Positions 1-64,000 of a stretch of 64,000 bases of DNA are shown here, in pieces. Where the stretch lies: positions 1 to 64,000 of the forward strand of contig NZ_JABKCA010000016.1 of assembly GCF_013166655.1 (NCBI RefSeq), read 5' to 3'. The notes beneath the pieces are model-generated. The model was given only the letters and a program-made list of their open reading frames with translations. It searched no databases and had not been told where the DNA came from. Origin of the DNA: Lentimicrobium sp. L6. Its GTDB lineage: Bacteria; Bacteroidota; Bacteroidia; Bacteroidales; UBA12170. Within the stretch, counting starts at the first letter, position 1. Every line of letters starts with the position of its first letter. Both the position numbers and the translations under genes were made by a program.

Positions 1-962
1 GGTAATTCCCCTATGCATTCTTCCAAAGAATAACCAGTTAATTCAGAAAATTTAGGATTTACATATTCTATTTTCCCTTCAGTATCAGTTATAACTATAA
101 TAGAAGGGCTTTGCCTAACAGCTGCATTCAGCTTAGCATTCTCCTTCTCTGCCTTCATCCTTTGACTGATATCTTGAAAAACACCATAAGTTTGTTTAAA
201 ACTCCCATCTTTATTATAGGCTACACTTCCTTCTAAAGAAACATCGATAAAGGATTGATCTTTATGTTGTAATTTAAAATGAACACCACTTGCCCAACCT
301 CTACTTTTTAATGCTGAGAAGCTACTTTCAAATGTTTTGCGAGTAATAGGATCTAAAAAGTCTGCATAACTTTTACCTAACACTTCATCGCGGGTATATC
401 CTAAAGTACTTAACCAGGCTGGATTTACATCGCAAAGGGTACCATCCTCATTTAAAGATTGATATGGGAGGGGGGCATAATCATATAGAGAACGATATTT
501 TCTTTCGCTTTCTACCAGCTCAAAAGTACGCTTCTCAATGATTTTTTCTAAATCTTTATTTTTATCTCTTAATCTATCCTCGGCTGCTTTTATTCTAAGC
601 ATCACATTCACTTGGGCAGTAAATTCTATGGCATCAATAGGCTTAGACAGAAACGCATCTGCTCCCATATTCAAACCTCTAATCCTACTTTTAGAATCGG
701 TTCGAATAGCAGTAATCATAATCACAGGGATATGTTTAGTTTCTTCAGATCTTTTAAGAATTTCGCAAGTGGCATAACCATCCAATACTGGCATAATGAT
801 ATCTAGCAATATAACATCGGGTTGGATTTCTTTTGCTAATTCAATTCCGTCATGACCTGACAAAGCAGTGTATACCTCACATCCTGGTATATTATTCACA
901 ATTACCGCTTTAATAATCACGAGATTATCATGTTGGTCATCTATGGCTAGAATCTTTTTCAT
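1..962 (-). CDS. REC-PAS-PAS signalling protein, 3' end cut by window edge
   Basis: The reading frame opens with an ATG at 962 on the minus strand and stays open to base 1, so the C-terminus is missing. Translation gives a receiver domain at residues 1-120, with the acidic pair D8/D9, the phosphoacceptor D54 in LLDIIMP, and the lysine in FLSKP. A short charged linker follows, then a PAS domain from about residue 155 (RKYRSLYDYAPLPYQ) and the start of a second PAS near 285 (NAAVRQSPSIIVITDTEG). In Bacteroidota this order usually continues into HisKA and HATPase domains, so a response-regulator-led sensor kinase is likely, but that part is not visible. It lies 122 bases downstream of the hybrid kinase on the same strand, as a likely third gene of the cheR operon or as its phosphorelay target (inference). 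Confidence 0.85.
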   Translation of the reverse strand, partial: MKKILAIDDQHDNLVIIKAVIVNNIPGCEVYTALSGHDGIELAKEIQPDVILLDIIMPVLDGYATCEILKRSEETKHIPVIMITAIRTDSKSRIRGLNMGADAFLSKPIDAIEFTAQVNVMLRIKAAEDRLRDKNKDLEKIIEKRTFELVESERKYRSLYDYAPLPYQSLNEDGTLCDVNPAWLSTLGYTRDEVLGKSYADFLDPITRKTFESSFSALKSRGWASGVHFKLQHKDQSFIDVSLEGSVAYNKDGSFKQTYGVFQDISQRMKAEKENAKLNAAVRQSPSIIVITDTEGKIEYVNPKFSELTGYSLEECIGEL

Positions 963-1084
963 CAGTCTATTTTAATTGAGCGCTCTCAAAAACTACTCTA
1001 AATTTTTTTTAATGGTTTTGCACGATATATAAATATACACATTTTTTTTTTACCCAAAGAATTATTGATGATAATTCACCCACT

Positions 1085-4000
1085 TTATATATATTTTTTA
1101 ATTTCGAGTAGAAGCTTTTCTCCATCAATTGGTTTTGAAACATAGCCGCTACAACCCATCTCTATAAATCGCTCTTTATCTCCTTTCATGGCCATTGCTG
1201 TGACTGCAATAATTGGGATATCTATCGTCTTTGCATCAGCTCGAATTTCTGCTAACACCTCCTGACCACTTTTTATGGGCAAAGACATATCTAATAAAAC
1301 CATATCAGGTTTCAATGATTTTATCATCTCCACTCCTCTAGCTCCATCCACAGCCTCAGAAATATGATATCTGTTTCCAAGAATTGCTTTTATGCTTATC
1401 ATATTATCTAAGTGATCTTCAATAATCAATACATGAGGCTTCCCATTTGTTTCTACCAACTCATATTTTTGAGTCACTTGACTGTCATGACTCATAGGAT
1501 ATATCATCTTTTTAACTGTTGCTAATAGCCCTTCAATATTAATATCTCCTTTCTGTATAATTTGCGCTACTTGGTGGTCATTAATGATAGCCAAGTCTTC
1601 AGGTTTTAAATCCTTGGCAGTTAAAATAATAATAGGGATGCTTTTCGATTGTAGGTTTGCTCTAATCGAACTCATCACCTTAAAGCCATCAACCTTAGGC
1701 ATCATCAAATCTAAAATAATACCATCAGGAGTATTATCTTTTAAAAATTCTATAGCTTCTTGACCACCTACCGCTATTTCTACCTTATAATTTTCTGATT
1801 TCAAGACCGTTTTTACTTGAGCAATGGCTTCAATATTATCCTCCACTATCAAAATGCTTTTTTGACTTGTATTTGTTGATGTAGAAATATTGCTTTTTCC
1901 TAATTGATTTATAATTCTATTTATTTCAGTTAGTAATTCAGATTGTGAAGCTTCGCCTTTAGTGAAAACCTTCTCAATCTTTCCACTAAGATCAGCTTTG
2001 TCTTGAGCCGTTAAATCTTTAGCTGATACAATGATAACAGGGATGTCTTTTGTTTTTTTATTTGCTCTTATCTTATTTAAAACTTCGAAGCCATCCATTT
2101 CTGGCATTAACAAATCTAATATAATCACATCAGGACTGCTAAATTCTAAACTTTTTAAGCAGTTAGGACCACTTGATGCCAAGATTGTACTCAAACCTTC
2201 CTTCTCAATCATCTTTTTCAATTGCTCTGACTCAAATTCATTATCATCGACAATCATAATGGTTTTAGGATAATGATGAGATTTATAAATCTCAGATATT
2301 AGCGCTGCTTTATTAACTGGTTTATTTAAATACCCTATTGCACCCAGAGCAAAACCTGTTTCCTGATCATTAGAGACGGAAGCAATAATAACGGGAATAT
2401 CTTTTGTTAAAAAATCATTCTTCAATTCTTGTAAGACCTCCCAACCATCCATCTCTGGCATCACTACATCTAGGGTAATGGCGAAAGGCTGATACTCTTT
2501 TGCCAAACGAATAGCTTCTTTTCCAGAAGTTGTAGATATGACATCATATCCACTTTGCTGTAAAGAATTTGATATCTCAGCTATTGTTTTAGGTTCATCA
2601 TCAACCACCAGTATTGTTTTTTTAGCCTCCTCAAATACTTCTAAGTTTAGTTTTTCGACAGGCTGAACCATTTCTATATTATCCCATTTAATAGGTATAC
2701 AAATGGTAAAGATGGATCCACTACCTAAAACACTTTCTACTTTTATCTCTCCACCTAGAATACCCGTTAATTTTTGAGCAATGGCTAGACCTAAACCAGT
2801 ACCTTGGAACTGCCGAGAAGAAGTTCCATCTGCTTGCCTAAACTCATCAAACACGTGAGGAAGTATTTCCTTTGGTATGCCAACTCCTGTATCACTAACT
2901 GCTATACAAGCTCTACCCGATTCTTCAATTACATGAATCCCTATGCTTCCTTCATTTGTAAATTTCACCGCATTTCCGACAATATTAAGTAATACCTGAT
3001 GTAACCTTGCTTCATCAGTTTCTACCATTGGGAAATTTTCTGAGATGTTCAAAGCAATAGCTATCCCTTTTTCTTCACTCAAGCCTTGAATGTTTTCCAC
3101 TATCATCTGTATAAGGGTCTTGAGTGAAATAGAGGATACTGCTATATCCATTTTCCCTGATTCTATTTTTGATAAATCGAGGATGTTATTAATTAAATCT
3201 AGTAGTCGCTTTCCATTTCGTTCCACTATTTCCAGATAACTATTTTCTTCTGTATTAAGTTTATCTTTTGCCTGCATAATGAGTACGCGAGAGAGTGCCA
3301 TTATTGAGTTTAGAGGAGTCCTGAGTTCATGACTCATATTTGATAGAAATTCGCTTTTTAACTGATTGGCAGACTCCACTTGTTTCCTTTGCGCTTCGAG
3401 TTCTACATTTTGCTCATGTAGCTCTTGGGCTGATCTTTGTAATTCATTAGCATGATCATGAAGCTCCTCTGTCTGGTCTTGTAATTCCTCAGTTTGGGCC
3501 TCTAGTTGTTGATTGGTCTTATATAAGCTTTGAGCTAAAACCTGCGTTTTTTGATTGGCCAATAGATTGGAATAAGCTATATTTATACTCTGCCAAGAAG
3601 TTTCGAGAATCTCATAAACTACTGGTGTATAAGCATATATGCTTGACAAAGAGATAATCCCTATCACTTCCTTATCAATAATTATAGGAATAGTAATAAT
3701 TCCTTTTACCTGTGCATGTCCAAAGCTGGTCACATATTTAAAATTTGTTTCTTCAGGAATATTATTGAGATAAACTATACTTTTCTTTTTAATCGCAGAA
3801 TGAAATTCACCTTCAGCAGCGTCTACTGTAAATGGTTTAAACAATTCTTTTTTAGCACCTATTGATGTAAAATACCTATACTCAAAACTCTCTCTATCAA
3901 AAGAATATACTATGCAAATTTGCGATTTTGTGATTTCCAATAATTGTTCCAGCAGTCGTTCAGTAAATTCTTCAAAAGAATTATTTCCGATCATCACTCT

Positions 4001-5152
4001 TGTTATCTTTGAAATTGCATTTTGAATTGTATTTTTTGAGGCAATCGCATCTGACATTTCATTGATCGCGGTTCCTAAAGCACCAATTTCATCAACTGAT
4101 GTTATGGTATTTCTAGCTGAATAATCACCGTCCTTTATTTTTTTTGATACATTATACATATTTGAAATGGGCTGAGATATTCTTTTACTCAACCAAAAAA
4201 CAACAAGAAGAATAGTTAATGCAGAAATAAAGAAAAGAAGAATATAGTTCTGTCCAAGAGTTTTAATAGGCATGTTTAATTCCACCATATCTTGCTTAGA
4301 GATAAACCCCCACATTGTCTTTGGAATATAGGTATAAGCTGCAAGTACTTCTTCTCCTCTATAATCTAAAGTCTTGGTAATACCTGTATGACCAGCGGCA
4401 GCATTAACAGCAGGTTCTGCATCAATTTTAATTTTCAGAATGGCATCGTTTGCATATTTTAAATCATTGAGCGCAATAACATTCTTATTTACAATTAGCG
4501 TCTCCCCTGTTTCACCCATCCCTGTATTGTTTTCTAATAAATGATAAAGGGATTTTTCTAAATCTATTCGGACAACCAATACAGCTAAAACTTGGGTTTT
4601 GAATTCTTTATCATAAACGGGTATAGAAATACACATTTGTGGTTTATTCAAATGATCATAATAGTGAATGTCCTTGATAAAGATTCCCTCTGTTTCTAAT
4701 GGTTTTGTGAAATAACTATTGGTCCTTTTATTAAGGCCTATAAATTGAGGATTCGTTGAAACCTCAATGATACCAGTTTCAGCGTTAATGAGAAATATTT
4801 CTTCATAATCCTTAAATGCCACTAAGTATCTTTTCAATATAGAAGATGCATTTTCCATTTTCTCAATATCAGCAAAACTCGTCTCCTTTGCATTAAAAGC
4901 TATGCCTAGCCCTCTAATTTCAAAATCCTCAGCAATAATATGGACATCCCCTAACCTTTCATCGAGCCAAGCATTTAATTCACGAACTTTTAAATCGCGA
5001 ACGGCAGTCAACTTATTGAAAGTCTCTCTTTCAATAGTTTTACTTTGCATATTATAAGCAATTAGAATTCCAACTAGTAATGGAATCAGTGCTAAAAATA
5101 GAAACCAAAATGTTAATCTACCACCTATAGTTCTAAATACAATCTTATTCAT
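1085..5152 (-). CDS. Hybrid sensor histidine kinase: Cache-HAMP-GAF-coiled coil-HisKA-HATPase-4xREC
   Basis: This is a 1355-residue membrane kinase. A transmembrane helix at about 12-32 is followed by a periplasmic dCache-like sensor region (about 35-300). A second helix comes near 305-325, then HAMP (325-375) and GAF (about 400-540). A strikingly regular heptad coiled coil (about 550-600, repeated xTEELxx-type units) leads into HisKA with MSHELRTPL near residue 606. HATPase follows with GNAVKF near 726 and GTGLGLAI. Four receiver domains start near 846, 963, 1101 and 1242, with phosphoacceptors in [30 protein letters not shown] and LDMSLP. Four receivers are many even for Bacteroidota hybrids. 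The gene starts 27 bases after cheR stops, so the two are probably co-transcribed. The ligand is unknown. Confidence 0.93.
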   Translation of the reverse strand: MNKIVFRTIGGRLTFWFLFLALIPLLVGILIAYNMQSKTIERETFNKLTAVRDLKVRELNAWLDERLGDVHIIAEDFEIRGLGIAFNAKETSFADIEKMENASSILKRYLVAFKDYEEIFLINAETGIIEVSTNPQFIGLNKRTNSYFTKPLETEGIFIKDIHYYDHLNKPQMCISIPVYDKEFKTQVLAVLVVRIDLEKSLYHLLENNTGMGETGETLIVNKNVIALNDLKYANDAILKIKIDAEPAVNAAAGHTGITKTLDYRGEEVLAAYTYIPKTMWGFISKQDMVELNMPIKTLGQNYILLFFISALTILLVVFWLSKRISQPISNMYNVSKKIKDGDYSARNTITSVDEIGALGTAINEMSDAIASKNTIQNAISKITRVMIGNNSFEEFTERLLEQLLEITKSQICIVYSFDRESFEYRYFTSIGAKKELFKPFTVDAAEGEFHSAIKKKSIVYLNNIPEETNFKYVTSFGHAQVKGIITIPIIIDKEVIGIISLSSIYAYTPVVYEILETSWQSINIAYSNLLANQKTQVLAQSLYKTNQQLEAQTEELQDQTEELHDHANELQRSAQELHEQNVELEAQRKQVESANQLKSEFLSNMSHELRTPLNSIMALSRVLIMQAKDKLNTEENSYLEIVERNGKRLLDLINNILDLSKIESGKMDIAVSSISLKTLIQMIVENIQGLSEEKGIAIALNISENFPMVETDEARLHQVLLNIVGNAVKFTNEGSIGIHVIEESGRACIAVSDTGVGIPKEILPHVFDEFRQADGTSSRQFQGTGLGLAIAQKLTGILGGEIKVESVLGSGSIFTICIPIKWDNIEMVQPVEKLNLEVFEEAKKTILVVDDEPKTIAEISNSLQQSGYDVISTTSGKEAIRLAKEYQPFAITLDVVMPEMDGWEVLQELKNDFLTKDIPVIIASVSNDQETGFALGAIGYLNKPVNKAALISEIYKSHHYPKTIMIVDDNEFESEQLKKMIEKEGLSTILASSGPNCLKSLEFSSPDVIILDLLMPEMDGFEVLNKIRANKKTKDIPVIIVSAKDLTAQDKADLSGKIEKVFTKGEASQSELLTEINRIINQLGKSNISTSTNTSQKSILIVEDNIEAIAQVKTVLKSENYKVEIAVGGQEAIEFLKDNTPDGIILDLMMPKVDGFKVMSSIRANLQSKSIPIIILTAKDLKPEDLAIINDHQVAQIIQKGDINIEGLLATVKKMIYPMSHDSQVTQKYELVETNGKPHVLIIEDHLDNMISIKAILGNRYHISEAVDGARGVEMIKSLKPDMVLLDMSLPIKSGQEVLAEIRADAKTIDIPIIAVTAMAMKGDKERFIEMGCSGYVSKPIDGEKLLLEIKKYI

Positions 5153-5179
5153 ATATCAGGTTTTTATCATTCCTTAATT

Positions 5180-6019
5180 CTATAAAAAAGGAACCTTTTT
5201 AAATATCTTACAATGACGACCTAGTCTTCTAAACTTATGTTTAAACTCAACAATTGGTAGTTCTGCTTCTCCTAGAATTAAATAACCATTGGGCCTTAAG
5301 GAACGATAAAGCTTCTCAAAAATCACATGCTGCTCCTTCTCATTCATGTATATCAAAACATTCCGGCACAAGACGATATCAAAATCACCATAAATACATT
5401 CTGGTGGTAGTTTTTGCCTTATATTCAACAGATTATAAGACGAAAACTGAACCATATCTCTTATGATAGGAACTAATCGAAAAGCATTTCCTTTCTCATG
5501 AAAATACTTTTTTACTAAACCATGCTTGATCTTTTCTATACTACTTTCAGTATATACAGCTTGCTTTGCAGCTTTTAAAGCATTGGGATCTAGGTCTGTT
5601 GCAATAAAATAAATGGAGTTAAATATTTTCTTTCTATCCTGAATTTCGTTTAATAATATGGCCACCGAATAGGCTTCCTCTCCTTTTGCACATCCTGCTG
5701 ACCAAACACGAATATTCGACTTAGACTCTTCTTGTTTTTGCTCGATAATGGTAGGAAATATTTCTTTTCTTAGTATTTCAAAACTCAATGGATTTCTAAA
5801 AAAACTACTCACATTAATGGTGTAGACGTCAATCAATAAGTCAAGCTCTTGAGGGTTTTGAATAAGAAGATTTAAATATTCATGATAATTCTTGCATTTC
5901 GTATTGAGTAATCTTTTTTGGGTTCTTCGCTCCAGCATAGCTTCTCGGTATCCCGAAAAATCAATCCCTTTTTCCTGATGTAGAAAATCTACAATTTTCT
6001 TTAGTTCTGTATTGAGCAT
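5180..6019 (-). CDS. cheR: CheR-type protein-glutamate methyltransferase
   Basis: This 279-residue protein has the full CheR layout: a helical N-terminal domain (1-75) and a SAM-dependent methyltransferase domain. Visible motifs are SFFRNP, the SAM-binding VWSAGCAKGEEAYS, ATDLDPNAL, and CRNVLIYM near the C-terminus. CheR enzymes methylate glutamates in coiled-coil signalling helices of chemoreceptors. No chemoreceptor, CheB, CheA or CheW lies in the window, and the next gene is a hybrid kinase with a glutamate-rich heptad coiled coil. A role in adapting that kinase is therefore plausible, but it is inference. The start is the first ATG of the frame. It follows a 116-base gap holding a terminator and a -7-like promoter element. 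Confidence 0.92.
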   Translation of the reverse strand: MLNTELKKIVDFLHQEKGIDFSGYREAMLERRTQKRLLNTKCKNYHEYLNLLIQNPQELDLLIDVYTINVSSFFRNPLSFEILRKEIFPTIIEQKQEESKSNIRVWSAGCAKGEEAYSVAILLNEIQDRKKIFNSIYFIATDLDPNALKAAKQAVYTESSIEKIKHGLVKKYFHEKGNAFRLVPIIRDMVQFSSYNLLNIRQKLPPECIYGDFDIVLCRNVLIYMNEKEQHVIFEKLYRSLRPNGYLILGEAELPIVEFKHKFRRLGRHCKIFKKVPFL

Positions 6020-6048
6020 CTAGGCTTTTTCTTGTTCAATTAAAGATA

Positions 6049-6056
6049 CAAAAATA
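6049..6056 (-). promoter_or_regulatory. Candidate -7 element for the cheR operon
   Basis: On the minus strand this reads TATTTTTG, matching the Bacteroidota -7 consensus TAnnTTTG, about 30 bases before the cheR start. No TTG lies at the expected distance upstream, so the call rests on one box only. Confidence 0.35.
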
Positions 6057-6084
6057 TTACAACTAAGCAATCGCGGAAATTAAA

Positions 6085-6119
6085 AGAAGCATATCATCAT
6101 AAAATGACAATATGCTTCT
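6085..6119 (-). terminator. Hairpin terminator of the giant surface-protein gene
   Basis: A 10-base inverted repeat (AGAAGCATAT / ATATGCTTCT) with a 15-base loop sits 17 bases after the stop of the giant gene. In the minus direction it is followed by TTTTAATTT, which suits intrinsic termination before cheR. Confidence 0.6.
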
Positions 6120-6135
6120 GAATAGAATGATGTTC

Positions 6136-9100
6136 TTATTTTCTCTGAATTACAAACTTCACGACACCAAATTCCTCTTTGTTTTTTACTTTGATGAAAT
6201 ACATGCCGGGTTCAATATCTGAAAGATTGAGTTGAGCTAAATAGTGGTCTCCTTTAAATTTAATACCTAGATCTTTGATTAGTCTTCCTTCCATATCCCA
6301 GAGTTCAATGGAATTAATGTCCAACCTAGAAATATTTTCAGACTTTAAGATCTCCAAATAAAATTGCCCAGAATTTGGGTTTGGAAATAATCCGATACTA
6401 CCAAAACCTAGATCATCTAATTCATCTAATCCTGTTGGAGCCATATATATTCCATGCTCAGGATCAATATAATAGTCCAAGTTGGTAATATTAGTATTTG
6501 GAGCAGAAATGCTTACCGTATAAACAGAATCTATATTTAAACCTGGAATATCGAGACTGATTTTAAAAGTCCCCTCCCCCAGCTTGTCAAACTCCCAATG
6601 TCCTAATTCATCGGTAGGCTTATAGCCAACCACTTCATCACCTTTGTCATCGGCAGCATCAAATTCCAATACCACATCCACATTTTTAACGGGTTCGCCT
6701 TTTCCTCCGGTATAATATACTCCTCCGCCAATTCCTGAAGTTCCTTCTGGAGGCAGTGGTACTTGATACAAATTGATATCAATATTATCCACTAATATAT
6801 CATCCCAATTTGGAGAAACAGGAATTGCATCCAGCCAAAAATAAGCATCAATATGCCAACGGGGCATTACATCTGGATACTCAGATCTATTAGCATACGC
6901 ACGGAATATATAATCAACACAAGTGGCCATTTCATCACAAGCAAAACTTCCATCATCTGCGATTCCAACCGAATCAACTTGTGTTGAAATAATGCCATCA
7001 GAAAGAAGATAAACCAAGACATATCCATCAGTAATATCTGTTCCATCACTTGAATAAACATGCCCCCTTATTGTTGAAGTGGAGAAAGGCTCAATAAGTT
7101 GTACAATAGAATCTAAACAACCTTGTTCATCTCCAACAATTAACTTAATATTAAAGGAAGATTTATTACTGACAAATTGATGCAATGGATTTTGAATATC
7201 AGAAACATCAGAACCTTCACTATCTGGGTCATCAAAATCCCAGCTCCAATTAATAATATCACCATTCGTTGAAGTAGACTGATCAACAAAGATGGCATCC
7301 TCAACACATCCTCCTAGTGAATAATCGAAAGAAGCAATTGGACCATCTACAATATTTGTAAATTCTTCCACATAGCTAATACATCCATTTTCATTTTCAA
7401 AATGATAACTAATACCGAATGGCCCACCTGAACCTAAAATAGAGGGGTTGAAAGAGGCAGTTCCATCACCATAATCGATAATTCCTTCGCCAGTAAAATA
7501 TCCACTTGGCGCCTGGCTTCCTGTTAAAATAAATTCAGTATTAACCTTACAATAGGTTTCATCAAGCCCAGTAAAACTTACAGCTGTTGAACTAAAAACA
7601 GTCACTTCTTGCTCATAAATATTCTCACATACTCCTGTTTGATACTCATAAGTAATGATATATGGCCCTCCTATTCCTGCTACTTGAGGATCGAATATAG
7701 CAGTACCATCTTCATTATCAATAATTCCTTGTCCTATAAATGTTCCTAATGGAGCCATATTGCCAGTAATAATTGATGCGGGATTGGTAAAACAATAATC
7801 TGATTCCAACCCATCGAAACTCAATTCTTGCAACCCTTCCACATTAACTTGTTGAAGATCCTCTGCATAACACCCCTCACTTGAGGTGACACTATAAATA
7901 ATTTCATGGTTTTCACCTGCTCCAGCATCTGAAGGATTAAATATTGCCGTACCATCTTCATTATCTAATATCCCAGGTCCAGAATAAATTCCATCTGGCT
8001 GATCTCCAGTTATTGTAATGGGATCAGAATCAATACAATAAACGCTCCCTAATCCAGTAAAACTAATCTGAGGAGTCAAGTCAACAATAGTTGATTCCGT
8101 TGTTTCTGAATAGCAGTTATTTTCATTTGTATAGAAATACATAATATCATAAGGCCCTCCTGCCCCTGCTAGCAAAGGACTAAAATTAGCGGTTCCATCA
8201 CCATTATCTATTATACCAGAACCAGTAAATGATCCAAAAGGGGCCATATTTCCAATGAGTTCAGCAAGAGGATCCTGTGAACAATAATTGACATTGAGCC
8301 CTATGATTTCTAATACATCTATATCAAATACTTCTACATTCTGTATCTCTTCACCATAACAGCCCTGTGGACTGGAGTATTCATATTTGATTTCATAGAC
8401 TCCACCTACTCCTGCTATAGCAGGATCAAAAACAGCAGTACCATCTCCATTATCAAGAATACCTGGACCAGAGAATTCCCCATCAGGAGCAAAATTCCCT
8501 ACTAAATCAACCATTGTATTATTAATACAATAGGAAGATTCTAAACCACTAAAAGTAACAACAGGAAGCTCAACAACATTTGTTTCTTGTTCATCAATGG
8601 CCGAACAACCATTACTGTTCTGGTAGATATATGTAATATGATAAGGTCCTCCAACTCCTGCAAGAACAGGATAGAAGTAGGCTGTCCCATCATTTTGGTC
8701 AACTATACCAGGACCATTAAATTCACCATTTGGGGCTTGGTTCCCAGTAATTAATATTTCAGAAGCTCCCTCGCAATAATCAGATGCTAAACCCGTAAAG
8801 CTTACGTTTGGAATATTATAAACCGTAGTAGACTGGCTTGAAGAGTTAGAACACCCTACTGCATCAGAGTATTCATAAAATATAGTGTATGGACCACCTA
8901 ACCCAACAATATTGGGATCGAATGTAGCGGTCCCATCTCCATTATCAACTATTCCTGGACCGGTAAACATTCCACCTGGCGCCTGATTTCCAGTTAAAAC
9001 TTGAGGAGGGTCACCTATACAATTGGCATCTTCGAGTCCTGTAAAATAGACTGCAGGAAGAGGATTAACGATAGTTTGGTGAGTTGTTTGAGAGGAACAA

Positions 9101-12100
9101 GAACTTACACTATTAAACTCATAAAGGATATCAAACGGACCGCCTTCTCCTGCAGCAAAAGGATTAAAAGTAGCAGTACCATTTCCATTATCGGTAATTC
9201 CTGGACCAGAGAAACTTCCTTCTGGAGCCTCACTACCAATTAAAACAGAAACCGAAGCATCAATACAATATTCTGCACTGAGCCCTGTAAAATCAACTGT
9301 CAATACTTCGTTTACCAAAGTAAATTGACTTTCAGAGTTCAAGCAACCTGAAGCATCGGAATAAGAATAAATAATTTCAAACGGTCCCCCAACTCCAGCT
9401 TCAGACGGATTAAACACTGCTGTTCCATTACCTAAATCAGTAATACCTAGCCCTTCAAATTCACCAACAGGAGCTTGGTTTCCTGTTAAAATAACTTCTA
9501 CTATATCTTCACAATATTCAGCATCTAAACCAGTAAAAAACACTTCTGGTAAAGATGAAGGCTGACTAATAAAAACATCATAAGATTGCTGACACAGGTT
9601 TGCATCTCTAACCATTACATTATAATTCCCTTGTTCTAAGTTATCAAAAACAGATGAACCTTGCCAAATTGTTCCATTATCAATACTGTATTCATAGGGA
9701 ATAACTCCACCATTAGCTATCATTTCTATCTCACCATCATCGCCTCCAAAACACTGAACATTGGTACTATTAACAACCAATGTCAAGGCATTTTCAGGCT
9801 CAAAAACACTAACAACATGAGTACTAACACATAAGTTAACATCTCTTACTGCCATTTGATATTCGCCAACAGCTAAATCTCCAAAGTAAGAAGAAAACTG
9901 CCAAGGTGCCGACCCTGTCAAACTGTATTTGTAAGGACTAAGCCCTCCACTTGCTATTAATTGAATTGAACCAGTAGATTCACCAAAACAGGATACGTCT
10001 GTTACTATCTCTGTGAAATCAACTCCACTTTCTGGCTCAGTAATCGTTACTTCATGTTGGTTGGTGCAATTATTCGCATCGCGTATGACTACAACATATT
10101 CTCCTGCTGATAAACCATTAAATTCATTAAAACTTTGGAAATTTTCACCATCATCTATGGAGTATTGATAATCGGGCGTTCCTCCAGTTCCAGTTATCAC
10201 TATTGCTCCATTATTATCTCCAAAACACAGAATATTTGTGACATCCTCTGTAAAATCCACTCCTGAACTAGGCTCACTAACCGTAACTAATTCAGTAAGT
10301 TCACAATTATTGGCATCACGGACCTTGACTTGATAATCTCCTGCTAAGAGATCATTAAATAGATTATCTGTAAACCAAGTATCTCCATTATCAATACTAT
10401 ACTCATATGGACCTACTCCGCCATCTGGGATAAACTCCATACTTCCGCTGGCTTCTCCAAAACAGGTGGCATCCATAGTATTTGTAGTGAATGAAAAGGC
10501 TAATGGTTCTGTTATGGTGACCATATGTGAATTGCTACAAGCATTCGCATCGCGTATGACTACAACATATTCTCCTGCTAATAAACCATTAAATTCATTA
10601 AAACTTTGGAAATTTTCACCATCATCTATGGAGTATTGATAATCGGGCGTTCCTCCAGTTCCAGTTATCACTATTGCTCCATTATTATCTCCAAAACACA
10701 GAATATTTGTGACATCCTCTGTAAAATCCACTCCTGAACTAGGCTCACTAACCGTAACTAATTCAGTAAGTTCACAATTATTGGCATCACGGACCTTGAC
10801 TTGATAATCTCCTGCTAAGAGATCATTAAATAGATTATCTGTAAACCAAGTATCCCCATTATCAATACTATACTCATATGGTTCTAAGCCATTAGAAGGA
10901 GAAATATTAATACTACCATCATTCAAACCAGTACAAGTCACATTTGTATGTTCAACTGATAAGGATAGGTTACAAGATGCCTCTTTAACCATCAAGGAAT
11001 CTGTTTCAAGATATAAATCTGGATAAATGCTATTACTAATATTCACATGATAATAATGAGTCAATCCGTTTGACTGTTCAGATATAATAATAATACCCGT
11101 AGAATTATTTTCATAAAAATCACCATCTCGGTACCAATTATAATCATTACCAGCAACTCCCTGATCAAAGTTTAAGACATATTCATACTCTTCATCAAAA
11201 ACTAATTGAATAGTATCTTTTATGGACACCCTTTTTTGAGGTGCATAATAAATATTATCTGGTAAATTTTGAACATCTTCAAATGTGAGTTGATTCTCTG
11301 AGGAATTTCCATCTATAATATTTAGAGTTGAAATAGAAGAGGGTATATTGATAATATCATTTGAATTAAAATAGAACAAAGAAAGGTTACTCAAATTTTC
11401 AAAAGTTGCAGGGATATCGCCTGTAATACTATTTCCATCAATACGAAAATCATGCAGCAAACTTAGGTTTCCATATTCATCAGGAATAACACCGTAAAAA
11501 CCATTCTCTGACAACATAAAGTTTTCCATTTTAGATAAACCACCTAATTCAGATGGTAATTCACCAACTAATTGGTTATAGGAAAGGTTTAAATAATTCA
11601 AAGAATCTATATTTCCTAATTCTATTGGAATACTACCTGTTAATTCATTTTCCTGAAGCCAAATTTTTTCTAAAACATTTAGGTTTCCTAATTCTGGAGG
11701 TATAATACCATCAATGTTATTTTGATTTAATACTAATTCCTTTAATGAAGTTAAGCTTCCTAATTCAGCTGGCAATGGTCCAGCAATAGTATTCAAATAC
11801 ATATTAAAGAACTCTAGGTTAATTAAGTTTCCAATTTCTGCAGGAATTATACCACCCACTGTATTTTCATAGAGGTAAAGATTCTTTAAATATGTTAAGT
11901 CGCCAATTTCTACTGGTAGCTCCCCTGTTAAATTATTATTTGTTAAGAATATCTCCATCACATGTCCATCAATATCTGTACTTACGCCATACCATTCATA
12001 TAATGGGCTAGTAGAATTCCAGTTGGTGTTTACAGTCCAGTTGTCTCCATCTGTGGCATTATACAAAGCCATTAAAGCCGCTTTTTCCACATCGGGGGAT

Positions 12101-14028
12101 TCCGTTATAACGACTATAGAATCAACATTTAATATAAAATCTGGATATGCTGTATTTGTAATTTCTAGTGAAAAATAGGTAATCCCGGGACCTTCTGTTG
12201 CCAGAATACTATTTCCAGAAGTAGTTGCTGCATATACACCTTCTCTATACCAATTATACTCACTACCTATAACTTCCCCATCAAAATCCAATTGAATTAA
12301 ACCTGTGATCCCAGTTTCTAGATAAGTAGTATCGTGGGCATGAAAAGTATTTTGAGGGTTATATCCAGCATTAGCTGGAAGATTTTCAATATCTTCAAAA
12401 GTTAAGTCATTAGATGAGAAATCTGAGGACTCAATTTGTAGTGAAGAAAAAGCTGAAGGAATCACATCAATATAATTTGAGTTCACTCGAAACTCCGCCA
12501 AACTTTGTAATCCAGCAATACTGGCAGGCAGCTCACCAATAAATTGGTTATCATCTAACCATAAATATTGTAAGTTAGTCAAATTTCCAATTTCTGTTGG
12601 AATAAATCCTGAGAACTGATTCTGTGAAAGCATGAAGTATAACAAACCACTTATATTCCCTATACTTACCGGAATAGATCCACTTAATTGATTGTTAACC
12701 AAAATGATTCCTTGAAGATTTGTTAAACCACTTATTTCTGTTGGAATTTCACCAGTTAACTGATTCGAACTCAAATTTAACTCAGTAAGGCTAACCATAT
12801 CACCTATAGAAATAGGAATACCACCAGATAACTGATTGTCATACAACTCTATTATTTGCAGATTTATTAAATTTCCAATTTCTGTAGGAATGATACCAGT
12901 TAAACTATTTTCATCCAACTTTAACTTAACTAATTGACTTAGATTTCCAATTGAATTTGGAATAGAACCGGAGAAATTATTTGTGGATAGTCCCAATTCT
13001 TCTAATGCTGTTAAATTCCCAATCCAATCTGGTATTTCGCCACTAAAATTATTACCAGTTAATCCAATACGTTTTAAGTTGGTCATATTTTGCATCTCGG
13101 TAAAAAGGGTTCCAGTTATAGAACTTTCATCTAGAATTAAATCTTCTAAATTGATTAAATTTGCAATACTCGCTGGGAAATCGCCTCCTATGGAATTACC
13201 TCCCAAGCCCAATTTTGCAAGAAATGATAAATCTCCAATTTCAGTGGGAAGATAGCCAGTGAGATTATTATCATACAATGATAAATCTATAACCTGTCCA
13301 TCATTATCAGTAATCACTCCATACCAATCTCCTAGAGGAGCCTCCGAATTCCAATTTGTATTATCAGTCCAGTTATCTCCACCAGTTGCGTTGTATAAGG
13401 CCATTAAAGCATCTCTTTCTGTGCCTCCACCTGCTGCTTCTGTATATATACTCACATCATCAATATATCCAACACTGCTCTCTGATTCACTTCCACTAAA
13501 GTAAAATCGACTAGCAAATGAGGCTGCTCCCTCCACAAAATCAAAATTTTGTCCTAGAGTGTCTCCGTCTATTACTATATCGTATTTTCTATTTACCTGA
13601 TCTATAATAATCTTAGTTTGATACCATACCTCCCAAGTATAAACTTTCAAAGCCACATCATTTACCCCATTTTTGGAATAGATATAACCCATATTGGCAA
13701 AATAGATCCTCGCAAGCGCATTACTTGATTCGTCATAAACTAAAAAATCTACACATTCTTTATTATCTTGAGCAGCTTTCATGGCAAATTCAATAATAAT
13801 ATCATCAGAAATTGGGGATATTGTTTTTTGCATTTGATAGGAATTTGTCCCTTGAAAACAATAAGAACCTTCAGATGGGGATATTGTGCTCACTAATGTA
13901 TCACCATTTGCTATCCATTTTGACAGCGTTCCTGATTCAAAGCCATCCTCAAAAATGACCTGGGCTTGGATATTAATAAAAGAAAGGATTAACAAAGGCA
14001 GAAGAAATGCAGCTGGTTTTCTCATCAT
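6136..14028 (-). CDS. Giant T9SS-sorted surface protein with LRR, SprB, Ig-like and PKD repeats
   Basis: About 2630 residues. I place the start at 14028 because MMRKPAAFLLPLLILSF...AQ is a clear signal peptide; the frame is open to 14133 but those 35 residues look non-coding. Order: a concanavalin/LamG-like region (25-195), an LRR block with an N-terminal cap ALMALYNAT..GDNWT (200-535), and a second capped LRR block (650-915). Next come six SprB-type repeats (about 1010-1490, each ending in V.VRDAN.C), nine Ig-like repeats of about 80 residues (1490-2230, pattern FTGL..YC..GNQAP.G.F.GPGI), and a PKD-like domain (2230-2315, NWSWDFDDP). Two CnaB/SdrD-like modules (2320-2525) and a T9SS type A sorting tail (FPNPNSGQFYLEI...GMYFIKV) end it. 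It is probably an outer-surface adhesin or gliding-type filament protein; its ligand is unknown. It is monocistronic, with a terminator behind it. Confidence 0.9.
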   Translation of the reverse strand: MMRKPAAFLLPLLILSFINIQAQVIFEDGFESGTLSKWIANGDTLVSTISPSEGSYCFQGTNSYQMQKTISPISDDIIIEFAMKAAQDNKECVDFLVYDESSNALARIYFANMGYIYSKNGVNDVALKVYTWEVWYQTKIIIDQVNRKYDIVIDGDTLGQNFDFVEGAASFASRFYFSGSESESSVGYIDDVSIYTEAAGGGTERDALMALYNATGGDNWTDNTNWNSEAPLGDWYGVITDNDGQVIDLSLYDNNLTGYLPTEIGDLSFLAKLGLGGNSIGGDFPASIANLINLEDLILDESSITGTLFTEMQNMTNLKRIGLTGNNFSGEIPDWIGNLTALEELGLSTNNFSGSIPNSIGNLSQLVKLKLDENSLTGIIPTEIGNLINLQIIELYDNQLSGGIPISIGDMVSLTELNLSSNQLTGEIPTEISGLTNLQGIILVNNQLSGSIPVSIGNISGLLYFMLSQNQFSGFIPTEIGNLTNLQYLWLDDNQFIGELPASIAGLQSLAEFRVNSNYIDVIPSAFSSLQIESSDFSSNDLTFEDIENLPANAGYNPQNTFHAHDTTYLETGITGLIQLDFDGEVIGSEYNWYREGVYAATTSGNSILATEGPGITYFSLEITNTAYPDFILNVDSIVVITESPDVEKAALMALYNATDGDNWTVNTNWNSTSPLYEWYGVSTDIDGHVMEIFLTNNNLTGELPVEIGDLTYLKNLYLYENTVGGIIPAEIGNLINLEFFNMYLNTIAGPLPAELGSLTSLKELVLNQNNIDGIIPPELGNLNVLEKIWLQENELTGSIPIELGNIDSLNYLNLSYNQLVGELPSELGGLSKMENFMLSENGFYGVIPDEYGNLSLLHDFRIDGNSITGDIPATFENLSNLSLFYFNSNDIINIPSSISTLNIIDGNSSENQLTFEDVQNLPDNIYYAPQKRVSIKDTIQLVFDEEYEYVLNFDQGVAGNDYNWYRDGDFYENNSTGIIIISEQSNGLTHYYHVNISNSIYPDLYLETDSLMVKEASCNLSLSVEHTNVTCTGLNDGSINISPSNGLEPYEYSIDNGDTWFTDNLFNDLLAGDYQVKVRDANNCELTELVTVSEPSSGVDFTEDVTNILCFGDNNGAIVITGTGGTPDYQYSIDDGENFQSFNEFNGLLAGEYVVVIRDANACSNSHMVTITEPLAFSFTTNTMDATCFGEASGSMEFIPDGGVGPYEYSIDNGDTWFTDNLFNDLLAGDYQVKVRDANNCELTELVTVSEPSSGVDFTEDVTNILCFGDNNGAIVITGTGGTPDYQYSIDDGENFQSFNEFNGLSAGEYVVVIRDANNCTNQHEVTITEPESGVDFTEIVTDVSCFGESTGSIQLIASGGLSPYKYSLTGSAPWQFSSYFGDLAVGEYQMAVRDVNLCVSTHVVSVFEPENALTLVVNSTNVQCFGGDDGEIEMIANGGVIPYEYSIDNGTIWQGSSVFDNLEQGNYNVMVRDANLCQQSYDVFISQPSSLPEVFFTGLDAEYCEDIVEVILTGNQAPVGEFEGLGITDLGNGTAVFNPSEAGVGGPFEIIYSYSDASGCLNSESQFTLVNEVLTVDFTGLSAEYCIDASVSVLIGSEAPEGSFSGPGITDNGNGTATFNPFAAGEGGPFDILYEFNSVSSCSSQTTHQTIVNPLPAVYFTGLEDANCIGDPPQVLTGNQAPGGMFTGPGIVDNGDGTATFDPNIVGLGGPYTIFYEYSDAVGCSNSSSQSTTVYNIPNVSFTGLASDYCEGASEILITGNQAPNGEFNGPGIVDQNDGTAYFYPVLAGVGGPYHITYIYQNSNGCSAIDEQETNVVELPVVTFSGLESSYCINNTMVDLVGNFAPDGEFSGPGILDNGDGTAVFDPAIAGVGGVYEIKYEYSSPQGCYGEEIQNVEVFDIDVLEIIGLNVNYCSQDPLAELIGNMAPFGSFTGSGIIDNGDGTANFSPLLAGAGGPYDIMYFYTNENNCYSETTESTIVDLTPQISFTGLGSVYCIDSDPITITGDQPDGIYSGPGILDNEDGTAIFNPSDAGAGENHEIIYSVTSSEGCYAEDLQQVNVEGLQELSFDGLESDYCFTNPASIITGNMAPLGTFIGQGIIDNEDGTAIFDPQVAGIGGPYIITYEYQTGVCENIYEQEVTVFSSTAVSFTGLDETYCKVNTEFILTGSQAPSGYFTGEGIIDYGDGTASFNPSILGSGGPFGISYHFENENGCISYVEEFTNIVDGPIASFDYSLGGCVEDAIFVDQSTSTNGDIINWSWDFDDPDSEGSDVSDIQNPLHQFVSNKSSFNIKLIVGDEQGCLDSIVQLIEPFSTSTIRGHVYSSDGTDITDGYVLVYLLSDGIISTQVDSVGIADDGSFACDEMATCVDYIFRAYANRSEYPDVMPRWHIDAYFWLDAIPVSPNWDDILVDNIDINLYQVPLPPEGTSGIGGGVYYTGGKGEPVKNVDVVLEFDAADDKGDEVVGYKPTDELGHWEFDKLGEGTFKISLDIPGLNIDSVYTVSISAPNTNITNLDYYIDPEHGIYMAPTGLDELDDLGFGSIGLFPNPNSGQFYLEILKSENISRLDINSIELWDMEGRLIKDLGIKFKGDHYLAQLNLSDIEPGMYFIKVKNKEEFGVVKFVIQRK
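10072..10410 (-). repeat. Direct repeat copy B inside the SprB region
   Basis: This 339-base segment matches 10543-10881 at the same codon phase, 471 bases (157 codons) away. Reading the two side by side I find two differences. It spans parts of two consecutive SprB repeats, so the duplicated unit is a pair of repeats. Such near identity at DNA level, against strong divergence of the other SprB units, indicates recent duplication or gene conversion. Confidence 0.95.
10543..10881 (-). repeat. Direct repeat copy A inside the SprB region
   Basis: Partner of 10072-10410, with the same 339 bases apart from two substitutions. Because the gene runs on the minus strand, this is the copy nearer the N-terminus. 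Reading frame is kept across both copies. Confidence 0.95.
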
Positions 14029-14370
14029 ATTTCGCTTTAATAACACAATAAGGGAGGATAAAACATCCTTCCTATAAAATAAAAACACAATAAATACAGA
14101 GATATGCTTTGATAATGCGTGAAAAAAGGTCAAAAGGGGATGTGTGCTTCAAATATACGAATTTCCGAACTATACCCGTGATTTTCATACAATTAATAGC
14201 CATACTTTGATATTCGTTTCCATTGAAGCCAAAACTGCTGCTCATCAGTTATTATTAGTATTCATCTACTACTTTCATATCAGTAATTAATATTTCTAGG
14301 TTAATAATTAAAAAAACTTGCCCATTAGGTTTGAAAAAATAATTGTATCTTTAGTGTAGAATTAATTCGC
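14029..14370. other. Divergent intergenic region, surface protein / LytTR regulator
   Basis: About 340 AT-rich bases with no convincing gene. It must carry promoters for both flanking genes. On the minus strand 14157-14150 reads TATATTTG, a perfect -7 box, about 120 bases before the surface-protein start, but no TTG lies at the right distance. On the plus strand 14346-14353 reads TATCTTTA, 18 bases before the LytTR gene start, close enough to imply a very short leader. I see no other structure. Confidence 0.45.
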
Positions 14371-15135
14371 ATGGAAAAGAAATTTAAAACACTCATCTTA
14401 GATGATGATAAACAAATCAGAATTCTTCTTGAAAACCTTATCACAAAGAACATCCCACAATTAGACTTGGTAGGAATGGCAGAAAGTGTAAGCTCTAGCA
14501 TAGAAATGATAGAGAAAACACAACCCGATTTGGTATTTATGGATATTGGATTTCCTGATGGAGATGGATTTAGCATTATTGATAAAACAAATCATCTGGA
14601 TTATGAAGTAATATTTATCACTTCACACGACCAGTTTGCCATGAAAGCATTTGAATATAGTGCTATCCATTATTTAAAGAAACCTATTTTACCCAATGAA
14701 GTTTTCGATGCTGTTGATCGATTCTTACACACACACATTGACGATGAGGTATCTCTTAAGATCACAAAGATTAAGGATGCATTAATTCAAGACGAACCCA
14801 AATTAATCATCCCAAGTTCTGAAGGCTTACATATTGTAAAAATAAATAATATTGTCAGGTGTGAAGCCTCTGATGTTTACACTCTTTTCTTTATGGAAAA
14901 TGGTAAAAAACTCATTGCAAGCAAGTCATTAAATAATTACGAAAAGCTTCTATCCGATATCAATTTCATTAGAATACATAGTAAACACCTCATCAATCTT
15001 CGCTACCTCATTCAATATGTGAAGGGTAAAGGAGGATATGTGATTATGGAAAATGGCAATGAAGTAGAGGTTAGCGTGAGAAAGAAAATGGACTTTATGA
15101 ATAAATTAAAAGACTACGCTAGAAGCCTGAAATAG
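14371..15135 (+). CDS. LytTR-family response regulator
   Basis: This 254-residue protein has a receiver domain (1-125) with the acidic cluster D11-D13, the phosphoacceptor D58 in VFMDIGFPDGDG, and K in YLKKP. A LytTR DNA-binding domain follows (about 145-250), with VRCEASDVYTLFF, FIRIHSKHLINL and the final VSVRKK typical of the family. LytTR regulators usually pair with LytS/YehU-type kinases that have a His_kinase domain. None is adjacent, but a LytS-like protein lies at 24573-26630, so a partnership is possible but unproven. The next gene starts 118 bases downstream behind its own -7 box and is probably transcribed separately. Confidence 0.93.
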   Translation: MEKKFKTLILDDDKQIRILLENLITKNIPQLDLVGMAESVSSSIEMIEKTQPDLVFMDIGFPDGDGFSIIDKTNHLDYEVIFITSHDQFAMKAFEYSAIHYLKKPILPNEVFDAVDRFLHTHIDDEVSLKITKIKDALIQDEPKLIIPSSEGLHIVKINNIVRCEASDVYTLFFMENGKKLIASKSLNNYEKLLSDINFIRIHSKHLINLRYLIQYVKGKGGYVIMENGNEVEVSVRKKMDFMNKLKDYARSLK

Positions 15136-15214
15136 TGCATAATAACCTCCTTTATTTTAACAAACCAATGTTAAAATCCATTTTTGATGAGATTTTATTT
15201 TATAAATAAATGAT

Positions 15215-15222
15215 TATCTTTG
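15215..15222 (+). promoter_or_regulatory. Candidate -7 element TATCTTTG
   Basis: A perfect TAnnTTTG match 31 bases before the ATG at 15254. No TTG at a good distance is visible, so the upstream half is weak. Confidence 0.45.
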
Positions 15223-15253
15223 AAAAAAGAAAGCCCCTAAAACAAATTATATC

Positions 15254-16348
15254 ATGAAAAAGATACTAGTAATTGAGGATACAGAAAATGTTAGAGAAAA
15301 CATTATTGAGATATTAGAAACTGAGGATTATGAAGTTCATGGTGCCGAGAATGGAAGAATCGGTTTAGAAGTTGCAGCTAACATTCAGCCTGACTTGGTA
15401 TTATGTGATATTATGATGCCAGAAATGGATGGTTATGAAACGCTGAAACAAATGCGTGAAAACGTGTCTACTTCTACAACTCCTTTTATTTTTCTTACAG
15501 CTAAAAATACCCGTCAAGATCAAAGAGCAGGCATGGAATTAGGTGCTGATGATTATATTCCAAAGCCATTCACTATGGAAGAATTGCTAGGAGCAGTATC
15601 AATGAGATTAAAAAGATCAGAAGAATTCATTCAAAAGTCAGAAGAAAAGCTCAATGAACTTACCAAAAACATGGGAACTCCAATTACGGAAGTCATTAAC
15701 GAGCCCCTTAAAGCCATTGTTGGATTCTCCAAAATGCTTATGACAGAATACTCCAATATGGAGAAATTTGAAATGGCAGAATTCAACCAGCTGATATATA
15801 AAGCAGGAATGAAATTGAATAGTATCGTTGGTAAATCATTTCTATATTATCAGTTAGAAGCCCTTGCTTTAGATAAAATAAAGATGGCTGAGAAAATGAA
15901 GGAGTCTTCCTTGAATATCAAATCATTGGCTGAAAACAGAGTTGCAGAAGTAGCAAACGATATGAGAAGAACTGATGACATCATTATTAGTTTGGAGGAT
16001 ACCAATCTTCAAGTTCCAGCTGACTATTTTCTTGCTGTAATAACTGAAATTGTTGAAAATGCCTTCCTTTACTCGCCGAAAAGAACTGCCGTTAGGGTAA
16101 TTGGAGGTAAAGATGGTGATCAGTACATCATCACAGTAAGAGATGAAGGCCTTGGTATGACTCAGGAGCAAATCTCAAAAATTGGAGCATATCAGAAATT
16201 CCAAGACGACTTAGAAGGAAAATCTGGTGTTGGTTTAGGATTAAATAATAGCAAGAAAGTTGTTGAGTTATTCGGAGGAAGTTTCCTCATCAAGTCTAGT
16301 TTGGGAATGGATACCACTGTTCGTTTCAGCTTCCCTGTTTCGAAATAA
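15254..16348 (+). CDS. Receiver-HATPase protein with degenerate HisKA (phosphoacceptor His replaced)
   Basis: This 364-residue cytoplasmic protein has an N-terminal receiver (1-120; D9, phosphoacceptor D52 in LCDIMMPEMDG, K104 in PKP). A helical dimerisation-like region follows (130-220), then a HATPase_c domain (about 240-362) with N-box EIVENAFLYSP, G1 box DEGLGM and G2 box GVGLGLNNSKK. The helix that should carry the H-box reads EVINEPLKAIVGFSKML. Set against the usual HELRTPLNAIIGFSQLL, P, L, A, I, G, F and S are kept but the histidine is E146. Autophosphorylation at that site is therefore not possible. It may act as a receiver-controlled ATPase, a phosphatase or a scaffold (inference). 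It ends in a strong hairpin terminator shared with the convergent amylase gene. Confidence 0.9.
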   Translation: MKKILVIEDTENVRENIIEILETEDYEVHGAENGRIGLEVAANIQPDLVLCDIMMPEMDGYETLKQMRENVSTSTTPFIFLTAKNTRQDQRAGMELGADDYIPKPFTMEELLGAVSMRLKRSEEFIQKSEEKLNELTKNMGTPITEVINEPLKAIVGFSKMLMTEYSNMEKFEMAEFNQLIYKAGMKLNSIVGKSFLYYQLEALALDKIKMAEKMKESSLNIKSLAENRVAEVANDMRRTDDIIISLEDTNLQVPADYFLAVITEIVENAFLYSPKRTAVRVIGGKDGDQYIITVRDEGLGMTQEQISKIGAYQKFQDDLEGKSGVGLGLNNSKKVVELFGGSFLIKSSLGMDTTVRFSFPVSK

Positions 16349-16367
16349 TATTCTAATAGAGAATGAT

Positions 16368-16403
16368 AAAAAAAGGGACTCCACATGTGGAGTCCCTTTT
16401 TTT
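16368..16403. terminator. Bidirectional hairpin terminator
   Basis: A near-perfect inverted repeat AAAAAGGGACTCCAC / GTGGAGTCCCTTTTT, with A and T runs on either side. It lies between the convergent receiver-HATPase gene and the amylase gene and can serve both. Confidence 0.9.
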
Positions 16404-16420
16404 ATTAGCAATGCCTAAGC

Positions 16421-17776
16421 TTATCTAGCAAGTATTGTATAACCCCAAGGTTTTAAACTCAATAGATTTGCATCATTATTCTCTCTAACTTTGTTAGTTA
16501 GAAGGACACCATACTTAGAGAAATCAACCCCTAAGTCCTCATTTTCGAAGGTTCTTGTACTTAAGTTGATAATCACCAATACTTCTCTTCCATCTTTTTC
16601 TCTTGTAAAACAAAAAACATTCTTATTTTTTGTGTCGATATGTTTAAACTCTCCTCCAAACTCACCGTTCCATAATGCTGGATTATCATGCTTTATGGAA
16701 ATTAAATTTTTGTACAACCTTGACTTTGGATAACTTCCCCAATCGATTAAATCTTTTTCAAAGAAATCAAGTCTTTTAGCATTAGAAGACTCTTGACCAG
16801 AATATATCAAAGGCATATCTCCCAGTGTAAAGGTAAGAACAGCTAGGGCATCTTGTGCACTTCCCAATCTTTCTTCAATGGTACCATTCCATGAATTTTC
16901 ATCATGATTAGTAATAAAATACATTTTGTATGCCCTTTGGGGAGTATTCTCTTTTTCTTTATCTATATACTCTAAAAGCTCTTTCTTTCCTTTTTCACCC
17001 TTAGCAATAGAATTCATAAGGTGATGAAATTCCCAACCATAATTCATATCAAATGCATATTCTAGCAAATCAGATTCCTCAGATTCTGCTAACATAAAAA
17101 CAGGTTTGATTTTATCTAATTCTGTTCTTACTTCATTCCAAAAATCTGTTGGTACTTCAGAAGCCACATCACAACGATAACCATCAATATCAGCTTCGCG
17201 AACCCAATATTTAAGAGCATCTATCATTTCAGCTCTCATTTCTTTATTATTATACTCTAAAGAAACCACATCGGACCAATCATAAGGTGCAAACATCTCT
17301 CCCTGCTCATTCAATTCATAATACTCAGGATTACTCTTCATCCAATGGTGATCCCAAGCAGTATGATTGGCTACCCAATCAATAATGACATGCATTCCTT
17401 GTTGATGTGCTTTATCAACCAAATTCTTAAAGTCTTGAAAATCTCCGAATTCTGGATTTACTGCTTTATAGTCTTTAATTGAATAATAAGAACCTAAGCT
17501 TCCTTTTCTATTTTTTTCACCTATTGGATGAATTGGCATAATCCAAAGAATATCAACTCCCATTTTTTTAAGCCTTGGTAATTCTTTTGCAAAAGCATTA
17601 AAAGTACCTTCTTCAGTATACTGACGAATATTAACCTCATAGATATTAGCATTTTTGCTCCAACTAACAGGAAGTAAATCTGGATCTAATTTCATTTTTT
17701 CATTAGTTGAATTATTACAACTCATAAAAATAAGCAGTCCAAAAACTCCAATTAAACTTAAAATCTTCTTTTTCAT
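16421..17776 (-). CDS. GH13 alpha-amylase family lipoprotein
   Basis: This 451-residue glycoside hydrolase should cleave alpha-1,4-glucans outside the cytoplasm. The N-terminus is a lipoprotein signal (hydrophobic stretch then FMSC, Cys20). The four GH13 regions are visible: I, DWVANHTAW; II, DGYRCDVASEV with the nucleophile Asp; III, FMLAESEES with the acid/base Glu; IV, FITNHDENSW. The C-terminal beta-sandwich is short. It is the last gene of a minus-strand operon after GH31 and mgsA, 13 bases downstream of mgsA. No SusC/SusD pair is nearby, so it is not a classical starch-utilisation locus. Exact specificity (amylase, neopullulanase or maltogenic) cannot be read from sequence. Confidence 0.9.
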   Translation of the reverse strand: MKKKILSLIGVFGLLIFMSCNNSTNEKMKLDPDLLPVSWSKNANIYEVNIRQYTEEGTFNAFAKELPRLKKMGVDILWIMPIHPIGEKNRKGSLGSYYSIKDYKAVNPEFGDFQDFKNLVDKAHQQGMHVIIDWVANHTAWDHHWMKSNPEYYELNEQGEMFAPYDWSDVVSLEYNNKEMRAEMIDALKYWVREADIDGYRCDVASEVPTDFWNEVRTELDKIKPVFMLAESEESDLLEYAFDMNYGWEFHHLMNSIAKGEKGKKELLEYIDKEKENTPQRAYKMYFITNHDENSWNGTIEERLGSAQDALAVLTFTLGDMPLIYSGQESSNAKRLDFFEKDLIDWGSYPKSRLYKNLISIKHDNPALWNGEFGGEFKHIDTKNKNVFCFTREKDGREVLVIINLSTRTFENEDLGVDFSKYGVLLTNKVRENNDANLLSLKPWGYTILAR

Positions 17777-17789
17777 GTTTTTTTGTGTG

Positions 17790-18245
17790 TTAAATTTTTC
17801 GATTTAAATATTCTGTATAATCTTTGATTTTCATTTCATATTCTTCATGAAATAAGGGTGAAGTAATAACGAAGTCGGCTGTTGATCTATTAGAAGCGGT
17901 CACCACATTATAGAGGACTGTCAATCTTAGCAGAGCTTTCACATCAACATCGTGAGGTTGTGCAGCCATAGGATCCCAAAAGAAAATTACAAAATCAATT
18001 TTCCCTTCTGCTATTAAGGCGCCTAATTGCTGATCACCTCCAAGTGGGCCTGATAACAAACGATGGACTTCCACAGCATGCCCACGAACATCTGTATTTA
18101 ATTCATCCTGAACCATTCTCCCAGTAGTTCCTGTGCAAGTAATCAAATGCTTACGCAATTCCATCTTATTGAAGACCACCCATTCCCGAAGGTCTTTCTT
18201 TCTATTGTCATGAGCTACTATAGCTATTCGTTTCTTTTCTTTCAT
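17790..18245 (-). CDS. mgsA: Methylglyoxal synthase
   Basis: This 151-residue cytosolic enzyme converts dihydroxyacetone phosphate to methylglyoxal and phosphate, a bypass of lower glycolysis used when sugar phosphates build up. The family signature is strong: IAIVAHD, TGTTGR, LSGPLGGDQQLGALI with the catalytic D71, and FFWDPMAAQPHDVDVKALLR with H98, at the same numbers as the Escherichia coli enzyme. Length is normal. It lies between an alpha-glucosidase and an amylase, 42 and 13 bases from them, so glucan breakdown and the bypass appear to be expressed together. Confidence 0.97.
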   Translation of the reverse strand: MKEKKRIAIVAHDNRKKDLREWVVFNKMELRKHLITCTGTTGRMVQDELNTDVRGHAVEVHRLLSGPLGGDQQLGALIAEGKIDFVIFFWDPMAAQPHDVDVKALLRLTVLYNVVTASNRSTADFVITSPLFHEEYEMKIKDYTEYLNRKI

Positions 18246-18287
18246 ATTTTCATTTTTCGATTTGATAGTGGTACGTTCCTAAAATAA

Positions 18288-21119
18288 TTATTTGATAATT
18301 TCAATGGAAAAACTATTCTTCTCCCATGGCATATTTATGGAGAGTGTCTTTGTTTTGCTATTATACTTAGCATCTATATTTTTTATGACAGGTTTTTGCA
18401 GAACATTATAGACATACTGTTCTTCTCCATCAATCAATAAAGACTCAGGAAAATCAACTAGATCATGAATAATCCAAACAATCCTTCTGCTGCCTTTATG
18501 GTATTCAAAATCTGACTCCTCTTTTTCAACTGAAATTTCCAAACTCTCTTCAGTGTTAGTCGACCAGAAATGATTGATTTGATATTGTTGATTCTCTAGG
18601 TTCTTTGCATTTTCACCATCATCTTCAAAAAGGTCATATGAAGAGGTTCTCCCTTCCTCAGCAGGATAATAATGCATATAAATTTTTTGATCTGGGTACT
18701 TATCAGTTGTTTGATAATCATCGAGCATTGGAATGAAAGAACCAGACTTAACGAAAACTGGAATTTCTGTCATACTAATAGGAAAAGCTTTTAATACTCC
18801 ACCTTCCATTTTCTCTCCTGTATAAAAGTCAAACCAAATTCCTTCCGGCAAAATGATGTCTTTCTCAGATACTCCTCTATTGACAACAGGTGCAACTATC
18901 AGTTGATCACCATAATAGTAGGCCGAAGAATAATCAGTCAATAAAGCATTCTGATCGTGATAATAAAACAAAGGTTTCACAATAGGCTTACCAAATGCCG
19001 TATTTTGATAAGATGCATTATAAATATAGGGCATAAGTCGGTAACGAAGCTTAATGGAGGCTCTAACAATTTCTTGAGTTTTATCAGAAAAGAAAATAGG
19101 CTCCGAAGGAATTCCAGAACCATGCGGTCTGAATACAGGATTAAATACTCCCATTTGTAACCAACGTGTATATAATTCTTCATCTTTTTCACCTAAGGCA
19201 AATCCACCCAAATCACTTGAAATATAACCCAAACCACATAAGCTCATATTCAGCATTAAGGGAAGTTGCGCTTGCAATCCACTCCAACTTCTACTCACAT
19301 CGCCTGACCATGGAAATATGGAGAAACGCTGACTTCCTGTTGCTCCAGAACGATTCAAATGGAACAACCTTGTTTCGGGGTAATGCTCTTTATATTTATG
19401 AAAAACCATTGACTCCCATTCGTGGGCATACATATTATGAACTTCAAAGGCTTTTCCATTAATGTGGAACATATCTTCGGGATGTGTTTCAGGCTCACCT
19501 AAATCACCCCACCAACCGGCTATGCCTATCTCTATTTGCTTTTGATACTGCTCCCAAAACCAATCCTTAGTAGTGGATTTGAACATATCCATCAATCCAG
19601 CATTTCCAAAATAGAATTCTTTCATCACATAAGTATCGCCATTCTTCTTGGTGGCCAATAATTGACTAGTATCGCAATGAGTAAACCAATAGCTAGTATC
19701 TATTACAAATGGCTCTGTAATTAAAATTGTTTTCACCCCTTTCTTTTTAAAATCACTAATCATTTTCTCTGGGTTAGGCCAATTTTTCTCGTACCACTTT
19801 AAATTTCCAAGGCCACCTTTTATGCTATCGCCAAACCAATAAAAGTCAATAATAACAGCATCTAAAGGATAATCACTCTCAATCATCTTGTCTACAATCC
19901 CTTCCAACTCAGATTGGGTTCTATAAGCCATCCTCGATTGAAGATTACCAAGAGCCCAACGTGGAGGTATGGGTTGACGACCCACTAATTGAGTAAAAGA
20001 AGAACTAATTTGGCTATGGGATTTTCCGGCCACGATGAAATATTTCATTTCACCACCTATGGCACCGAATTCTAAAATATCATTTTCTTTTTCACCTATA
20101 TCTAAATACCCTTTTTGAGGATTATCAACGAAAAGCAAATATTTTCTATTTGAGAGCAATACAGGCAAACCATAATTAAGTTCACGGGCATTGATACCAT
20201 AATTATAATCTGGTCTGTTGAACAAATCCAGTTTATAACCTCTTCTATTCATAGGAACTGAGCGCTCACCAGCACCATAAATCATTTCATCATATGAAAG
20301 TTCAAACCTTACTCCGATGCTATTCTCTTTTTCAAAGAAACCCAATTCCTCTTTCAACAATAATTGATTGGCATAGGAATAACTAATCACTAAGGGCTCC
20401 TTCTGAATATTCAAACTCATATCACCATTAGTCCATATAAGATGCTCACCATTCAATCTTAAATCTGGAACATATACATTAGGCTCCATAACAACAGAAA
20501 TAGAGGTATCCTTTATTTGAACTCCTTCTGGAATAAAAGTAACTTTGATAATATCTTCAGCATAAAATTGGAATTTATAGTCTCCTTCTGAGGTCAATAA
20601 TAACAAGTAATTGTCTTTTAATTGATGCCCTCTGTAGGTTCTACTTTGATATTTATATGGATCAGTAATAGGAACTTTAGGTTTAAACCCATTTAAGGGG
20701 ATTAAAAAATCTGAGTCTTTATCAGTTTTTGCAACCAATTCTCCTTTGACATCTCGAAATACTAATGCTAATTGCTGAACTTCGATATCTGGTTCAAGTC
20801 CAAATCTCTCCGCCCAATTTATTTGTATTCGATATTTATCTCCGCCCAAACTTTCCATTTTTAGCTCAGGATCTGGCTTGCCCCAATCCCCAATAACAAA
20901 TTTCCAATCGGAGGCTGATTGAGAAGTAGAGGTGATTAATCCTGCATGAAAAAAAACATCATCCTCATATCCAAACAAGGCTTTATTTCCCTTTCCAGCA
21001 TCGAATATGATTTCAAATTCCTCATCAAAATTTGGCTGAGGCGGGCTGGTGAGAATTTGGCCTTCTGTTGTAAATACAATTACAAATAGAAGCACAAGAA
21101 TTGAAAATATGTTTTTCAT
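18288..21119 (-). CDS. GH31 alpha-glucosidase/alpha-xylosidase family protein, secreted
   Basis: This 943-residue enzyme has a signal peptide (MKNIFSILVLLFVIVFTTEGQ), so it acts in the periplasm or outside. An N-terminal beta-sandwich precedes the GH31 barrel. The nucleophile motif is GWWGDLGEPE near residue 540 and the acid/base lies in FPWSGDVSRSW near 606. A proximal C-terminal domain and a DUF5110-like region (SYDLFEDDGEN near 820) follow. GH31 members release glucose from maltose, isomaltose and glucan ends, and some act on xylosides or transfer sugars. The neighbourhood favours alpha-glucan. It is the first gene of the operon with mgsA and the GH13 lipoprotein. A -7-like box TATTTTTG lies at 21173-21166 on the minus strand, without a well-placed TTG. 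Confidence 0.92.
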   Translation of the reverse strand: MKNIFSILVLLFVIVFTTEGQILTSPPQPNFDEEFEIIFDAGKGNKALFGYEDDVFFHAGLITSTSQSASDWKFVIGDWGKPDPELKMESLGGDKYRIQINWAERFGLEPDIEVQQLALVFRDVKGELVAKTDKDSDFLIPLNGFKPKVPITDPYKYQSRTYRGHQLKDNYLLLLTSEGDYKFQFYAEDIIKVTFIPEGVQIKDTSISVVMEPNVYVPDLRLNGEHLIWTNGDMSLNIQKEPLVISYSYANQLLLKEELGFFEKENSIGVRFELSYDEMIYGAGERSVPMNRRGYKLDLFNRPDYNYGINARELNYGLPVLLSNRKYLLFVDNPQKGYLDIGEKENDILEFGAIGGEMKYFIVAGKSHSQISSSFTQLVGRQPIPPRWALGNLQSRMAYRTQSELEGIVDKMIESDYPLDAVIIDFYWFGDSIKGGLGNLKWYEKNWPNPEKMISDFKKKGVKTILITEPFVIDTSYWFTHCDTSQLLATKKNGDTYVMKEFYFGNAGLMDMFKSTTKDWFWEQYQKQIEIGIAGWWGDLGEPETHPEDMFHINGKAFEVHNMYAHEWESMVFHKYKEHYPETRLFHLNRSGATGSQRFSIFPWSGDVSRSWSGLQAQLPLMLNMSLCGLGYISSDLGGFALGEKDEELYTRWLQMGVFNPVFRPHGSGIPSEPIFFSDKTQEIVRASIKLRYRLMPYIYNASYQNTAFGKPIVKPLFYYHDQNALLTDYSSAYYYGDQLIVAPVVNRGVSEKDIILPEGIWFDFYTGEKMEGGVLKAFPISMTEIPVFVKSGSFIPMLDDYQTTDKYPDQKIYMHYYPAEEGRTSSYDLFEDDGENAKNLENQQYQINHFWSTNTEESLEISVEKEESDFEYHKGSRRIVWIIHDLVDFPESLLIDGEEQYVYNVLQKPVIKNIDAKYNSKTKTLSINMPWEKNSFSIEIIK

Positions 21120-21200
21120 CTTAGCAAATATTAAACTGATTGGTTCGTAAATGGTTAAGCATCAACAAAAATAATACTTCTGGCAAAATTAAAAAAACAA

Positions 21201-22052
21201 ATGACATCATATGAATATTATTTATATTTGGATATGGAATATTTCATTCTTTTCCTTTCAGGAATCGTTGGGGGATTAATAGCGGGATTATTGGGTTTAG
21301 GCGGTGGCATATTTTATATTATGGTCTTGCCATTTGTCATTCAATGGTATGGCATTTCTGCTGAGGACTCCTCTGCTTTTGTTGTGGCTAATTCTCTACT
21401 TGGTATCTGTATTGCTTCTGGAAGCTCAATGGTCACGGCATTTAAGAAATTAAAAATATATATTAAGGAAAGCTTAATGATTGGAATTCCAGCAATCATT
21501 ATTTCTCTTCTCACTACTCATTTTATCGTACATAGCGAATGGTTTTCAAAAGAATTATTCAATGGTTTTGTGGTTTTATTAATGATTTTCATTCTTATTC
21601 AAATGATAGTCAAAACAAGAAAAACAACTGAGATATCACAATCTGATTCATTAATTCCATTATTACCAGCAGCTATTGGAGGAAGCATATCTGGCTTAAT
21701 ATCAGCAATAAGTGGGCTTGGAGGAGGAATTATCATTATCCCATTACTCCAAATCAAATTTAAACAAAGCCTAAAAAAGTCAAAACTAATTTCTTTAACT
21801 ATAATATTTTTGTCTTCGCTCTTATTAAGTATTCAAAACCTGTTATCGGAAACGAATTTAAAATCGGAGGGGCTAAGTCAGATAGGATATATTCTCCCAT
21901 CAATTGCTATTCCTATTGTTTTTGGGGTGGTGATTGGTGGTCCGCTTGGTATTACATGGAGTAGTAAAATGAAAGACAATACAATAAATAAAATCTTTAT
22001 TGCATTTGTCACAATTATCCTTATTGAAAAAAGCACATATTTTATTTTTTAA
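21201..22052 (+). CDS. TauE/SafE-family permease
   Basis: This is an integral membrane protein of 283 residues with about eight hydrophobic helices and the family hallmark glycine-rich repeats: GGLIAGLLGLGGGIFYI near the N-terminus and its internal echo GGSISGLISAISGLGGGIIII near residue 160. TauE/SafE proteins export or import sulfite, sulfoacetate or related organosulfur anions; the substrate cannot be told here. A second ATG at 21234 (MEYFILFLSG) fits the family start better than the first, whose extra 11 residues are polar. The gene overlaps the convergent glycosyltransferase gene by four bases, with no terminator between them. Confidence 0.85.
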   Translation: MTSYEYYLYLDMEYFILFLSGIVGGLIAGLLGLGGGIFYIMVLPFVIQWYGISAEDSSAFVVANSLLGICIASGSSMVTAFKKLKIYIKESLMIGIPAIIISLLTTHFIVHSEWFSKELFNGFVVLLMIFILIQMIVKTRKTTEISQSDSLIPLLPAAIGGSISGLISAISGLGGGIIIIPLLQIKFKQSLKKSKLISLTIIFLSSLLLSIQNLLSETNLKSEGLSQIGYILPSIAIPIVFGVVIGGPLGITWSSKMKDNTINKIFIAFVTIILIEKSTYFIF

Positions 22053-23221
22053 AATGAAAGCTTAGGCTTTTTTCCTTTTTCAACAATCTCTAATTGAAAA
22101 ACATCTTCATATAATGCTTTTAACATTTTTGCTGACTTAAGCCAACTGTATTTTTCAGCTTGCCTGTATCCAGCCTCTATCAAATTGTCTCTTTCTACTG
22201 AATCCACTGAGTATTTCATTATTCCTTCCGCAATTGAGTCGGAGTCAAAAGGATCTACAAAGCAAGCTCCTTCACCTGCTATTTCTGGCATACAAGATAT
22301 ATTAGAAGTAATAACTGGTGTTCCCATCACCATTCCCTCCAAAATGGGAATCCCAAAGGACTCTCGAATACTTGGGTAAATAAAAAGCTGACTATTTTTG
22401 TAAATCGATGGAATTTCCCAGTTACTTACATAACCTATAAACTTTAGATAGTCCTTATAATCTGAGTTTGCCGAATTTAAAAACAAAAACAAATCTCCTG
22501 GAGAATGATCTGCTAAAACCAATGGTACCTTTTCATCAGAATTGTCTAAATATGTATAATAAGCTTTCAATATATTAGTTAAATTCTTCTTTGGGCTGGT
22601 ATTTCCCAAACAAAAGAAATATTTATCGGGCAGTTGATATTTTTCCTTTACCGCCTTAAAATTATTTTGCTTGCTACTTTTAAAAGACTCCCCATAACTG
22701 TTATAAATGACCCTCAATTTATCTCGTAGTTTAGGGTATTTTTGAACAATAGTACTTCTTTCAGTATTACTAACTGTAATAATTCTTTTTGACTGTTTTA
22801 ATATTCTAGGGACTACCCATCTTCGGTAAAAATTCCCGATCAATTGATATAAGGTTGATTTATAAGAAATAAATTTAAAGTTCTCAAGATAAATAATATC
22901 ATGAAGCGTTAGCACTAAAGGAACAGTAATAAACATCGGAGCCGTATTACTGGTGCAATGAAGAATATCAACTTTATGTTTTAGCACGGCTCTGGGCAAA
23001 GTAAATTGCTCCCATAGATGATAGGGCCGTTTTTTTAGACGAATAATATGAAAGTTCTTGGTGGGTTCAAACCAAGTGTCATCATCCCCGTCCTTTACAA
23101 AAATAAAATACTCATTCGCACTATCCAGAAGCTGAAGAGACTTAATGAGTTCCATTGCAACGATATCCATGCCATGTTTCTCCTTTCGAAATAATCGTTG
23201 TCCTTCAATTCCTATTCGCAT
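22049..23221 (-). CDS. GT4-family glycosyltransferase
   Basis: This 390-residue GT-B enzyme transfers a sugar from a nucleotide-sugar donor, probably in surface-polysaccharide synthesis. The N-terminal half begins MRIGIEGQRLFR, and the acceptor-side HCTSN and LTLHDIIY follow. The C-terminal donor half holds FFCLGNTSPKKNL, YPSIRESFGIPILEG (the EX7E motif) and TPVITSNISCMPEIAG. Sequence alone does not identify donor or acceptor. It is separated from era by 145 bases and seems monocistronic. Its 3' end overlaps the convergent permease gene by four bases. Confidence 0.9.
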   Translation of the reverse strand: MRIGIEGQRLFRKEKHGMDIVAMELIKSLQLLDSANEYFIFVKDGDDDTWFEPTKNFHIIRLKKRPYHLWEQFTLPRAVLKHKVDILHCTSNTAPMFITVPLVLTLHDIIYLENFKFISYKSTLYQLIGNFYRRWVVPRILKQSKRIITVSNTERSTIVQKYPKLRDKLRVIYNSYGESFKSSKQNNFKAVKEKYQLPDKYFFCLGNTSPKKNLTNILKAYYTYLDNSDEKVPLVLADHSPGDLFLFLNSANSDYKDYLKFIGYVSNWEIPSIYKNSQLFIYPSIRESFGIPILEGMVMGTPVITSNISCMPEIAGEGACFVDPFDSDSIAEGIMKYSVDSVERDNLIEAGYRQAEKYSWLKSAKMLKALYEDVFQLEIVEKGKKPKLSF

Positions 23222-23366
23222 GTTGTTTTTATTTTATTTATTGTAAATATAATAAAAATATGGCATTATTAATAATGTTATTTACTTAAAATCGCTTAAG
23301 CTTTCTACTAATTACAATGATTATTTAATGGATAAAAGAAAAATAACAAAATGGAATTTTTAAGAA

Positions 23367-24263
23367 TTAGCTTAGGTAGCCAAACTTTTTCAACTCGTTT
23401 TCATTATCTCGCCAATCTTTCATCACTTTAACATAAAGGTTAAGAAAGATTTTCTTTCCAAAAAAAGCCTCCATGTCTTTTCTAGCTTCTGTACCTACTT
23501 TTTTCAGCATCTTTCCCTCATGACCAATTAGAATACCTTTTTGGCTTTGACGAGCAACATATATAACGGTATCTACTTTTATTAAACCTGCACTCTCCAC
23601 AAAAGCTTCCACTTCTACTTCAGTGGAATAAGGCACCTCCTTTTGATAGTTTAGCAATATTTTCTCTCTAATAATTTCGCTGACAAAAAATCGTTCTGTC
23701 TTATCGGACATATCTTCTTTATCAAAATAGGCAGGAGATTCAGGAAGCTTTTCTACTATCACTTCAAGAACTTTTTCAATATTAAATTTCTCTAGGGCTG
23801 AAATTGGAATTACAATAGCATTTGGAAATTCGTTTTGCCAATATTGCATGCAATCCATTACAAGTTCTTGATTTGCCAAATCAATTTTATTAACGGCTAT
23901 AATAAGAGGTTGAGAAGTGGTTTTTAAACGTTTAGTAAAATTCTCATTTTTCAGCTCCGCTTTTCTTTCAACTAAATATAAAAAGATATCTGCATCAATA
24001 ATTGCAGTATCTACAAAACCCATCATTCCCTCTTGCAATTTATAGCTTGGACTTATTACACCAGGGGTATCGGAATATACTATCTGAAAATCCTCCCCGC
24101 TAACGATACCCATTATTCTGTGACGTGTAGTTTGCGCTTTAGAGGTAATAATACTCAATTTCTCTCCTACCAACGCATTCATAAGAGTCGATTTCCCTAC
24201 ATTGGCATTACCAATAATATTAACAAAACCGGCTTTATGTTTCTTATCTTTTGTATCAATCAT
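23367..24263 (-). CDS. era: GTPase Era
   Basis: This 298-residue essential GTPase assists 16S rRNA 3'-end processing and 30S assembly. G motifs are complete: G1 GNANVGKST, G2 TTRHR, G3 DTPG, G4 NKID and G5 SALEK. The C-terminal KH domain carries GILIGHEGKMLKKVG and ends KVMKDWRDNENELKKFGY. Length is standard. Its ATG overlaps the stop of the upstream thiamine-binding gene by one base (TAATG), which points to translational coupling within a three-gene operon led by a TPR LytS-like protein. Confidence 0.98.
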   Translation of the reverse strand: MIDTKDKKHKAGFVNIIGNANVGKSTLMNALVGEKLSIITSKAQTTRHRIMGIVSGEDFQIVYSDTPGVISPSYKLQEGMMGFVDTAIIDADIFLYLVERKAELKNENFTKRLKTTSQPLIIAVNKIDLANQELVMDCMQYWQNEFPNAIVIPISALEKFNIEKVLEVIVEKLPESPAYFDKEDMSDKTERFFVSEIIREKILLNYQKEVPYSTEVEVEAFVESAGLIKVDTVIYVARQSQKGILIGHEGKMLKKVGTEARKDMEAFFGKKIFLNLYVKVMKDWRDNENELKKFGYLS

Positions 24264-24571
24264 TATTTGCTTACCTCTCCAATTTTATCTTCTATACTTT
24301 TAATTTTCGAATCTATTCTATTTGACTTATTTTTCTGAATATCAAAATTCACCGCACAATATATCCTATCATGTTCTTTTATCATTTCATAAGAATCCTC
24401 AATAATTTTTAATGCTTCTGGCATGGTTTCAGTTTCAAAACTGGTTCCCATAGGGTTCAATTTATAAGAAACACCAGATGAATCTATCATTTTAATGATT
24501 TGACTCACATATTTACTAACACTTGTTCCGCTATCTGTAGGAAACATGGCAAAATTTACTAAAACTGACAT
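24263..24571 (-). CDS. MTH1187/YkoF-family thiamine-binding protein
   Basis: This 102-residue protein has the ferredoxin-like fold signature of the MTH1187 family: VNFAMFPTD at the start, SYKLNPMGTSFE in the middle, and a C-terminal helix rich in K and E. Solved members bind thiamine or its pyrimidine half as tetramers. Their cellular role is unclear, although many lie near thiamine or transport genes. No thiamine gene is nearby here. It sits one base after the LytS-like gene and overlaps era by one base, so it is the middle gene of an operon. Confidence 0.85.
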   Translation of the reverse strand: MSVLVNFAMFPTDSGTSVSKYVSQIIKMIDSSGVSYKLNPMGTSFETETMPEALKIIEDSYEMIKEHDRIYCAVNFDIQKNKSNRIDSKIKSIEDKIGEVSK

Positions 24572-24572
24572 T

Positions 24573-26630
24573 TTAACTCTTTATTTTAAATTGTATGGCA
24601 TTATATTCTTGTCCATCCCGTTCTACTTTTGAGCGCACAAAGATAAGCTTAGTATGGAATATATTATTGTATAATGAGATTCTTTCTTTTGTCAACTGCT
24701 CACAAATAATCTCTTGTCCTCCATATCTTTTGATATAGCACTTCCCTTCATCAGAGAAACCAAGTCCAATATCAATGATTTCATAAATAATAAAAGAGTT
24801 TTCTTTATATATATTAATTTCAATCCTATTGTCTTCATCTGATTGCTGAACACACTCCTCTGCTGCATATTCCAAAAAAGGATAAATCAACATAGGCGGA
24901 ACTTTCTCTTTAACTAAATCTAAATCAGGATTAATATCAATAATGAACTTCATATCATCACCAAATCGCAACTGCTGTATCTGCATAAACTCCATAACAA
25001 AACTTATTTCAGCCTGAAGGGTGATATATTTTTTATGAGTTATGGTGAGTACTTTAGTAATTAAGCTAGAAAACACAGTTAAATAATGAATAGCTGTTTC
25101 AATTTGGTTTTGATAAATCAGACTTTGAATGGCTGTTAATGCATTAAACACAAAATGTGAGTTCATCTGTATGAAAATCATTTTTTGTGAGATACCAATT
25201 AGCCTTCTTCTACTCTTACTCTTATTGTATAAGAAAAGTAAATAACTAGAGATTACTACTAGAATTAATGAAGCTAGAATAAATTTGATGATGATCATAT
25301 TCCTATCTTTCAAGCTTTTTTGCAACAAAGTTTCTGCACGTATTTCTTTCTTTTGCTGCATATATTTTTCCAATTCGATATTGGTCTCTAACTGATCTAA
25401 CTTTTGCTTATTCAACATCAAATAAATACTATCTTCAATCTCAATAATAGCTTCCAAGGCTTGATAAGCCTTATCAAATTCATTTCTTTTTAAAAATATT
25501 TCCTGCTTTACCTCAAGTCCACGAGTAATATTTCTTTTTATAGGATAATTAATATAATTTACTGCACCCAACTCTGTATAATAAAGAGCACTGTCATATT
25601 GTTGCATCTGAATCAATGTATTTGCCATATTAGTATAGGAACTTGCAACAAGGTAAAGAGAACCCAATCGCTTACGTAAATTCAATGCTCTTCTGTTATA
25701 ACCTAAGGCATCTTTATAATGTTCCTGCCTCATTGACACTGCGGCCTGAAGCGTTGTCACATGACTTTCAGATATTCTATCATGAGTTTGTCTCAAATTT
25801 ATTATAGCTTCGTTAAACAATTCGTTTGCTTTATTTAAGTTTTTTTGGTGAAAATAAAAGAGGCCTTGAGCAACTAAAACATGAGCATTTACACCATTAT
25901 CGTTTATAGTTTTTGCTAAATCTTTTGCCTTAGTTAAATAAATAAGTGCTTTCCCGAAATTATGAGTTTTTATATTTAATCTTGAAATGGATAACCACAA
26001 ATAGAATTGAGTTTTCGGCTTTCCACAATCATCAATCAATGATAAGATATCGGTCTCATAATTAGTAGCTTTTTCCAAATCCCCATTATCCGTACTGATA
26101 ACCAATGCTTTATGAAGTAGTTCTAACTGACCATCAATAAATCCACTTTGTTGATAGATTAAGTAAGCTTGCTTTGCATATTCTAGTGCTGCTAAATTCT
26201 CATTGTAAACTTTGGAAATAAAATATTTGTCTTTTAATATTTCAGCCTTCACAAAAGGGTGAAGATTCTTAATTGGAATATTAATTAGAACATCATGAAT
26301 ACTATCAGACAAACTCAGATTACCGATATGAAAAGCAGCCCTTCCAGCTCTTGACAATAAAGAGCTATACATTCCAGGTTTATCATAGAATTTAAGCTTA
26401 TTAATTTCATCCAAACAAAGAGATAAACTTAGGTTGAAATCATTTTGTGCTAAACTATCAGCTTTATCTAACAACTCCTGCTTTTCTTCATCTAATTCAA
26501 AAGAATGAATATCTATGAATTGCGAAAAGCTAGGGTAGGGAAATAAAAAACATAGGGCAAACCATAAAATTGATTTCCCCAAATATCTATTATAATTTCT
26601 CAATATGATTCGTTTCATGAAGAATATCAA
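24573..26630 (-). CDS. TPR-containing LytS-like sensor protein with degenerate ATPase
   Basis: This 685-residue protein has a signal-anchor N-terminus, about eight TPR-like helical repeats (60-400, for example NLNKANELFNEAIINLRQ), a coiled coil (405-430), one transmembrane helix (IIIKFILASLILVVISSYLLF, about 440-460), and a His_kinase/HATPase region. The H-box reads QMNSHFVFNALTAI, with His near residue 491; the usual P after N is S. The N-box, normally ENAxxHG, reads EYAAEECVQ near 586, so the Mg-binding Asn is Tyr. A G box (DIGLGFSDE) and KERISLYN remain. ATP binding, and so kinase activity, is doubtful. It leads an operon with the thiamine-binding protein and era. A strong TTG-N19-TATCTTTG promoter precedes it. 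Confidence 0.88.
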   Translation of the reverse strand: MIFFMKRIILRNYNRYLGKSILWFALCFLFPYPSFSQFIDIHSFELDEEKQELLDKADSLAQNDFNLSLSLCLDEINKLKFYDKPGMYSSLLSRAGRAAFHIGNLSLSDSIHDVLINIPIKNLHPFVKAEILKDKYFISKVYNENLAALEYAKQAYLIYQQSGFIDGQLELLHKALVISTDNGDLEKATNYETDILSLIDDCGKPKTQFYLWLSISRLNIKTHNFGKALIYLTKAKDLAKTINDNGVNAHVLVAQGLFYFHQKNLNKANELFNEAIINLRQTHDRISESHVTTLQAAVSMRQEHYKDALGYNRRALNLRKRLGSLYLVASSYTNMANTLIQMQQYDSALYYTELGAVNYINYPIKRNITRGLEVKQEIFLKRNEFDKAYQALEAIIEIEDSIYLMLNKQKLDQLETNIELEKYMQQKKEIRAETLLQKSLKDRNMIIIKFILASLILVVISSYLLFLYNKSKSRRRLIGISQKMIFIQMNSHFVFNALTAIQSLIYQNQIETAIHYLTVFSSLITKVLTITHKKYITLQAEISFVMEFMQIQQLRFGDDMKFIIDINPDLDLVKEKVPPMLIYPFLEYAAEECVQQSDEDNRIEINIYKENSFIIYEIIDIGLGFSDEGKCYIKRYGGQEIICEQLTKERISLYNNIFHTKLIFVRSKVERDGQEYNAIQFKIKS

Positions 26631-26690
26631 GTTAGTCCTGCTATTTATCGAATATAAAATACAACTCCAGGACTTTTTTTTAATTTATCT

Positions 26691-26720
26691 CAAAGATAGT
26701 CATAATTATATGGTTTGCAA
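26691..26720 (-). promoter_or_regulatory. Consensus promoter for the LytS-like/era operon
   Basis: In the minus direction this is TTG (26720-26718), 19 bases, then TATCTTTG (26698-26691), the best match to the Bacteroidota -33/-7 consensus in the window. It lies 61 bases before the start codon. Confidence 0.75.
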
Positions 26721-26741
26721 ATACCAATATTTGTATCTTTG
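26714..26741 (+). promoter_or_regulatory. Promoter of fbaA, overlapping the divergent one
   Basis: TTTG at 26714-26717, 16 bases, then a perfect -7 box TATCTTTG at 26734-26741, 39 bases before the ATG. The spacer is shorter than the usual 19-21. The -33 box shares the palindrome TTTGCAAA (26714-26721) with the divergent promoter. Confidence 0.6.
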
Positions 26742-26780
26742 GATCTTTAAAATGAGAACCAAACATAAAAATTTAGAGAT

Positions 26781-27860
26781 ATGTCAGACCAAATTTTAGA
26801 TCATATGGAACCGGGTGTTATTTTCGGTGAGGATGTCAAAAAATTATTTGAATTAGCAAAAAAGAATCAATTTGCTTTACCAGCTGTAAATGTAGTTGGA
26901 ACAAGTTCAGTTAACGGTGTTTTAGAGGCTGCAAAAAAAGCAAACTCTCCTGTTATCATCCAATTGAGCAACGGTGGAGCTAGTTTTTACGCAGGTAAAG
27001 CTTTATCAAACGATGGCCAACAGGCCGCTATTTCTGGAGCTGTTGCTGCAGCTTATCATGTTCACGAGATGGCTGAACATTATGGAGTTCCCGTTATCCT
27101 TCATACAGATCATGCTGCTAAAAAATTATTACCTTGGATTGATGGTTTATTAGATGCAGGCGAAGACTTCTTCGAAATGAATGGGAAGCCTTTATTTAGC
27201 TCTCACATGCTTGATTTATCTGAAGAATCTTTGGAAGAAAACATTGCCATTTGTAAAGACTATTTAGCTCGAATGAGTAAAATGGGAATGACTTTAGAAA
27301 TTGAACTTGGGATCACAGGTGGTGAAGAAGATGGTGTAGACAATACTGATGTAGACACTTCAAAACTCTATACCCAGCCAGAAGAAGTTTCTTATGCCTA
27401 TGAAGAACTTTTAAAAGTGAGCCCTAATTTCACTATTGCTGCATCTTTTGGAAATGTTCATGGTGTATACAAGCCAGGTAACGTTAAGCTTACTCCGAAA
27501 ATACTATTAAACTCTCAGAAATTTATAGAAGAGAAATTTAATACTGCTAAACAACCCGTTGATTTCGTTTTCCATGGTGGTTCTGGTTCAAGCCAAGAAG
27601 AAATTAGAGAAGCTATATCTTATGGTGTTATCAAAATGAATATTGATACCGATACACAATGGGCATTTTGGGATGGTTTAAGAGCATATGAAGCTAAGCA
27701 TCATGATTATTTACAAGCTCAAATTGGAAACCCTGATGGTGACGATATTCCTAATAAAAAATATTACGATCCTCGTAAAGTGTTAAGAGCTGCTGAAGAG
27801 GCTTTTGTAATTAGACTTCTAAGAGCATTCGATGATTTAAATGCTATGAACAGAAACTAA
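26781..27860 (+). CDS. fbaA: Class II fructose-bisphosphate aldolase
   Basis: This 359-residue enzyme cleaves fructose 1,6-bisphosphate to DHAP and glyceraldehyde 3-phosphate, and runs backward in gluconeogenesis. It is close to the E. coli FbaA type in length and sequence. It opens with PGVIFGEDV and carries FALPAVNVVG, the zinc-site HTDHAAKKLLPW, the second zinc-site segment ASFGNVHGVYKPG, and the phosphate-binding FVFHGGSGSS followed by KMNIDTDTQW. It has its own promoter and a terminator, so it is monocistronic. Its product DHAP is the substrate of MgsA encoded at 17790-18245. Confidence 0.98.
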   Translation: MSDQILDHMEPGVIFGEDVKKLFELAKKNQFALPAVNVVGTSSVNGVLEAAKKANSPVIIQLSNGGASFYAGKALSNDGQQAAISGAVAAAYHVHEMAEHYGVPVILHTDHAAKKLLPWIDGLLDAGEDFFEMNGKPLFSSHMLDLSEESLEENIAICKDYLARMSKMGMTLEIELGITGGEEDGVDNTDVDTSKLYTQPEEVSYAYEELLKVSPNFTIAASFGNVHGVYKPGNVKLTPKILLNSQKFIEEKFNTAKQPVDFVFHGGSGSSQEEIREAISYGVIKMNIDTDTQWAFWDGLRAYEAKHHDYLQAQIGNPDGDDIPNKKYYDPRKVLRAAEEAFVIRLLRAFDDLNAMNRN

Positions 27861-27880
27861 TATGAATTAATGATATATTT

Positions 27881-27911
27881 AAAAGGAGCTTTTTTAGCTC
27901 CTTTTTCTTTT
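27881..27911 (+). terminator. Hairpin terminator after fbaA
   Basis: Stem AAAAGGAGCT / AGCTCCTTTT with a short T-rich loop, followed by TTCTTTTT, 20 bases after the stop. Confidence 0.85.
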
Positions 27912-27981
27912 TCTATTCTTAGAAAAGATAAGGCCTATAAATATTTGAATTAATCAAAATCAAGATTGATTGTTTTTTTTA

Positions 27982-28012
27982 TTGACAAATTGAAAAAATA
28001 TACTTAAATTTG
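27982..28012 (+). promoter_or_regulatory. Consensus promoter for the CheY-like gene
   Basis: TTG at 27982-27984, 20 bases, then TAAATTTG at 28005-28012. Both boxes fit the Bacteroidota consensus. The start codon follows 30 bases later. Confidence 0.7.
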
Positions 28013-28042
28013 ATAGATTAATAGTAGGAAAAGATATTCGAT

Positions 28043-28435
28043 ATGACAGATAGCAATATGAATTACGATTGGAAAGGTAAAACGGTTTTAATTGTTGAGG
28101 ATGTAAATCACAATTATAAGTTTATTGTTCATGCCATAAAAGGTACTCAAGTAAGTATCCTATGGGCTAAAAATGGTAAAGAAGCATATGAAGCATGTAA
28201 AACTGATACCCAAATCGATCTTGTGTTGATGGATATCAATATGCCTATCATGAATGGCTATAAATCGATAAGATTGATTAAAAACCTAGGCAAGAATATT
28301 CCAATAATTACACAAACTGCCTATGCTTTTGCTGGAGAGAAGGAAAAAAGTTTTGCTGCCGGGAGCGATGACTATATCCTAAAACCAATTAGAACTTCTG
28401 AACTTTTAGAAGTGATGGCTAAGCATTTAAAGTAA
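28043..28435 (+). CDS. Single-domain CheY-like response regulator
   Basis: This is a 130-residue stand-alone receiver. It has the acidic pair E19/D20 in LIVEDVN, the phosphoacceptor D64 in VLMDINMPIMNGY, T/A switch residues in ITQTAYAFAGEKE and the lysine in YILKPI. There is no output domain, so it must act by protein contact or as a phosphorelay shuttle. No cognate kinase is adjacent. A second ATG at 28058 (MNYDWKGKTV) is a possible start. It is monocistronic, between its own promoter and a strong terminator. Confidence 0.93.
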   Translation: MTDSNMNYDWKGKTVLIVEDVNHNYKFIVHAIKGTQVSILWAKNGKEAYEACKTDTQIDLVLMDINMPIMNGYKSIRLIKNLGKNIPIITQTAYAFAGEKEKSFAAGSDDYILKPIRTSELLEVMAKHLK

Positions 28436-28454
28436 ATAGATACAGATATAACAT

Positions 28455-28489
28455 AAAAGGCTCTTTCAAATATTTGAAAGAGCCTTTTT
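28455..28489. terminator. Bidirectional hairpin terminator
   Basis: A perfect 16-base inverted repeat (AAAAGGCTCTTTCAAA, two-base loop, mirror) between the convergent CheY-like and UspA-like genes. It suits termination in both directions. Confidence 0.9.
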
Positions 28490-28508
28490 ATTATGCTTTT
28501 ACTTGTCA

Positions 28509-29354
28509 CTAACGACTCATAGTCATTATAAGTTCTTTAGGTTGAATATTTAAAACTGGAATATGTGATTTCGTTATTAATTGCTCTGCAAATGTACCTT
28601 TCCAAAGGTTAGAAGCTGAAGATACCTGTACCGTCATACTTGAAATCAAATCTGCATTAATATCTTCGGAATAATCAATAGTAGTCTGAACAATATCATC
28701 TGTTTCAACAGATTTCACAATAAAATTAACCTGCTGTCTTTCTAGATATTCTGCAGCTTGACGAGTATAAGAAATAATATTTTCCTTCACCATTTTCACT
28801 TTACTATGATACATAGCTAACATATGTACTTCTGCATTATAAATTTTTGCGAGCCTTACTGTAAAAGGCACCTTTTGACGACTCTCTAAAGTTGCATCTA
28901 TAGGAACCAAAATGGTTTTTATTTCTGTATTAATATGTGCACCATCCTTAATAGTAACTACTGGAATGGCACTCTTTTCTACAATTTCAAAAGCCAAAGA
29001 GCTACTAAATAATTTTATACCTGTATTTCCATGTGTTCCAACAACAATCATCTCCGCTCTACTTTCTACAGCTTGTCTATCTAGTTCTTCAGGAATTTTT
29101 CCTTCACGGATCTTATAGCTAAAACGGTTTTTATCCAAAATATCAGAGTACTTTTCAACTAAATTAATGAATCTAGCTTCAACCTCCTCATAAATTTTAC
29201 TTTTAGGACGCTGAAATATATCTTTAGATTTATCTGGCTTATTCACAAAAACCAACATCACATAGCAATTTACTTTAATTGCCATATTCACTGCAAATTT
29301 CATGGCAGCATATGATTGGTTTTGAAAATCTATTCCTACAACAATTGATTTCAT
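28509..29354 (-). CDS. Tandem universal stress protein (UspA family)
   Basis: This 281-residue protein has two Usp domains. The first (1-140) opens SIVVGIDFQNQSYAAMKFAV and carries the nucleotide-loop-like IVVGTHGNTGIKLFSSSLAFEIVE. The second (145-280) opens TILVPIDATLESRQKVPFTV; its C-terminal loop is degenerate (LISSMTVQVSS), so only the first half may bind ATP. Usp proteins help survival under starvation and stress. It lies 42 bases after a SPOR-like gene, which follows a second Usp gene, and a possible internal promoter precedes it. Confidence 0.92.
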   Translation of the reverse strand: MKSIVVGIDFQNQSYAAMKFAVNMAIKVNCYVMLVFVNKPDKSKDIFQRPKSKIYEEVEARFINLVEKYSDILDKNRFSYKIREGKIPEELDRQAVESRAEMIVVGTHGNTGIKLFSSSLAFEIVEKSAIPVVTIKDGAHINTEIKTILVPIDATLESRQKVPFTVRLAKIYNAEVHMLAMYHSKVKMVKENIISYTRQAAEYLERQQVNFIVKSVETDDIVQTTIDYSEDINADLISSMTVQVSSASNLWKGTFAEQLITKSHIPVLNIQPKELIMTMSR

Positions 29355-29378
29355 AAATGAGGTACTTTGATGATAGCG

Positions 29379-29408
29379 TAAATATACAATTTTTTTTTAT
29401 TCGAACAA
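29379..29408 (-). promoter_or_regulatory. Possible internal promoter before the distal usp gene
   Basis: Minus strand: TTG (29408-29406), 19 bases, then TATATTTA (29386-29379), one mismatch from TAnnTTTG. The -33 box lies in the last codons of the SPOR-like gene. Confidence 0.4.
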
Positions 29409-29798
29409 AGGTGGATTATAGATCTTATCTTTTACTTCAAAAGCAGCAGGATAATCATCAATAATATCCTTCAAGAAACCTTTAGCTTCTATTATAGTTC
29501 TAAAATCTCCTACGCGTATTCTATAATAAGGTTCGCTAAAAGAGAGATAATATCTAATTTCTGGATAATTTTCCTGGAACTTCTCCGCTGTTGCCATAGC
29601 TAAATCTTTGCTATAATTTCCACTTTCAAAAAATATTTGCACCCGATAACCAGGCACCAAACTATCTAAACTATTAATTCTTTTGTGCAAGATAATCAAG
29701 CTATCTAATTTACTGTCCTGCTGAATAAACTGGGTTTGTGCCAATAAATACAGTGGGCAAAAAAACAATATCGAGACTAACAACTTAAATTTTATCAT
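29397..29798 (-). CDS. Secreted SPOR-domain-like protein
   Basis: This small protein of 133 residues has a signal peptide (MIKFKLLVSILFFCPLYLLAQ) and a C-terminal SPOR-like domain: GYRVQIFFESGNYSKDLA, then YYRIRVGDFRTIIEAKGF. SPOR domains bind denuded peptidoglycan at division sites, so it probably sits in the periplasm on septal cell wall. Its start overlaps the stop of the upstream Usp gene by four bases (ATGA), suggesting coupling. The pairing of a cell-wall reader with two stress proteins is unusual; whether they work together is unknown. Confidence 0.82.
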   Translation of the reverse strand: MIKFKLLVSILFFCPLYLLAQTQFIQQDSKLDSLIILHKRINSLDSLVPGYRVQIFFESGNYSKDLAMATAEKFQENYPEIRYYLSFSEPYYRIRVGDFRTIIEAKGFLKDIIDDYPAAFEVKDKIYNPPLFE

Positions 29799-30634
29799 GT
29801 ATTAAAAATCATTTTATCAGGTTTAACACTTAAAACAGGAATTGGTGATTGATTAATAATCTGTTGTGCTACTCTTCCCATGAGCATATCGGAAGTAGCT
29901 TTATTTTGATCTGTCATGATTACCATCAAATCCGCTTTATCATTCTCTGCATACTTAACGAGTGAAGCAGAAATATTATTTGATGTACAATGAATAAATT
30001 TGTGATTCACCTCATTTTCAGCCAAATATTTTTGAGTTTCTCTAACAAATTTATCTGTACGCTTACGAATAAAAGCTAAATCACTATTGTAAACCCCCAA
30101 TATTCTTATTTCAGCATCAAACTCTTTTGCCATATCAACAACCATTGGTACTTTCTTTGTAGTATCCAATGAATCGTCAATAGGTAAAATAATCCTGTTA
30201 ATATTTCCTCCTAGTCTATAATCGGTTCTTACGCTAATCACTGGGCAAGGGCAATAACTTATTATTTTATAAGCGTTACTTTCAACCCAAAATTCCTCGG
30301 CACCATTGATACCATGAGTGCCAATAATAACAATATCGGATTGGTTATGATAAGCAAAAGAAGCTACTTCTTGATAAACCTTACCTCTTTTCTGCTTAAA
30401 GTTCACTTTCAGTCCTGGTTGTTTAAGTATAATCTTTTCAACTAAATTTTCAAGTTCTACTTTTGCGTCATAGCGAATCTCATTCCTTTCACCAGGCAAT
30501 ACTTTATCTCTAGAGCTCGGCTCCACCCATAAAAGTGTGATTTCCGAATCCGTATTAACCGCCACATCCACAGCATATTCAAGGGCATTTAAAGCTCCTT
30601 GAGAAAAATCCATTCCTACAGCAATTTTTTTCAA
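29795..30634 (-). CDS. Tandem universal stress protein (UspA family)
   Basis: This 279-residue paralogue of the protein at 28509-29354 has the same two-domain layout. The first half opens KIAVGMDFSQGALNALEYAV and carries IVIIGTHGINGAEEFWVESNAYKI. The second opens RIILPIDDSLDTTKKVPMV and ends PIPVLSVKP. The second half lacks a clear GxxGxxxxxxS/T loop. It leads a three-gene operon with the SPOR-like and second Usp genes. Confidence 0.92.
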   Translation of the reverse strand: MKKIAVGMDFSQGALNALEYAVDVAVNTDSEITLLWVEPSSRDKVLPGERNEIRYDAKVELENLVEKIILKQPGLKVNFKQKRGKVYQEVASFAYHNQSDIVIIGTHGINGAEEFWVESNAYKIISYCPCPVISVRTDYRLGGNINRIILPIDDSLDTTKKVPMVVDMAKEFDAEIRILGVYNSDLAFIRKRTDKFVRETQKYLAENEVNHKFIHCTSNNISASLVKYAENDKADLMVIMTDQNKATSDMLMGRVAQQIINQSPIPVLSVKPDKMIFNT

Positions 30635-30916
30635 ATCATTTTGTTTTATTGTGATGCTAAAATAATAATTTTTTTTGCATGCTTTAGGATTAATTATATA
30701 ATTAATAATATCCAGTATTCATTTGACCATTAAACCAATACATACAAAATACTATTCTCGTATCATTTATTCATTTTTAAATACAACATATATCCAAAAC
30801 CCCACGCAATTACGTGAATCCCGTATTTATAAAAATTTGTAAAGCATTTATAATTAATCTACAAGCTAAATAAATATGTATTGATATTTTTTACGTAATT
30901 TGCAATAAAAATATTT
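30635..30916. other. Divergent intergenic region with an 18-base palindrome
   Basis: About 280 very AT-rich bases between the divergent usp operon and the acyltransferase gene, with no gene seen. A perfect palindrome ATTAATTATATAATTAAT lies at 30689-30706, a possible operator for either direction, though AT-rich palindromes arise easily by chance. Confidence 0.4.
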
Positions 30917-32056
30917 GTGGACATTTTTCAATCAATAAGACCATATAAAGATTCTGAAGTTAATAGTATTTTACAAAAATACTTGGACAACTCAGTTTTT
31001 CATAAGCTTGTAAATCATGTTTATCCTAGTTGGGAAGATGATATACTACCAAAGAAATTAAGTAAAATAAAAACTGTTAATGCTTTCAAAGAACAGTTTA
31101 TTTATCCAGCTACCAAAGCCGGGATAGATAGAAGCATGGATAATTTTACGGTTAGTGGTTACGAAAATATAAAAAGAGACGAGAATTATCTTTTCATTTC
31201 GAACCATAGAGACATTGTACTGGATAGTTCCTTACTGTTCTATGTTCTATATCAAAACGAATTTAAAACAGGTGAAACAGCTATTGGGAATAACCTCCTC
31301 AGCTCTGAGATAGTAACAGATATTGTTAAACTAAATCAGAATTTCATTGTCAACCGTAATCTTCCAACAAGAGAAATGATCAATAACTCTAAACTATTAT
31401 CTAAGTATATTGGTCATGTCTTACAAGAAAAAGAACAATCTATCTGTATAAGTCATAGAGAAGGACGAACCAAAGATGGCAATGACAAAACCAATCCTGG
31501 TGTCCTTAAAATGATTGCCATGGATGCTGATGCAAATAAAATAGATTATTTGCTAAACTTGAAAATCGTACCTGTAAGTATTTCATATGAATTTGAAAGC
31601 TGCGACTTGTTAAAAGCCAACGAATTGGCTGAAATAGAGCTTAATGGTAAATACGAGAAAGATGGCACTGAGGATATGAAAAGCATCATCACTGGAATCA
31701 CTCAACAAAAAGGAAGAGTTCATTTAGCATTTGGTCAACCTATTAAGAAAGATGATTTAGATTTAAGCTCTGATAAAATACAGAACCATTTTAAAGAATT
31801 AGCAGATCATATCGATCTTCAAATACATAAAGATTTTAAATTATTTCCAGGAAACTATATTGCTTATGATTTGGTAAACCAAAGCAATCAGTTTAGCGAC
31901 AAATACAATGCCTGGGAAGAAGGGAAATTTATGGAGCACATCAATGGAATTTTAAATACCAGAAAAGATAAAGATGGCTTCGATATTTTTAAAAGAATTT
32001 TACTCAATATATATGCAAACCCTGTAGTCAACCAAGTTGAAAAAAATATTTTATGA
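30917..32056 (+). CDS. PlsC/PlsB-like glycerol-phosphate acyltransferase
   Basis: This 379-residue predicted acyltransferase should transfer a fatty acyl chain to a glycerophosphate-type acceptor in phospholipid synthesis. The catalytic block is FISNHRDIVLDSSLL: it resembles HX4D, but the second Asp is six rather than five residues after His, so the HRD aspartate or the later one may serve. The substrate-binding SHREGRTKDGNDKTNPG matches block III of the family, and IVPVSISYEFESCD is block IV. No transmembrane helix is obvious. The frame starts at a GTG. Its stop overlaps the FTCD start (ATGA), so the two are translationally coupled. Confidence 0.8.
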   Translation: MDIFQSIRPYKDSEVNSILQKYLDNSVFHKLVNHVYPSWEDDILPKKLSKIKTVNAFKEQFIYPATKAGIDRSMDNFTVSGYENIKRDENYLFISNHRDIVLDSSLLFYVLYQNEFKTGETAIGNNLLSSEIVTDIVKLNQNFIVNRNLPTREMINNSKLLSKYIGHVLQEKEQSICISHREGRTKDGNDKTNPGVLKMIAMDADANKIDYLLNLKIVPVSISYEFESCDLLKANELAEIELNGKYEKDGTEDMKSIITGITQQKGRVHLAFGQPIKKDDLDLSSDKIQNHFKELADHIDLQIHKDFKLFPGNYIAYDLVNQSNQFSDKYNAWEEGKFMEHINGILNTRKDKDGFDIFKRILLNIYANPVVNQVEKNIL

Positions 32057-33747
32057 GAAAATTAATTGAATGCGTTCCCAATTTTAGCGAAGGACGTAAT
32101 ATGGACATTATTAAGCAAATTACAGATGCTATTGAAAGCGTTGATGGTGTTAAGCTTTTAGATGTAGATCCAGGTGCAGCTACGAACCGTACGGTGGTTA
32201 CCATTGTTGGTGAGCCAGAACCAGTTATGGATGCTGCCATCTTAGGAATGAAGAAAGCTAAAGAACTGATTGACATGTCGAAACACCATGGTGCACACCC
32301 TCGTTTTGGAGCTACTGATGTATGTCCTTTAGTACCTGTGGCTAACATTACTATGGAAGAAACCGTGGAATATGCACGTCAACTAGCCAAAAGGGCTGGT
32401 GAAGAGTTAGATTACCCAATCTATTGTTACGAATTTGCTGCACTGAGCCCAGAAAGAAAAAATTTAGCTCATGTCCGCTCTGGTGAATATGAAGCTTTAG
32501 AAAATAAGTTAAAAGAAAAACAATGGAAACCTGATTTTGGTCCGGCTAGATTCTGCCCTAAATCGGGTGCTACAGCTATTAGTGCCAGAAATTTCTTGGT
32601 CGCTTTTAACGTAAACCTAAACACCACCTCTACTCGCAGAGCTAATGCTATTGCATTTGATGTTAGAGAAAGAGGTCGCGTTAAAAGAACCGGACACCCT
32701 ATTACTGGGAAACCGGCTATAGATGAGAATGGTGAACAAATTATGATTCCTGGCTCATTGAAATCTGTAAAAGCCATAGGTTGGTTTATTGAAGAATATG
32801 GCATTGCTCAAATTTCTATGAACTTAACTGATATTTCAATTACATCGGTTCACGAAGCTTATGATGAAGTATTCAAAAAATCACTAGAGAGAGGAATTAG
32901 AGTTTCAGGTTCTGAATTAGTAGGAGTTATTCCTTTGGATGCCATGCTTAAAGCTGGAAGGTATTTTTTAGCCAAGCAAAATCGTTCATTAGGTGTAAGT
33001 CACGAAGAATTGATTAAGGTAGCGGTGAAGTCCATGGGACTAGACGATTTAAAACCATTTGATCCAAGAAAGAATATCATCGAATATCTAATTGAGGATG
33101 GTAATGAAAAGAAATTGATCGACATGGATTTAGCAGCATTTGCAGACGAAACAGCGAGCGAGTCTCCTGCTCCAGGTGGTGGTAGTATTTCTGCCTATGT
33201 TGGTGCTTTAGGAATTTCATTGGGAACAATGGTGGCTAATCTTTCTGCACACAAACCTGGTGCAAACTGGGAAGATCAGTGGGAGAAGTTTTCTGAGCAA
33301 GCCGAGAAAGGTCAGAAATTAAAAGATCAATTGGTTCATTTAGTGGATGAGGATACTAATGCTTTTAACAAAATTATGGATGCCATTAGACTACCAAAAG
33401 GAAGCGATACTGAAAAAGCTGCACGCTTACAAGCGATTGAAGAGGCCTCTAAATACGCCATTGAAGTTCCATTTATGGTGATGGAGAAATCATTAGCTAG
33501 CATGGACGTAATTAAAGCTATGGCTGAATATGGTAACCCAAATTCTGTTTCAGATGCTGGAGTTGGGGCTCTTTGTGCTCGTACAGCTGTTATGGGAGCC
33601 TATTTAAATGTAAAAATTAATGCTGCTGATTTAGAAGACAAAACTTATGTGGATGACATCCTCAATAGAGGTGCTGAAATTGAAAGAAAAGCCAATGAAT
33701 TAGAGCAAGAAATATTAAAGATCACAAACGAAAAAATTAACAAATAG
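32053..33747 (+). CDS. ftcD: Bifunctional glutamate formimidoyltransferase / formimidoyl-THF cyclodeaminase
   Basis: This 564-residue fusion handles the last steps of histidine breakdown. The first domain moves the formimino group from formiminoglutamate to tetrahydrofolate; the second releases ammonia to give 5,10-methenyl-THF. The N-terminal part opens LIECVPNFSEGRN, with DVDPGAATNRTVVT and HHGAHPRFGATDVCP. The C-terminal subdomain of the transferase runs to about 300. The cyclodeaminase lies at 365-560, with SESPAPGGGSISAYVG and NPNSVSDAGVGALCA. Length matches the mammalian-type fusion. No hutH, hutU or hutI is near. Translation appears coupled to the acyltransferase. Confidence 0.97.
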   Translation: MRKLIECVPNFSEGRNMDIIKQITDAIESVDGVKLLDVDPGAATNRTVVTIVGEPEPVMDAAILGMKKAKELIDMSKHHGAHPRFGATDVCPLVPVANITMEETVEYARQLAKRAGEELDYPIYCYEFAALSPERKNLAHVRSGEYEALENKLKEKQWKPDFGPARFCPKSGATAISARNFLVAFNVNLNTTSTRRANAIAFDVRERGRVKRTGHPITGKPAIDENGEQIMIPGSLKSVKAIGWFIEEYGIAQISMNLTDISITSVHEAYDEVFKKSLERGIRVSGSELVGVIPLDAMLKAGRYFLAKQNRSLGVSHEELIKVAVKSMGLDDLKPFDPRKNIIEYLIEDGNEKKLIDMDLAAFADETASESPAPGGGSISAYVGALGISLGTMVANLSAHKPGANWEDQWEKFSEQAEKGQKLKDQLVHLVDEDTNAFNKIMDAIRLPKGSDTEKAARLQAIEEASKYAIEVPFMVMEKSLASMDVIKAMAEYGNPNSVSDAGVGALCARTAVMGAYLNVKINAADLEDKTYVDDILNRGAEIERKANELEQEILKITNEKINK

Positions 33748-33768
33748 TTCTTATTTTCAAGAGTAAAA

Positions 33769-33801
33769 AAAACCGGAATCACAATGTGATTCCGGTTTTT
33801 C
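33769..33801. terminator. Bidirectional hairpin terminator
   Basis: Inverted repeat AACCGGAATCAC / GTGATTCCGGTT with A and T runs outside, between the convergent ftcD and glycogen synthase-phosphorylase genes. Confidence 0.88.
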
Positions 33802-33817
33802 TATTTTATAGAATAAA

Positions 33818-36800
33818 CTATATCCATTTAATCAATGGGAAAGAGTTAGGATGAACTATCAAATCTGATTTAGGATAAATTCTAAATACATAATCGTGAA
33901 CTCCAGCCCTATATATTGGAATATTACATTCATAGATATGTAAGTCACCTGATGAGGTCACTGTAAGTTCTTGTTTATGAACAATAGATTTCACTTCATT
34001 ATCATACTTTTTAGCGAACAAAATCTCTACTCCAATTTCTTCAGGAGCCAATCCATTTAAATCCAATTCAATTTTAGCTTCAAAAGTATCATTGGTATTT
34101 AAACTATTTTCCTGATTTGTTTGGGGTAGGGTTTCAGAAACCACTTTAATATTATTCCATTGCGCCAAAATATCGCGTTTCCATGCTGTTACTTTTCCAG
34201 CATATTCATAATCATTGGCTCTAACTTTTCCAGCTCTAACAAATAATGAATTATAGAACTTTCTATAATAATCGTCCAACATTCTCTTCATAGTGAAGTT
34301 AGGAGCAATTTGAGCAAAAGTATTTTTAATATGCTTTACCCAAGACTCTGAAACTCCAGACTCATCTACTGTATAGTAGGAATTGGTAATATCATTTTCC
34401 AGCGTATTATAAATAACTTCGGCATCCAGCATATCCTGTAAACCTTGATTCTCATATGTTCTTTGCTCATCAATGGCCCAACCAGCACCAGGTTTATAAC
34501 CTTCTGCCCACCAACCATCAAGAACACTAAAATTCATCACTCCGTTCATTATAGCTTTCTCACCGCTAGTTCCAGAAGCTTCTAATGGTCGTGTTGGAGT
34601 ATTTAACCATACATCTACACCACTAATTAAATGCTTAGCTAAGTGAATATCATAATTCTCAATAAACATCACTTTACCAACAAAATCAGGCATTCTAGAT
34701 ATTTCCACAATTCGCTTAATTAAGTCCTGTCCAGCTTTATCATGTGGATGTGCTTTACCTGCAAAGATAAATTGTACAGGTCTATCAACCTTAGCTAGCA
34801 ACCTCTTCAACCTGTCGATATTAGAGAACAGTAAATGTGCTCTTTTATATGTAGCAAAACGGCGAGCAAAACCTATAGTTAATGCTTTTTCGTCCATACT
34901 TTGCAACACATTAAATATGTGAGCAGGATCTTCTTGACGAGAAGTCATTTCACTAGTCAACCTCTTCTTTAAGTAATCGAACAATCTCTTTTTCTGAATA
35001 TTATGAAGCTCCCAGATTTTCTTATCTGGCACATCAAAAATCTTTTTCCAAACATCAAAATCATCTTGCTTACTTAAGAAGTCCTTCCCGAAAATTTCAT
35101 AATGAAAATCTTGCCACTCTTTAGCAGCCCATGTTGGATAATGAACTCCATTGGTTACATAATTTATATGCAATTCATCGGGATAATAACCAGGATAAAG
35201 CCCTTTGAACATATCTTGAGATACTTTACCATGAATCTGACTCACACCATTCATTTCCTGTGAAAGCTTAGCTGCCAAAACACTCATAGAGAACTTCTGA
35301 TTCCCTTGGTTTTCTACCCAACGACCTAGGTTCATAAAACGCTCCCAACTAATATGTAAACGATGAGGATAATGAGGGATATATCTTCTCATTAATTCTT
35401 CGTCAAAGCTATCGTGACCAGCAGGAACAGGTGTATGCGTAGTAAATAGAGTTGTTGAACGAACTACCTCAACCGCATCATCGAAGTTGAGTTTATAAAC
35501 GTTCATCAAATTATTCAAGCGTTCAATGCTATTAAAAGCAGCGTGCCCTTCATTAGCATGAAATATTGAAGGCTTAACACCAATTGTATTTAGTAGCCTG
35601 ATTCCTCCAACTCCTAATAACAACTCCTGCTTTAATCGATTTTCCCAATCACCACCATATAACTTATGTGTAACCTCTCTATCTTGATGTTGATTTTCTT
35701 CAATATCTGTATCCATTAAATACAATGGGATTCTTCCTACATCAACACGCCATATTTTTGCAGTCATATTTCTACCAGGCAAAGAGATAGAAACTTTTTG
35801 CCAATCGCCATTTGCATCACGGACAGGGCGAATTGGAAGATGAGAGAATTTCTGTGGATAATACTTGTCTATTTGGACTCCAAAACCTGAAATTTGCTGC
35901 TTGAAATAACCATAACGATAGAGCAATCCAATACCCACCATACTCACATTACTATCACTAGCTTGTTTTAAATAATCACCTGCCAATATACCAAGACCTC
36001 CACTAAATATCTTCAAAGTATCATCAATACCAAACTCCATACTGAAGTATGCTGTCAGATCTTCTTTGTTTTGAGTAGGCTCAGCCATGTATGTATTGAA
36101 TTTATCAATAACTGAATGATAGGCAACCATAAATTGAGGATCTTTCACTAATTTTTGAAGACGATCAGAGGAGATTTCCTCCAATAAAGAAATTGGGTTT
36201 TGCTCCATTTGATTCCATAATTCAGGGTCAATTGAACAGAATAGTTCACGAGCATCAATATTCCAAGTCCACCACATATTTTTGGCAAGAACATCTAATC
36301 CTTTAATTTCTTTTGGTAATACAGGCTTTATTAAAACCTTTTTCCAATCTGGCTTCTGTTGGATAGTCAAATTGTTTGTCTTCTTTAAGATTGTTTTAAT
36401 CACTGGGCTCATCTCATCAGAACTTGTAGAAACCTTTGCAAAAGCAAATTCGTAAGCTTCAAAATAATATTTTACAAGATTCTCCCATTGTGCTGTCTTA
36501 CTAATCTTTTTAGCTTCTTTTGATGATTTATCTTTATCAGTTGCAGATGCATGAGACATTTTCAGTATCAAATCCATCAATTGAGCTTCAACCTCATCAC
36601 TATTCTCGTCATTTCTTTCTAAAACAGTAATTCCATTTGCTGATGGTTTAGATTCCTTTTGTACCCATTTGCCAAAACCAGCCAAATCAGTAGTAACGGT
36701 AGGAATTGCAAAAGCCAAACTTTCAAGAGGGGTGTAGCCCCATGGTTCGTAATACGAAGGGAAGATACTCAAATCACACCCCATAAGAAGATCATAATAA

Positions 36801-38053
36801 TCCATATTAAATACCCCATCATCCCCTCTTAGATAAGCAGGAACAAAAACTACGGTTAATCCACTGCCCCCAAGATTATTTAAACCATGCTGATTACAAA
36901 ATTCTATAATTGGATCTTGATCATAATCTATCAGATTATGTGTCAACCTAGCATCTGTAATTTCTGTAGTCTTTCCTTCTAATCTTTTCACAAGGTTTAC
37001 ATCAGGACCAAAGTGAGCCGTTGGAACGGTAATGAATGCCAAAACATTTTTTCCTTGTTCTATTTGAGGTTTTAGCGTTTTGAGTGTCTCTAAATAAATA
37101 TCAAGCCCTTTATTTCTATATTCATATCTACCACTTGTAATAGTGATAAATGTATCATCTTTTAAATCCTTTCCACTGAGAGCCGCTGCAACAGAAATCA
37201 TTTTTTTTCTGGCTTTTTCTCTTATGGTATGATAAGACTTTCCTTTCGGAACCAAAGTGTCGTCGAATCCATTTGGAGTAATGATATCTGGTTTTTTTCC
37301 AATAAAAACTTCACACTCGCGAGAAGTAACATCACTTACGGTTGTAAATACATGTGCATGTTCAGCTGCTTTTTTTTCTAAAGAATATTTGGATCGCAAA
37401 TTAAATTCTGTAGAAACTACTTCGGGATTATAGGCTTCCATATCGTCGTAAAGATTCAATCCATTACCTGCAATGGAACGACCTAAAACAGTAGCATGTG
37501 TTGTGAATGCCCTTGCAATCTGTGGTGCATTAGATTCAAGGTATAGAACTCCAGCACCTGTCATCCATTCATGGAAGTGAGCGGCAACTCGAGATCCAAA
37601 GTTCAGGAAATAACTATAATAGGATTCTATAACTTTACCAGCTGCATAGCCAAACAAAGCAGGTTCTACATAATCCCATTGCCCACTTAAACTATCTAGC
37701 TGGTAGCGCTCCCATAGCTCTGCTAATATCTCGTTCTTCTTAGGGAATAAAGCTGTAAAATCGATAAGGATTGCTATGGGAGAACCTTCAATCTTCCACC
37801 TACCAATTCTTATAATAACACCTTCCATAGCCATTTGGTCTTTCCAATCGGCCATTAGGTTTTTATCTTCAATAAATTCAGTATTCCCCTGTGTATCCTT
37901 ATTCAACTCGGGTCCGATAAACATATACTTATCGCCATATTCAGGTTGAATGCTTTTCAATTTGGTAGCAATAACAGTATGGATTCCTCCAACTTTATTA
38001 CACACTTCCCACGATACTTCAAAAATATAATCTGGTTTAACTTTTGTTTGCAT
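33818..38053 (-). CDS. Fused glycogen synthase (GT3-like) and alpha-glucan phosphorylase (GT35)
   Basis: A 1411-residue two-enzyme protein. The first half (1-560) resembles eukaryotic GT3 glycogen synthase: EVSWEVCNKVGGIHTVI at 12-28, YMFIGPEL, and FPSYYEPWGYTPLES near 435. It should add glucose from a nucleotide-sugar to glycogen. The second half starts with a DUF3417-like cap (LDVLAKNMWWTWN near 590) and continues as a phosphorylase of the bacterial alpha-glucan type. It has HANEGHAAF, THTPVPAGHD and the PLP-lysine segment EASGTSGEKAIMNG near 1160. It should release glucose 1-phosphate. A beta-rich tail ends the protein. Opposing activities on one chain suggest tight control of glycogen turnover. 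It is the last gene of the glycogen operon, 109 bases after GH57. Confidence 0.94.
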   Translation of the reverse strand: MQTKVKPDYIFEVSWEVCNKVGGIHTVIATKLKSIQPEYGDKYMFIGPELNKDTQGNTEFIEDKNLMADWKDQMAMEGVIIRIGRWKIEGSPIAILIDFTALFPKKNEILAELWERYQLDSLSGQWDYVEPALFGYAAGKVIESYYSYFLNFGSRVAAHFHEWMTGAGVLYLESNAPQIARAFTTHATVLGRSIAGNGLNLYDDMEAYNPEVVSTEFNLRSKYSLEKKAAEHAHVFTTVSDVTSRECEVFIGKKPDIITPNGFDDTLVPKGKSYHTIREKARKKMISVAAALSGKDLKDDTFITITSGRYEYRNKGLDIYLETLKTLKPQIEQGKNVLAFITVPTAHFGPDVNLVKRLEGKTTEITDARLTHNLIDYDQDPIIEFCNQHGLNNLGGSGLTVVFVPAYLRGDDGVFNMDYYDLLMGCDLSIFPSYYEPWGYTPLESLAFAIPTVTTDLAGFGKWVQKESKPSANGITVLERNDENSDEVEAQLMDLILKMSHASATDKDKSSKEAKKISKTAQWENLVKYYFEAYEFAFAKVSTSSDEMSPVIKTILKKTNNLTIQQKPDWKKVLIKPVLPKEIKGLDVLAKNMWWTWNIDARELFCSIDPELWNQMEQNPISLLEEISSDRLQKLVKDPQFMVAYHSVIDKFNTYMAEPTQNKEDLTAYFSMEFGIDDTLKIFSGGLGILAGDYLKQASDSNVSMVGIGLLYRYGYFKQQISGFGVQIDKYYPQKFSHLPIRPVRDANGDWQKVSISLPGRNMTAKIWRVDVGRIPLYLMDTDIEENQHQDREVTHKLYGGDWENRLKQELLLGVGGIRLLNTIGVKPSIFHANEGHAAFNSIERLNNLMNVYKLNFDDAVEVVRSTTLFTTHTPVPAGHDSFDEELMRRYIPHYPHRLHISWERFMNLGRWVENQGNQKFSMSVLAAKLSQEMNGVSQIHGKVSQDMFKGLYPGYYPDELHINYVTNGVHYPTWAAKEWQDFHYEIFGKDFLSKQDDFDVWKKIFDVPDKKIWELHNIQKKRLFDYLKKRLTSEMTSRQEDPAHIFNVLQSMDEKALTIGFARRFATYKRAHLLFSNIDRLKRLLAKVDRPVQFIFAGKAHPHDKAGQDLIKRIVEISRMPDFVGKVMFIENYDIHLAKHLISGVDVWLNTPTRPLEASGTSGEKAIMNGVMNFSVLDGWWAEGYKPGAGWAIDEQRTYENQGLQDMLDAEVIYNTLENDITNSYYTVDESGVSESWVKHIKNTFAQIAPNFTMKRMLDDYYRKFYNSLFVRAGKVRANDYEYAGKVTAWKRDILAQWNNIKVVSETLPQTNQENSLNTNDTFEAKIELDLNGLAPEEIGVEILFAKKYDNEVKSIVHKQELTVTSSGDLHIYECNIPIYRAGVHDYVFRIYPKSDLIVHPNSFPLIKWI

Positions 38054-38162
38054 TTCTTATCATTTTAAAATAAGTGAAGGTTTGTTAGTGAATGAAAATG
38101 AAAAATCATGACATACAATAACAAACCCAAATACTATAATCATTTATCATTAAATCAGCTGC

Positions 38163-39629
38163 TTATAAAAAGCGCTGAATTAATTTCTTGGTTTTATCTA
38201 ATTGATCTTTAGAGAAGGATTTTACATCCTCTAAATCGGCTAAAGCTTTTTGTTTTCTTTTGCCTAAATACTTCTCTATTTTCTCGTTTAGGTCATTACT
38301 CACAATTGCTCGTACTTTGGCTAAATCTTCTACATCTATTTCAGCTAAAAACTTCTTTAATTGAGCGGCAGTCATTTTTTGCAATTCAGAGAAATCAATG
38401 CTTAGTTTACCCTCCTCTAATTGAACAACATCTCCCTTTTGCTCCACCATTTCGTTTACCCGGATTTGGAAATCTGAAAGCACATTCATATAATTGATGA
38501 AGGCTTCATAGGGTGATGGATATGGATTAAAATATTCATGAACATCGCTATCAGCAAACCATTTGGTACACATATAATAAAAATGATCTGAGGCTTGTAG
38601 TTTCAACCAATCGGTTTGTAATTTTGGGTCTGTGGCCCCTTTCATTTTATCTGCCAGAGCATAAAGTTTATCGAAAGCTTCATCTTGCATTTCATTACCT
38701 AACCAAGCTGTAACATCACGCTCTTCATCTGCCCAAGAAATAGGGTAAGGCACGTGCAACTCAGATACGACTTTTGCTTCTTTTGCAATTTCCGAAGGTG
38801 TTTTAAAATCAAATTCACCATCCTCAATAATCTTAGTTGGTAAGATTCTCATAAACTCAAATATTCCACTCTCAGCCCATTGATGCTCACCAAAAGTTTC
38901 ATAATCCATAAATAGATTGACCACTTGCTCGTCCTTCTCTACTTGCTTCAACCAATGCAAATATTTATCAGTAGTTAATGGCCATTCAGACCATGATTGA
39001 GAAGAGAAACGGAAAGCTACATCATCACTCAAACGAAAGTTCTTTAATAATAACTTCAAGTTTTTATGCTCTGGGTGATGGTAAAGATAATTTGGGCTTT
39101 TCCAACCTAAAACATGTTTAGCTCCTTCTGTTAACATAGTCTCGAAGCCAAGTTCAGCTACTTTAGTTCCAACCTCGTCAGAATAAATAAGCTCCGTATT
39201 TCGAAAAGTCACAGGCTCTATTCCAAATAACTCTTTAATCTTGCTTTTATGCATTTCAACCTGACGCTTGAATTCAACATCATTTTTCAAAGATACTAAT
39301 GAATGGGCATAGGTTTCCGCCAAAAACTCGACCTGACCAGTAGCTGCTAATTTCTTAAAACTCTCTAATACTTCTGGAGTATATTGCTCAAACTGATCTA
39401 AAGCTAATCCTGAAATCGAAAAACTAACTTTAAAGTCTTCGCCGTGTTTCCCGATTAAATCGAGCAACAAATTATTCATGGGTAAATAACTCTTTTGAGC
39501 TACTCTTTCTACAATAGATTTATTTAGGTATTCATCATCATAATAATGGTCGTTTCCCATGTTAAAAAAACGATAATCCTTTATGCGATAAGGCTGATGT
39601 ACCTGAAAATAAAAACAAATGGAGCGCAT
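38163..39629 (-). CDS. GH57 family alpha-amylase / glucan-processing enzyme
   Basis: About 488 residues from the ATG at 39629. The frame is open for 26 more codons, but the family starts exactly with SICFYFQVHQPYR, and the upstream stretch overlaps the previous gene. GH57 motifs are visible: VHQPYR (region 1), the nucleophile in FRNTELIYSDE, and MDYETFGEHQ with the acid/base Asp. A C-terminal helical tail is rich in Lys, Asp and Leu (KMTAAQLKKFLAEID). GH57 enzymes act on alpha-1,4 glucans as amylases, 4-alpha-glucanotransferases or branching enzymes. No separate GH13 branching enzyme lies in this operon, so a role in shaping glycogen is possible. No signal peptide, so cytosolic. It starts 20 bases after the GT4 gene stops. 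Confidence 0.9.
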   Translation of the reverse strand: MRSICFYFQVHQPYRIKDYRFFNMGNDHYYDDEYLNKSIVERVAQKSYLPMNNLLLDLIGKHGEDFKVSFSISGLALDQFEQYTPEVLESFKKLAATGQVEFLAETYAHSLVSLKNDVEFKRQVEMHKSKIKELFGIEPVTFRNTELIYSDEVGTKVAELGFETMLTEGAKHVLGWKSPNYLYHHPEHKNLKLLLKNFRLSDDVAFRFSSQSWSEWPLTTDKYLHWLKQVEKDEQVVNLFMDYETFGEHQWAESGIFEFMRILPTKIIEDGEFDFKTPSEIAKEAKVVSELHVPYPISWADEERDVTAWLGNEMQDEAFDKLYALADKMKGATDPKLQTDWLKLQASDHFYYMCTKWFADSDVHEYFNPYPSPYEAFINYMNVLSDFQIRVNEMVEQKGDVVQLEEGKLSIDFSELQKMTAAQLKKFLAEIDVEDLAKVRAIVSNDLNEKIEKYLGKRKQKALADLEDVKSFSKDQLDKTKKLIQRFL

Positions 39630-39649
39630 ATATATTTTTTTTAAGATTT

Positions 39650-40936
39650 CTAATTTGATATTACCTTTTGGTATAATTCTTTGATTTTTTCTGCAGCATG
39701 TTCCCACTTCAGATTCTCTACTTCTTCTTTTCCTTCTACTTTAAACATATTGGATAAAGACTCGTAGTGTAATAATCCATAGATAGCATCTGCCATTCCA
39801 TCCACATCCCAAAAATCAACTTTCAAGGCATGCTTTAGAACTTCTGCTACACCAGATTGTTTACTTATCACAACTGGAACATTACTTCTCATGGCTTCTA
39901 GTGGAACCAAACCAAAGGGTTCCGATACTGAAGGCATTACGAAAACATCACTTAACAAAAACATTTTGTCTACATCCTCCCCTTTTAGGAAGCCTGTAAA
40001 ATGAAAACGATCTGCAATTTTCAATTGCGCTACCCGACGAATCAATTGATTCATCATATCGCCATTTCCTGCCATTACAAAACGGACATTATTATCTTTC
40101 TCCAAGATTTTTTTAGCCGCTTCCACAAAATACTCTGGCCCTTTTTGGAATGTTAATCTCCCCAAAAAGGTAACGACTTTTTCTTTTACTGCTTTTTTCA
40201 CTTTTAAATCAGCTTGTTCAACTGGTTCAATAGCATTATGCACAGTGATAACTTTTGCAGGATCTATACCATATTTATTTATCACAGTCTTTCTAGTAAG
40301 GTTACTCACAGGAATAACCAAATCTGCTTTTTCCATTCCCATTTTCTCCAAATCGAAAACATTGGAATTCACACGTCCTTCACCACTTCTATCATACTCT
40401 GTGGCATGCATATGAACTACTAGAGGCTTTCCTGTTAATTCTTTGGCTGCAACACCAGCGGAATAGGTCAACCAATCGTGTGCATGGATAACGTCAAAAT
40501 CGAATTGTTTGGCAATGCTGGCTCCAACTAAAGCATATCGAGCTACCTCTTCCATTAGGTTTGAACCATATTTACCCGAGAAGTCATATTTTTCGCCTAA
40601 TACTAAATGTTCTTTCTCTTTAAGAAGTTTTCCTTCCTCTTGATGAAGATTTTCAAACTCTAAAGGGTCAATATAAGGCATAATACTGCTTCCTACTTCT
40701 AGATAAGTCATTCTATGATAAAACTCTTGAATTTCTTTGCTCTTATAATTTACTGGAATTTCGCTGGCATTTACAATTCTAGCAGCCCTCTGATCCTCAT
40801 CGCCATAAGCTTTGGGAACCACGAAAATGATATCCACATTATGTTTTACTAATCCTTTAGTAAGACCATAAGATGCAGTACCTAATCCGCCAGTGATATG
40901 AGGAGGAAACTCCCAACCAAACATCAATACTTTCAT
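39650..40936 (-). CDS. GT4-family glycogen-synthase-like glycosyltransferase
   Basis: About 428 residues from the ATG at 40936 (MKVLMFGWEFPPHITGGLG). The 26 upstream codons overlap the debranching gene and are unlikely to be translated. The N-terminal donor-loop motif is GGLGTASYGL, and DVIHAHDWLTYSAG follows. The C-terminal half has FLGRLTFQKGPEYF (the K of the KGxE motif) and MPSVSEPFGLVPLEAM (EX7E). This subfamily accompanies GH57 and debranching enzymes in many Bacteroidota and archaea and is thought to elongate or prime alpha-1,4-glucan. It could work beside, or instead of, the GT3 domain of the fusion enzyme; the split of labour is unknown. Confidence 0.9.
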   Translation of the reverse strand: MKVLMFGWEFPPHITGGLGTASYGLTKGLVKHNVDIIFVVPKAYGDEDQRAARIVNASEIPVNYKSKEIQEFYHRMTYLEVGSSIMPYIDPLEFENLHQEEGKLLKEKEHLVLGEKYDFSGKYGSNLMEEVARYALVGASIAKQFDFDVIHAHDWLTYSAGVAAKELTGKPLVVHMHATEYDRSGEGRVNSNVFDLEKMGMEKADLVIPVSNLTRKTVINKYGIDPAKVITVHNAIEPVEQADLKVKKAVKEKVVTFLGRLTFQKGPEYFVEAAKKILEKDNNVRFVMAGNGDMMNQLIRRVAQLKIADRFHFTGFLKGEDVDKMFLLSDVFVMPSVSEPFGLVPLEAMRSNVPVVISKQSGVAEVLKHALKVDFWDVDGMADAIYGLLHYESLSNMFKVEGKEEVENLKWEHAAEKIKELYQKVISN

Positions 40937-40953
40937 TCGTTTTGCGTTTTTTA

Positions 40954-42906
40954 TTAATCTTTTTCTGTTTTCTCTATCAACCAAATGATTCTTCTCATCT
41001 CGGCCACACTCCAAGCTTGTGAAATAGCTCCTTTACCATGGTGAGGAGGGTCTCCATTATACAGCTCAGAGATAGTACCTAAACCATGAAGTTTCATTTC
41101 CTCCTCGAAGCCTTTCACTAAGTTCTTAATCTCTGCCAATCCTGATTTACCATGAAGTTTCAAATAAGCTTCGGCATAAGCTCCTAAAAGCCATGGCCAT
41201 GCTGTACCTTGATGATAAGCAGAATCTCTCGCTTCAATATTACCCTCATACACCGATTTATAATAGGCATTTTTAGGTGATAGAGTTCTAATTCCTCTTG
41301 GGGTTAATAATTCTTTTCTTACTATATCTAGAATTTTTTTCTTTTGCTCGTTATTAAGTGGAGAATAGGGTAAAGATGCAGCAAATAACATATTGGGTCT
41401 AACATCCCAATTACAATGGTCTTTGGCAACATAATCACAAATTAATGCTTTTTCTGGATGTGTAAATTTCTCTAAAAAAGCCGAATCTATAGTTCTTTGA
41501 ACGGGGTTCCATCCTATCACAAATTGAACGTCCTTGTTTTTCGTGGCTAAATTCATAACGAAAGCTACAGCATTATACCAAAGTGCATTTACCTCTACAG
41601 CGAATCCAGGCCGCTGTGTTACTGGTTTTCCATGAAGTACAGCATCCATCCAAGTTAATGGAGTATTCTCTTTTTCAGCATAAACCAAACCTTTCTCATC
41701 TACATATAGACCTAATTCTTCAATGCCATTACGATAGCGGTTTAGGATATCTTTCATCAATTTACCATGCTTCTTCCAAACCCATTCTTCGTCACCAGTA
41801 AATTCAATATACTGTTGCAAGGATCGGAAAAACCATAGTGAAGTATCTGATGACAAAAAGTTTTTATCCTTTCCTGTTCCCTTATTGGGAAACAGGTTAT
41901 CTTCCATTTCTTTAATTAGAGTATCGAGGACCGATTTGTATAGCGCAACATCACCTTGTATAAGTGTAATACCAGCCAAACTAATTAAAGTATCCCTTCC
42001 CCATCTACCAAACCAAGGTAATCCAGATGCTAATTCTGTATTCCTACCTTTTTTAATCACAAACTGCTGTGCAGCATTGGCTAAGTTATGCTCAAAACTA
42101 TCTCTGGGAATCCTTTTAGAAATCTCATTATTAAAACTTCTTAGGAAGGTACCAGGGTTACCTTCTTCAATAGCAGCTTGAAAAATAACAGACTCACCTT
42201 TCTTAATAGTGAATTCAAAATGACCTGAAACCAGCAAATCTTCATTCGCTTCATATCCTCGGCTAGCTTCTTTCATATACTCTATGTCTTTATGCCAAAC
42301 AGGATCATGCTTATATTTCACCTTTTTACTAAACTGCATATAAAGTGGAGTGAAACCAGGATAAAGATTCATCATTACACCATTCTTGGCTGGATTGCAA
42401 TCGGTATTTGCATGAGAATTCTCTTTGGTTAACTCATGTATACTTCTGAAAGCTAAAAATGGACGAACTTTTAAAGTAGTTGGAGAATGGGCATCTTCCA
42501 AAGTATATCTGATAAAGATACGTGCCAATGATTCACTGAAGATTCTTTCCACTGATAATAAAACTCCGCCAACTCTGTAAGTTAGTTTTGGAATAGGATC
42601 AGATTGAAAACTTCTAATATACTTATGGCCTTTAGGTGAATATCCACCTCCTTTATATTTGTGGATTCCTAAATTGAATTCAGCATCTCGTTGCATCACA
42701 GTTACATCAGCATTTGCCAACAAAACATGATTTATTCCGCCAAAATTTTCTTGAGGAACCACTAATAATCCATGGTATTTTCTAGTATTACAGCCTATAA
42801 TAGTAGAACTAGCATATGAACCTCCTCTATTGGTTCTCATCAACTCTAACTTTAAGGCATACTCTAAATTGGTCAATTGACCTTTATCTATTTCTATATA
42901 ACTCAT
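40954..42906 (-). CDS. Glycogen debranching enzyme (amylo-alpha-1,6-glucosidase, GH133-like)
   Basis: This 650-residue cytosolic enzyme removes alpha-1,6 branch glucose during glycogen breakdown. The bacterial GDE N-terminal domain (1-270) holds NRGGSYASSTIIGCNTRKYHGLLV in two adjoining motifs. The (alpha/alpha)6 barrel holds GLPWFGRWGRDTLISLAG, PLTWMDAVLHGKPVTQR with a catalytic-type Asp, and YHQGTAWPWLLGAY. It is the first gene of a four-gene minus-strand operon (debranching enzyme, GT4, GH57, GT3-GT35) with gaps of 17, 20 and 109 bases. A well-formed promoter lies about 100 bases before its start. Confidence 0.94.
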   Translation of the reverse strand: MSYIEIDKGQLTNLEYALKLELMRTNRGGSYASSTIIGCNTRKYHGLLVVPQENFGGINHVLLANADVTVMQRDAEFNLGIHKYKGGGYSPKGHKYIRSFQSDPIPKLTYRVGGVLLSVERIFSESLARIFIRYTLEDAHSPTTLKVRPFLAFRSIHELTKENSHANTDCNPAKNGVMMNLYPGFTPLYMQFSKKVKYKHDPVWHKDIEYMKEASRGYEANEDLLVSGHFEFTIKKGESVIFQAAIEEGNPGTFLRSFNNEISKRIPRDSFEHNLANAAQQFVIKKGRNTELASGLPWFGRWGRDTLISLAGITLIQGDVALYKSVLDTLIKEMEDNLFPNKGTGKDKNFLSSDTSLWFFRSLQQYIEFTGDEEWVWKKHGKLMKDILNRYRNGIEELGLYVDEKGLVYAEKENTPLTWMDAVLHGKPVTQRPGFAVEVNALWYNAVAFVMNLATKNKDVQFVIGWNPVQRTIDSAFLEKFTHPEKALICDYVAKDHCNWDVRPNMLFAASLPYSPLNNEQKKKILDIVRKELLTPRGIRTLSPKNAYYKSVYEGNIEARDSAYHQGTAWPWLLGAYAEAYLKLHGKSGLAEIKNLVKGFEEEMKLHGLGTISELYNGDPPHHGKGAISQAWSVAEMRRIIWLIEKTEKD

Positions 42907-43235
42907 ATGTATTTAATGAAGTTATTATTTGGTTCTAAAATCATTTACATGTTCATTTATCACAATACGTATTGGACTTATTTATCCTCAGTAAATAACG
43001 CAACAAAGATATTCCAATTTCTATCAATGAACAAGGAAAATTAAGAGGTCTTAACAATTCTTTAATTTGCAAATAACGACATATGCATACCACTGAATAT
43101 CAAAATCTTAAAACAGGAACGAAAACATAATATTACTATTTCACATTCACAATCTAATCATATCTTATGAACATCATTATAAAATATGAAAAATGAGGAT
43201 TCGAAATGCGTAAATACATTTTCAAAACAAAATAT
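42907..43235. other. Intergenic region upstream of the glycogen operon
   Basis: About 330 AT-rich bases between the GT2 gene and the debranching gene, both on the minus strand. No gene found. It holds the glycogen promoter at 43004-43034 and a leader of about 95 bases without an obvious hairpin or riboswitch. The 3' side of the GT2 gene shows no strong terminator. Confidence 0.5.
43004..43034 (-). promoter_or_regulatory. Consensus promoter of the glycogen operon
   Basis: Minus strand: TTG (43034-43032), 20 bases, then TATCTTTG (43011-43004), matching both Bacteroidota boxes. It lies about 98 bases before the debranching gene start, leaving room for a regulated leader. Confidence 0.72.
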
Positions 43236-44162
43236 TTAGAGATATGGATTATCATGAATCTCAACATTGAATGCATTTTTTACATTCCAAAACAAACCAT
43301 CTACATAAGCCCAAAACATTTTAAGGTTACCCCTTAAAAGAAATGATATTGCATTCTTTCCAATAGCCACAAAAATTTGATAAATCATACTAATGACAAA
43401 ATCTTTTCCATGAATATTTCTTCTCATATAAACCAACCTATTTCTAGTGAGGTAATATACTTTTAACACACTTATCTTACCGGTAGTTACAGACTCTTTA
43501 TGAAATACTTTAGAATTATGAACATAGCCAATTTTATAACCATGATTTCGAATACGATTACACCAATCTGCTTCCTCATAATACAAGAAAAATTCATAAC
43601 TCATCATCCCCACATGCTTCACTACTTCCATGGGTACCATCATAGCAGCTCCATGAGCATAAGCCGTTTCATAATCTTCATCGTATTGCCCATTGTCTAT
43701 TTCACCTTTTCCAATGGTTTTATTTCTTACAGTCTTGGTATCAATATTTGTAAAACCGGCATATTGAATGGTATTGATGGTATGATAGTACATGATTTTA
43801 GGGCTAATAGCTCCATAATCTGGATTTTTTTGGAACTTCAACACTAAAGGCTCTAAAAAATCTTCAGGAACGATTACGTCATTATTCAATAATAAAATAT
43901 AATCACCTCGAGCTCTCATGATACCCAAATTATTACCCCCAGCAAAACCATAATTGATGACACTTTCAATCAGAATAACTGAAGGATATTTCTCCTTAAT
44001 AAGCTGAGGATTATCATTTGGGGAGGCGTTATCTACTACAATAATCTCAATGTTTGAATAGCTGATTTTAGAAATTGATTCCAGCAACTCTAATGTAGTT
44101 TCAGAATGATTATAATTCACTGTAATAATTGAAACCAAGGGGTAATAATCTAATTTTGTCAT
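43236..44162 (-). CDS. GT2-family glycosyltransferase
   Basis: This 308-residue inverting GT-A enzyme is of the rhamnosyl/WbbL-like type. It begins PLVSIITVNYNHSETTLELL, then IIVVDNASPNDN, NYGFAGGNNLGI, LLLNNDVIVP (the DxD-like site), and later GAAMMVPMEVVKHVG and FLYYEEADWCNRIRNHGY with the catalytic ED. Such enzymes build surface polysaccharides from nucleotide-sugars. There is one hydrophobic stretch near the C-terminus (FVISMIYQIFVAIG). It is divergent from the asparagine-synthetase-like gene. A -7-like box TAAATTTG at 44191-44184 on the minus strand has no well-placed TTG. Confidence 0.9.
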   Translation of the reverse strand: MTKLDYYPLVSIITVNYNHSETTLELLESISKISYSNIEIIVVDNASPNDNPQLIKEKYPSVILIESVINYGFAGGNNLGIMRARGDYILLLNNDVIVPEDFLEPLVLKFQKNPDYGAISPKIMYYHTINTIQYAGFTNIDTKTVRNKTIGKGEIDNGQYDEDYETAYAHGAAMMVPMEVVKHVGMMSYEFFLYYEEADWCNRIRNHGYKIGYVHNSKVFHKESVTTGKISVLKVYYLTRNRLVYMRRNIHGKDFVISMIYQIFVAIGKNAISFLLRGNLKMFWAYVDGLFWNVKNAFNVEIHDNPYL

Positions 44163-44178
44163 TGTTGTGTCTTAATCC

Positions 44179-44210
44179 TTGCACAAATTTAATTTTTTTT
44201 ATTATCTTTA
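44179..44210 (+). promoter_or_regulatory. Promoter of the asparagine-synthetase-like gene
   Basis: TTG at 44179-44181, 21 bases, then TATCTTTA at 44203-44210, one mismatch from the -7 consensus, 30 bases before the ATG. The divergent GT2 gene's -7 box lies inside this spacer. Confidence 0.55.
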
Positions 44211-44240
44211 TAATAGAAATTAATTATTAAAACAACAGCC

Positions 44241-46079
44241 ATGTTTGAAACCTATCTTTATGGAACTTTTAAATCCAATAATGAAATCACAAACGAACTC
44301 AACATTCAAATAGAAAGTGGAAATATTAAAAACCTTGCTTTTTCAAATTTCGAATATATTAATACATCCGACTCCGCTTTGGTGTTTAATGGTATTATTT
44401 ATAATAGAAAAGAATTATTAGATTTTACTGGTTTAAAGCAAGCCACAGACCCCGAAATCCTTTTAGATATTTTCCGAAAGGAATCCTACCAAGGATTTAA
44501 AAGGATAAATGGTAAGTTTTTAATCCTTGTTCAAAGGGATAATGAATTAATTGTGGCTCGAGATAGATACGGCCAAGGACCTATGTTTTTCTATAATAAT
44601 GAGGTTTTTACCAATCAATTTTGGCAGTTAAAAAATTTTAAGGGTTTCGAATACCAACCTAATACAGATGCCTTAGGAAACTACCTCATGTATAGCTATA
44701 TTCCCTCCCCTCTTACTTCTACAGTTGGGGTAAGCAAACTACATGGCGGTGATGTTTTAATAAAAACTCAAAATGGAATAAAAACCGAAAACTTGTTTAC
44801 ATTTGAAGAGTTCACCGAGGAGAGGATGCAAATTGATGAACATGAGGCCTTAGAAGAATATGACAGACTATTCAAACAATCTATAAAAAGAAGAATTGGC
44901 GATCACGAAACTGTGGGAGCATTATTATCTGGTGGGTACGATTCAGGCGGAAATATATGTACTATTCCTGATGTCTTTAAAGGCCCTATAAAATCGTATA
45001 GTATTGGTTTTAAAGACAACCCCTTTTCAGAGCTACCATATGCCAGAATGATGGCGGAAGAAAATGGAGCCCAACATAACGAATACCTTATGGATGGCAG
45101 TGAAATTGAAGACCTCCCCTTTTTAGTTAGAAACTTGGGAGATCCGTTCTCGGAGTCGGGTTGGATGCTCAATAATTCAGCCATGAAATTAGTTCATGAT
45201 AAAAACCTGCCTGTAGTTTTAGGTGGTGATGGTAGCGACCAGTTATTTACTGCTGCACTAAGAGAGATTGCTTATAGGTATAAATTTAAGAAGAAAATGT
45301 TAGCTCCTGCGCAAAAAATATTTGGGGCAATGGCCGAAAACAGCATGTTCGAAAACGACAACCTCCTCTTTAAAGCCCGTTTCCATAATGATAAAATTTT
45401 AAACATCCTAGCTCCTGACCATTTTGGATTTAGAAAATATCAGGTGAAGGAATTAATGGGAACTCATTTTAATCCTCATCCAGCCTTAGATGCTATTCCA
45501 AAAAGTTTTAAAAATTTCGATGAATTATTCAATACCAGAAATTTCTTTGTAGATATTAAACAAAACTCTACTGAAGTCATCTTATTTAAAGCCAGTAGAA
45601 TCTCTCAATTATATGGAGTAAATCTTGCTTTCACCTATATTGACGAAGACATTGTAAAATTTGTAAAAGCATTGCCAAGGCAACTAAAAGCTAAAGGAAA
45701 TGTGGATGATTTAGCTGCTGGAAAAGGAATTAGCAAATATTTACTAAAAGCACTCATTAAGCCCAAATTACCAGAAGCCGTAACCAGCAGAAAGAAACAA
45801 GGCGGATTCTCTCCACTACAGATTTTCTTTAGTGATGATTTAAAAAGAAGAAAAATGTATGAGTTCGTATTAAGAAGCGACATCAGCAAAACCTATCTTA
45901 ATAAAAAGCATCTTCAAAAATTCTTGGAAGCTTATGACAAAAGTCTTAAAGGAGAATATTGGTTTTGGTATAAACAAACCATGGCCAACAGACTTATTAA
46001 CCTACTAGTCCTCAGTATTTGGTGGGAAGTATTTATGAATAATAACTATAAAGAGAAACTATCTGATTATACTGGGTAA
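44241..46079 (+). CDS. Asparagine-synthetase-like amidotransferase without the N-terminal cysteine
   Basis: This 612-residue protein has the AsnB two-domain layout: an Ntn-hydrolase-like N-terminal half (1-200, with NGIIYNRKELLD and ARDRYGQGPMFF) and an ATP-pyrophosphatase synthetase half. The PP-loop is LLSGGYDSGG near residue 230, and VVLGGDGSDQLF follows near 325. The N-terminus reads MFETYLYG, whereas active AsnB enzymes begin MCG with Cys2 as the glutaminase nucleophile. It therefore probably cannot use glutamine and would need ammonia or another nitrogen donor, or makes a different product. Relatives sit in surface-polysaccharide loci, and its divergent neighbour is a GT2 enzyme. A role in amidating a sugar is one possibility (inference). 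Confidence 0.85.
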   Translation: MFETYLYGTFKSNNEITNELNIQIESGNIKNLAFSNFEYINTSDSALVFNGIIYNRKELLDFTGLKQATDPEILLDIFRKESYQGFKRINGKFLILVQRDNELIVARDRYGQGPMFFYNNEVFTNQFWQLKNFKGFEYQPNTDALGNYLMYSYIPSPLTSTVGVSKLHGGDVLIKTQNGIKTENLFTFEEFTEERMQIDEHEALEEYDRLFKQSIKRRIGDHETVGALLSGGYDSGGNICTIPDVFKGPIKSYSIGFKDNPFSELPYARMMAEENGAQHNEYLMDGSEIEDLPFLVRNLGDPFSESGWMLNNSAMKLVHDKNLPVVLGGDGSDQLFTAALREIAYRYKFKKKMLAPAQKIFGAMAENSMFENDNLLFKARFHNDKILNILAPDHFGFRKYQVKELMGTHFNPHPALDAIPKSFKNFDELFNTRNFFVDIKQNSTEVILFKASRISQLYGVNLAFTYIDEDIVKFVKALPRQLKAKGNVDDLAAGKGISKYLLKALIKPKLPEAVTSRKKQGGFSPLQIFFSDDLKRRKMYEFVLRSDISKTYLNKKHLQKFLEAYDKSLKGEYWFWYKQTMANRLINLLVLSIWWEVFMNNNYKEKLSDYTG

Positions 46080-46193
46080 GAGCTCAATTTATTAACAATC
46101 TTCGGAGAATAATTATTCGTAAAGACTAATCAGAGCGGTAAAAGATAATGTACTTTTACCATCAGATTCTTTGCCTCAAGAAATGAAGACTAT

Positions 46194-46919
46194 ATGAAGG
46201 AAATTGAAGTAGTATTAAGTATGCCCCTTTTTCATCACCGATTGGTGAGGAAGAACAGTATAGCTGTCGTTATTGATATACTTCGTTCTACCACTTCTAT
46301 TATAGCCGCATTAGATCATGGCGTTAAAAGTATTATTCCCGTGAGCTCAAAAGCCGAAGCAGAAGTCATGAAACATGAAGGATATTTATTAGCCGGTGAA
46401 GAAGATGGACGAAAATTTGATTTTGCTGATTTTGGAAATTCTGCTGATGAATTCTGGAGGGATGACATTATCGGAAAGGAGATTGTCTACAGTACGGGAA
46501 ATGGAACTAAAGCATTTCGCCTTACAAGAGAAGAATCTGACAAAGTTGTTATCGGTGGTTTCCCGAATTTAAGTGTATTATCTAAATTCCTAGTTGAACA
46601 AAACAAAAACGTCGTACTTGTGTGTGCAGGTGAAAAGAATATGATGGCACTAGAAGATCAACTTTTTGCAGGAGCTTTGGGAGAAAAATTAATGGAATCT
46701 GGGCAGTTTGATCATTCTTGTGACAGTTTAATATCAAGTATGAGTGTTTGGAATGAAGCCAAAAATGACTTATTCAGCTATATTAAAAAGCTCAACCAAC
46801 TCAAGAACAATCCAAATTTAATCAATCAAAAAGTCATGGACTATACATTTACTCTAGACTCTTCTCAATCTATACCTACCCTACATTTCAATCACATCAC
46901 TGCCATCTCCTATAAATAG
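46194..46919 (+). CDS. comB: ComB-family 2-phosphosulfolactate phosphatase
   Basis: This 241-residue protein resembles ComB, the Mg-dependent enzyme that dephosphorylates 2-phosphosulfolactate in coenzyme M synthesis. Visible features are VVIDILRSTTSIIAAL near the N-terminus, LLAGEEDGRKFDFADFGNS, VYSTGNGTKAF and LVCAGEKNMMALEDQLFAGAL. ComB homologues occur in many bacteria that do not make coenzyme M, and there the substrate is unsettled; sulfolactate or another phosphoester is possible. No comA or comC is in view. The only organosulfur-type gene in the window is the distant TauE-like permease. A -7-like TACTTTTA lies at 46151-46158. Confidence 0.88.
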   Translation: MKEIEVVLSMPLFHHRLVRKNSIAVVIDILRSTTSIIAALDHGVKSIIPVSSKAEAEVMKHEGYLLAGEEDGRKFDFADFGNSADEFWRDDIIGKEIVYSTGNGTKAFRLTREESDKVVIGGFPNLSVLSKFLVEQNKNVVLVCAGEKNMMALEDQLFAGALGEKLMESGQFDHSCDSLISSMSVWNEAKNDLFSYIKKLNQLKNNPNLINQKVMDYTFTLDSSQSIPTLHFNHITAISYK

Positions 46920-46981
46920 AAGTCGATTCACTTCATTTTCTCTTATGAATAAAGCATAGTCATAACCTAGCATAAATATAG

Positions 46982-46989
46982 TATTTTTG
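46982..46989 (+). promoter_or_regulatory. Candidate -7 element TATTTTTG
   Basis: A perfect TAnnTTTG 37 bases before the peptidase gene start, without a well-placed TTG. It may drive the peptidase-helicase pair. Confidence 0.4.
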
Positions 46990-47026
46990 CAAAAATGATT
47001 ACTAAACAAAATACATTTTCATATAA

Positions 47027-48982
47027 ATGATTATCGATAATTTTAAGATACAAACTGAACAATTTGCAGACATTAGAATCCTCAGATACCAAGTACCAGG
47101 TTTCGAAAATTTAACTCTAAATAAAAAACTACTCATCTATTATTTATCTCAAGCTGCTCTTTGGGGACGAGACCTTATTTGGGATCAGAATTTCAAACAC
47201 AACATAAAAATTCGAAAAACTTTGGAGCATATCATTTCAACTTATAAAGGTGATAAAAGCTCTAATCAGTTTCAAGAATTTGAAGACTATGCAAAAAAGG
47301 TATTTTTCTCCAATGGAATTCATCATCATTATTCTATGGACAAATTCTTTCCACTTTGTGATAGAGCTTATTTCGAGTCTTTAATTGAGAACTCCAATAA
47401 AGAAGGATTCCCTATAAACATGAATCAGTCTTTACAGCAGTTCAGCTATGATATTACAAATATTATATATGATAAATTAGAATTTCAAAAAAGGGTGAGT
47501 TTGGATACTTCTGGTGATTTAGTAGAAGATAGTGCTTGTCACTACTACGATAACGTAAATCAAGCAGAGGCCGAATCTTTTTATTCTAAACTACAAAAAG
47601 GTAATTCAAAATTATCATGGGGTATAAACTCTACTTTGATTAAAAAGGACGGACAAGTAAAAGAAGAAGTCTGGAAGTTGGGTGGTAAATATTCTGATGT
47701 TATTGAGAAAATGATTTTTTGGCTAAAAAAAGCGGTTTCTTTAGGCGAAAACGAAGAACAAAAGCAAGCTCTTGATAAATTAATCCAGTATTATGAAACT
47801 GGAGACCTTCAAACTTTTGATGATTATTGTATTCTTTGGCTAAAAGACATCAACTCCACTGTAGATATCATTCATGGGTTTATTGAAGTATATGGCGACC
47901 CTTTAGGAAAAAAAGCCAGCTACGAATCACTTATTTCCATTATTGACGAGGAGGCTTCTAAAAGAGCAAAAACCATAAGCGATAATGCCAGTTGGTTTGA
48001 GCACAACAGTAGTACAGACCAAGCCTTCAAGAAAAAAGAAGTAAAAGGAGTAAATGCAAGAGCTGTACATGTTGTGATGGAAGCTGGTGACTGCTCCCCT
48101 GCTACTCCCATTGGAATCAACCTCCCCAATGCAGATTGGATAAGAGCAGAATACGGTTCTAAATCGGTTACCATCTCCAATATTATAGATGCTTATGACG
48201 AAGCTTCAAAAGGGAATGGTAGTATCAATGAATTTGCTTTCAATGAGAAAGAAATTGAAATCCATAATAAATATAGTGGCATTGCCTCCAAGCTTCATGT
48301 TGACTTACACGAAATTGTAGGCCATGGAAGCGGGAAATTGGCTGAGGGAGTTTCAGATCCTTCTGAGACTTTAAAAAGCTATGCTTCAACAATAGAAGAA
48401 GCAAGAGCCGATTTGGTAGCACTATATTTTGCATTGGACGAACAATTAATAAAATGGGGCTTAATGCCAAGTATTGAAGTAGGCTATTGTGAATACAATA
48501 GTTATATACGTGGAGGCCTAATGACACAGTTGGTTAGAGTAGAAGAAGGTAAAGTTATTGAGGAGTCTCATATGAGAAATCGTCAACTCATTGCCAAATG
48601 GGCATTTGAGCAAGGAAAAGATAAAAAGATTGTAGAGAAGGTCCAAAAAAATAATAAAACCTATTTTGTGATAAATGATTATCTTGGCCTTCAGAAAATC
48701 TTTGGACAACTCCTAAAAGAAGTCCAGAGGATAAAGTCAGAAGGAGATTATGAAGCTGCACAAAACCTAGTGGAAAACTATGGTGTAAAAGTTGATACAG
48801 TGATTCATAAAGAAGTGTTACACCGCTGGGAGAAACTAAAAATTGCACCCTATGCAGGTTTCATCAATCCTCAATATGATTTATTAGAAAAAGATGGAAA
48901 AATAGAGGATGTTATTATTAGATACCCTGACAATTTCACCAAACAAATGCTATATTACGGGCAAAACTATAGCGCCCTTTAA
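47027..48982 (+). CDS. Family M49 peptidase (dipeptidyl-peptidase III-like)
   Basis: This 651-residue zinc metallopeptidase should remove N-terminal dipeptides from oligopeptides. The zinc motif is HEIVGH at 428-433, the six-residue HExxxH form peculiar to M49, and the second motif is EEARAD at 457-462 in place of the usual EECRAE. AGDCSPATPIG and NLPNADWIR are also typical of bacterial members. No signal peptide or lipobox is seen, so a cytosolic role in peptide recycling is likely; several Bacteroidota paralogues are secreted. The helicase gene starts nine bases after its stop, implying one transcript. Confidence 0.9.
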   Translation: MIIDNFKIQTEQFADIRILRYQVPGFENLTLNKKLLIYYLSQAALWGRDLIWDQNFKHNIKIRKTLEHIISTYKGDKSSNQFQEFEDYAKKVFFSNGIHHHYSMDKFFPLCDRAYFESLIENSNKEGFPINMNQSLQQFSYDITNIIYDKLEFQKRVSLDTSGDLVEDSACHYYDNVNQAEAESFYSKLQKGNSKLSWGINSTLIKKDGQVKEEVWKLGGKYSDVIEKMIFWLKKAVSLGENEEQKQALDKLIQYYETGDLQTFDDYCILWLKDINSTVDIIHGFIEVYGDPLGKKASYESLISIIDEEASKRAKTISDNASWFEHNSSTDQAFKKKEVKGVNARAVHVVMEAGDCSPATPIGINLPNADWIRAEYGSKSVTISNIIDAYDEASKGNGSINEFAFNEKEIEIHNKYSGIASKLHVDLHEIVGHGSGKLAEGVSDPSETLKSYASTIEEARADLVALYFALDEQLIKWGLMPSIEVGYCEYNSYIRGGLMTQLVRVEEGKVIEESHMRNRQLIAKWAFEQGKDKKIVEKVQKNNKTYFVINDYLGLQKIFGQLLKEVQRIKSEGDYEAAQNLVENYGVKVDTVIHKEVLHRWEKLKIAPYAGFINPQYDLLEKDGKIEDVIIRYPDNFTKQMLYYGQNYSAL

Positions 48983-48991
48983 AAGAAAAAT

Positions 48992-50233
48992 ATGTTCAAA
49001 GATTTAAAACTATCTGGTGATATTCTCGATGCAATAGATGCAATGGGTTATAAAGACGCCACTCCAATTCAGGAACAAAGCATCCCCATTATTCTAGAAG
49101 GTTCTGACCTGATGGCATTTGCTCAAACAGGAACAGGAAAAACAGCTGCTTTTCTACTTCCCATGGTGGACATCCTCCTGGATTATGCCGATGAAGCCTA
49201 TACTAAAGCCCTCATCATTGCACCAACTCGTGAACTTGCTGGACAAATAGACCAGCAGTTACAAGGTATGGCCTATTACACTCCAATTGATTCTTTAGCT
49301 ATATATGGAGGAGGCGACGGAAAAGATTTTAGCCAAGAAAAAAAGGCATTAGAGAGAGGGGCCAGCATTATTATTGCCACTCCTGGAAGATTCCTAAGCC
49401 ACTTAAAAATGGGATACGTAGATTTGTCAAAATTAGAATTTCTAGTTCTTGATGAAGCAGATAAAATGTTAGATATGGGATTCCTTCCTGATATCCTAGA
49501 GATTAAAAAACAGTTATCTGGTAAACAGCAAAACCTATTGTTTTCAGCTACAATGAATCCCAAAATTAGAACCCTGGCCAAATCTCTTTTAAACAATCCC
49601 AAAGAGATTAACATCGCCATGTCCAAACCTGCTGAAGGAGTTATCCAAGCAGCATATCTAGTCCATGATTCTGAAAAAATCAGACTCCTTAAACATTTGC
49701 TCAAAGATAAAACGGAGCAAAAGATGATTGTGTTTGCTGGAAGTAAAATTACAGTAGACAATATTGCAAAAAACCTAAAAGATTTAAAACTTGGAGTACA
49801 AGCCTTTCACAGTGGATTTGATCAAAAAGATCGTGAAGAAATCATGCTCAATTTTAGAAGTGGAAAAACCAAAGTCCTCATTGCTACGGATATTGTAAGT
49901 AGGGGAATTGATGTTGATGATATTGACCTGATATTAAATTTTGAGTCCCCTAGCGATGCTGAAGATTATGTGCATAGAGTGGGACGAACCGCCAGAGCAA
50001 AAAGGTCTGGTTTAGCCATCAGCTTGATCAACTCTGATGATGTTTACAAATTTCAACAAATAGAAAAACTCATCGATAGAGTTATTCATAAGATACCATT
50101 ACCAGCAGATTTTCCAGCAGGGCCTGAATACACATCAAAAGGAGGAGGCCGGAAATTTTCACCCAAAGGTAAATTCAATAAGAAACCTGGAAACAAAAAA
50201 TTCAATAAGAAGCCTAATATTAAAAAAGATTAA
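48992..50233 (+). CDS. DEAD-box RNA helicase
   Basis: This 413-residue ATP-dependent RNA helicase has all core motifs: Q motif (TPIQEQSIP), I AQTGTGKT, Ia PTRELA, II DEAD, III SAT, then VFAGSK, TDIVSRGIDV and VI HRVGRTARA. A short basic tail (about 390-413, rich in K, G and F repeats such as KKPGNKKFNKKP) probably binds RNA. The size and tail fit the RhlE/CshA-like group used in ribosome assembly, mRNA decay and cold adaptation, but the subgroup cannot be fixed. Confidence 0.95.
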   Translation: MFKDLKLSGDILDAIDAMGYKDATPIQEQSIPIILEGSDLMAFAQTGTGKTAAFLLPMVDILLDYADEAYTKALIIAPTRELAGQIDQQLQGMAYYTPIDSLAIYGGGDGKDFSQEKKALERGASIIIATPGRFLSHLKMGYVDLSKLEFLVLDEADKMLDMGFLPDILEIKKQLSGKQQNLLFSATMNPKIRTLAKSLLNNPKEINIAMSKPAEGVIQAAYLVHDSEKIRLLKHLLKDKTEQKMIVFAGSKITVDNIAKNLKDLKLGVQAFHSGFDQKDREEIMLNFRSGKTKVLIATDIVSRGIDVDDIDLILNFESPSDAEDYVHRVGRTARAKRSGLAISLINSDDVYKFQQIEKLIDRVIHKIPLPADFPAGPEYTSKGGGRKFSPKGKFNKKPGNKKFNKKPNIKKD

Positions 50234-50333
50234 AGAAATTTAAATGACCTAAAAGCTTAACAAATTTTAAGTCCAAAAATTTTTATTTCATCTTTGAAAA
50301 AAGCACATTTGCATAAAATTAATCTAAAACCAC

Positions 50334-51887
50334 ATGAGTTTATTATTCTTTGTTCTGAGTATTCCAGTTTTGCTAACTATTCCAGCAGCTTTTGCATATC
50401 CTTTATTTGAGAAAGCAGGAATACCAGGTTGGAAAGCACTGATCCCCTTTTATAATTTCTTTATTTGGGTAAAGTTAGTTGAGAAATCTTATTGGTGGTA
50501 CCTATGGTTGATCATACCATTTATCAATGTATTCACATTCATGCTATTATGCATTGAACTCATTAAAGGATTTGAGAAAAACAAACCATTAGATCAGGTT
50601 TTAGTAGCCCTGTTCCCTTTTGTATATATGCCCTGGCTAGGAACTAAAAATGAACTAAAATGGATTGCCCCAGAAGATCGTCCTAAGATTAAAAAGTCTA
50701 CTATTAGAGAATGGACAGATGCCATTGTTTTTGCAGTTATCGCAGCAAGTATCATCAGAATATTCCTTATGGAAGCCTATACAATACCTACTTCTTCTAT
50801 GGAAAAAAGCTTATTGGTTGGAGATTATCTATTTGTAAGCAAAATGGCTTTCGGGCCAAAATCCCCACAAACTCCAATTGCTTTTCCGTTTGTTCACCAC
50901 ACGCTCCCAATGACCAAAATCACCAAGTCCTATGTTGAATGGTTGGAACTGCCTTATCACAGATATCCAGGATTTGATGTGGTAAAAAATAATGATGTAG
51001 TGGTTTTCAATTATCCAAGTGGTGATACTGTGGTTCTAGAAAGACAAAACGAAGATTACTATCAAATAGTTAGAGATAAAGAACTTGAATTAGCAGAAAG
51101 ATATGGCGACAAATACAAACCAGGAATGGGAAGAAAAGCCATCTGGAAAGCTTATCACGTTACAGATAGACCCGTTGATAAAAGAGAGAATTATATCAAA
51201 CGCTGTGTAGCCATTGCGGGTGATGTTATCGAAATAAAAGACCGCCAATTATTTGTAAATGGTGAAATGGCTGATAATCCAGAGAATATGCAATTCATGT
51301 ATGATGTTTACACAAATGGAACTGGTTTTAACAAAAAAACCATTGACAAATTAGACATTACAGAAGGTGGAAGAATGAATAATAGTCATTATGTATTGCC
51401 ATTGAGTGAGGATAAATTAAAAGTCTTAGAGAAATATCCAAATGTAAAGAAGATTACTCCAAGAATTCAAGCAAAAGGAGAAATCTACTCCCCTATTTTC
51501 CCACACGACACTAAGAACTTCCAATGGAACCAAGATAACTTTGGTCCATTAACCATTCCTAAAGCAGGAGAAAATATAAATATAAGCCTCAACAATATTG
51601 CACTTTACAAAAAAATCATCATGAAGTATGAGGATAATGATTTTGAAATAAAAGGTGATAAAATCTATATTAATGGAGAATTGGCTACAACATATACTTT
51701 TAAACAAGATTATTATTGGATGATGGGCGACAACCGCCACAATTCAGCAGATTCAAGATACTGGGGATTTGTTCCTGAGGATCATGTAGTGGGCAAAGCA
51801 GTATTTGTTTGGTTATCATTAGACCCCAACAAAAGTTTAAGTGATGGCAAAATTAGATGGAATAAAATATTTAGAACAATAAAATAA
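50334..51887 (+). CDS. lepB: Signal peptidase I, long form
   Basis: This 517-residue inner-membrane serine protease removes signal peptides from exported proteins. An N-terminal part with three or four hydrophobic helices (1-105, DUF5684-like, for example FEKAGIPGWKALIPFYNFF) precedes the catalytic domain. The nucleophile is S155 in IPTSSMEKSL and the general base is K289 in YIKRCVAIAGD. The C-terminal box is MMGDNRHNSADSRYWGFVP. It is much longer than the E. coli enzyme (about 324), because of the membrane prefix and an insert between the Ser and Lys boxes plus another (about 310-430) before the GDNR box. ppiB follows after eight bases. Confidence 0.95.
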   Translation: MSLLFFVLSIPVLLTIPAAFAYPLFEKAGIPGWKALIPFYNFFIWVKLVEKSYWWYLWLIIPFINVFTFMLLCIELIKGFEKNKPLDQVLVALFPFVYMPWLGTKNELKWIAPEDRPKIKKSTIREWTDAIVFAVIAASIIRIFLMEAYTIPTSSMEKSLLVGDYLFVSKMAFGPKSPQTPIAFPFVHHTLPMTKITKSYVEWLELPYHRYPGFDVVKNNDVVVFNYPSGDTVVLERQNEDYYQIVRDKELELAERYGDKYKPGMGRKAIWKAYHVTDRPVDKRENYIKRCVAIAGDVIEIKDRQLFVNGEMADNPENMQFMYDVYTNGTGFNKKTIDKLDITEGGRMNNSHYVLPLSEDKLKVLEKYPNVKKITPRIQAKGEIYSPIFPHDTKNFQWNQDNFGPLTIPKAGENINISLNNIALYKKIIMKYEDNDFEIKGDKIYINGELATTYTFKQDYYWMMGDNRHNSADSRYWGFVPEDHVVGKAVFVWLSLDPNKSLSDGKIRWNKIFRTIK

Positions 51888-51895
51888 TCATAGAA

Positions 51896-52330
51896 ATGGC
51901 AACAGCAGAAATTAAAACCAAACATGGTGTTATGAAGGTGGAGTTTTACGAAAACGATGCCCCAAAAACTGTAGAAAATTTTATCAAATTAGCTAAAGAT
52001 GGCTATTATAACGGATTAACCTTCCATAGAGTCATTCCTGATTTCGTAGTTCAAGGCGGATGCCCTGATGGAACAGGAATGGGTGGACCTGGTTACACAA
52101 TCAATTGTGAATTAAGTGGAGAAAACCAACGTCACGATCGTGGTGTATTAAGTATGGCTCACGCAGGAAGAAATACTGGTGGATCTCAGTTTTTCATTTG
52201 CCACAGCCGTGAAAACACTGCTCATTTAGATCGAAACCATACTTGCTTTGGAAAAGTAATTGAAAACGTTGATATCGTTGATCAAATTCAAGCTGGTGAT
52301 AAAATGGAAGAAGTTATAATTATCGACTAA
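51896..52330 (+). CDS. ppiB: Cyclophilin-type peptidyl-prolyl isomerase
   Basis: This 144-residue protein catalyses cis-trans isomerisation of X-Pro bonds. The cyclophilin core is complete and compact: FHRVIPDFVVQGGCPDGTG with the catalytic Arg, LSMAHAGRNTGGSQFFICH, and HLDRNHTCFGKV. No signal peptide, so cytosolic. It is the second gene after lepB, eight bases away, and a hairpin terminator follows, so the pair forms a transcript devoted to export and folding. Confidence 0.96.
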   Translation: MATAEIKTKHGVMKVEFYENDAPKTVENFIKLAKDGYYNGLTFHRVIPDFVVQGGCPDGTGMGGPGYTINCELSGENQRHDRGVLSMAHAGRNTGGSQFFICHSRENTAHLDRNHTCFGKVIENVDIVDQIQAGDKMEEVIIID

Positions 52331-52990
52331 CCATACATTTTTACAATACAAGAAAGCCTTATTTCATCATATGATTTAAGGCTTTTTTATGTTTATATCA
52401 TCCATATATTTACATGATGGCTATAAATCAGATTTATCAAAAAACCAACCCTAAGTATAATCCCCTACAAAGCCTACAAACATTAGCCCTACATAACAAC
52501 AGTAACCTTCAGAAAAACACCTAATAATTATTAATCTCAGCCCATTTATAGTTTTTCAATAGGAACCTAATTATTCTTCTATTGGCCACTAAATATCTCC
52601 TTTCTATTAATACCTTGGAATTCCATGATACCAACACAAAAACAAAAGACATGCAAAATTATCTGCAAACAACTGCCTTCACTGATGTTTAGAGATTCAT
52701 AAACCATTCTTAATCTAATTTTTACACTTCGACTGGGTGAATCCGAAAAATAACAATCCAATCCCAATATGGAGCATTAATGGCTGATCAATTAAATTAA
52801 ATAAGCAATAAACAATTTCCACCTCAAGCTAAACGGCATGTTACTACATATGTAAATATCCTAATTTTTGTTTCTGAATATCCAATAAAGCATGCCATTC
52901 GTGAAAATCACTTAGAAACATTCATAAAATAGAACTTAACTATTATCTAAATTTGAAGTACACAGATTTTAATAATTTAAAAATATTTCT
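52331..52990. other. Long intergenic region without a recognised gene
   Basis: About 660 AT-rich bases. The first 60 hold the ppiB terminator. Near the end, TAAATTTG at 52948-52955 is a perfect -7 box for the next gene, 36 bases before its ATG, without a clear TTG. Between these I see no ORF with coding character, tRNA, inverted-repeat pair or insertion-sequence remnant. Confidence 0.5.
52353..52389 (+). terminator. Hairpin terminator after ppiB
   Basis: AAAGCCTTA paired with TTAAGGCTTT across a 14-base loop, ending in a T run, 22 bases after the stop. Confidence 0.75.
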
Positions 52991-54301
52991 ATGAAAAAAA
53001 CATTACTTTTTTTAATGAGTCTTGTACTTACTATTAGTGTGCAAGCACAATGGATGATTCAAAGTCCAAATTTCCCTGATGAATCAACAGGAGTAAAACA
53101 CATCAGCATTGTTAACGATGATATTGTATGGATCTCTGCTTATGATGGTTCTGCATCTAGCGAACATCGACAAAATTTCAGCAAAACTATTGATGGTGGT
53201 ACCACATGGACTGCTGGTATGATTGATGTTGGATCTTCAACCGTAGATATTGCAATGATTACAGCCATTGACGTAGATAAAGCATGGGCTGTTGGATACC
53301 CTAACACCTCAGGGCAAGGTGGCATTTTCCATACTTCTGATGGAGGAGTAACTTGGGCACGTCAGGAATCGGCTTCTTACACTGCAGCATCTTCTTTCTC
53401 AAACGTTGTTTGGATGGATATTGATGGTAATGGTTTTTGTCAAGGTGACCCAATTGATGGCTACTATGAAAACTATACAACTAATGACTATGGTGCTAAT
53501 TGGACACGTGTTCCTGAAGCTAATATTCCTACTCCCATTTCTGGTGAATATGGTTATGTCGGCCAAATTTATAGTACAGCAAATTCTATTTGGTATACAA
53601 CAAATAAAGGAAGAATTTTCAGATCGACTGACAAAGGTTTCAACTGGGAAGCTTTCCAGAGTCCCATTTCAGATTTCGGTAGTGCAACATCAAGTGGAAA
53701 CATTGCTTTTTCAGATAATAACTATGGTTTACTCATCAACAATACTGGAAGTGTATGGAACACTGAAAATGGTGGAGAAACATGGACTGAGTTAAATACT
53801 ACAGGAACTATTTTTATGAGTGGTTTAGATTTCGTTGATGGAACTTTGTTTGCTGTAGCCACTGGTGCTGCTACTGATAACTCAGGTTCTGCCTGGACAC
53901 AAGATGGAGGTATCACATGGAATGTAAATGATGGAGATGTTGACCAACACACTTTTATAGCTCTTAATGAAAACCACCAAGGATGGAGCGGTGGATTCAC
54001 CGGTGCAGATGGTAGCGGTGGTATTTACAAGTATAATGGGACCTATGTGAAAGTAGAGGAAATGGATGCAAAACAAAACATTACATGCTTCCCAAACCCT
54101 ACTAACAATTTATTACAAGTGCAATCTCAAGAGCAAATTAAAGAAGTTCGTATTCTTAATTTTGTTGGTCAGATAGTAAATAGAATTCAAGGAACAGATG
54201 CTTATATGACCATTGAAATGGCAGGCCTAAAAAACGGTGTTTACTTTGTAGAAGTAGAAACTTTAAATGCTCAGCATTCTGTAAAAGTTGTGAAACAATA
54301 A
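52991..54301 (+). CDS. T9SS-sorted secreted protein with BNR/YCF48-like beta-propeller
   Basis: This 436-residue exported protein has a signal peptide (MKKTLLFLMSLVLTISVQAQ), then blades with Asp-box-like repeats: TSDGGVTWARQ, STDKGFNWEAF, TENGGETWTEL and TQDGGITWNV. These are typical of sialidase/photosystem-stability-factor-like propellers. The C-terminus is a T9SS type A sorting domain (CFPNPTNNLLQV...GVYFVEVETL), so the protein crosses the outer membrane and is anchored or released. No sialidase catalytic Arg-triad is evident, so no enzymatic activity is claimed. It is monocistronic, with a hairpin terminator behind it. Confidence 0.88.
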   Translation: MKKTLLFLMSLVLTISVQAQWMIQSPNFPDESTGVKHISIVNDDIVWISAYDGSASSEHRQNFSKTIDGGTTWTAGMIDVGSSTVDIAMITAIDVDKAWAVGYPNTSGQGGIFHTSDGGVTWARQESASYTAASSFSNVVWMDIDGNGFCQGDPIDGYYENYTTNDYGANWTRVPEANIPTPISGEYGYVGQIYSTANSIWYTTNKGRIFRSTDKGFNWEAFQSPISDFGSATSSGNIAFSDNNYGLLINNTGSVWNTENGGETWTELNTTGTIFMSGLDFVDGTLFAVATGAATDNSGSAWTQDGGITWNVNDGDVDQHTFIALNENHQGWSGGFTGADGSGGIYKYNGTYVKVEEMDAKQNITCFPNPTNNLLQVQSQEQIKEVRILNFVGQIVNRIQGTDAYMTIEMAGLKNGVYFVEVETLNAQHSVKVVKQ

Positions 54302-54327
54302 AAACACATCTCATTCATTTCACTTTG

Positions 54328-54369
54328 AAAAGAGGCTATTTCCTTTATTGGATTTAGTCTCTTTATTTT
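54328..54369 (+). terminator. Hairpin terminator
   Basis: AAAGAGGCTA pairs with TAGTCTCTTT (one G-T pair) and is followed by ATTTTTG, 27 bases after the T9SS gene stop. Confidence 0.65.
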
Positions 54370-54559
54370 TGAAGCCTTACCATCCAAAAATAGCACCATT
54401 ATTTTGGGTTTAAAACCTAGAAAATGACTTCACATGCAATAAACCCAACCTCAATCTCCTAATTATCTTATCAGAACATGTGGTAGAAATGGATATTTTG
54501 TGCACAATTCCCTTTTAACAACTTTACGGCATCCTTCTACCCTCCTCCTAATTTTACCC

Positions 54560-54567
54560 TATTTTTG
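54560..54567 (+). promoter_or_regulatory. Candidate -7 element for ftsK
   Basis: TATTTTTG, a perfect -7 match 21 bases before the ftsK ATG, without a clear TTG upstream. Confidence 0.4.
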
Positions 54568-54588
54568 TATTAAACATAGTATATCCGG

Positions 54589-57171
54589 ATGGCAAAGAAG
54601 ACAAACAAAACAAAACCAGAAAGCCCTAAAAAAAGCTCAACAAAAACCAAGAAGAAAAGCTCAATAAAAGCTCCTTCCCTGTCATTTATTCAATCGGATA
54701 AATTCAAGTTGAGTCTGGGAATATTTCTTCTTCTTCTTTCCATTTACATGACTTTTTCTTTTCTGTCTTATTTATTTTATTGGACGGCCGACTACGATAA
54801 AGTTTATAATTTTGAATGGTCCGATTTAAGTGGGACCGTCCCTGTAAATAATTGGGGAGGATATTTAGGGGCTTGGCTGGGACATCTTTTTATTTACAAA
54901 ATGTTTGGTATCGCTTCCTTTCTTTTCATCCTTATCTTCTTTTTAATGGGAAGCAATCTTACCCTTAGAATAAGTTTTCTTCCTTTCAAGAAAACACTCA
55001 AAATTTCATTTGTAACCATGCTTTGGTCTGCTGTTTTCTTTGGAAGTATTTTCCACCATTCCGCTTTAGCTATTTTAGGAGGCACTTTCGGACATCAAGT
55101 TTCTTCATGGATTCAAGGTCTTATGGGCATGACAGGACTAATAATCATTCTTGCATTTAGCCTCATTTCGTTTCTTATTGTCCATTTTAACTTTCCTATG
55201 AAATGGTTTAATAGATTTTATGCTCAAAAAAGCAAAAACAACATCCAGGATAAGGATGAAACGACTACCAATTTTGATGAAAATAATAATGGCGACAAAT
55301 ACAATACCAACGAATATGCTGTAAAGGAAATAGAAAAAACAGAAGATGACAAGGAATGGCAGGATTCTGTTCCAACACCAGAACCCGTCATTATAAAGGA
55401 AGAAGATAACTCTGGGCCAATAACCCTTGTTCACGAAGAGGAAACAAAACTAAAAAAGAAGAACAACCCCAATTTAGATTTGGAATTAGACGAGTCAATG
55501 CCAATTGATATAATTGAAAATACAATAACTGAATCTTCATCACATATATCTGAGTCTATTAGTGATATTGAAACAGAAAGTGTAACAGGCATGAATGTGT
55601 CCATCGGGAAAGAAGAAGTGGTTGAGGAAACCAAATCTCACAGTATTGATACACCTTATGATCCTACTGAGGATTTATCTGACTATCAACTCCCTCAGAT
55701 TGATATTCTTGAAGATCATGGTTCGGATAAAATTAATATTTATAAAGAAGAATTAGAAGCCAACAAAAACAGAATTGTTGAGACTTTGAATCACTATAAT
55801 ATTAAGATTCAAAAGATAAAAGCTACTGTTGGACCAACAGTCACCCTCTATGAAATTGTTCCTGCACCAGGAGTTAGGATTTCTAAAATCAGAAACTTAG
55901 AGGATGATATTGCTTTGAGTCTTTCTGCTCTCGGAATTAGAATTATTGCTCCAATTCCTGGAAAAGGTTCCATTGGAATTGAAGTACCAAATAGCAAACC
56001 CGAAATTGTTCCCATGCGTGCTGTCATTCAATCCAAAATATTTCAGGATTCAACTTATGAACTACCAGTAGTAATGGGAAAAACCATTAGCAATGAAAGT
56101 TACATTTTCGATCTAGCCAAAATGCCTCACCTTCTTATGGCGGGTGCTACAGGGCAAGGTAAATCTGTAGGCTTAAATGCTATCATTACCTCACTACTTT
56201 ATAAAAAACATCCAGCACAATTAAAATTTGTTATGGTTGATCCTAAAAAAGTAGAACTTACTTTATTTAGCAAAATTGAAAGGCATTTCTTAGCCAAACT
56301 TCCGGATAGCGAAGAGGCAATCATAACAGATACACAAGCTGTTGTTCAAACACTATACTCCTTAGTGAAGGAAATGGATAACCGCTATGATTTATTAAAA
56401 GATGCTCAAGTAAGAAATATTAAAGAATATAATGCCAAGTTTATTGCTCGTCGATTAAATCCAAATAACGGCCACAAATACATGCCATATATAGTATTGG
56501 TTGTGGATGAGTTTGCTGATTTAATGATGACGGCAGGTAAGGAAGTTGAAGGACCAATTGCTCGTTTGGCCCAGTTGGCTCGTGCCATCGGAATTCACTT
56601 AATCATTGCCACTCAACGTCCATCAGTAAATGTTATTACTGGTATTATTAAAGCCAACTTCCCAGCTCGCATTGCTTTTAGAGTAACATCAAGAATCGAT
56701 TCTCGAACTATCCTTGATTCAGGAGGAGCAGATCAATTAATTGGTCGTGGAGATATGTTAATGTCAACTGGTAACGATATGGTCAGAATACAATGTGCCT
56801 TTATTGATACGCCTGAAGTTGATAGCATTACTGAATTTATTGGAAGCCAAAGAGCCTATACTTCAGCATATATTCTGCCAGAAAGCGAAAGTGACATAGG
56901 AGACCAAGGTTCTGAAATTACCATTGCCGATAGAGATGAATTATTTGAAGATGCTGCAAGAGTAATAGTAAATGCTCAACAAGGTTCAACTTCTTTAATT
57001 CAAAGGAAACTTAAACTGGGATATAATAGGGCAGGCAGAATTATAGATCAATTAGAGTCCGTTGGCATTGTAGGACAGTTTGAAGGAAGTAAAGCAAGAG
57101 AAGTTCGTGTGGCCAATGAAATGGCTTTGGAACAGTTTTTGAAAGACCTTTATGCTAAAGAGCTAGAATAA
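54589..57171 (+). CDS. ftsK: DNA translocase FtsK/SpoIIIE
   Basis: This 860-residue septal DNA pump clears chromosome ends during division. A lysine-rich N-terminus (1-35) precedes about four transmembrane helices (40-205), an acidic linker (210-370), the alpha-beta motor (about 375-790) and a winged-helix gamma domain (795-860). The Walker A motif is GATGQGKSVG, Walker B lies in IVLVVDEFADLMM, and RLAQLARAIGIHLIIATQRPS in two motifs is diagnostic. The gamma domain has SLIQRKLKLGYNRAGRI, which in other species reads KOPS-type polar sequences. The linker is short and acidic, unlike the Pro/Gln-rich one of E. coli. The LolA-like gene follows. Confidence 0.97.
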   Translation: MAKKTNKTKPESPKKSSTKTKKKSSIKAPSLSFIQSDKFKLSLGIFLLLLSIYMTFSFLSYLFYWTADYDKVYNFEWSDLSGTVPVNNWGGYLGAWLGHLFIYKMFGIASFLFILIFFLMGSNLTLRISFLPFKKTLKISFVTMLWSAVFFGSIFHHSALAILGGTFGHQVSSWIQGLMGMTGLIIILAFSLISFLIVHFNFPMKWFNRFYAQKSKNNIQDKDETTTNFDENNNGDKYNTNEYAVKEIEKTEDDKEWQDSVPTPEPVIIKEEDNSGPITLVHEEETKLKKKNNPNLDLELDESMPIDIIENTITESSSHISESISDIETESVTGMNVSIGKEEVVEETKSHSIDTPYDPTEDLSDYQLPQIDILEDHGSDKINIYKEELEANKNRIVETLNHYNIKIQKIKATVGPTVTLYEIVPAPGVRISKIRNLEDDIALSLSALGIRIIAPIPGKGSIGIEVPNSKPEIVPMRAVIQSKIFQDSTYELPVVMGKTISNESYIFDLAKMPHLLMAGATGQGKSVGLNAIITSLLYKKHPAQLKFVMVDPKKVELTLFSKIERHFLAKLPDSEEAIITDTQAVVQTLYSLVKEMDNRYDLLKDAQVRNIKEYNAKFIARRLNPNNGHKYMPYIVLVVDEFADLMMTAGKEVEGPIARLAQLARAIGIHLIIATQRPSVNVITGIIKANFPARIAFRVTSRIDSRTILDSGGADQLIGRGDMLMSTGNDMVRIQCAFIDTPEVDSITEFIGSQRAYTSAYILPESESDIGDQGSEITIADRDELFEDAARVIVNAQQGSTSLIQRKLKLGYNRAGRIIDQLESVGIVGQFEGSKAREVRVANEMALEQFLKDLYAKELE

Positions 57172-57185
57172 TAATTGAATTATTG

Positions 57186-57193
57186 TACTTTTG
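57186..57193 (+). promoter_or_regulatory. Candidate -7 element for the LolA-like gene
   Basis: TACTTTTG matches TAnnTTTG and lies 36 bases before the ATG at 57229. This supports the later start codon rather than the in-frame one at 57175. Confidence 0.45.
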
Positions 57194-57228
57194 CTCGCTA
57201 TTTAATAAATTATCCTAATACTATTACA

Positions 57229-57870
57229 ATGAAAAAAGGTATTCAATACATGATCATACTTGCCATTAGCTTAAGTTTCATGAACATGAGTTTTGCTCAA
57301 AAAGCAGAAGATATTCTTGAGGAGCTTAGTACAAAAACTAACTCCTATAAAAATATTAAAACCAGTTTTGCTTATAAAATGGTGAATTTAGAAGCGGAGA
57401 TTGACGAGACTACCAATGGAACATTAATTGTAGCAGGTAACAAATACCATTTAAATATAGCCGGACAAGAAGTTATATGCGACGGAGAAACCCTTTGGAC
57501 TTATCTAGCAGACAGCGAAGAAGTACAAGTCAATGAAGTTAGTGATGACGAAGGCTTCAGCCCTACTAAACTATTATCGAGCTATAATGATGACTATACC
57601 TCAAAACTAGGAGATGACATTATTAAAGAAGGCGTATCTTTTTATCAATTAAATCTTAAACCAAAAGATAAAAACTCTAATTTCGATTATGTTGTATTAT
57701 CAGTAAATAAGGAATTATTACAGCTTTCGGAGTTTACCATGTACGATTTTGATGGAAACATATTTTCTTATGAAATCAAGCAATTTGTTACTGATAGTGA
57801 AATTCCATCAGACAGTTTTACATTTGACACTGCAAAATATCCAAATGTAGATGTTATTGATATGCGCTAA
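57229..57870 (+). CDS. LolA-like outer-membrane lipoprotein carrier
   Basis: 213 residues from the ATG at 57229, where a signal peptide begins (MKKGIQYMIILAISLSFMNMSFAQ). An in-frame ATG at 57175 would put 18 non-signal residues in front and overlap the -7 box. The mature part has the LolA fold pattern: NIKTSFAYKM, TNGTLIVAGNKYHLNI, GETLWTYLADSEEVQV and VDVIDMR at the end. LolA shuttles lipoproteins from the inner to the outer membrane. Position after ftsK is common in Bacteroidota. Its stop is six bases from the stop of the convergent kinase gene, with no room for a separate terminator. Confidence 0.9.
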   Translation: MKKGIQYMIILAISLSFMNMSFAQKAEDILEELSTKTNSYKNIKTSFAYKMVNLEAEIDETTNGTLIVAGNKYHLNIAGQEVICDGETLWTYLADSEEVQVNEVSDDEGFSPTKLLSSYNDDYTSKLGDDIIKEGVSFYQLNLKPKDKNSNFDYVVLSVNKELLQLSEFTMYDFDGNIFSYEIKQFVTDSEIPSDSFTFDTAKYPNVDVIDMR

Positions 57871-57876
57871 CTGAAA

Positions 57877-60657
57877 TTAGTCCATCCACTTTTTAAAAAC
57901 CTTTTTCATATCTTCAAAATTTACTGGTTTAGAAATAAAATCTTTCATCCCAGCATTTAAACATTGTGCTTCAGACTCCCCTAATACATTTGCTGTCATG
58001 GCAAATATCAATGGTGCTTTTCTCCCTAAGTCCTGATGATGTTTGAGAATATTTCTAGTAGCATCCAAACCATCCATTTCAGGCATTTGCACATCCATTA
58101 AAATTATGTCATAATCTTTTTCCATACAAGCTTCCACAGCCAAGCGACCATTCACCGCCAAGTCGGCTTCTAAGCCTAGGTTCTTTAACTGACTCAATGT
58201 TACTTTCTGATTGATTAGATTATCCTCGGCAACTAATATCTTTAACTCCGATAACTTAAAGCTAGAATCCGTCTTAGCTAGAATCATTTTATTTCTATCA
58301 TCCTCTAATAATCCCATAGCTAACCTAATGGAACGACATAATTTATGCTCGCGGGCAGGTTTCATTAAATAGATATTAAACAAATCTCTTTCTTGTGGAC
58401 TAAAATCTACTTTAATACTAGAAAGAATAATGATCGGAAGAGCAGAAAAGCCTGATGTAGTTCTTATTTTCGAAGCTACCTCAATACCTAAACAATCGGG
58501 CATCTGCATATCTATAATTGCTAAATCGATATTTAGTACTTCAAATTTCTCTATGGCCAATAAAGGATCTTGAAAAGCAAAAACCTCAAATCCCCAAATA
58601 GACAATTGCTTCGTTAAAATGGTTAAATTGGTTTCATTATCATCAAGTATTAAAGCTCTTTTATTTTCAAATATGCATTCATCAGATATGTTTCCTGGTA
58701 AATGTTCCGACTTGTCCATCTTTGCAAGAATAGTGAAATAAAATACAGACCCTTTGTTTTCTTCCGACTCCAGTCCAATTTGGCCACCTAATAAATTTAC
58801 CAATTGCTTACTGATGGCTAATCCTAAGCCAGTACCCTCAAAGCGTCTTGCAATACTTGCATCCACTTGTGAAAACGATTGGAACAAACGATCAATCTTA
58901 TCCTTTGGAATACCGATGCCTGTATCTTTCACTCTAAACTCTACTTCAACACCCTCCTCCGAGCTGTTTATTATTCCAAGATGCAGCAGAATTTCTCCCT
59001 CAAAAGTGAACTTTATGGCATTATTTATCAAATTAACAAGTACTTGTTTTAACCGATGTGGATCAGAAATAATATATTTCGGCAAATTATCATCATAAGT
59101 TAACAAAAGCTCCAGTTTCTTTTTTGCTGCAGTAGAGGAAAGCAGAGCGAGTACATCTTCGGCCGTTTCTACTAAATTGAAACTTTGCAATTCCAACTCC
59201 ATTTTTCCTTGCTCAATCTTAGAGTAATCTAAAATATCATTAATTACGGTCAATAGATTATCTCCACTTATTTTTATAGTTTCCACATACTCAAATTGCT
59301 CCTTTGTAAGATCCGTGCGTTTTAGAAGATCTGTCATTCCAATGACACCATTCATAGGTGTTCTGATTTCATGACTCATAGTAGCCAAAAACTCTGCTTT
59401 AACCTTAGCTCCTTGCTCAGCTTTTAGTTTGGCTTGCTTAAAATAATAAGCAAATTGATAAGATAGAATTAGAGATTGAAAGAAAAAGAATAATAAATAC
59501 CCAATGAAATACCAATAAGGATAAGCAGGTAAATAGCCCATATAATTCAAGATATGAGTTACAAAAACACTAAAAAGGACAAGAACACTTATTATTCCAT
59601 AAAAAGATCCTGCTCTCTTTCGATAAGCAGCAAAAACAAAAATCCATGTTCCATAGGCTATATAAACAAATAAAATCCCAAAAAATGGTAATATCAAAAA
59701 GGTGAAAATTTTACTACTTAAGAAAATGGTGATAAATACCAATACCAATGACATGGCTTTTAAAACATTGGCTGCCCACTTTTTGGTTTCTTGTGGATAT
59801 ACCGATTGAATAAAAAGCATAAAAAAGAAGGGACTCAAAAACAAGGTAATATATTCTAGCCTTACCGTCAGGTGCCAACTTAAATTTGGGAATATGGAAT
59901 GAAGATAATACTCCCCTGTCCCGATAATCCTATAGCTGTAAACCAAACAAAACATGCTAAAATATAAAATAGCTTTATTATGCCTACCAAAAATAAACAA
60001 CCCCATAAAAAACAATCCTCCCATGAGTAATGCTCCTGTCAAAAGCAGATCTATACCAATAAGTTTTTCTCTTTCCTGAAGTACATTTTTGGCTTTACCT
60101 AAAAGTGGAGGTATAATAAGACCACCTTTACTATGATGAAAATTAGAGATTAGAATAACGAGTTCCATACTATCTGAATGAACCCGAAAGGGATATGCTT
60201 GAGGAAGCCAATGCGGAACTGACTCTTCCTCTTTGTCAGATACCACACCATTCTTAGCAATGAGCTTTCCATCCATATAAAATTCATAAGCAGAATAGAA
60301 GTCATGAAGCCTAAAGGCGAGTATTTCATTGGTTTTGGGCATCAGTAAGGTCAATCGGTAAGTTGCATATCCATAAGATGAATAGGAATCACCCTCCAAA
60401 TCACCCCAAAGGTGAGGGAAGTAAAGATATTCTGGATTCATATTCAAAATAAACTGGTGTGGCCTTATCAGTTTATTCCAATAAAACTCCCATTCCCCAG
60501 GTAATTCAATAATACTTTTCTCATCCCAATCACGCAGATCTAAAACACCATTTTTAGCATATATCCCATTATTTCCAACATCAGTTGCCGCTCCAAAAAG
60601 AGGAAATACCAAACAAAGAAGCCAACAACCGATAATATTTCGAGCTAATAGGAACAT
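57877..60657 (-). CDS. Hybrid histidine kinase: 7TMR-DISM sensor, HisKA, HATPase, 2xREC
   Basis: This 926-residue kinase has a signal peptide and a periplasmic 7TMR-DISM extracellular beta-sandwich (about 35-190, [11 protein letters not shown] and ATYRLTLL). Seven hydrophobic helices (about 200-400) follow, then HisKA with [15 protein letters not shown] (His near 427) and HATPase with [17 protein letters not shown] and GTGLGLAI. Two receivers start near 672 (LILDDNE, acceptor in AIIDMQMP) and 811 (LVAEDN, acceptor in [12 protein letters not shown]). Extracellular DISM domains are thought to bind carbohydrates, which would suit a glucan-rich locus, but the ligand is unknown. It is transcribed away from the stressosome operon and could share its regulation or feed into it (inference). 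Confidence 0.93.
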
Positions 60658-60764
60658 AAAAATCGAGTTTTCTAATAATCTATTTATTTCAATTAACTAA
60701 TATACAAAAATTAACAAGCCTTTTCTACTAGCTTTTTATTATTTGGGATTATACTCAAATTCTA

Positions 60765-60795
60765 TTGTTTTTATTAACCAAAATCATTACATTTA
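60765..60795 (+). promoter_or_regulatory. Promoter of the stressosome operon
   Basis: TTG at 60765-60767, 20 bases, then TACATTTA at 60788-60795, one mismatch from the -7 consensus, 32 bases before the ATG at 60828. No other good promoter is seen before the following tightly packed genes. Confidence 0.6.
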
Positions 60796-60827
60796 CAATA
60801 AGAAATCAATTATTAAACAATTCAGAC

Positions 60828-61193
60828 ATGAAACATAAAATTTGGTATGATGACAAAACTGGAATTACCTTCATAGAGTTTGTTGGTGATTACTTAAGAA
60901 AGGATGTTGAAGAAGTCATTAATACAGTAAAAGAAAAATTTGAAGGAAAACCCTATAAACAATTACTCACCATAATGAGTATTAACGACAAAGTCGAAAA
61001 CAGAGAAACTCGTGAAGCTTCAAGCAAAGGATTAGCCACAACAGGAGCAACCGATATTGCCTTTGTTGGTGGGAGTGCCGCAAACAGAATGGTAGCAAGA
61101 GTCTTAATCAAAACAGGTGTTATTAAAATAAATGGTGACTTTTTCAAATCTGAAGAAAAAGCTATAGAATGGTTGAAAAGTAAAAGATCATAA
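60828..61193 (+). CDS. SpoIIAA-like/STAS-related protein leading the stressosome operon
   Basis: 121 residues from the ATG at 60828; the frame is open from 60765, but that part covers the promoter. It resembles the SpoIIAA-like (STAS/SEC14-type) family: an opening strand pair (KIWYDDKTGITFIEFVGDYL), a central helix and strand (IAFVGGSAANRMVARVLI), and the typical ending FFKSEEKAIEWLKSK. It lacks the DS/DT phosphosite motif found in RsbS and RsbR, so it is probably not a phosphorylated antagonist of the classical type. It starts the operon, four bases before rsbR, so it may be an accessory stressosome subunit or input protein. That role is inference; fold assignment is moderately sure. Confidence 0.75.
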   Translation: MKHKIWYDDKTGITFIEFVGDYLRKDVEEVINTVKEKFEGKPYKQLLTIMSINDKVENRETREASSKGLATTGATDIAFVGGSAANRMVARVLIKTGVIKINGDFFKSEEKAIEWLKSKRS

Positions 61194-61197
61194 AAAA

Positions 61198-61884
61198 ATG
61201 GAAGAAAATTTAGAATTATCAAATGTAAAAGCACGCATCGATCATATTGAAGATGTACTTTCATCAGTAGCTGCTGGAGATTTAGATATCAGAGTTGAAT
61301 CAAATATTGAAGATGATCTCACTGGTATTGAAGAAGCTATTAATATTTTAATTGACGATCTCACCTATGAGCTCAAACAAAGTATTAATATGCAAAATGA
61401 TCTTCAAGAAAAACTAAAGAAAATCCAAGAACAACAAAAGACTATTGTTCAACAACAAGAAGATTTAATGGAACTTTCGAGTCCTGTAAGTAAAGTTTGG
61501 GACAATATCCTCATCCTTCCTGTAATTGGAACTTTAGATAGCCAAAGAACTCAAATCATGATGGAGAATCTTCTTCAAAAAATTGTGGATACCAGTTGCA
61601 CCATGGCCATTCTTGATATCACTGGAGTACCGACTGTTGATACTCAAGTGGCAAATCACCTTTTAAAAACAGTAACTTCTGCAAGGCTTTTAGGCGCCGA
61701 TTGTATCATCAGCGGAATTAGTCCTGCTATAGCACAAACCATTGTTCACCTTGGAATTGATTTATCTATCATTAGAACCAAAGCAACATTACAAGACGCC
61801 ATGATTTATGCTATGAAGCAAAATAAAAAATCGGGAGCAGTCATAGCAAGTAGTATGGAAGAAATAGAAGAAAGAGAGGAATAA
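61198..61884 (+). CDS. rsbR: RsbR-type stressosome protein with HAMP-like coiled-coil N-terminus
   Basis: 228 residues. The C-terminal STAS domain (about 95-212) aligns well with Bacillus subtilis RsbRA: GTLDSQRTQIMMENLL, LDITGVPTVDTQVANHLL and GISPAIAQTIVHLGIDLS. The two RsbT target sites align as S115 (Thr171 in RsbRA) and T149 (Thr205). The sensor half differs: instead of a non-heme globin domain, residues 15-60 look like a soluble HAMP unit (AAGDLDIRV...DDLTGIEEAINILIDDL), followed by a Gln-rich coiled coil (60-92). No transmembrane helix, so cytosolic. Its stop overlaps the rsbS start by one base (TAATG). Confidence 0.9.
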   Translation: MEENLELSNVKARIDHIEDVLSSVAAGDLDIRVESNIEDDLTGIEEAINILIDDLTYELKQSINMQNDLQEKLKKIQEQQKTIVQQQEDLMELSSPVSKVWDNILILPVIGTLDSQRTQIMMENLLQKIVDTSCTMAILDITGVPTVDTQVANHLLKTVTSARLLGADCIISGISPAIAQTIVHLGIDLSIIRTKATLQDAMIYAMKQNKKSGAVIASSMEEIEEREE

Positions 61885-62270
61885 TGGATCATTTTCAAGA
61901 AAAAAAGATCCCTATTATAAAAATAGGCTCATATTTAATCGTATCTATTCAGGTAGATATGCACGACAAACTTGCCCTCCAATTACAATCTCAAATTCTA
62001 AATGAAATTGAGAAAACAGGAGCCAAAGGAGTTCTAATTGATATTTCTGTTTTAGAAATGGTAGATAGTTTCATTGGCAGAATGCTTTCAGGAATGGCAT
62101 CTATGGCAAGCATTATGGATGCGGCTGTAGTAATTGTAGGTATGCAACCAGCAGTAGCAATAACCCTAGTAGAACTCGGCCTCGAAATGCCAGGAGTTGA
62201 TACCGCATTAAATATGGAACGAGGAATGGAGCTTCTTGAAAGAAGAATGGCCTCCATCAATGATGATTAA
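61884..62270 (+). CDS. rsbS: RsbS-type stressosome scaffold (STAS)
   Basis: This 128-residue single STAS domain is closely like Bacillus RsbS along its length: IPIIKIGSYLIVSIQVDM at the start, ETGAKG-like KTGAKGVLIDISVLEMVDSFIG with the phosphosite S62 (Ser59 in Bacillus), and VGMQPAVAITLVELGLEM near the end. RsbS forms the stressosome core with RsbR and holds RsbT until stress-induced phosphorylation frees it. It is coupled to rsbR and is followed 12 bases later by rsbT. Confidence 0.93.
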   Translation: MDHFQEKKIPIIKIGSYLIVSIQVDMHDKLALQLQSQILNEIEKTGAKGVLIDISVLEMVDSFIGRMLSGMASMASIMDAAVVIVGMQPAVAITLVELGLEMPGVDTALNMERGMELLERRMASINDD

Positions 62271-62282
62271 AAAGTTCAGACT

Positions 62283-62708
62283 ATGCAAGCTTTTGAATAT
62301 GATAGCGATTGGACTGAGCTGGGTGTTTTTCCTGTGAAAACAGAAAACGATATAGTAAAAGTTCGTCAAATGGCACGACAGTATGCCAAGGATTTCAAAA
62401 TGGGAATCGTTGAGCAAACTCGAATAACCACGGCTGTTAGCGAACTACTCAGAAACATGTACCAATACGCAAATGGAGGTGAAGTAACCATTAACCAAGG
62501 TTATTTCGATGGGCATAATGCACTCATATTTACCTTTGAAGACCAAGGCCCAGGAATAGAAAACCTTGATTTGGCCATGAGCGATGGCTATACCTCTGGA
62601 GGCGGTATGGGTTATGGCTTACCTGGGGCAAAACGACTGGTAGACTCCTTTGAAATAAGAACAGAAGTAAATACTGGAACACTAATTCGACTCATGAAAT
62701 GGAAGTAA
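62283..62708 (+). CDS. rsbT: RsbT-type serine/threonine kinase
   Basis: This 141-residue GHKL-fold kinase should phosphorylate the RsbR and RsbS STAS domains and then leave the complex. N-box: TTAVSELLRNMYQYA with N58. G1 box: FEDQGPGI with D87. G2 box: SGGGMGYGLPGAKRL, the RsbT-specific loop, and the ending TLIRLMKWK matches Bacillus RsbT. In Bacillus freed RsbT activates the phosphatase RsbU. Here the next gene carries a PP2C domain and overlaps rsbT by 10 bases. Confidence 0.94.
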   Translation: MQAFEYDSDWTELGVFPVKTENDIVKVRQMARQYAKDFKMGIVEQTRITTAVSELLRNMYQYANGGEVTINQGYFDGHNALIFTFEDQGPGIENLDLAMSDGYTSGGGMGYGLPGAKRLVDSFEIRTEVNTGTLIRLMKWK

Positions 62709-63760
62709 AACGAAGTCATATTTTAAGTTTCCCTATAGATAATGAATCTGATGTTGGAGTCTGTCGAAGGAAGTCAGCTGTACTGGCTTCCCAAATAGGT
62801 TTTAACCAAGTAAAAACTGGTGAAATTGCAATTATTGTAACAGAGTTAGTTACCAATGTATTAAAACATGGTGGAGGCAGCGGAAAAGTAGTTATCTGCC
62901 AATTAGAAAATAACATCAACCAAAAAGCCATTGAGCTTTGGTGTTGTGATTCTGGGGAGGGAATTTCAAATTTTAATGATGTGCTTAAAGATGGAGTAAG
63001 CAATGCTAATACATTGGGACTTGGCTTAGGAAGCATTAGAAGATTTAGCGATGAATTAGAAGTAAATCCGGAACCTCATTCTGAAATTAATGAAATCTAT
63101 TTTGACGATTTACATACTTTTAAAAACTGTATAAGATCACGTAAATGGTTACCACCTAAACAATGGTTAGGAAACAATTCAAAATTAGAAACGGGTGTGG
63201 CATCCAGACCAAAACCTGGTGAAACCTTAAATGGTGATGGCCATGTCATTACTCATATTAACTCAAACAATTGTGTTGCAGCTTGTATCGATGGTTTAGG
63301 TCATGGAAAAGAAGCCAATATCGCTTCCCAACTCGCCAAACAAGCCATCATACAAAAAGCAGAACTTCCTCTCGATGCTTTAATGAAAAACATTCACCAA
63401 TCTATTAGAGGAACAAGAGGAGTGGTTATGGGTTTAGTTTCCATAAATACAGAACAAGAAAAAATATCATTTTGTGGAACTGGAAACATTGAAAGTTTTT
63501 TAATGACAAACAATGGTAAACAAAATTTACTTTCCTTTGGAGGGATAATGGGGCATAATATGAGAACTCCACGGGTTTTTGAATTTCCTTTTAAAGCAGG
63601 AGATTCCCTTTGTATGTACTCCGATGGAATTACCTCTCGATGGAAACACGAAGATATAGACTGGACTTTAGCTCCACAAAAGAATGCCGAATATATTTTA
63701 AATCAATTTTCTAGATCCAATGACGACGCTACCGTTCTTATCATCAGCCACACTTTATAA
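62699..63760 (+). CDS. GHKL ATPase-SpoIIE/PP2C phosphatase fusion (RsbX/RsbU-like)
   Basis: 353 residues in two parts. Residues 1-135 are an RsbT/RsbW-like ATPase: N-box TELVTNVLKHGG (N53), G1 CCDSGEGI (D84), G2 NTLGLGLGSIRR. Residues 160-353 are a PP2C/SpoIIE-type phosphatase: CIDGLGHGKEANIAS with D198, GVVMGLVSINTEQEKISF, MYSDGITSRW and the ending NDDATVLIIS. The small phosphatase half resembles RsbX, which resets the stressosome by dephosphorylating RsbR and RsbS; it could instead act downstream like RsbU. The added ATPase half may phosphorylate the same or another STAS protein, giving kinase and phosphatase on one chain (inference). It overlaps rsbT by 10 bases and the next gene by 41. 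Confidence 0.88.
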   Translation: MEVKRSHILSFPIDNESDVGVCRRKSAVLASQIGFNQVKTGEIAIIVTELVTNVLKHGGGSGKVVICQLENNINQKAIELWCCDSGEGISNFNDVLKDGVSNANTLGLGLGSIRRFSDELEVNPEPHSEINEIYFDDLHTFKNCIRSRKWLPPKQWLGNNSKLETGVASRPKPGETLNGDGHVITHINSNNCVAACIDGLGHGKEANIASQLAKQAIIQKAELPLDALMKNIHQSIRGTRGVVMGLVSINTEQEKISFCGTGNIESFLMTNNGKQNLLSFGGIMGHNMRTPRVFEFPFKAGDSLCMYSDGITSRWKHEDIDWTLAPQKNAEYILNQFSRSNDDATVLIISHTL

Positions 63761-64000
63761 TGTAGGCGAACTTAAGATTCAATTTGAGTCAGATGTGGTT
63801 CGTGGTCGTAATTTGGGCTCCATGTTAGCTCAAGAAATAAAGTATGACAATACGAACAAAATTCGTATTGGAACCACAATATCTGAACTTACCAGAAATA
63901 TTATTGAACATGCAAGTCATGGAACCCTAAACTTTTCAATTGCAACTCGAGAAAGAGGCTCCGATGGCTTGGTTCTTGTCTTTGCTGATCAAGGAGACGG
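63720..64000 (+). CDS. GHKL ATPase-domain protein, 3' end cut by window edge
   Basis: An open frame starts at ATG 63720 and runs off the right edge, giving 93 visible residues. The beginning (MTTLPFLSSATLYNVGELKI) is followed by an RsbT/RsbW-like ATPase: TISELTRNIIEHASHG (N-box) and VFADQGDG (start of the G1 box). The frame begins 41 bases inside the previous gene, an unusually long overlap that points to tight coupling; a later start such as a non-ATG codon near 63760 cannot be excluded. In known Bacteroidota RST modules the following genes often carry two-component kinase domains, so this may be the N-terminus of a hybrid kinase output protein. Confidence 0.75.
   Translation, partial: MTTLPFLSSATLYNVGELKIQFESDVVRGRNLGSMLAQEIKYDNTNKIRIGTTISELTRNIIEHASHGTLNFSIATRERGSDGLVLVFADQGD

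Follow-up and report, generated by a model that had tools for sequence, protein, structure and literature searches.

What does an RsbT-type kinase act on in a bacterium that shows no sigma-B branch? The question is raised by an operon at the end of a 64,000-base stretch of DNA from Lentimicrobium sp. L6 (the window; it covers positions 1-64000 of a contig of 74,250 bases, which we read on to its end). The operon consists of six packed genes with successive gaps or overlaps of 4, -1, 12, -10 and -41 bases, and a recheck of the reading frames reproduced exactly the layout given in the first-pass annotation of this DNA:

60828..61193, + strand: gene 1, operon leader, SpoIIAA-like/DUF7793 protein of 121 aa (Pfam DUF7793, 33 bits, cut-off 26)
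61198..61884, + strand: RsbR, HAMP domain and coiled coil, then STAS (STAS 57.5 bits)
61884..62270, + strand: RsbS, one STAS domain with S62 (E=3e-32 to RsbS 6jhk)
62283..62708, + strand: RsbT, stand-alone switch serine kinase (HATPase_c / HATPase_c_2 over cut-off; T class in the tree)
62699..63760, + strand: gene 5 (X), RsbT-like ATPase domain (18-126) and SpoIIE-type PP2C phosphatase domain (192-350) (HATPase_c_2 45.8 bits, SpoIIE 45.2 bits; X clade)
63720..64000 in the window and on to 65990 (L002:6721-8991), + strand: gene 6 (K), hybrid histidine kinase of 756 aa

The last gene overlaps its predecessor by 41 bases and lies for the most part beyond the window edge. The start of gene 1 is placed at ATG 60828, a start shared by all homologues, and not at the upstream TTG at 60765. 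The SpoIIAA-like score of this protein is 23.9, below the Pfam cut-off of 25. No Bacteroidota -7 promoter motif was found between the divergent genes, and across the window the motif occurs at chance level.

The core of the module is intact, and all the residues cited in the first-pass annotation (S115/T149 in RsbR, S62 in RsbS and N58/D87 in RsbT) are present. RsbR carries both phosphorylation sites and a C-terminal STAS domain (98-201), and its best PDB match is the Anti-anti-sigma factor chain 7o0i_B (E=3e-34), which we take to belong to the V. vulnificus stressosome. This match and the RsbS match (E=3e-32) to solved stressosome proteins, together with the synteny of the operon in other Bacteroidales, argue against a chance resemblance. 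In the PDB alignment, S115 and T149 fall on residues 175 and 209 of the RsbR chains of 9o3o and 9o4r, at a constant offset of 60; 86/92 homologues keep S115, and 90/92 have T or S at position 149. The threonine of the VDT motif of RsbR was considered as the counterpart of Bacillus T171 and set aside, as the PDB alignment favours S115 and T149. In RsbS, S62 sits within VDSF and is a serine in 96/96 homologues. RsbT, encoded behind RsbS, belongs to the GHKL serine kinases, and its E, N and G1/G2 boxes are intact, including residues E54, R57, N58 and D87; the N-box residue N58 is kept in 96/96 homologues and the G1-box residue D87 in 95/96, the remaining row being gapped at this position. Directly behind rsbT follows the gene for the PP2C phosphatase X (SpoIIE 45.2 bits), which, judged by its domains, fills the role of RsbX. 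By gene content and sites, this Bacteroidales genome thus carries a complete stressosome gene set.

The sequence past base 64000 was read for a sigB-rsbW-rsbV set directly downstream, and neither rsbV, rsbW nor sigB was found up to the contig end. Instead, K is followed by a convergent TPR-SpoIIE gene, trmD and an adenylate cyclase gene, and the rsbU, rsbV, rsbW and sigB genes of the Bacillus-type SigB operon do not adjoin rsbRST. A search of the whole genome for a SigB-family sigma factor gave no SigBFG match over the cut-off. The only two full-length SigBFG matches, both below the family cut-off, are RpoD-like proteins of 287-288 aa and were rejected as a hidden SigB. An RsbW-like protein is encoded on C28 and an RsbT-like protein on C5, with no sigma gene nearby in the stretches read. 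The first-pass annotation was therefore correct in describing a stressosome without a visible sigma-B branch, but this is less surprising than it implied, since the SigB-linked operon is seemingly restricted to Bacillales and rsbRSTX modules without sigB have been reported to be widespread, Bacteroidetes included (PMC9237108).

The same annotation had left the target of RsbT open. The target is not wholly open, however, as the sixth gene of the operon encodes a hybrid histidine kinase, in which an N-terminal RsbT-like ATPase domain is followed by a 114-residue helix, HisKA, HATPase_c and two REC domains (HATPase_c_2 40-141, HisKA 239-304, HATPase_c 351-468, then REC and REC). To follow this gene across genomes, 80 loci from named genomes and 15 Bacteroidota neighbourhoods were annotated with the domains of the window itself. 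The whole operon proved syntenic in other Bacteroidales, a comparison that the first-pass annotation had proposed: sufficiently long loci, for example those of Draconibacterium orientale FH5T and Maribellus maritimus, contain the same six genes in the same order, and the overlap between X and K is 41 bases in most Bacteroidales loci. The order R-S-T-X-K, without gene 1, recurs in seven phyla (Pseudomonadota, Cyanobacteriota, Acidobacteriota, Gemmatimonadota, Verrucomicrobiota, Planctomycetota and other Bacteroidota). The flanking TPR-SpoIIE phosphatase and 7TMR kinase genes, in contrast, lie beside the module only within the same genus, and no flanking gene of the window was found beside it outside the genus, which indicates that the operon is the unit. 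Because these five genes keep together against a changing set of neighbours, K is the likely output of the stressosome on this comparative evidence. The neighbouring hybrid kinases named as candidates in the first-pass annotation do not fit this pattern, and both the 7TMR-DISM hybrid kinase and the TPR-SpoIIE phosphatase were discarded as outputs. One might still argue that K is a separate sensor that merely shares the operon and that RsbT acts on an unlinked target, such as the adjoining TPR-SpoIIE phosphatase or another partner-switching protein, and the genome indeed encodes further HATPase_c_2 and SpoIIE-domain proteins. Given the constant position of K behind X in other Bacteroidales and other phyla, and the restriction of the adjoining genes to one genus, we consider this improbable.

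The distribution of the module is patchy, with RsbS present in 3/60 nearest genomes and in 14/396 genomes of a phylum sample that includes the window's own genome. In a concatenated tree, the Bacteroidales fall into a single group with full support, separate from a Cytophagia/Sphingobacteriia group. The tree and the patchiness fit horizontal spread or repeated loss.

Three proteins of the operon carry an RsbT-like ATPase domain, and across phyla these domains fall into a T, an X and a K class, of which T and K are closest. In the tree, an X clade stands against a T+K group, within which T and K are split almost cleanly (three label changes against a minimum of two), although this tree was built on few columns and its supports are moderate. 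E54 and R57 are present in every T (96/96) and every K (47/47) sequence, whereas the X domain has an arginine at position 57 in only 4/85. With R57 in every T and K sequence and in few X sequences, the N-terminal domain of K is of the RsbT-like kind and not a second histidine-kinase domain. The catalytic E and N residues are found in all T, all X and 38/47 K sequences. The nine K sequences without the N residue also lack the G1 box, all come from Cytophagia/Sphingobacteriia-type Bacteroidota, and all retain E54 and R57. The retention of the domain in one lineage after the loss of its ATP-binding residues speaks for a binding role of the RsbT-like domain on K.

Between the RsbT-like domain and HisKA, the AlphaFold model of a 756-aa K homologue (L050) has a single helix spanning residues 152-265, with a low confidence of pLDDT 40-60 over much of its length. 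The helix carries the signature ELxxTN[RQK]GVxALxxEL (ELxxTNxGVxALxxEL, or ETNRG for short). A profile of this signature matched once only per genome in 11 genomes spread over several phyla, always within the RST locus, and among 41 relatives of the window it matched only in the three with RsbS, the window's own genome included. In total, 14 genomes (11 + 3) have the signature, each of them at a single place and always in the RST operon, and no other match was found in 148 Bacteroidota genomes. As the profile was built partly from genomes that were later counted, the evidence lies in its specificity, that is, in the absence of a second match, and not in the match itself. In each genome, 20-82 other places were scored as candidates and all failed; the signature is thus a mark of the stressosome kinase. 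It is absent from some Acidobacteriota K proteins and from Cytophagia/Sphingobacteriia K proteins.

How might such a kinase be coupled to the core? A second class of output kinases in more distant Bacteroidota offers a comparison. RsbU_N is known to bind RsbT, which activates RsbU through it. At loci L045-L049, this domain stands at the N-terminus of the output kinase (4/5 pass the Pfam cut-off, the fifth scoring 25.0 against 25.5). These kinases lack both the N-terminal RsbT-like domain and the linker signature, and are accompanied by a single-domain X; in the two loci checked for it, L045 and L048, a LuxR-type regulator follows the kinase. Conversely, RsbU_N was found in none of the eight window-class kinases tested, K among them; K gave no match to it at E<=0.001, and its linker region none at E<=0.5. 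HATPase_c_2 is present in K and in the kinases of L053, L072, L088, L090 and L104, and in a degenerate form in that of L037. RsbU_N in one class and the RsbT-like domain in the other thus hold the same place on the output kinase. RsbT activates RsbU by ordering its coiled-coil linker, and histidine kinases have been suggested to share this mechanism (PMC12143880). Taken with the domain swap, this analogy leads us to infer that the RsbT-like domain and the linker are the coupling device of the window class.

The same mechanism also allows a different reading, in which RsbT released from the core binds the K linker in trans and activates K as it does RsbU, while K's own RsbT-like domain serves only as an accessory, either a heterodimer partner or a brake. 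Besides the action of RsbT on the RsbU linker in Bacillus, Pseudomonas-type kinases point in this direction: they carry the linker signature without an RsbT-like domain (the L084 protein begins with the linker), so the linker route does not strictly require the domain. On the other hand, the domain is catalytically intact in 38 of the 47 K sequences and its degenerate copies retain E54 and R57, indicating that it is under selection for something. Activation in trans therefore seems to us rather unlikely.

The input side of the module differs from that of most other loci. The N-terminus of RsbR (residues about 1-90) consists of a HAMP domain and a coiled coil, and the region before STAS is about 80 residues long in the Bacteroidales group versus about 133-254 in nearly all others. 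HAMP exceeds the Pfam cut-off in the close homologue L050 (25.6 versus 25), 14/15 members of the RsbR group match HAMP_2 and nine match HAMP weakly; a low-confidence model of RsbR places helices at 8-25 and 37-94, as expected for HAMP. RsbRD_N is missing from the window RsbR, where HAMP takes its place, and was matched by all nine RsbR proteins tested from other loci, eight of them over the cut-off. Gene 1 is present in 18/18 loci with a HAMP-type RsbR and in none of the others. By these sequence comparisons, an RsbR with a HAMP start and a leading SpoIIAA-like gene are each confined to this Bacteroidales group. We recognised no sensor domain on the window RsbR, and the gene 1 protein may be a partner of RsbR.

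The stressosome of Bacillus subtilis and Listeria shares with the window the gene order and the phosphorylation and catalytic positions in the RsbR STAS domain, RsbS and RsbT. It differs in that the window operon lacks RsbU, RsbV, RsbW and SigB, its RsbR starts with HAMP in place of a globin-like domain, X, fused to an RsbT-like domain, follows directly behind T, and the output is a hybrid histidine kinase. The Vibrio vulnificus rsbRSTX module with its D1-D2 output pair is likewise free of sigma-B and has a two-component output behind RSTX, but combines a haem globin sensor RsbR with a one-domain RsbX and with a D1 protein that has no known coupling domain (PMC9237108). The RsbU_N histidine kinases (L045-L049 and some Proteobacteria) resemble K in lying directly behind RSTX with an N-terminal coupling domain, but pair RsbU_N with a LuxR-type response regulator where the window class has the RsbT-like domain, the ETNRG linker and REC-REC. 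Could the window simply hold an already described rsbRSTX module with a two-component output and nothing further of note? HisKA/REC output modules are among those that Heinz et al. 2022 report behind rsbRSTX; the RsbX described there has one domain, for most outputs, the Vibrio kinase included, no coupling domain was detected, and an interaction between RsbT and the output kinase was not detected in V. vulnificus (PMC9237108). The window departs from this description in the RsbT-like domains on both X and K, the specific linker signature on K, the HAMP-type RsbR in place of RsbRD_N and the lead gene, and we regard a plain module as very improbable. The literature searched contained no RsbT-like domain on an output kinase, linker signature, HAMP-type RsbR or gene 1 input; the reviews Pane-Farre 2005 and 2017 lay outside its scope and may describe parts of these. 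While sigma-B-free stressosomes are known, the output-kinase architecture, the linker signature and the input through a HAMP-type RsbR and a SpoIIAA-like protein thus appear to be new, with their priority uncertain.

We propose that the window encodes a sigma-B-free stressosome whose output is K, coupled to the core through its own N-terminal RsbT paralogue, a reading that we hold to be slightly better than even. Against it count the Pseudomonas-type kinases without an RsbT-like domain, the K proteins without the signature, the V. vulnificus interaction result and the low confidence of the linker-helix model. The sequences themselves show the gene content, the intact sites, the conservation of the operon, the domain classes and the specificity of the linker, and we infer all the binding and phosphotransfer steps of the following scheme. 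RsbR and RsbS would form the STAS core. Under stress, RsbT would phosphorylate RsbS at S62 and RsbR at S115/T149, and X, as a PP2C protein, would reset both. The N-terminal domain of K would dock on the RsbS/RsbR surface, either beside RsbT or in competition with it. Phosphorylation of the core would release this domain and, by way of the conserved linker helix, alter the dimeric coiled coil and switch on HisKA. Phosphate would then pass through REC and on to a histidine phosphotransfer protein encoded elsewhere in the genome; HPt domains occur twice, one of them as a stand-alone 113-aa protein that is a possible partner for the REC domains of K. Input would arrive via the HAMP domain of RsbR, probably aided by the SpoIIAA-like gene 1 protein. 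More tentatively, and with somewhat less than even confidence, we suggest that the STAS shell is a shared docking platform for three RsbT paralogues, the serine kinase T, the phosphatase X and the histidine kinase K, on which holding and releasing the kinase would switch the phosphorelay directly, without a diffusing RsbT or a sigma factor, and that the ETNRG linker would be a transmission element used across phyla.

The window and its relatives bear on how stressosomes signal in the many bacteria that have no sigma-B. An operon that ends in a histidine kinase with an RsbT-like domain suggests how such stressosomes may relay their signal, and the HAMP-type RsbR and the SpoIIAA-like protein point to a different kind of stressosome input. 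The combination of an RsbT paralogue and a linker signature on the output kinase is a specific candidate for a coupling element in several phyla, open to test.

The stressosome operon is flanked by two genes, which adjoin the module only within the same genus:

window 57877-60657, minus strand: 7TMR-DISM hybrid kinase, divergent from the operon
L002:8988-11231 (on the window's contig, past base 64000), minus strand: TPR-SpoIIE phosphatase, convergent with the operon

In Draconibacterium and Maribellus, the output kinase K stops after a single REC domain, with a separate REC-HisKA-HATPase protein encoded behind it, and the phosphorelay tail has therefore been rearranged at these stressosome loci:

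L057:11962-13122 and L060:12019-13128: K tail/separate REC-HisKA-HATPase protein

A stand-alone RsbT-like ATPase of 141 amino acids is encoded on contig 5 of the window's own genome (L139:5735-6160, minus strand). Its surrounding genes resemble those of [FeFe]-hydrogenase and NuoE/NuoF-type subunits, together with one for an iron-sulfur hydrogenase-like protein, which would place an RsbT-type kinase within a hydrogenase cluster.

In the output kinases of Cytophagia/Sphingobacteriia-type Bacteroidota (loci L037-L039, L041-L044, L078 and L110), the N-terminal RsbT-like domain is degenerate, lacking the N-box Asn and the G1 box and retaining the E..R motif. Judged from its sequence, the degenerate domain of these stressosome kinases is predicted to be a pseudo-ATPase.

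Follow-up and report, generated by a model that had tools for sequence, protein, structure and literature searches.

Except for the blue-light and oxygen sensors, the route by which stress signals enter the stressosome is still an open question (PMC3944199, PMC9237108). The N-terminal domains of RsbR form turrets on the STAS core, where they are assumed to bring in the signal, and RsbT, once released, acts on downstream proteins; rsbRSTX modules with varied output modules are known in Bacteroidetes (PMC9237108, PMC9237128, PMC3944199). The window analysed here, a stretch of 64,000 nucleotides from Lentimicrobium sp. L6, contains an rsbRST operon whose RsbR has no sensor domain and whose first gene encodes an additional protein of 121 residues. 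What does this protein contribute to such a stressosome? Our results suggest that, in one branch of the Bacteroidales, the gene preceding the sensor-less stressosome encodes a probable external source of the missing input.

The operon and its first gene

The operon comprises the following genes.

60828..61193, + strand: 121-aa protein of predicted STAS/SpoIIAA fold, stressosome-linked subfamily of DUF7793 (PF25056), with N58 at the STAS phosphosite position (from family matches, orthologue alignment and model)
61198..61884, + strand: rsbR, with a HAMP-like segment (about residues 10-55), a long coiled-coil helix (38-94) and a STAS domain (98-201), without RsbRD_N, globin or PAS sensor
61884..62270, + strand: rsbS, a single STAS domain with a DS phosphosite (D61-S62)
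62283..62708, + strand: rsbT, a switch kinase of the HATPase_c_2 type
62699..63760, + strand: RsbT-like HATPase domain fused to a SpoIIE/PP2C phosphatase domain, in the position of RsbX
63720..64000, + strand: start of a hybrid histidine kinase of 756 aa, with an RsbT-like N-terminal domain, HisKA/HATPase and two receiver domains

The original prediction placed a gene of 121 residues at the head of the operon, four bases before rsbR. This reading holds, as the ORF at 60828-61193 is separated by four bases from the rsbR ATG at 61198, and the order rsbR-rsbS-rsbT was confirmed. The rsbRST module is complete, with PF01740 and HATPase_c matches and with invariant V-D-T (RsbR) and D-S (RsbS) motifs. 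The RsbT-like/PP2C fusion is the probable feedback phosphatase and the hybrid histidine kinase the probable output of the operon. The kinase gene extends past the window (contig 63720-65990). In its N-terminal part, the product shows a relationship to RsbT (36% over 129 residues), and the histidine-kinase regions and two receiver domains downstream of this part were read by eye.

From 62283 onward, the operon thus encodes three RsbT-like ATPase domains, those of RsbT, the PP2C fusion and the hybrid histidine kinase fusion, and fusions related to the last two also occur in sensor-type Bacteroidota operons. A 926-aa 7TMR-DISM hybrid histidine kinase is encoded divergently from the operon (57877-60657, - strand). 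Two congeneric genomes have a counterpart of it at the same place (84% and 63% identity), and none was found beside the other four loci described below, as far as their stretches reach. On the other side, a 747-aa protein that, as read by eye, has TPR repeats and a SpoIIE/PP2C-type phosphatase domain is encoded convergently to the last operon gene (contig 65987-68230, - strand). No consensus match to a Bacteroidota-type promoter was found before the 121-aa gene, and the pattern is no commoner than chance across the window.

The start codon of the 121-aa protein is ATG60828, with M1 and H3 invariant across seven orthologues; given this conserved start, a longer reading from a TTG at 60765 is unnecessary. 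The protein matches DUF7793 (PF25056) at E 6e-8, with 33.1 bits against a Pfam gathering score of 26, and falls just under the cut-off for the SpoIIAA-like family (PF11964, 23.9 bits against 25). At E up to 0.01, PF25056 is matched by all seven orthologues and PF11964 by six of them, and the Pfam search returned no match to the STAS model (PF01740) in the protein or its orthologues.

An AlphaFold model built with the alignment of the seven orthologues is fairly confident (mean pLDDT 83, pTM 0.79) and has the STAS/SpoIIAA element order b1-b2-a1-b3-a2-b4-a3-b5-a4. The top PDB matches of this model in Foldseek are the SpoIIAA chains 1th8_B and 1thn_B, from complexes with SpoIIAB (1th8_B: E 4.5e-4, Foldseek probability 1.00, with a modest TM of about 0.6). 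Bacillus subtilis RsbS (6jhk), the Listeria stressosome (6qcm) and the SiaC-SiaD complex (7e6g_D) rank lower, the match to SiaC being weaker than that to SpoIIAA. The predicted fold is that of SpoIIAA/STAS, and to this extent the SpoIIAA/SEC14-like label of the original prediction was right. RsbRD_N is a helical domain, and the a/b STAS fold of the model therefore rules out that the 121-aa protein is a detached RsbRD_N. We identified no ligand pocket or cofactor motif in it.

A viral fold search returned structure-level relatives from giant viruses at weak to moderate scores (BFVD A0A481YWR6 and A0A076FFQ2), one giant-virus relative being annotated as DUF7793 (Marseillevirus LCMAC201); these weak structure-level matches gave no lead.

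Conservation of the gene in front of rsbR

Orthologues of the 121-aa protein were found in two of the ten congeneric genomes searched (G002, G003) and, by direct search, in one genome of the order (G086). A single-sequence search added only a Paludibacter MAG, and two further orthologues (G496, G541) were reached via RsbS. With the window, this gives seven loci spanning at least four genera plus a Paludibacter MAG. Gene order is identical in all seven (DUF7793, RsbR, RsbS, RsbT, RsbT-like/PP2C, RsbT-like/histidine kinase), with 2-6 nt between the DUF7793 stop and rsbR, and the genes upstream of the operon vary between genera while the DUF7793-rsbR adjacency stays. A PF25056 search of six of the seven genomes revealed one copy in each, always that of the operon. 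In a tree of the STAS domain of RsbR together with RsbS, the seven loci form a single clade (support 0.993).

We conclude that the 121-aa gene very likely belongs functionally to the rsbRST operon. Its operon linkage is well supported, and its proposal as an undescribed stressosome-linked component is borne out by the position directly before rsbR in 7/7 orthologues and by the absence of any other DUF7793 in the six genomes searched. The expectation that homologues would sit next to rsbR across Bacteroidota failed, as the arrangement is confined to one Bacteroidales clade.

The wider family behaves differently. At E up to 0.001, the subfamily profile matched in 29 of 395 class-level genomes, nearly all matches being remote DUF7793-type relatives; besides the window genome, 28 of the 395 Bacteroidia genomes carry DUF7793. 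RsbS was found in nine of the 395, and at the thresholds used the two sets overlap in the window genome only, which rules out a stressosome role for the DUF7793 family as a whole. The neighbours of the remote relatives include no rsbRST genes and show no dominant function, and in two genomes with a sensor-type stressosome (G162, G242) the DUF7793 gene sits on a different contig. Because the wider family does not occur with rsbRST, the stressosome linkage is restricted to a single orthologous subfamily within DUF7793. The original prediction had named homologues lying mostly without rsbRST as evidence against a stressosome role; this is what we observed for the whole family, and the reverse for the orthologous subfamily, which never occurs without rsbRST.

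Proteins of the wider family in other Bacteroidia share with the subfamily their length, fold signature, an E-x-R after the phosphosite position and conserved F106 and W115. They differ in lying outside rsbRST operons, in having mostly S/T at position 58, and in a 'KPxxPTKxF' segment that is absent from the stressosome-linked subfamily. In none of the matches is DUF7793 fused to a STAS or kinase domain; one long frame of 375 aa (L031), considered as such a fusion, looks like an unrelated chance match. Three tandem DUF7793-like genes lie at L039:697-1875 in a Bacteroidia genome, with no rsbRST nearby.

That the wider family lives outside stressosome operons would agree with a protein of unrelated function captured by chance in the operon of one ancestor. 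Such an independent passenger is very improbable in our view, as the position before rsbR is kept in 7/7 loci despite differing upstream genes between genera, the gene is present in a single copy per genome (six genomes), and it bears the mark of purifying selection. In the least saturated pairs, dN/dS of the 121-aa gene is 0.13 (against the nearest orthologue) and 0.25, synonymous sites being near saturation in most pairs. Identity between the window and its orthologues is 34-73% for the 121-aa protein, compared to 74-91% for RsbR, 81-99% for RsbS and 62-94% for RsbT. The gene is under purifying selection, yet it is the most variable and fastest-evolving member of the operon.

These rates also bear on a structural role, in which the protein would be a third subunit of the STAS core or a cap altering the size, stoichiometry or attachment of the complex. 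A fold shared with the core subunits and membership in the operon agree with such a role. However, RsbR and RsbS have to pack together, and the protein diverges two to three times as fast as these two; profile comparison revealed no similarity to RsbR. We therefore regard a structural subunit as improbable, and the cap suggested in the original prediction gained no specific support. The fast divergence is what one would expect if specificity for the input drifted and the core remained constant.

Missing sensor and altered phosphosite

We searched 395 genomes at class level, 393 at order level and 296 at phylum level and found 16 other rsbRST loci. None of the 16 carries a DUF7793-like ORF within 3.2-3.4 kb around rsbR or rsbS. 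An RsbRD_N sensor is present on RsbR in 15 of these 16 Bacteroidota loci, compared to none of the seven DUF7793-type loci, and RsbR measures 276-335 aa in the former set of 16 and 227-229 aa in the seven. No RsbRD_N, globin or PAS match was found at the N terminus of RsbR of the DUF7793 type. Four of the seven have HAMP matches there (best E 1e-4), the window RsbR scoring below the Pfam cut-off, and its N terminus was modelled, at low overall confidence (pLDDT 71.5), as helices 7-25 and 38-94. Besides RsbR and RsbS, the window genome encodes two STAS domains, in ORFs of 554 and 544 aa whose size fits sulfate transporters; therefore, no sensor-bearing second RsbR was found elsewhere in the genome that could stand in.

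The distribution of the DUF7793 gene (7/7 vs 0/16) would have a probability of 4e-6 if the loci were independent, but the seven share one origin and form one clade, so that this figure is not an independent-sample p-value. Absence of the sensor and presence of the gene are essentially one evolutionary change of state, kept together since. Furthermore, kinases related to that of the last gene also follow the sensor-type operons examined, several of them with an RsbT-like start. The output is therefore common to both stressosome types, and the difference lies on the input side. Of the three roles first suggested for the protein (input sensor, cap, or mimic binding RsbT), the input role is favored because RsbR of this clade is without the sensor domain seen in 15 of the 16 RsbR from other Bacteroidota loci.

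The mimic has to be weighed at the phosphosite itself. In a profile alignment to 15 RsbS, which has weak statistics and is consistent with the model, E57-N58 of the 121-aa protein aligns on D61-S62 of RsbS, and R62 aligns on an arginine invariant in RsbS. Helix 2 of the window protein starts without a phosphorylatable Ser/Thr, in agreement with the earlier statement that a DS or DT phosphosite is lacking; position 58 is N in five of the seven orthologues and S in two. Among 29 DUF7793-like proteins from genomes without a DUF7793-rsbRST operon, 19 have S or T at this position. At this position, a hydroxyl residue is thus mostly kept in the wider family and largely lost in the stressosome-linked subfamily. 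However, S, T, N and D all commonly cap helices at a position of this kind.

E57, R59 and T61 are invariant within the subfamily and differ in the wider family, as do G81, L93 and G97, at or along helix 3. These subfamily-specific invariants sit on or beside the face that bears the phosphosite, namely the STAS phosphosite loop and the helices that follow it. In the SpoIIAA-SpoIIAB pair, this is the kinase-facing side. The protein could thus be an RsbT-binding decoy, a STAS pseudo-substrate that is unphosphorylatable at the phosphosite and buffers or titrates free RsbT through this face, as the predicted STAS/SpoIIAA fold, the Asn in place of phosphoserine in 5/7 orthologues against mostly S/T in the wider family, and the position of E57, R59, T61, G81 and L93 would allow. 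However, two of the seven orthologues carry Ser at position 58, which means that the lack of a phosphorylatable residue is not a constant feature. By sequence, the protein is weakly linked to RsbS (hhalign probability 5%), and a decoy leaves unexplained why RsbR of the same clade has no sensor. We consider this reading unlikely, if less so than a structural subunit or a passenger. The conserved residues of the phosphosite loop and helices fit RsbT binding and stalk docking equally well.

A proposed detached input subunit and known systems

A precedent for input supplied by a separate protein is known from SiaC. With its SpoIIAA fold, SiaC attaches to the coiled-coil stalk of SiaD, which has no sensory domain of its own, thereby 'functioning as a sensory domain of SiaD' (PMC8457831). 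By analogy, the 121-aa protein may be, at somewhat short of an even chance, a detached input subunit of the SiaC type, docking on the coiled-coil stalk of the sensor-less RsbR. Lacking an N-terminal sensor of its own, RsbR of this clade has a long coiled-coil stalk and a HAMP-like segment in front of the STAS core. The 121-aa protein would most likely supply the input in trans, docking on the stalk or at the junction of stalk and STAS domain and thereby shifting RsbT between bound and released states; released RsbT would act on the downstream histidine kinase, and the PP2C protein would reset the phosphosites. Stalk docking and the direction of its effect are what we infer, the docking by analogy with SiaC. 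We also propose, tentatively, that stressosome input has moved from RsbR to a separate, non-phosphorylated STAS-fold protein on the RsbR stalk, a detachable sensor replacing the fixed turret.

If this is true, a sensor-less RsbR and a separately encoded small soluble protein would allow the input to be added or withheld in vitro, making signal entry into the stressosome complex directly testable, and one branch of DUF7793 would gain a functional context. Our literature search, which covered openly accessible papers, found no paper that mentions DUF7793 and none with a DUF7793, SpoIIAA-like or STAS-fold gene heading rsbRST.

Among other small accessory proteins, the Listeria miniprotein Prli42 is reported to work together with the stressosome as its membrane anchor; it has no STAS fold and is not encoded in the rsbR operon. 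With the single-domain STAS antagonists SpoIIAA, RsbV and RsbS, the 121-aa protein shares the predicted fold, the element order and a phosphosite loop where helix 2 begins, but it has no DS/SS phosphosite and belongs to PF25056/PF11964, with PF01740 unmatched.

The rsbRSTX operon of Vibrio vulnificus resembles that of the window in encoding RsbR, RsbS, RsbT and, directly downstream, a PP2C phosphatase; the putative output, a histidine kinase with receivers, comes next (PMC9237108). However, its RsbR bears an N-terminal haem globin sensor, and no additional gene of STAS fold is described ahead of it (PMC9237108). In the window, RsbR is without a sensor domain, DUF7793 comes first in the operon, and the phosphatase and the kinase each bear an RsbT-like domain.

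The closest functional parallel that we draw is with SiaC/SiaD of Pseudomonas aeruginosa (DUF1987), in which a small SpoIIAA-fold protein is likewise encoded with a sensor-less partner that has a long coiled-coil stalk (PMC8457831). SiaC acts as the input of SiaD, and the 121-aa protein is likened to it by analogy only. SiaC belongs to another family, is regulated by phosphorylation at T68 and targets a diguanylate cyclase (PMC8457831), whereas the 121-aa protein has Asn at the phosphosite position in most orthologues and its target would be RsbR.
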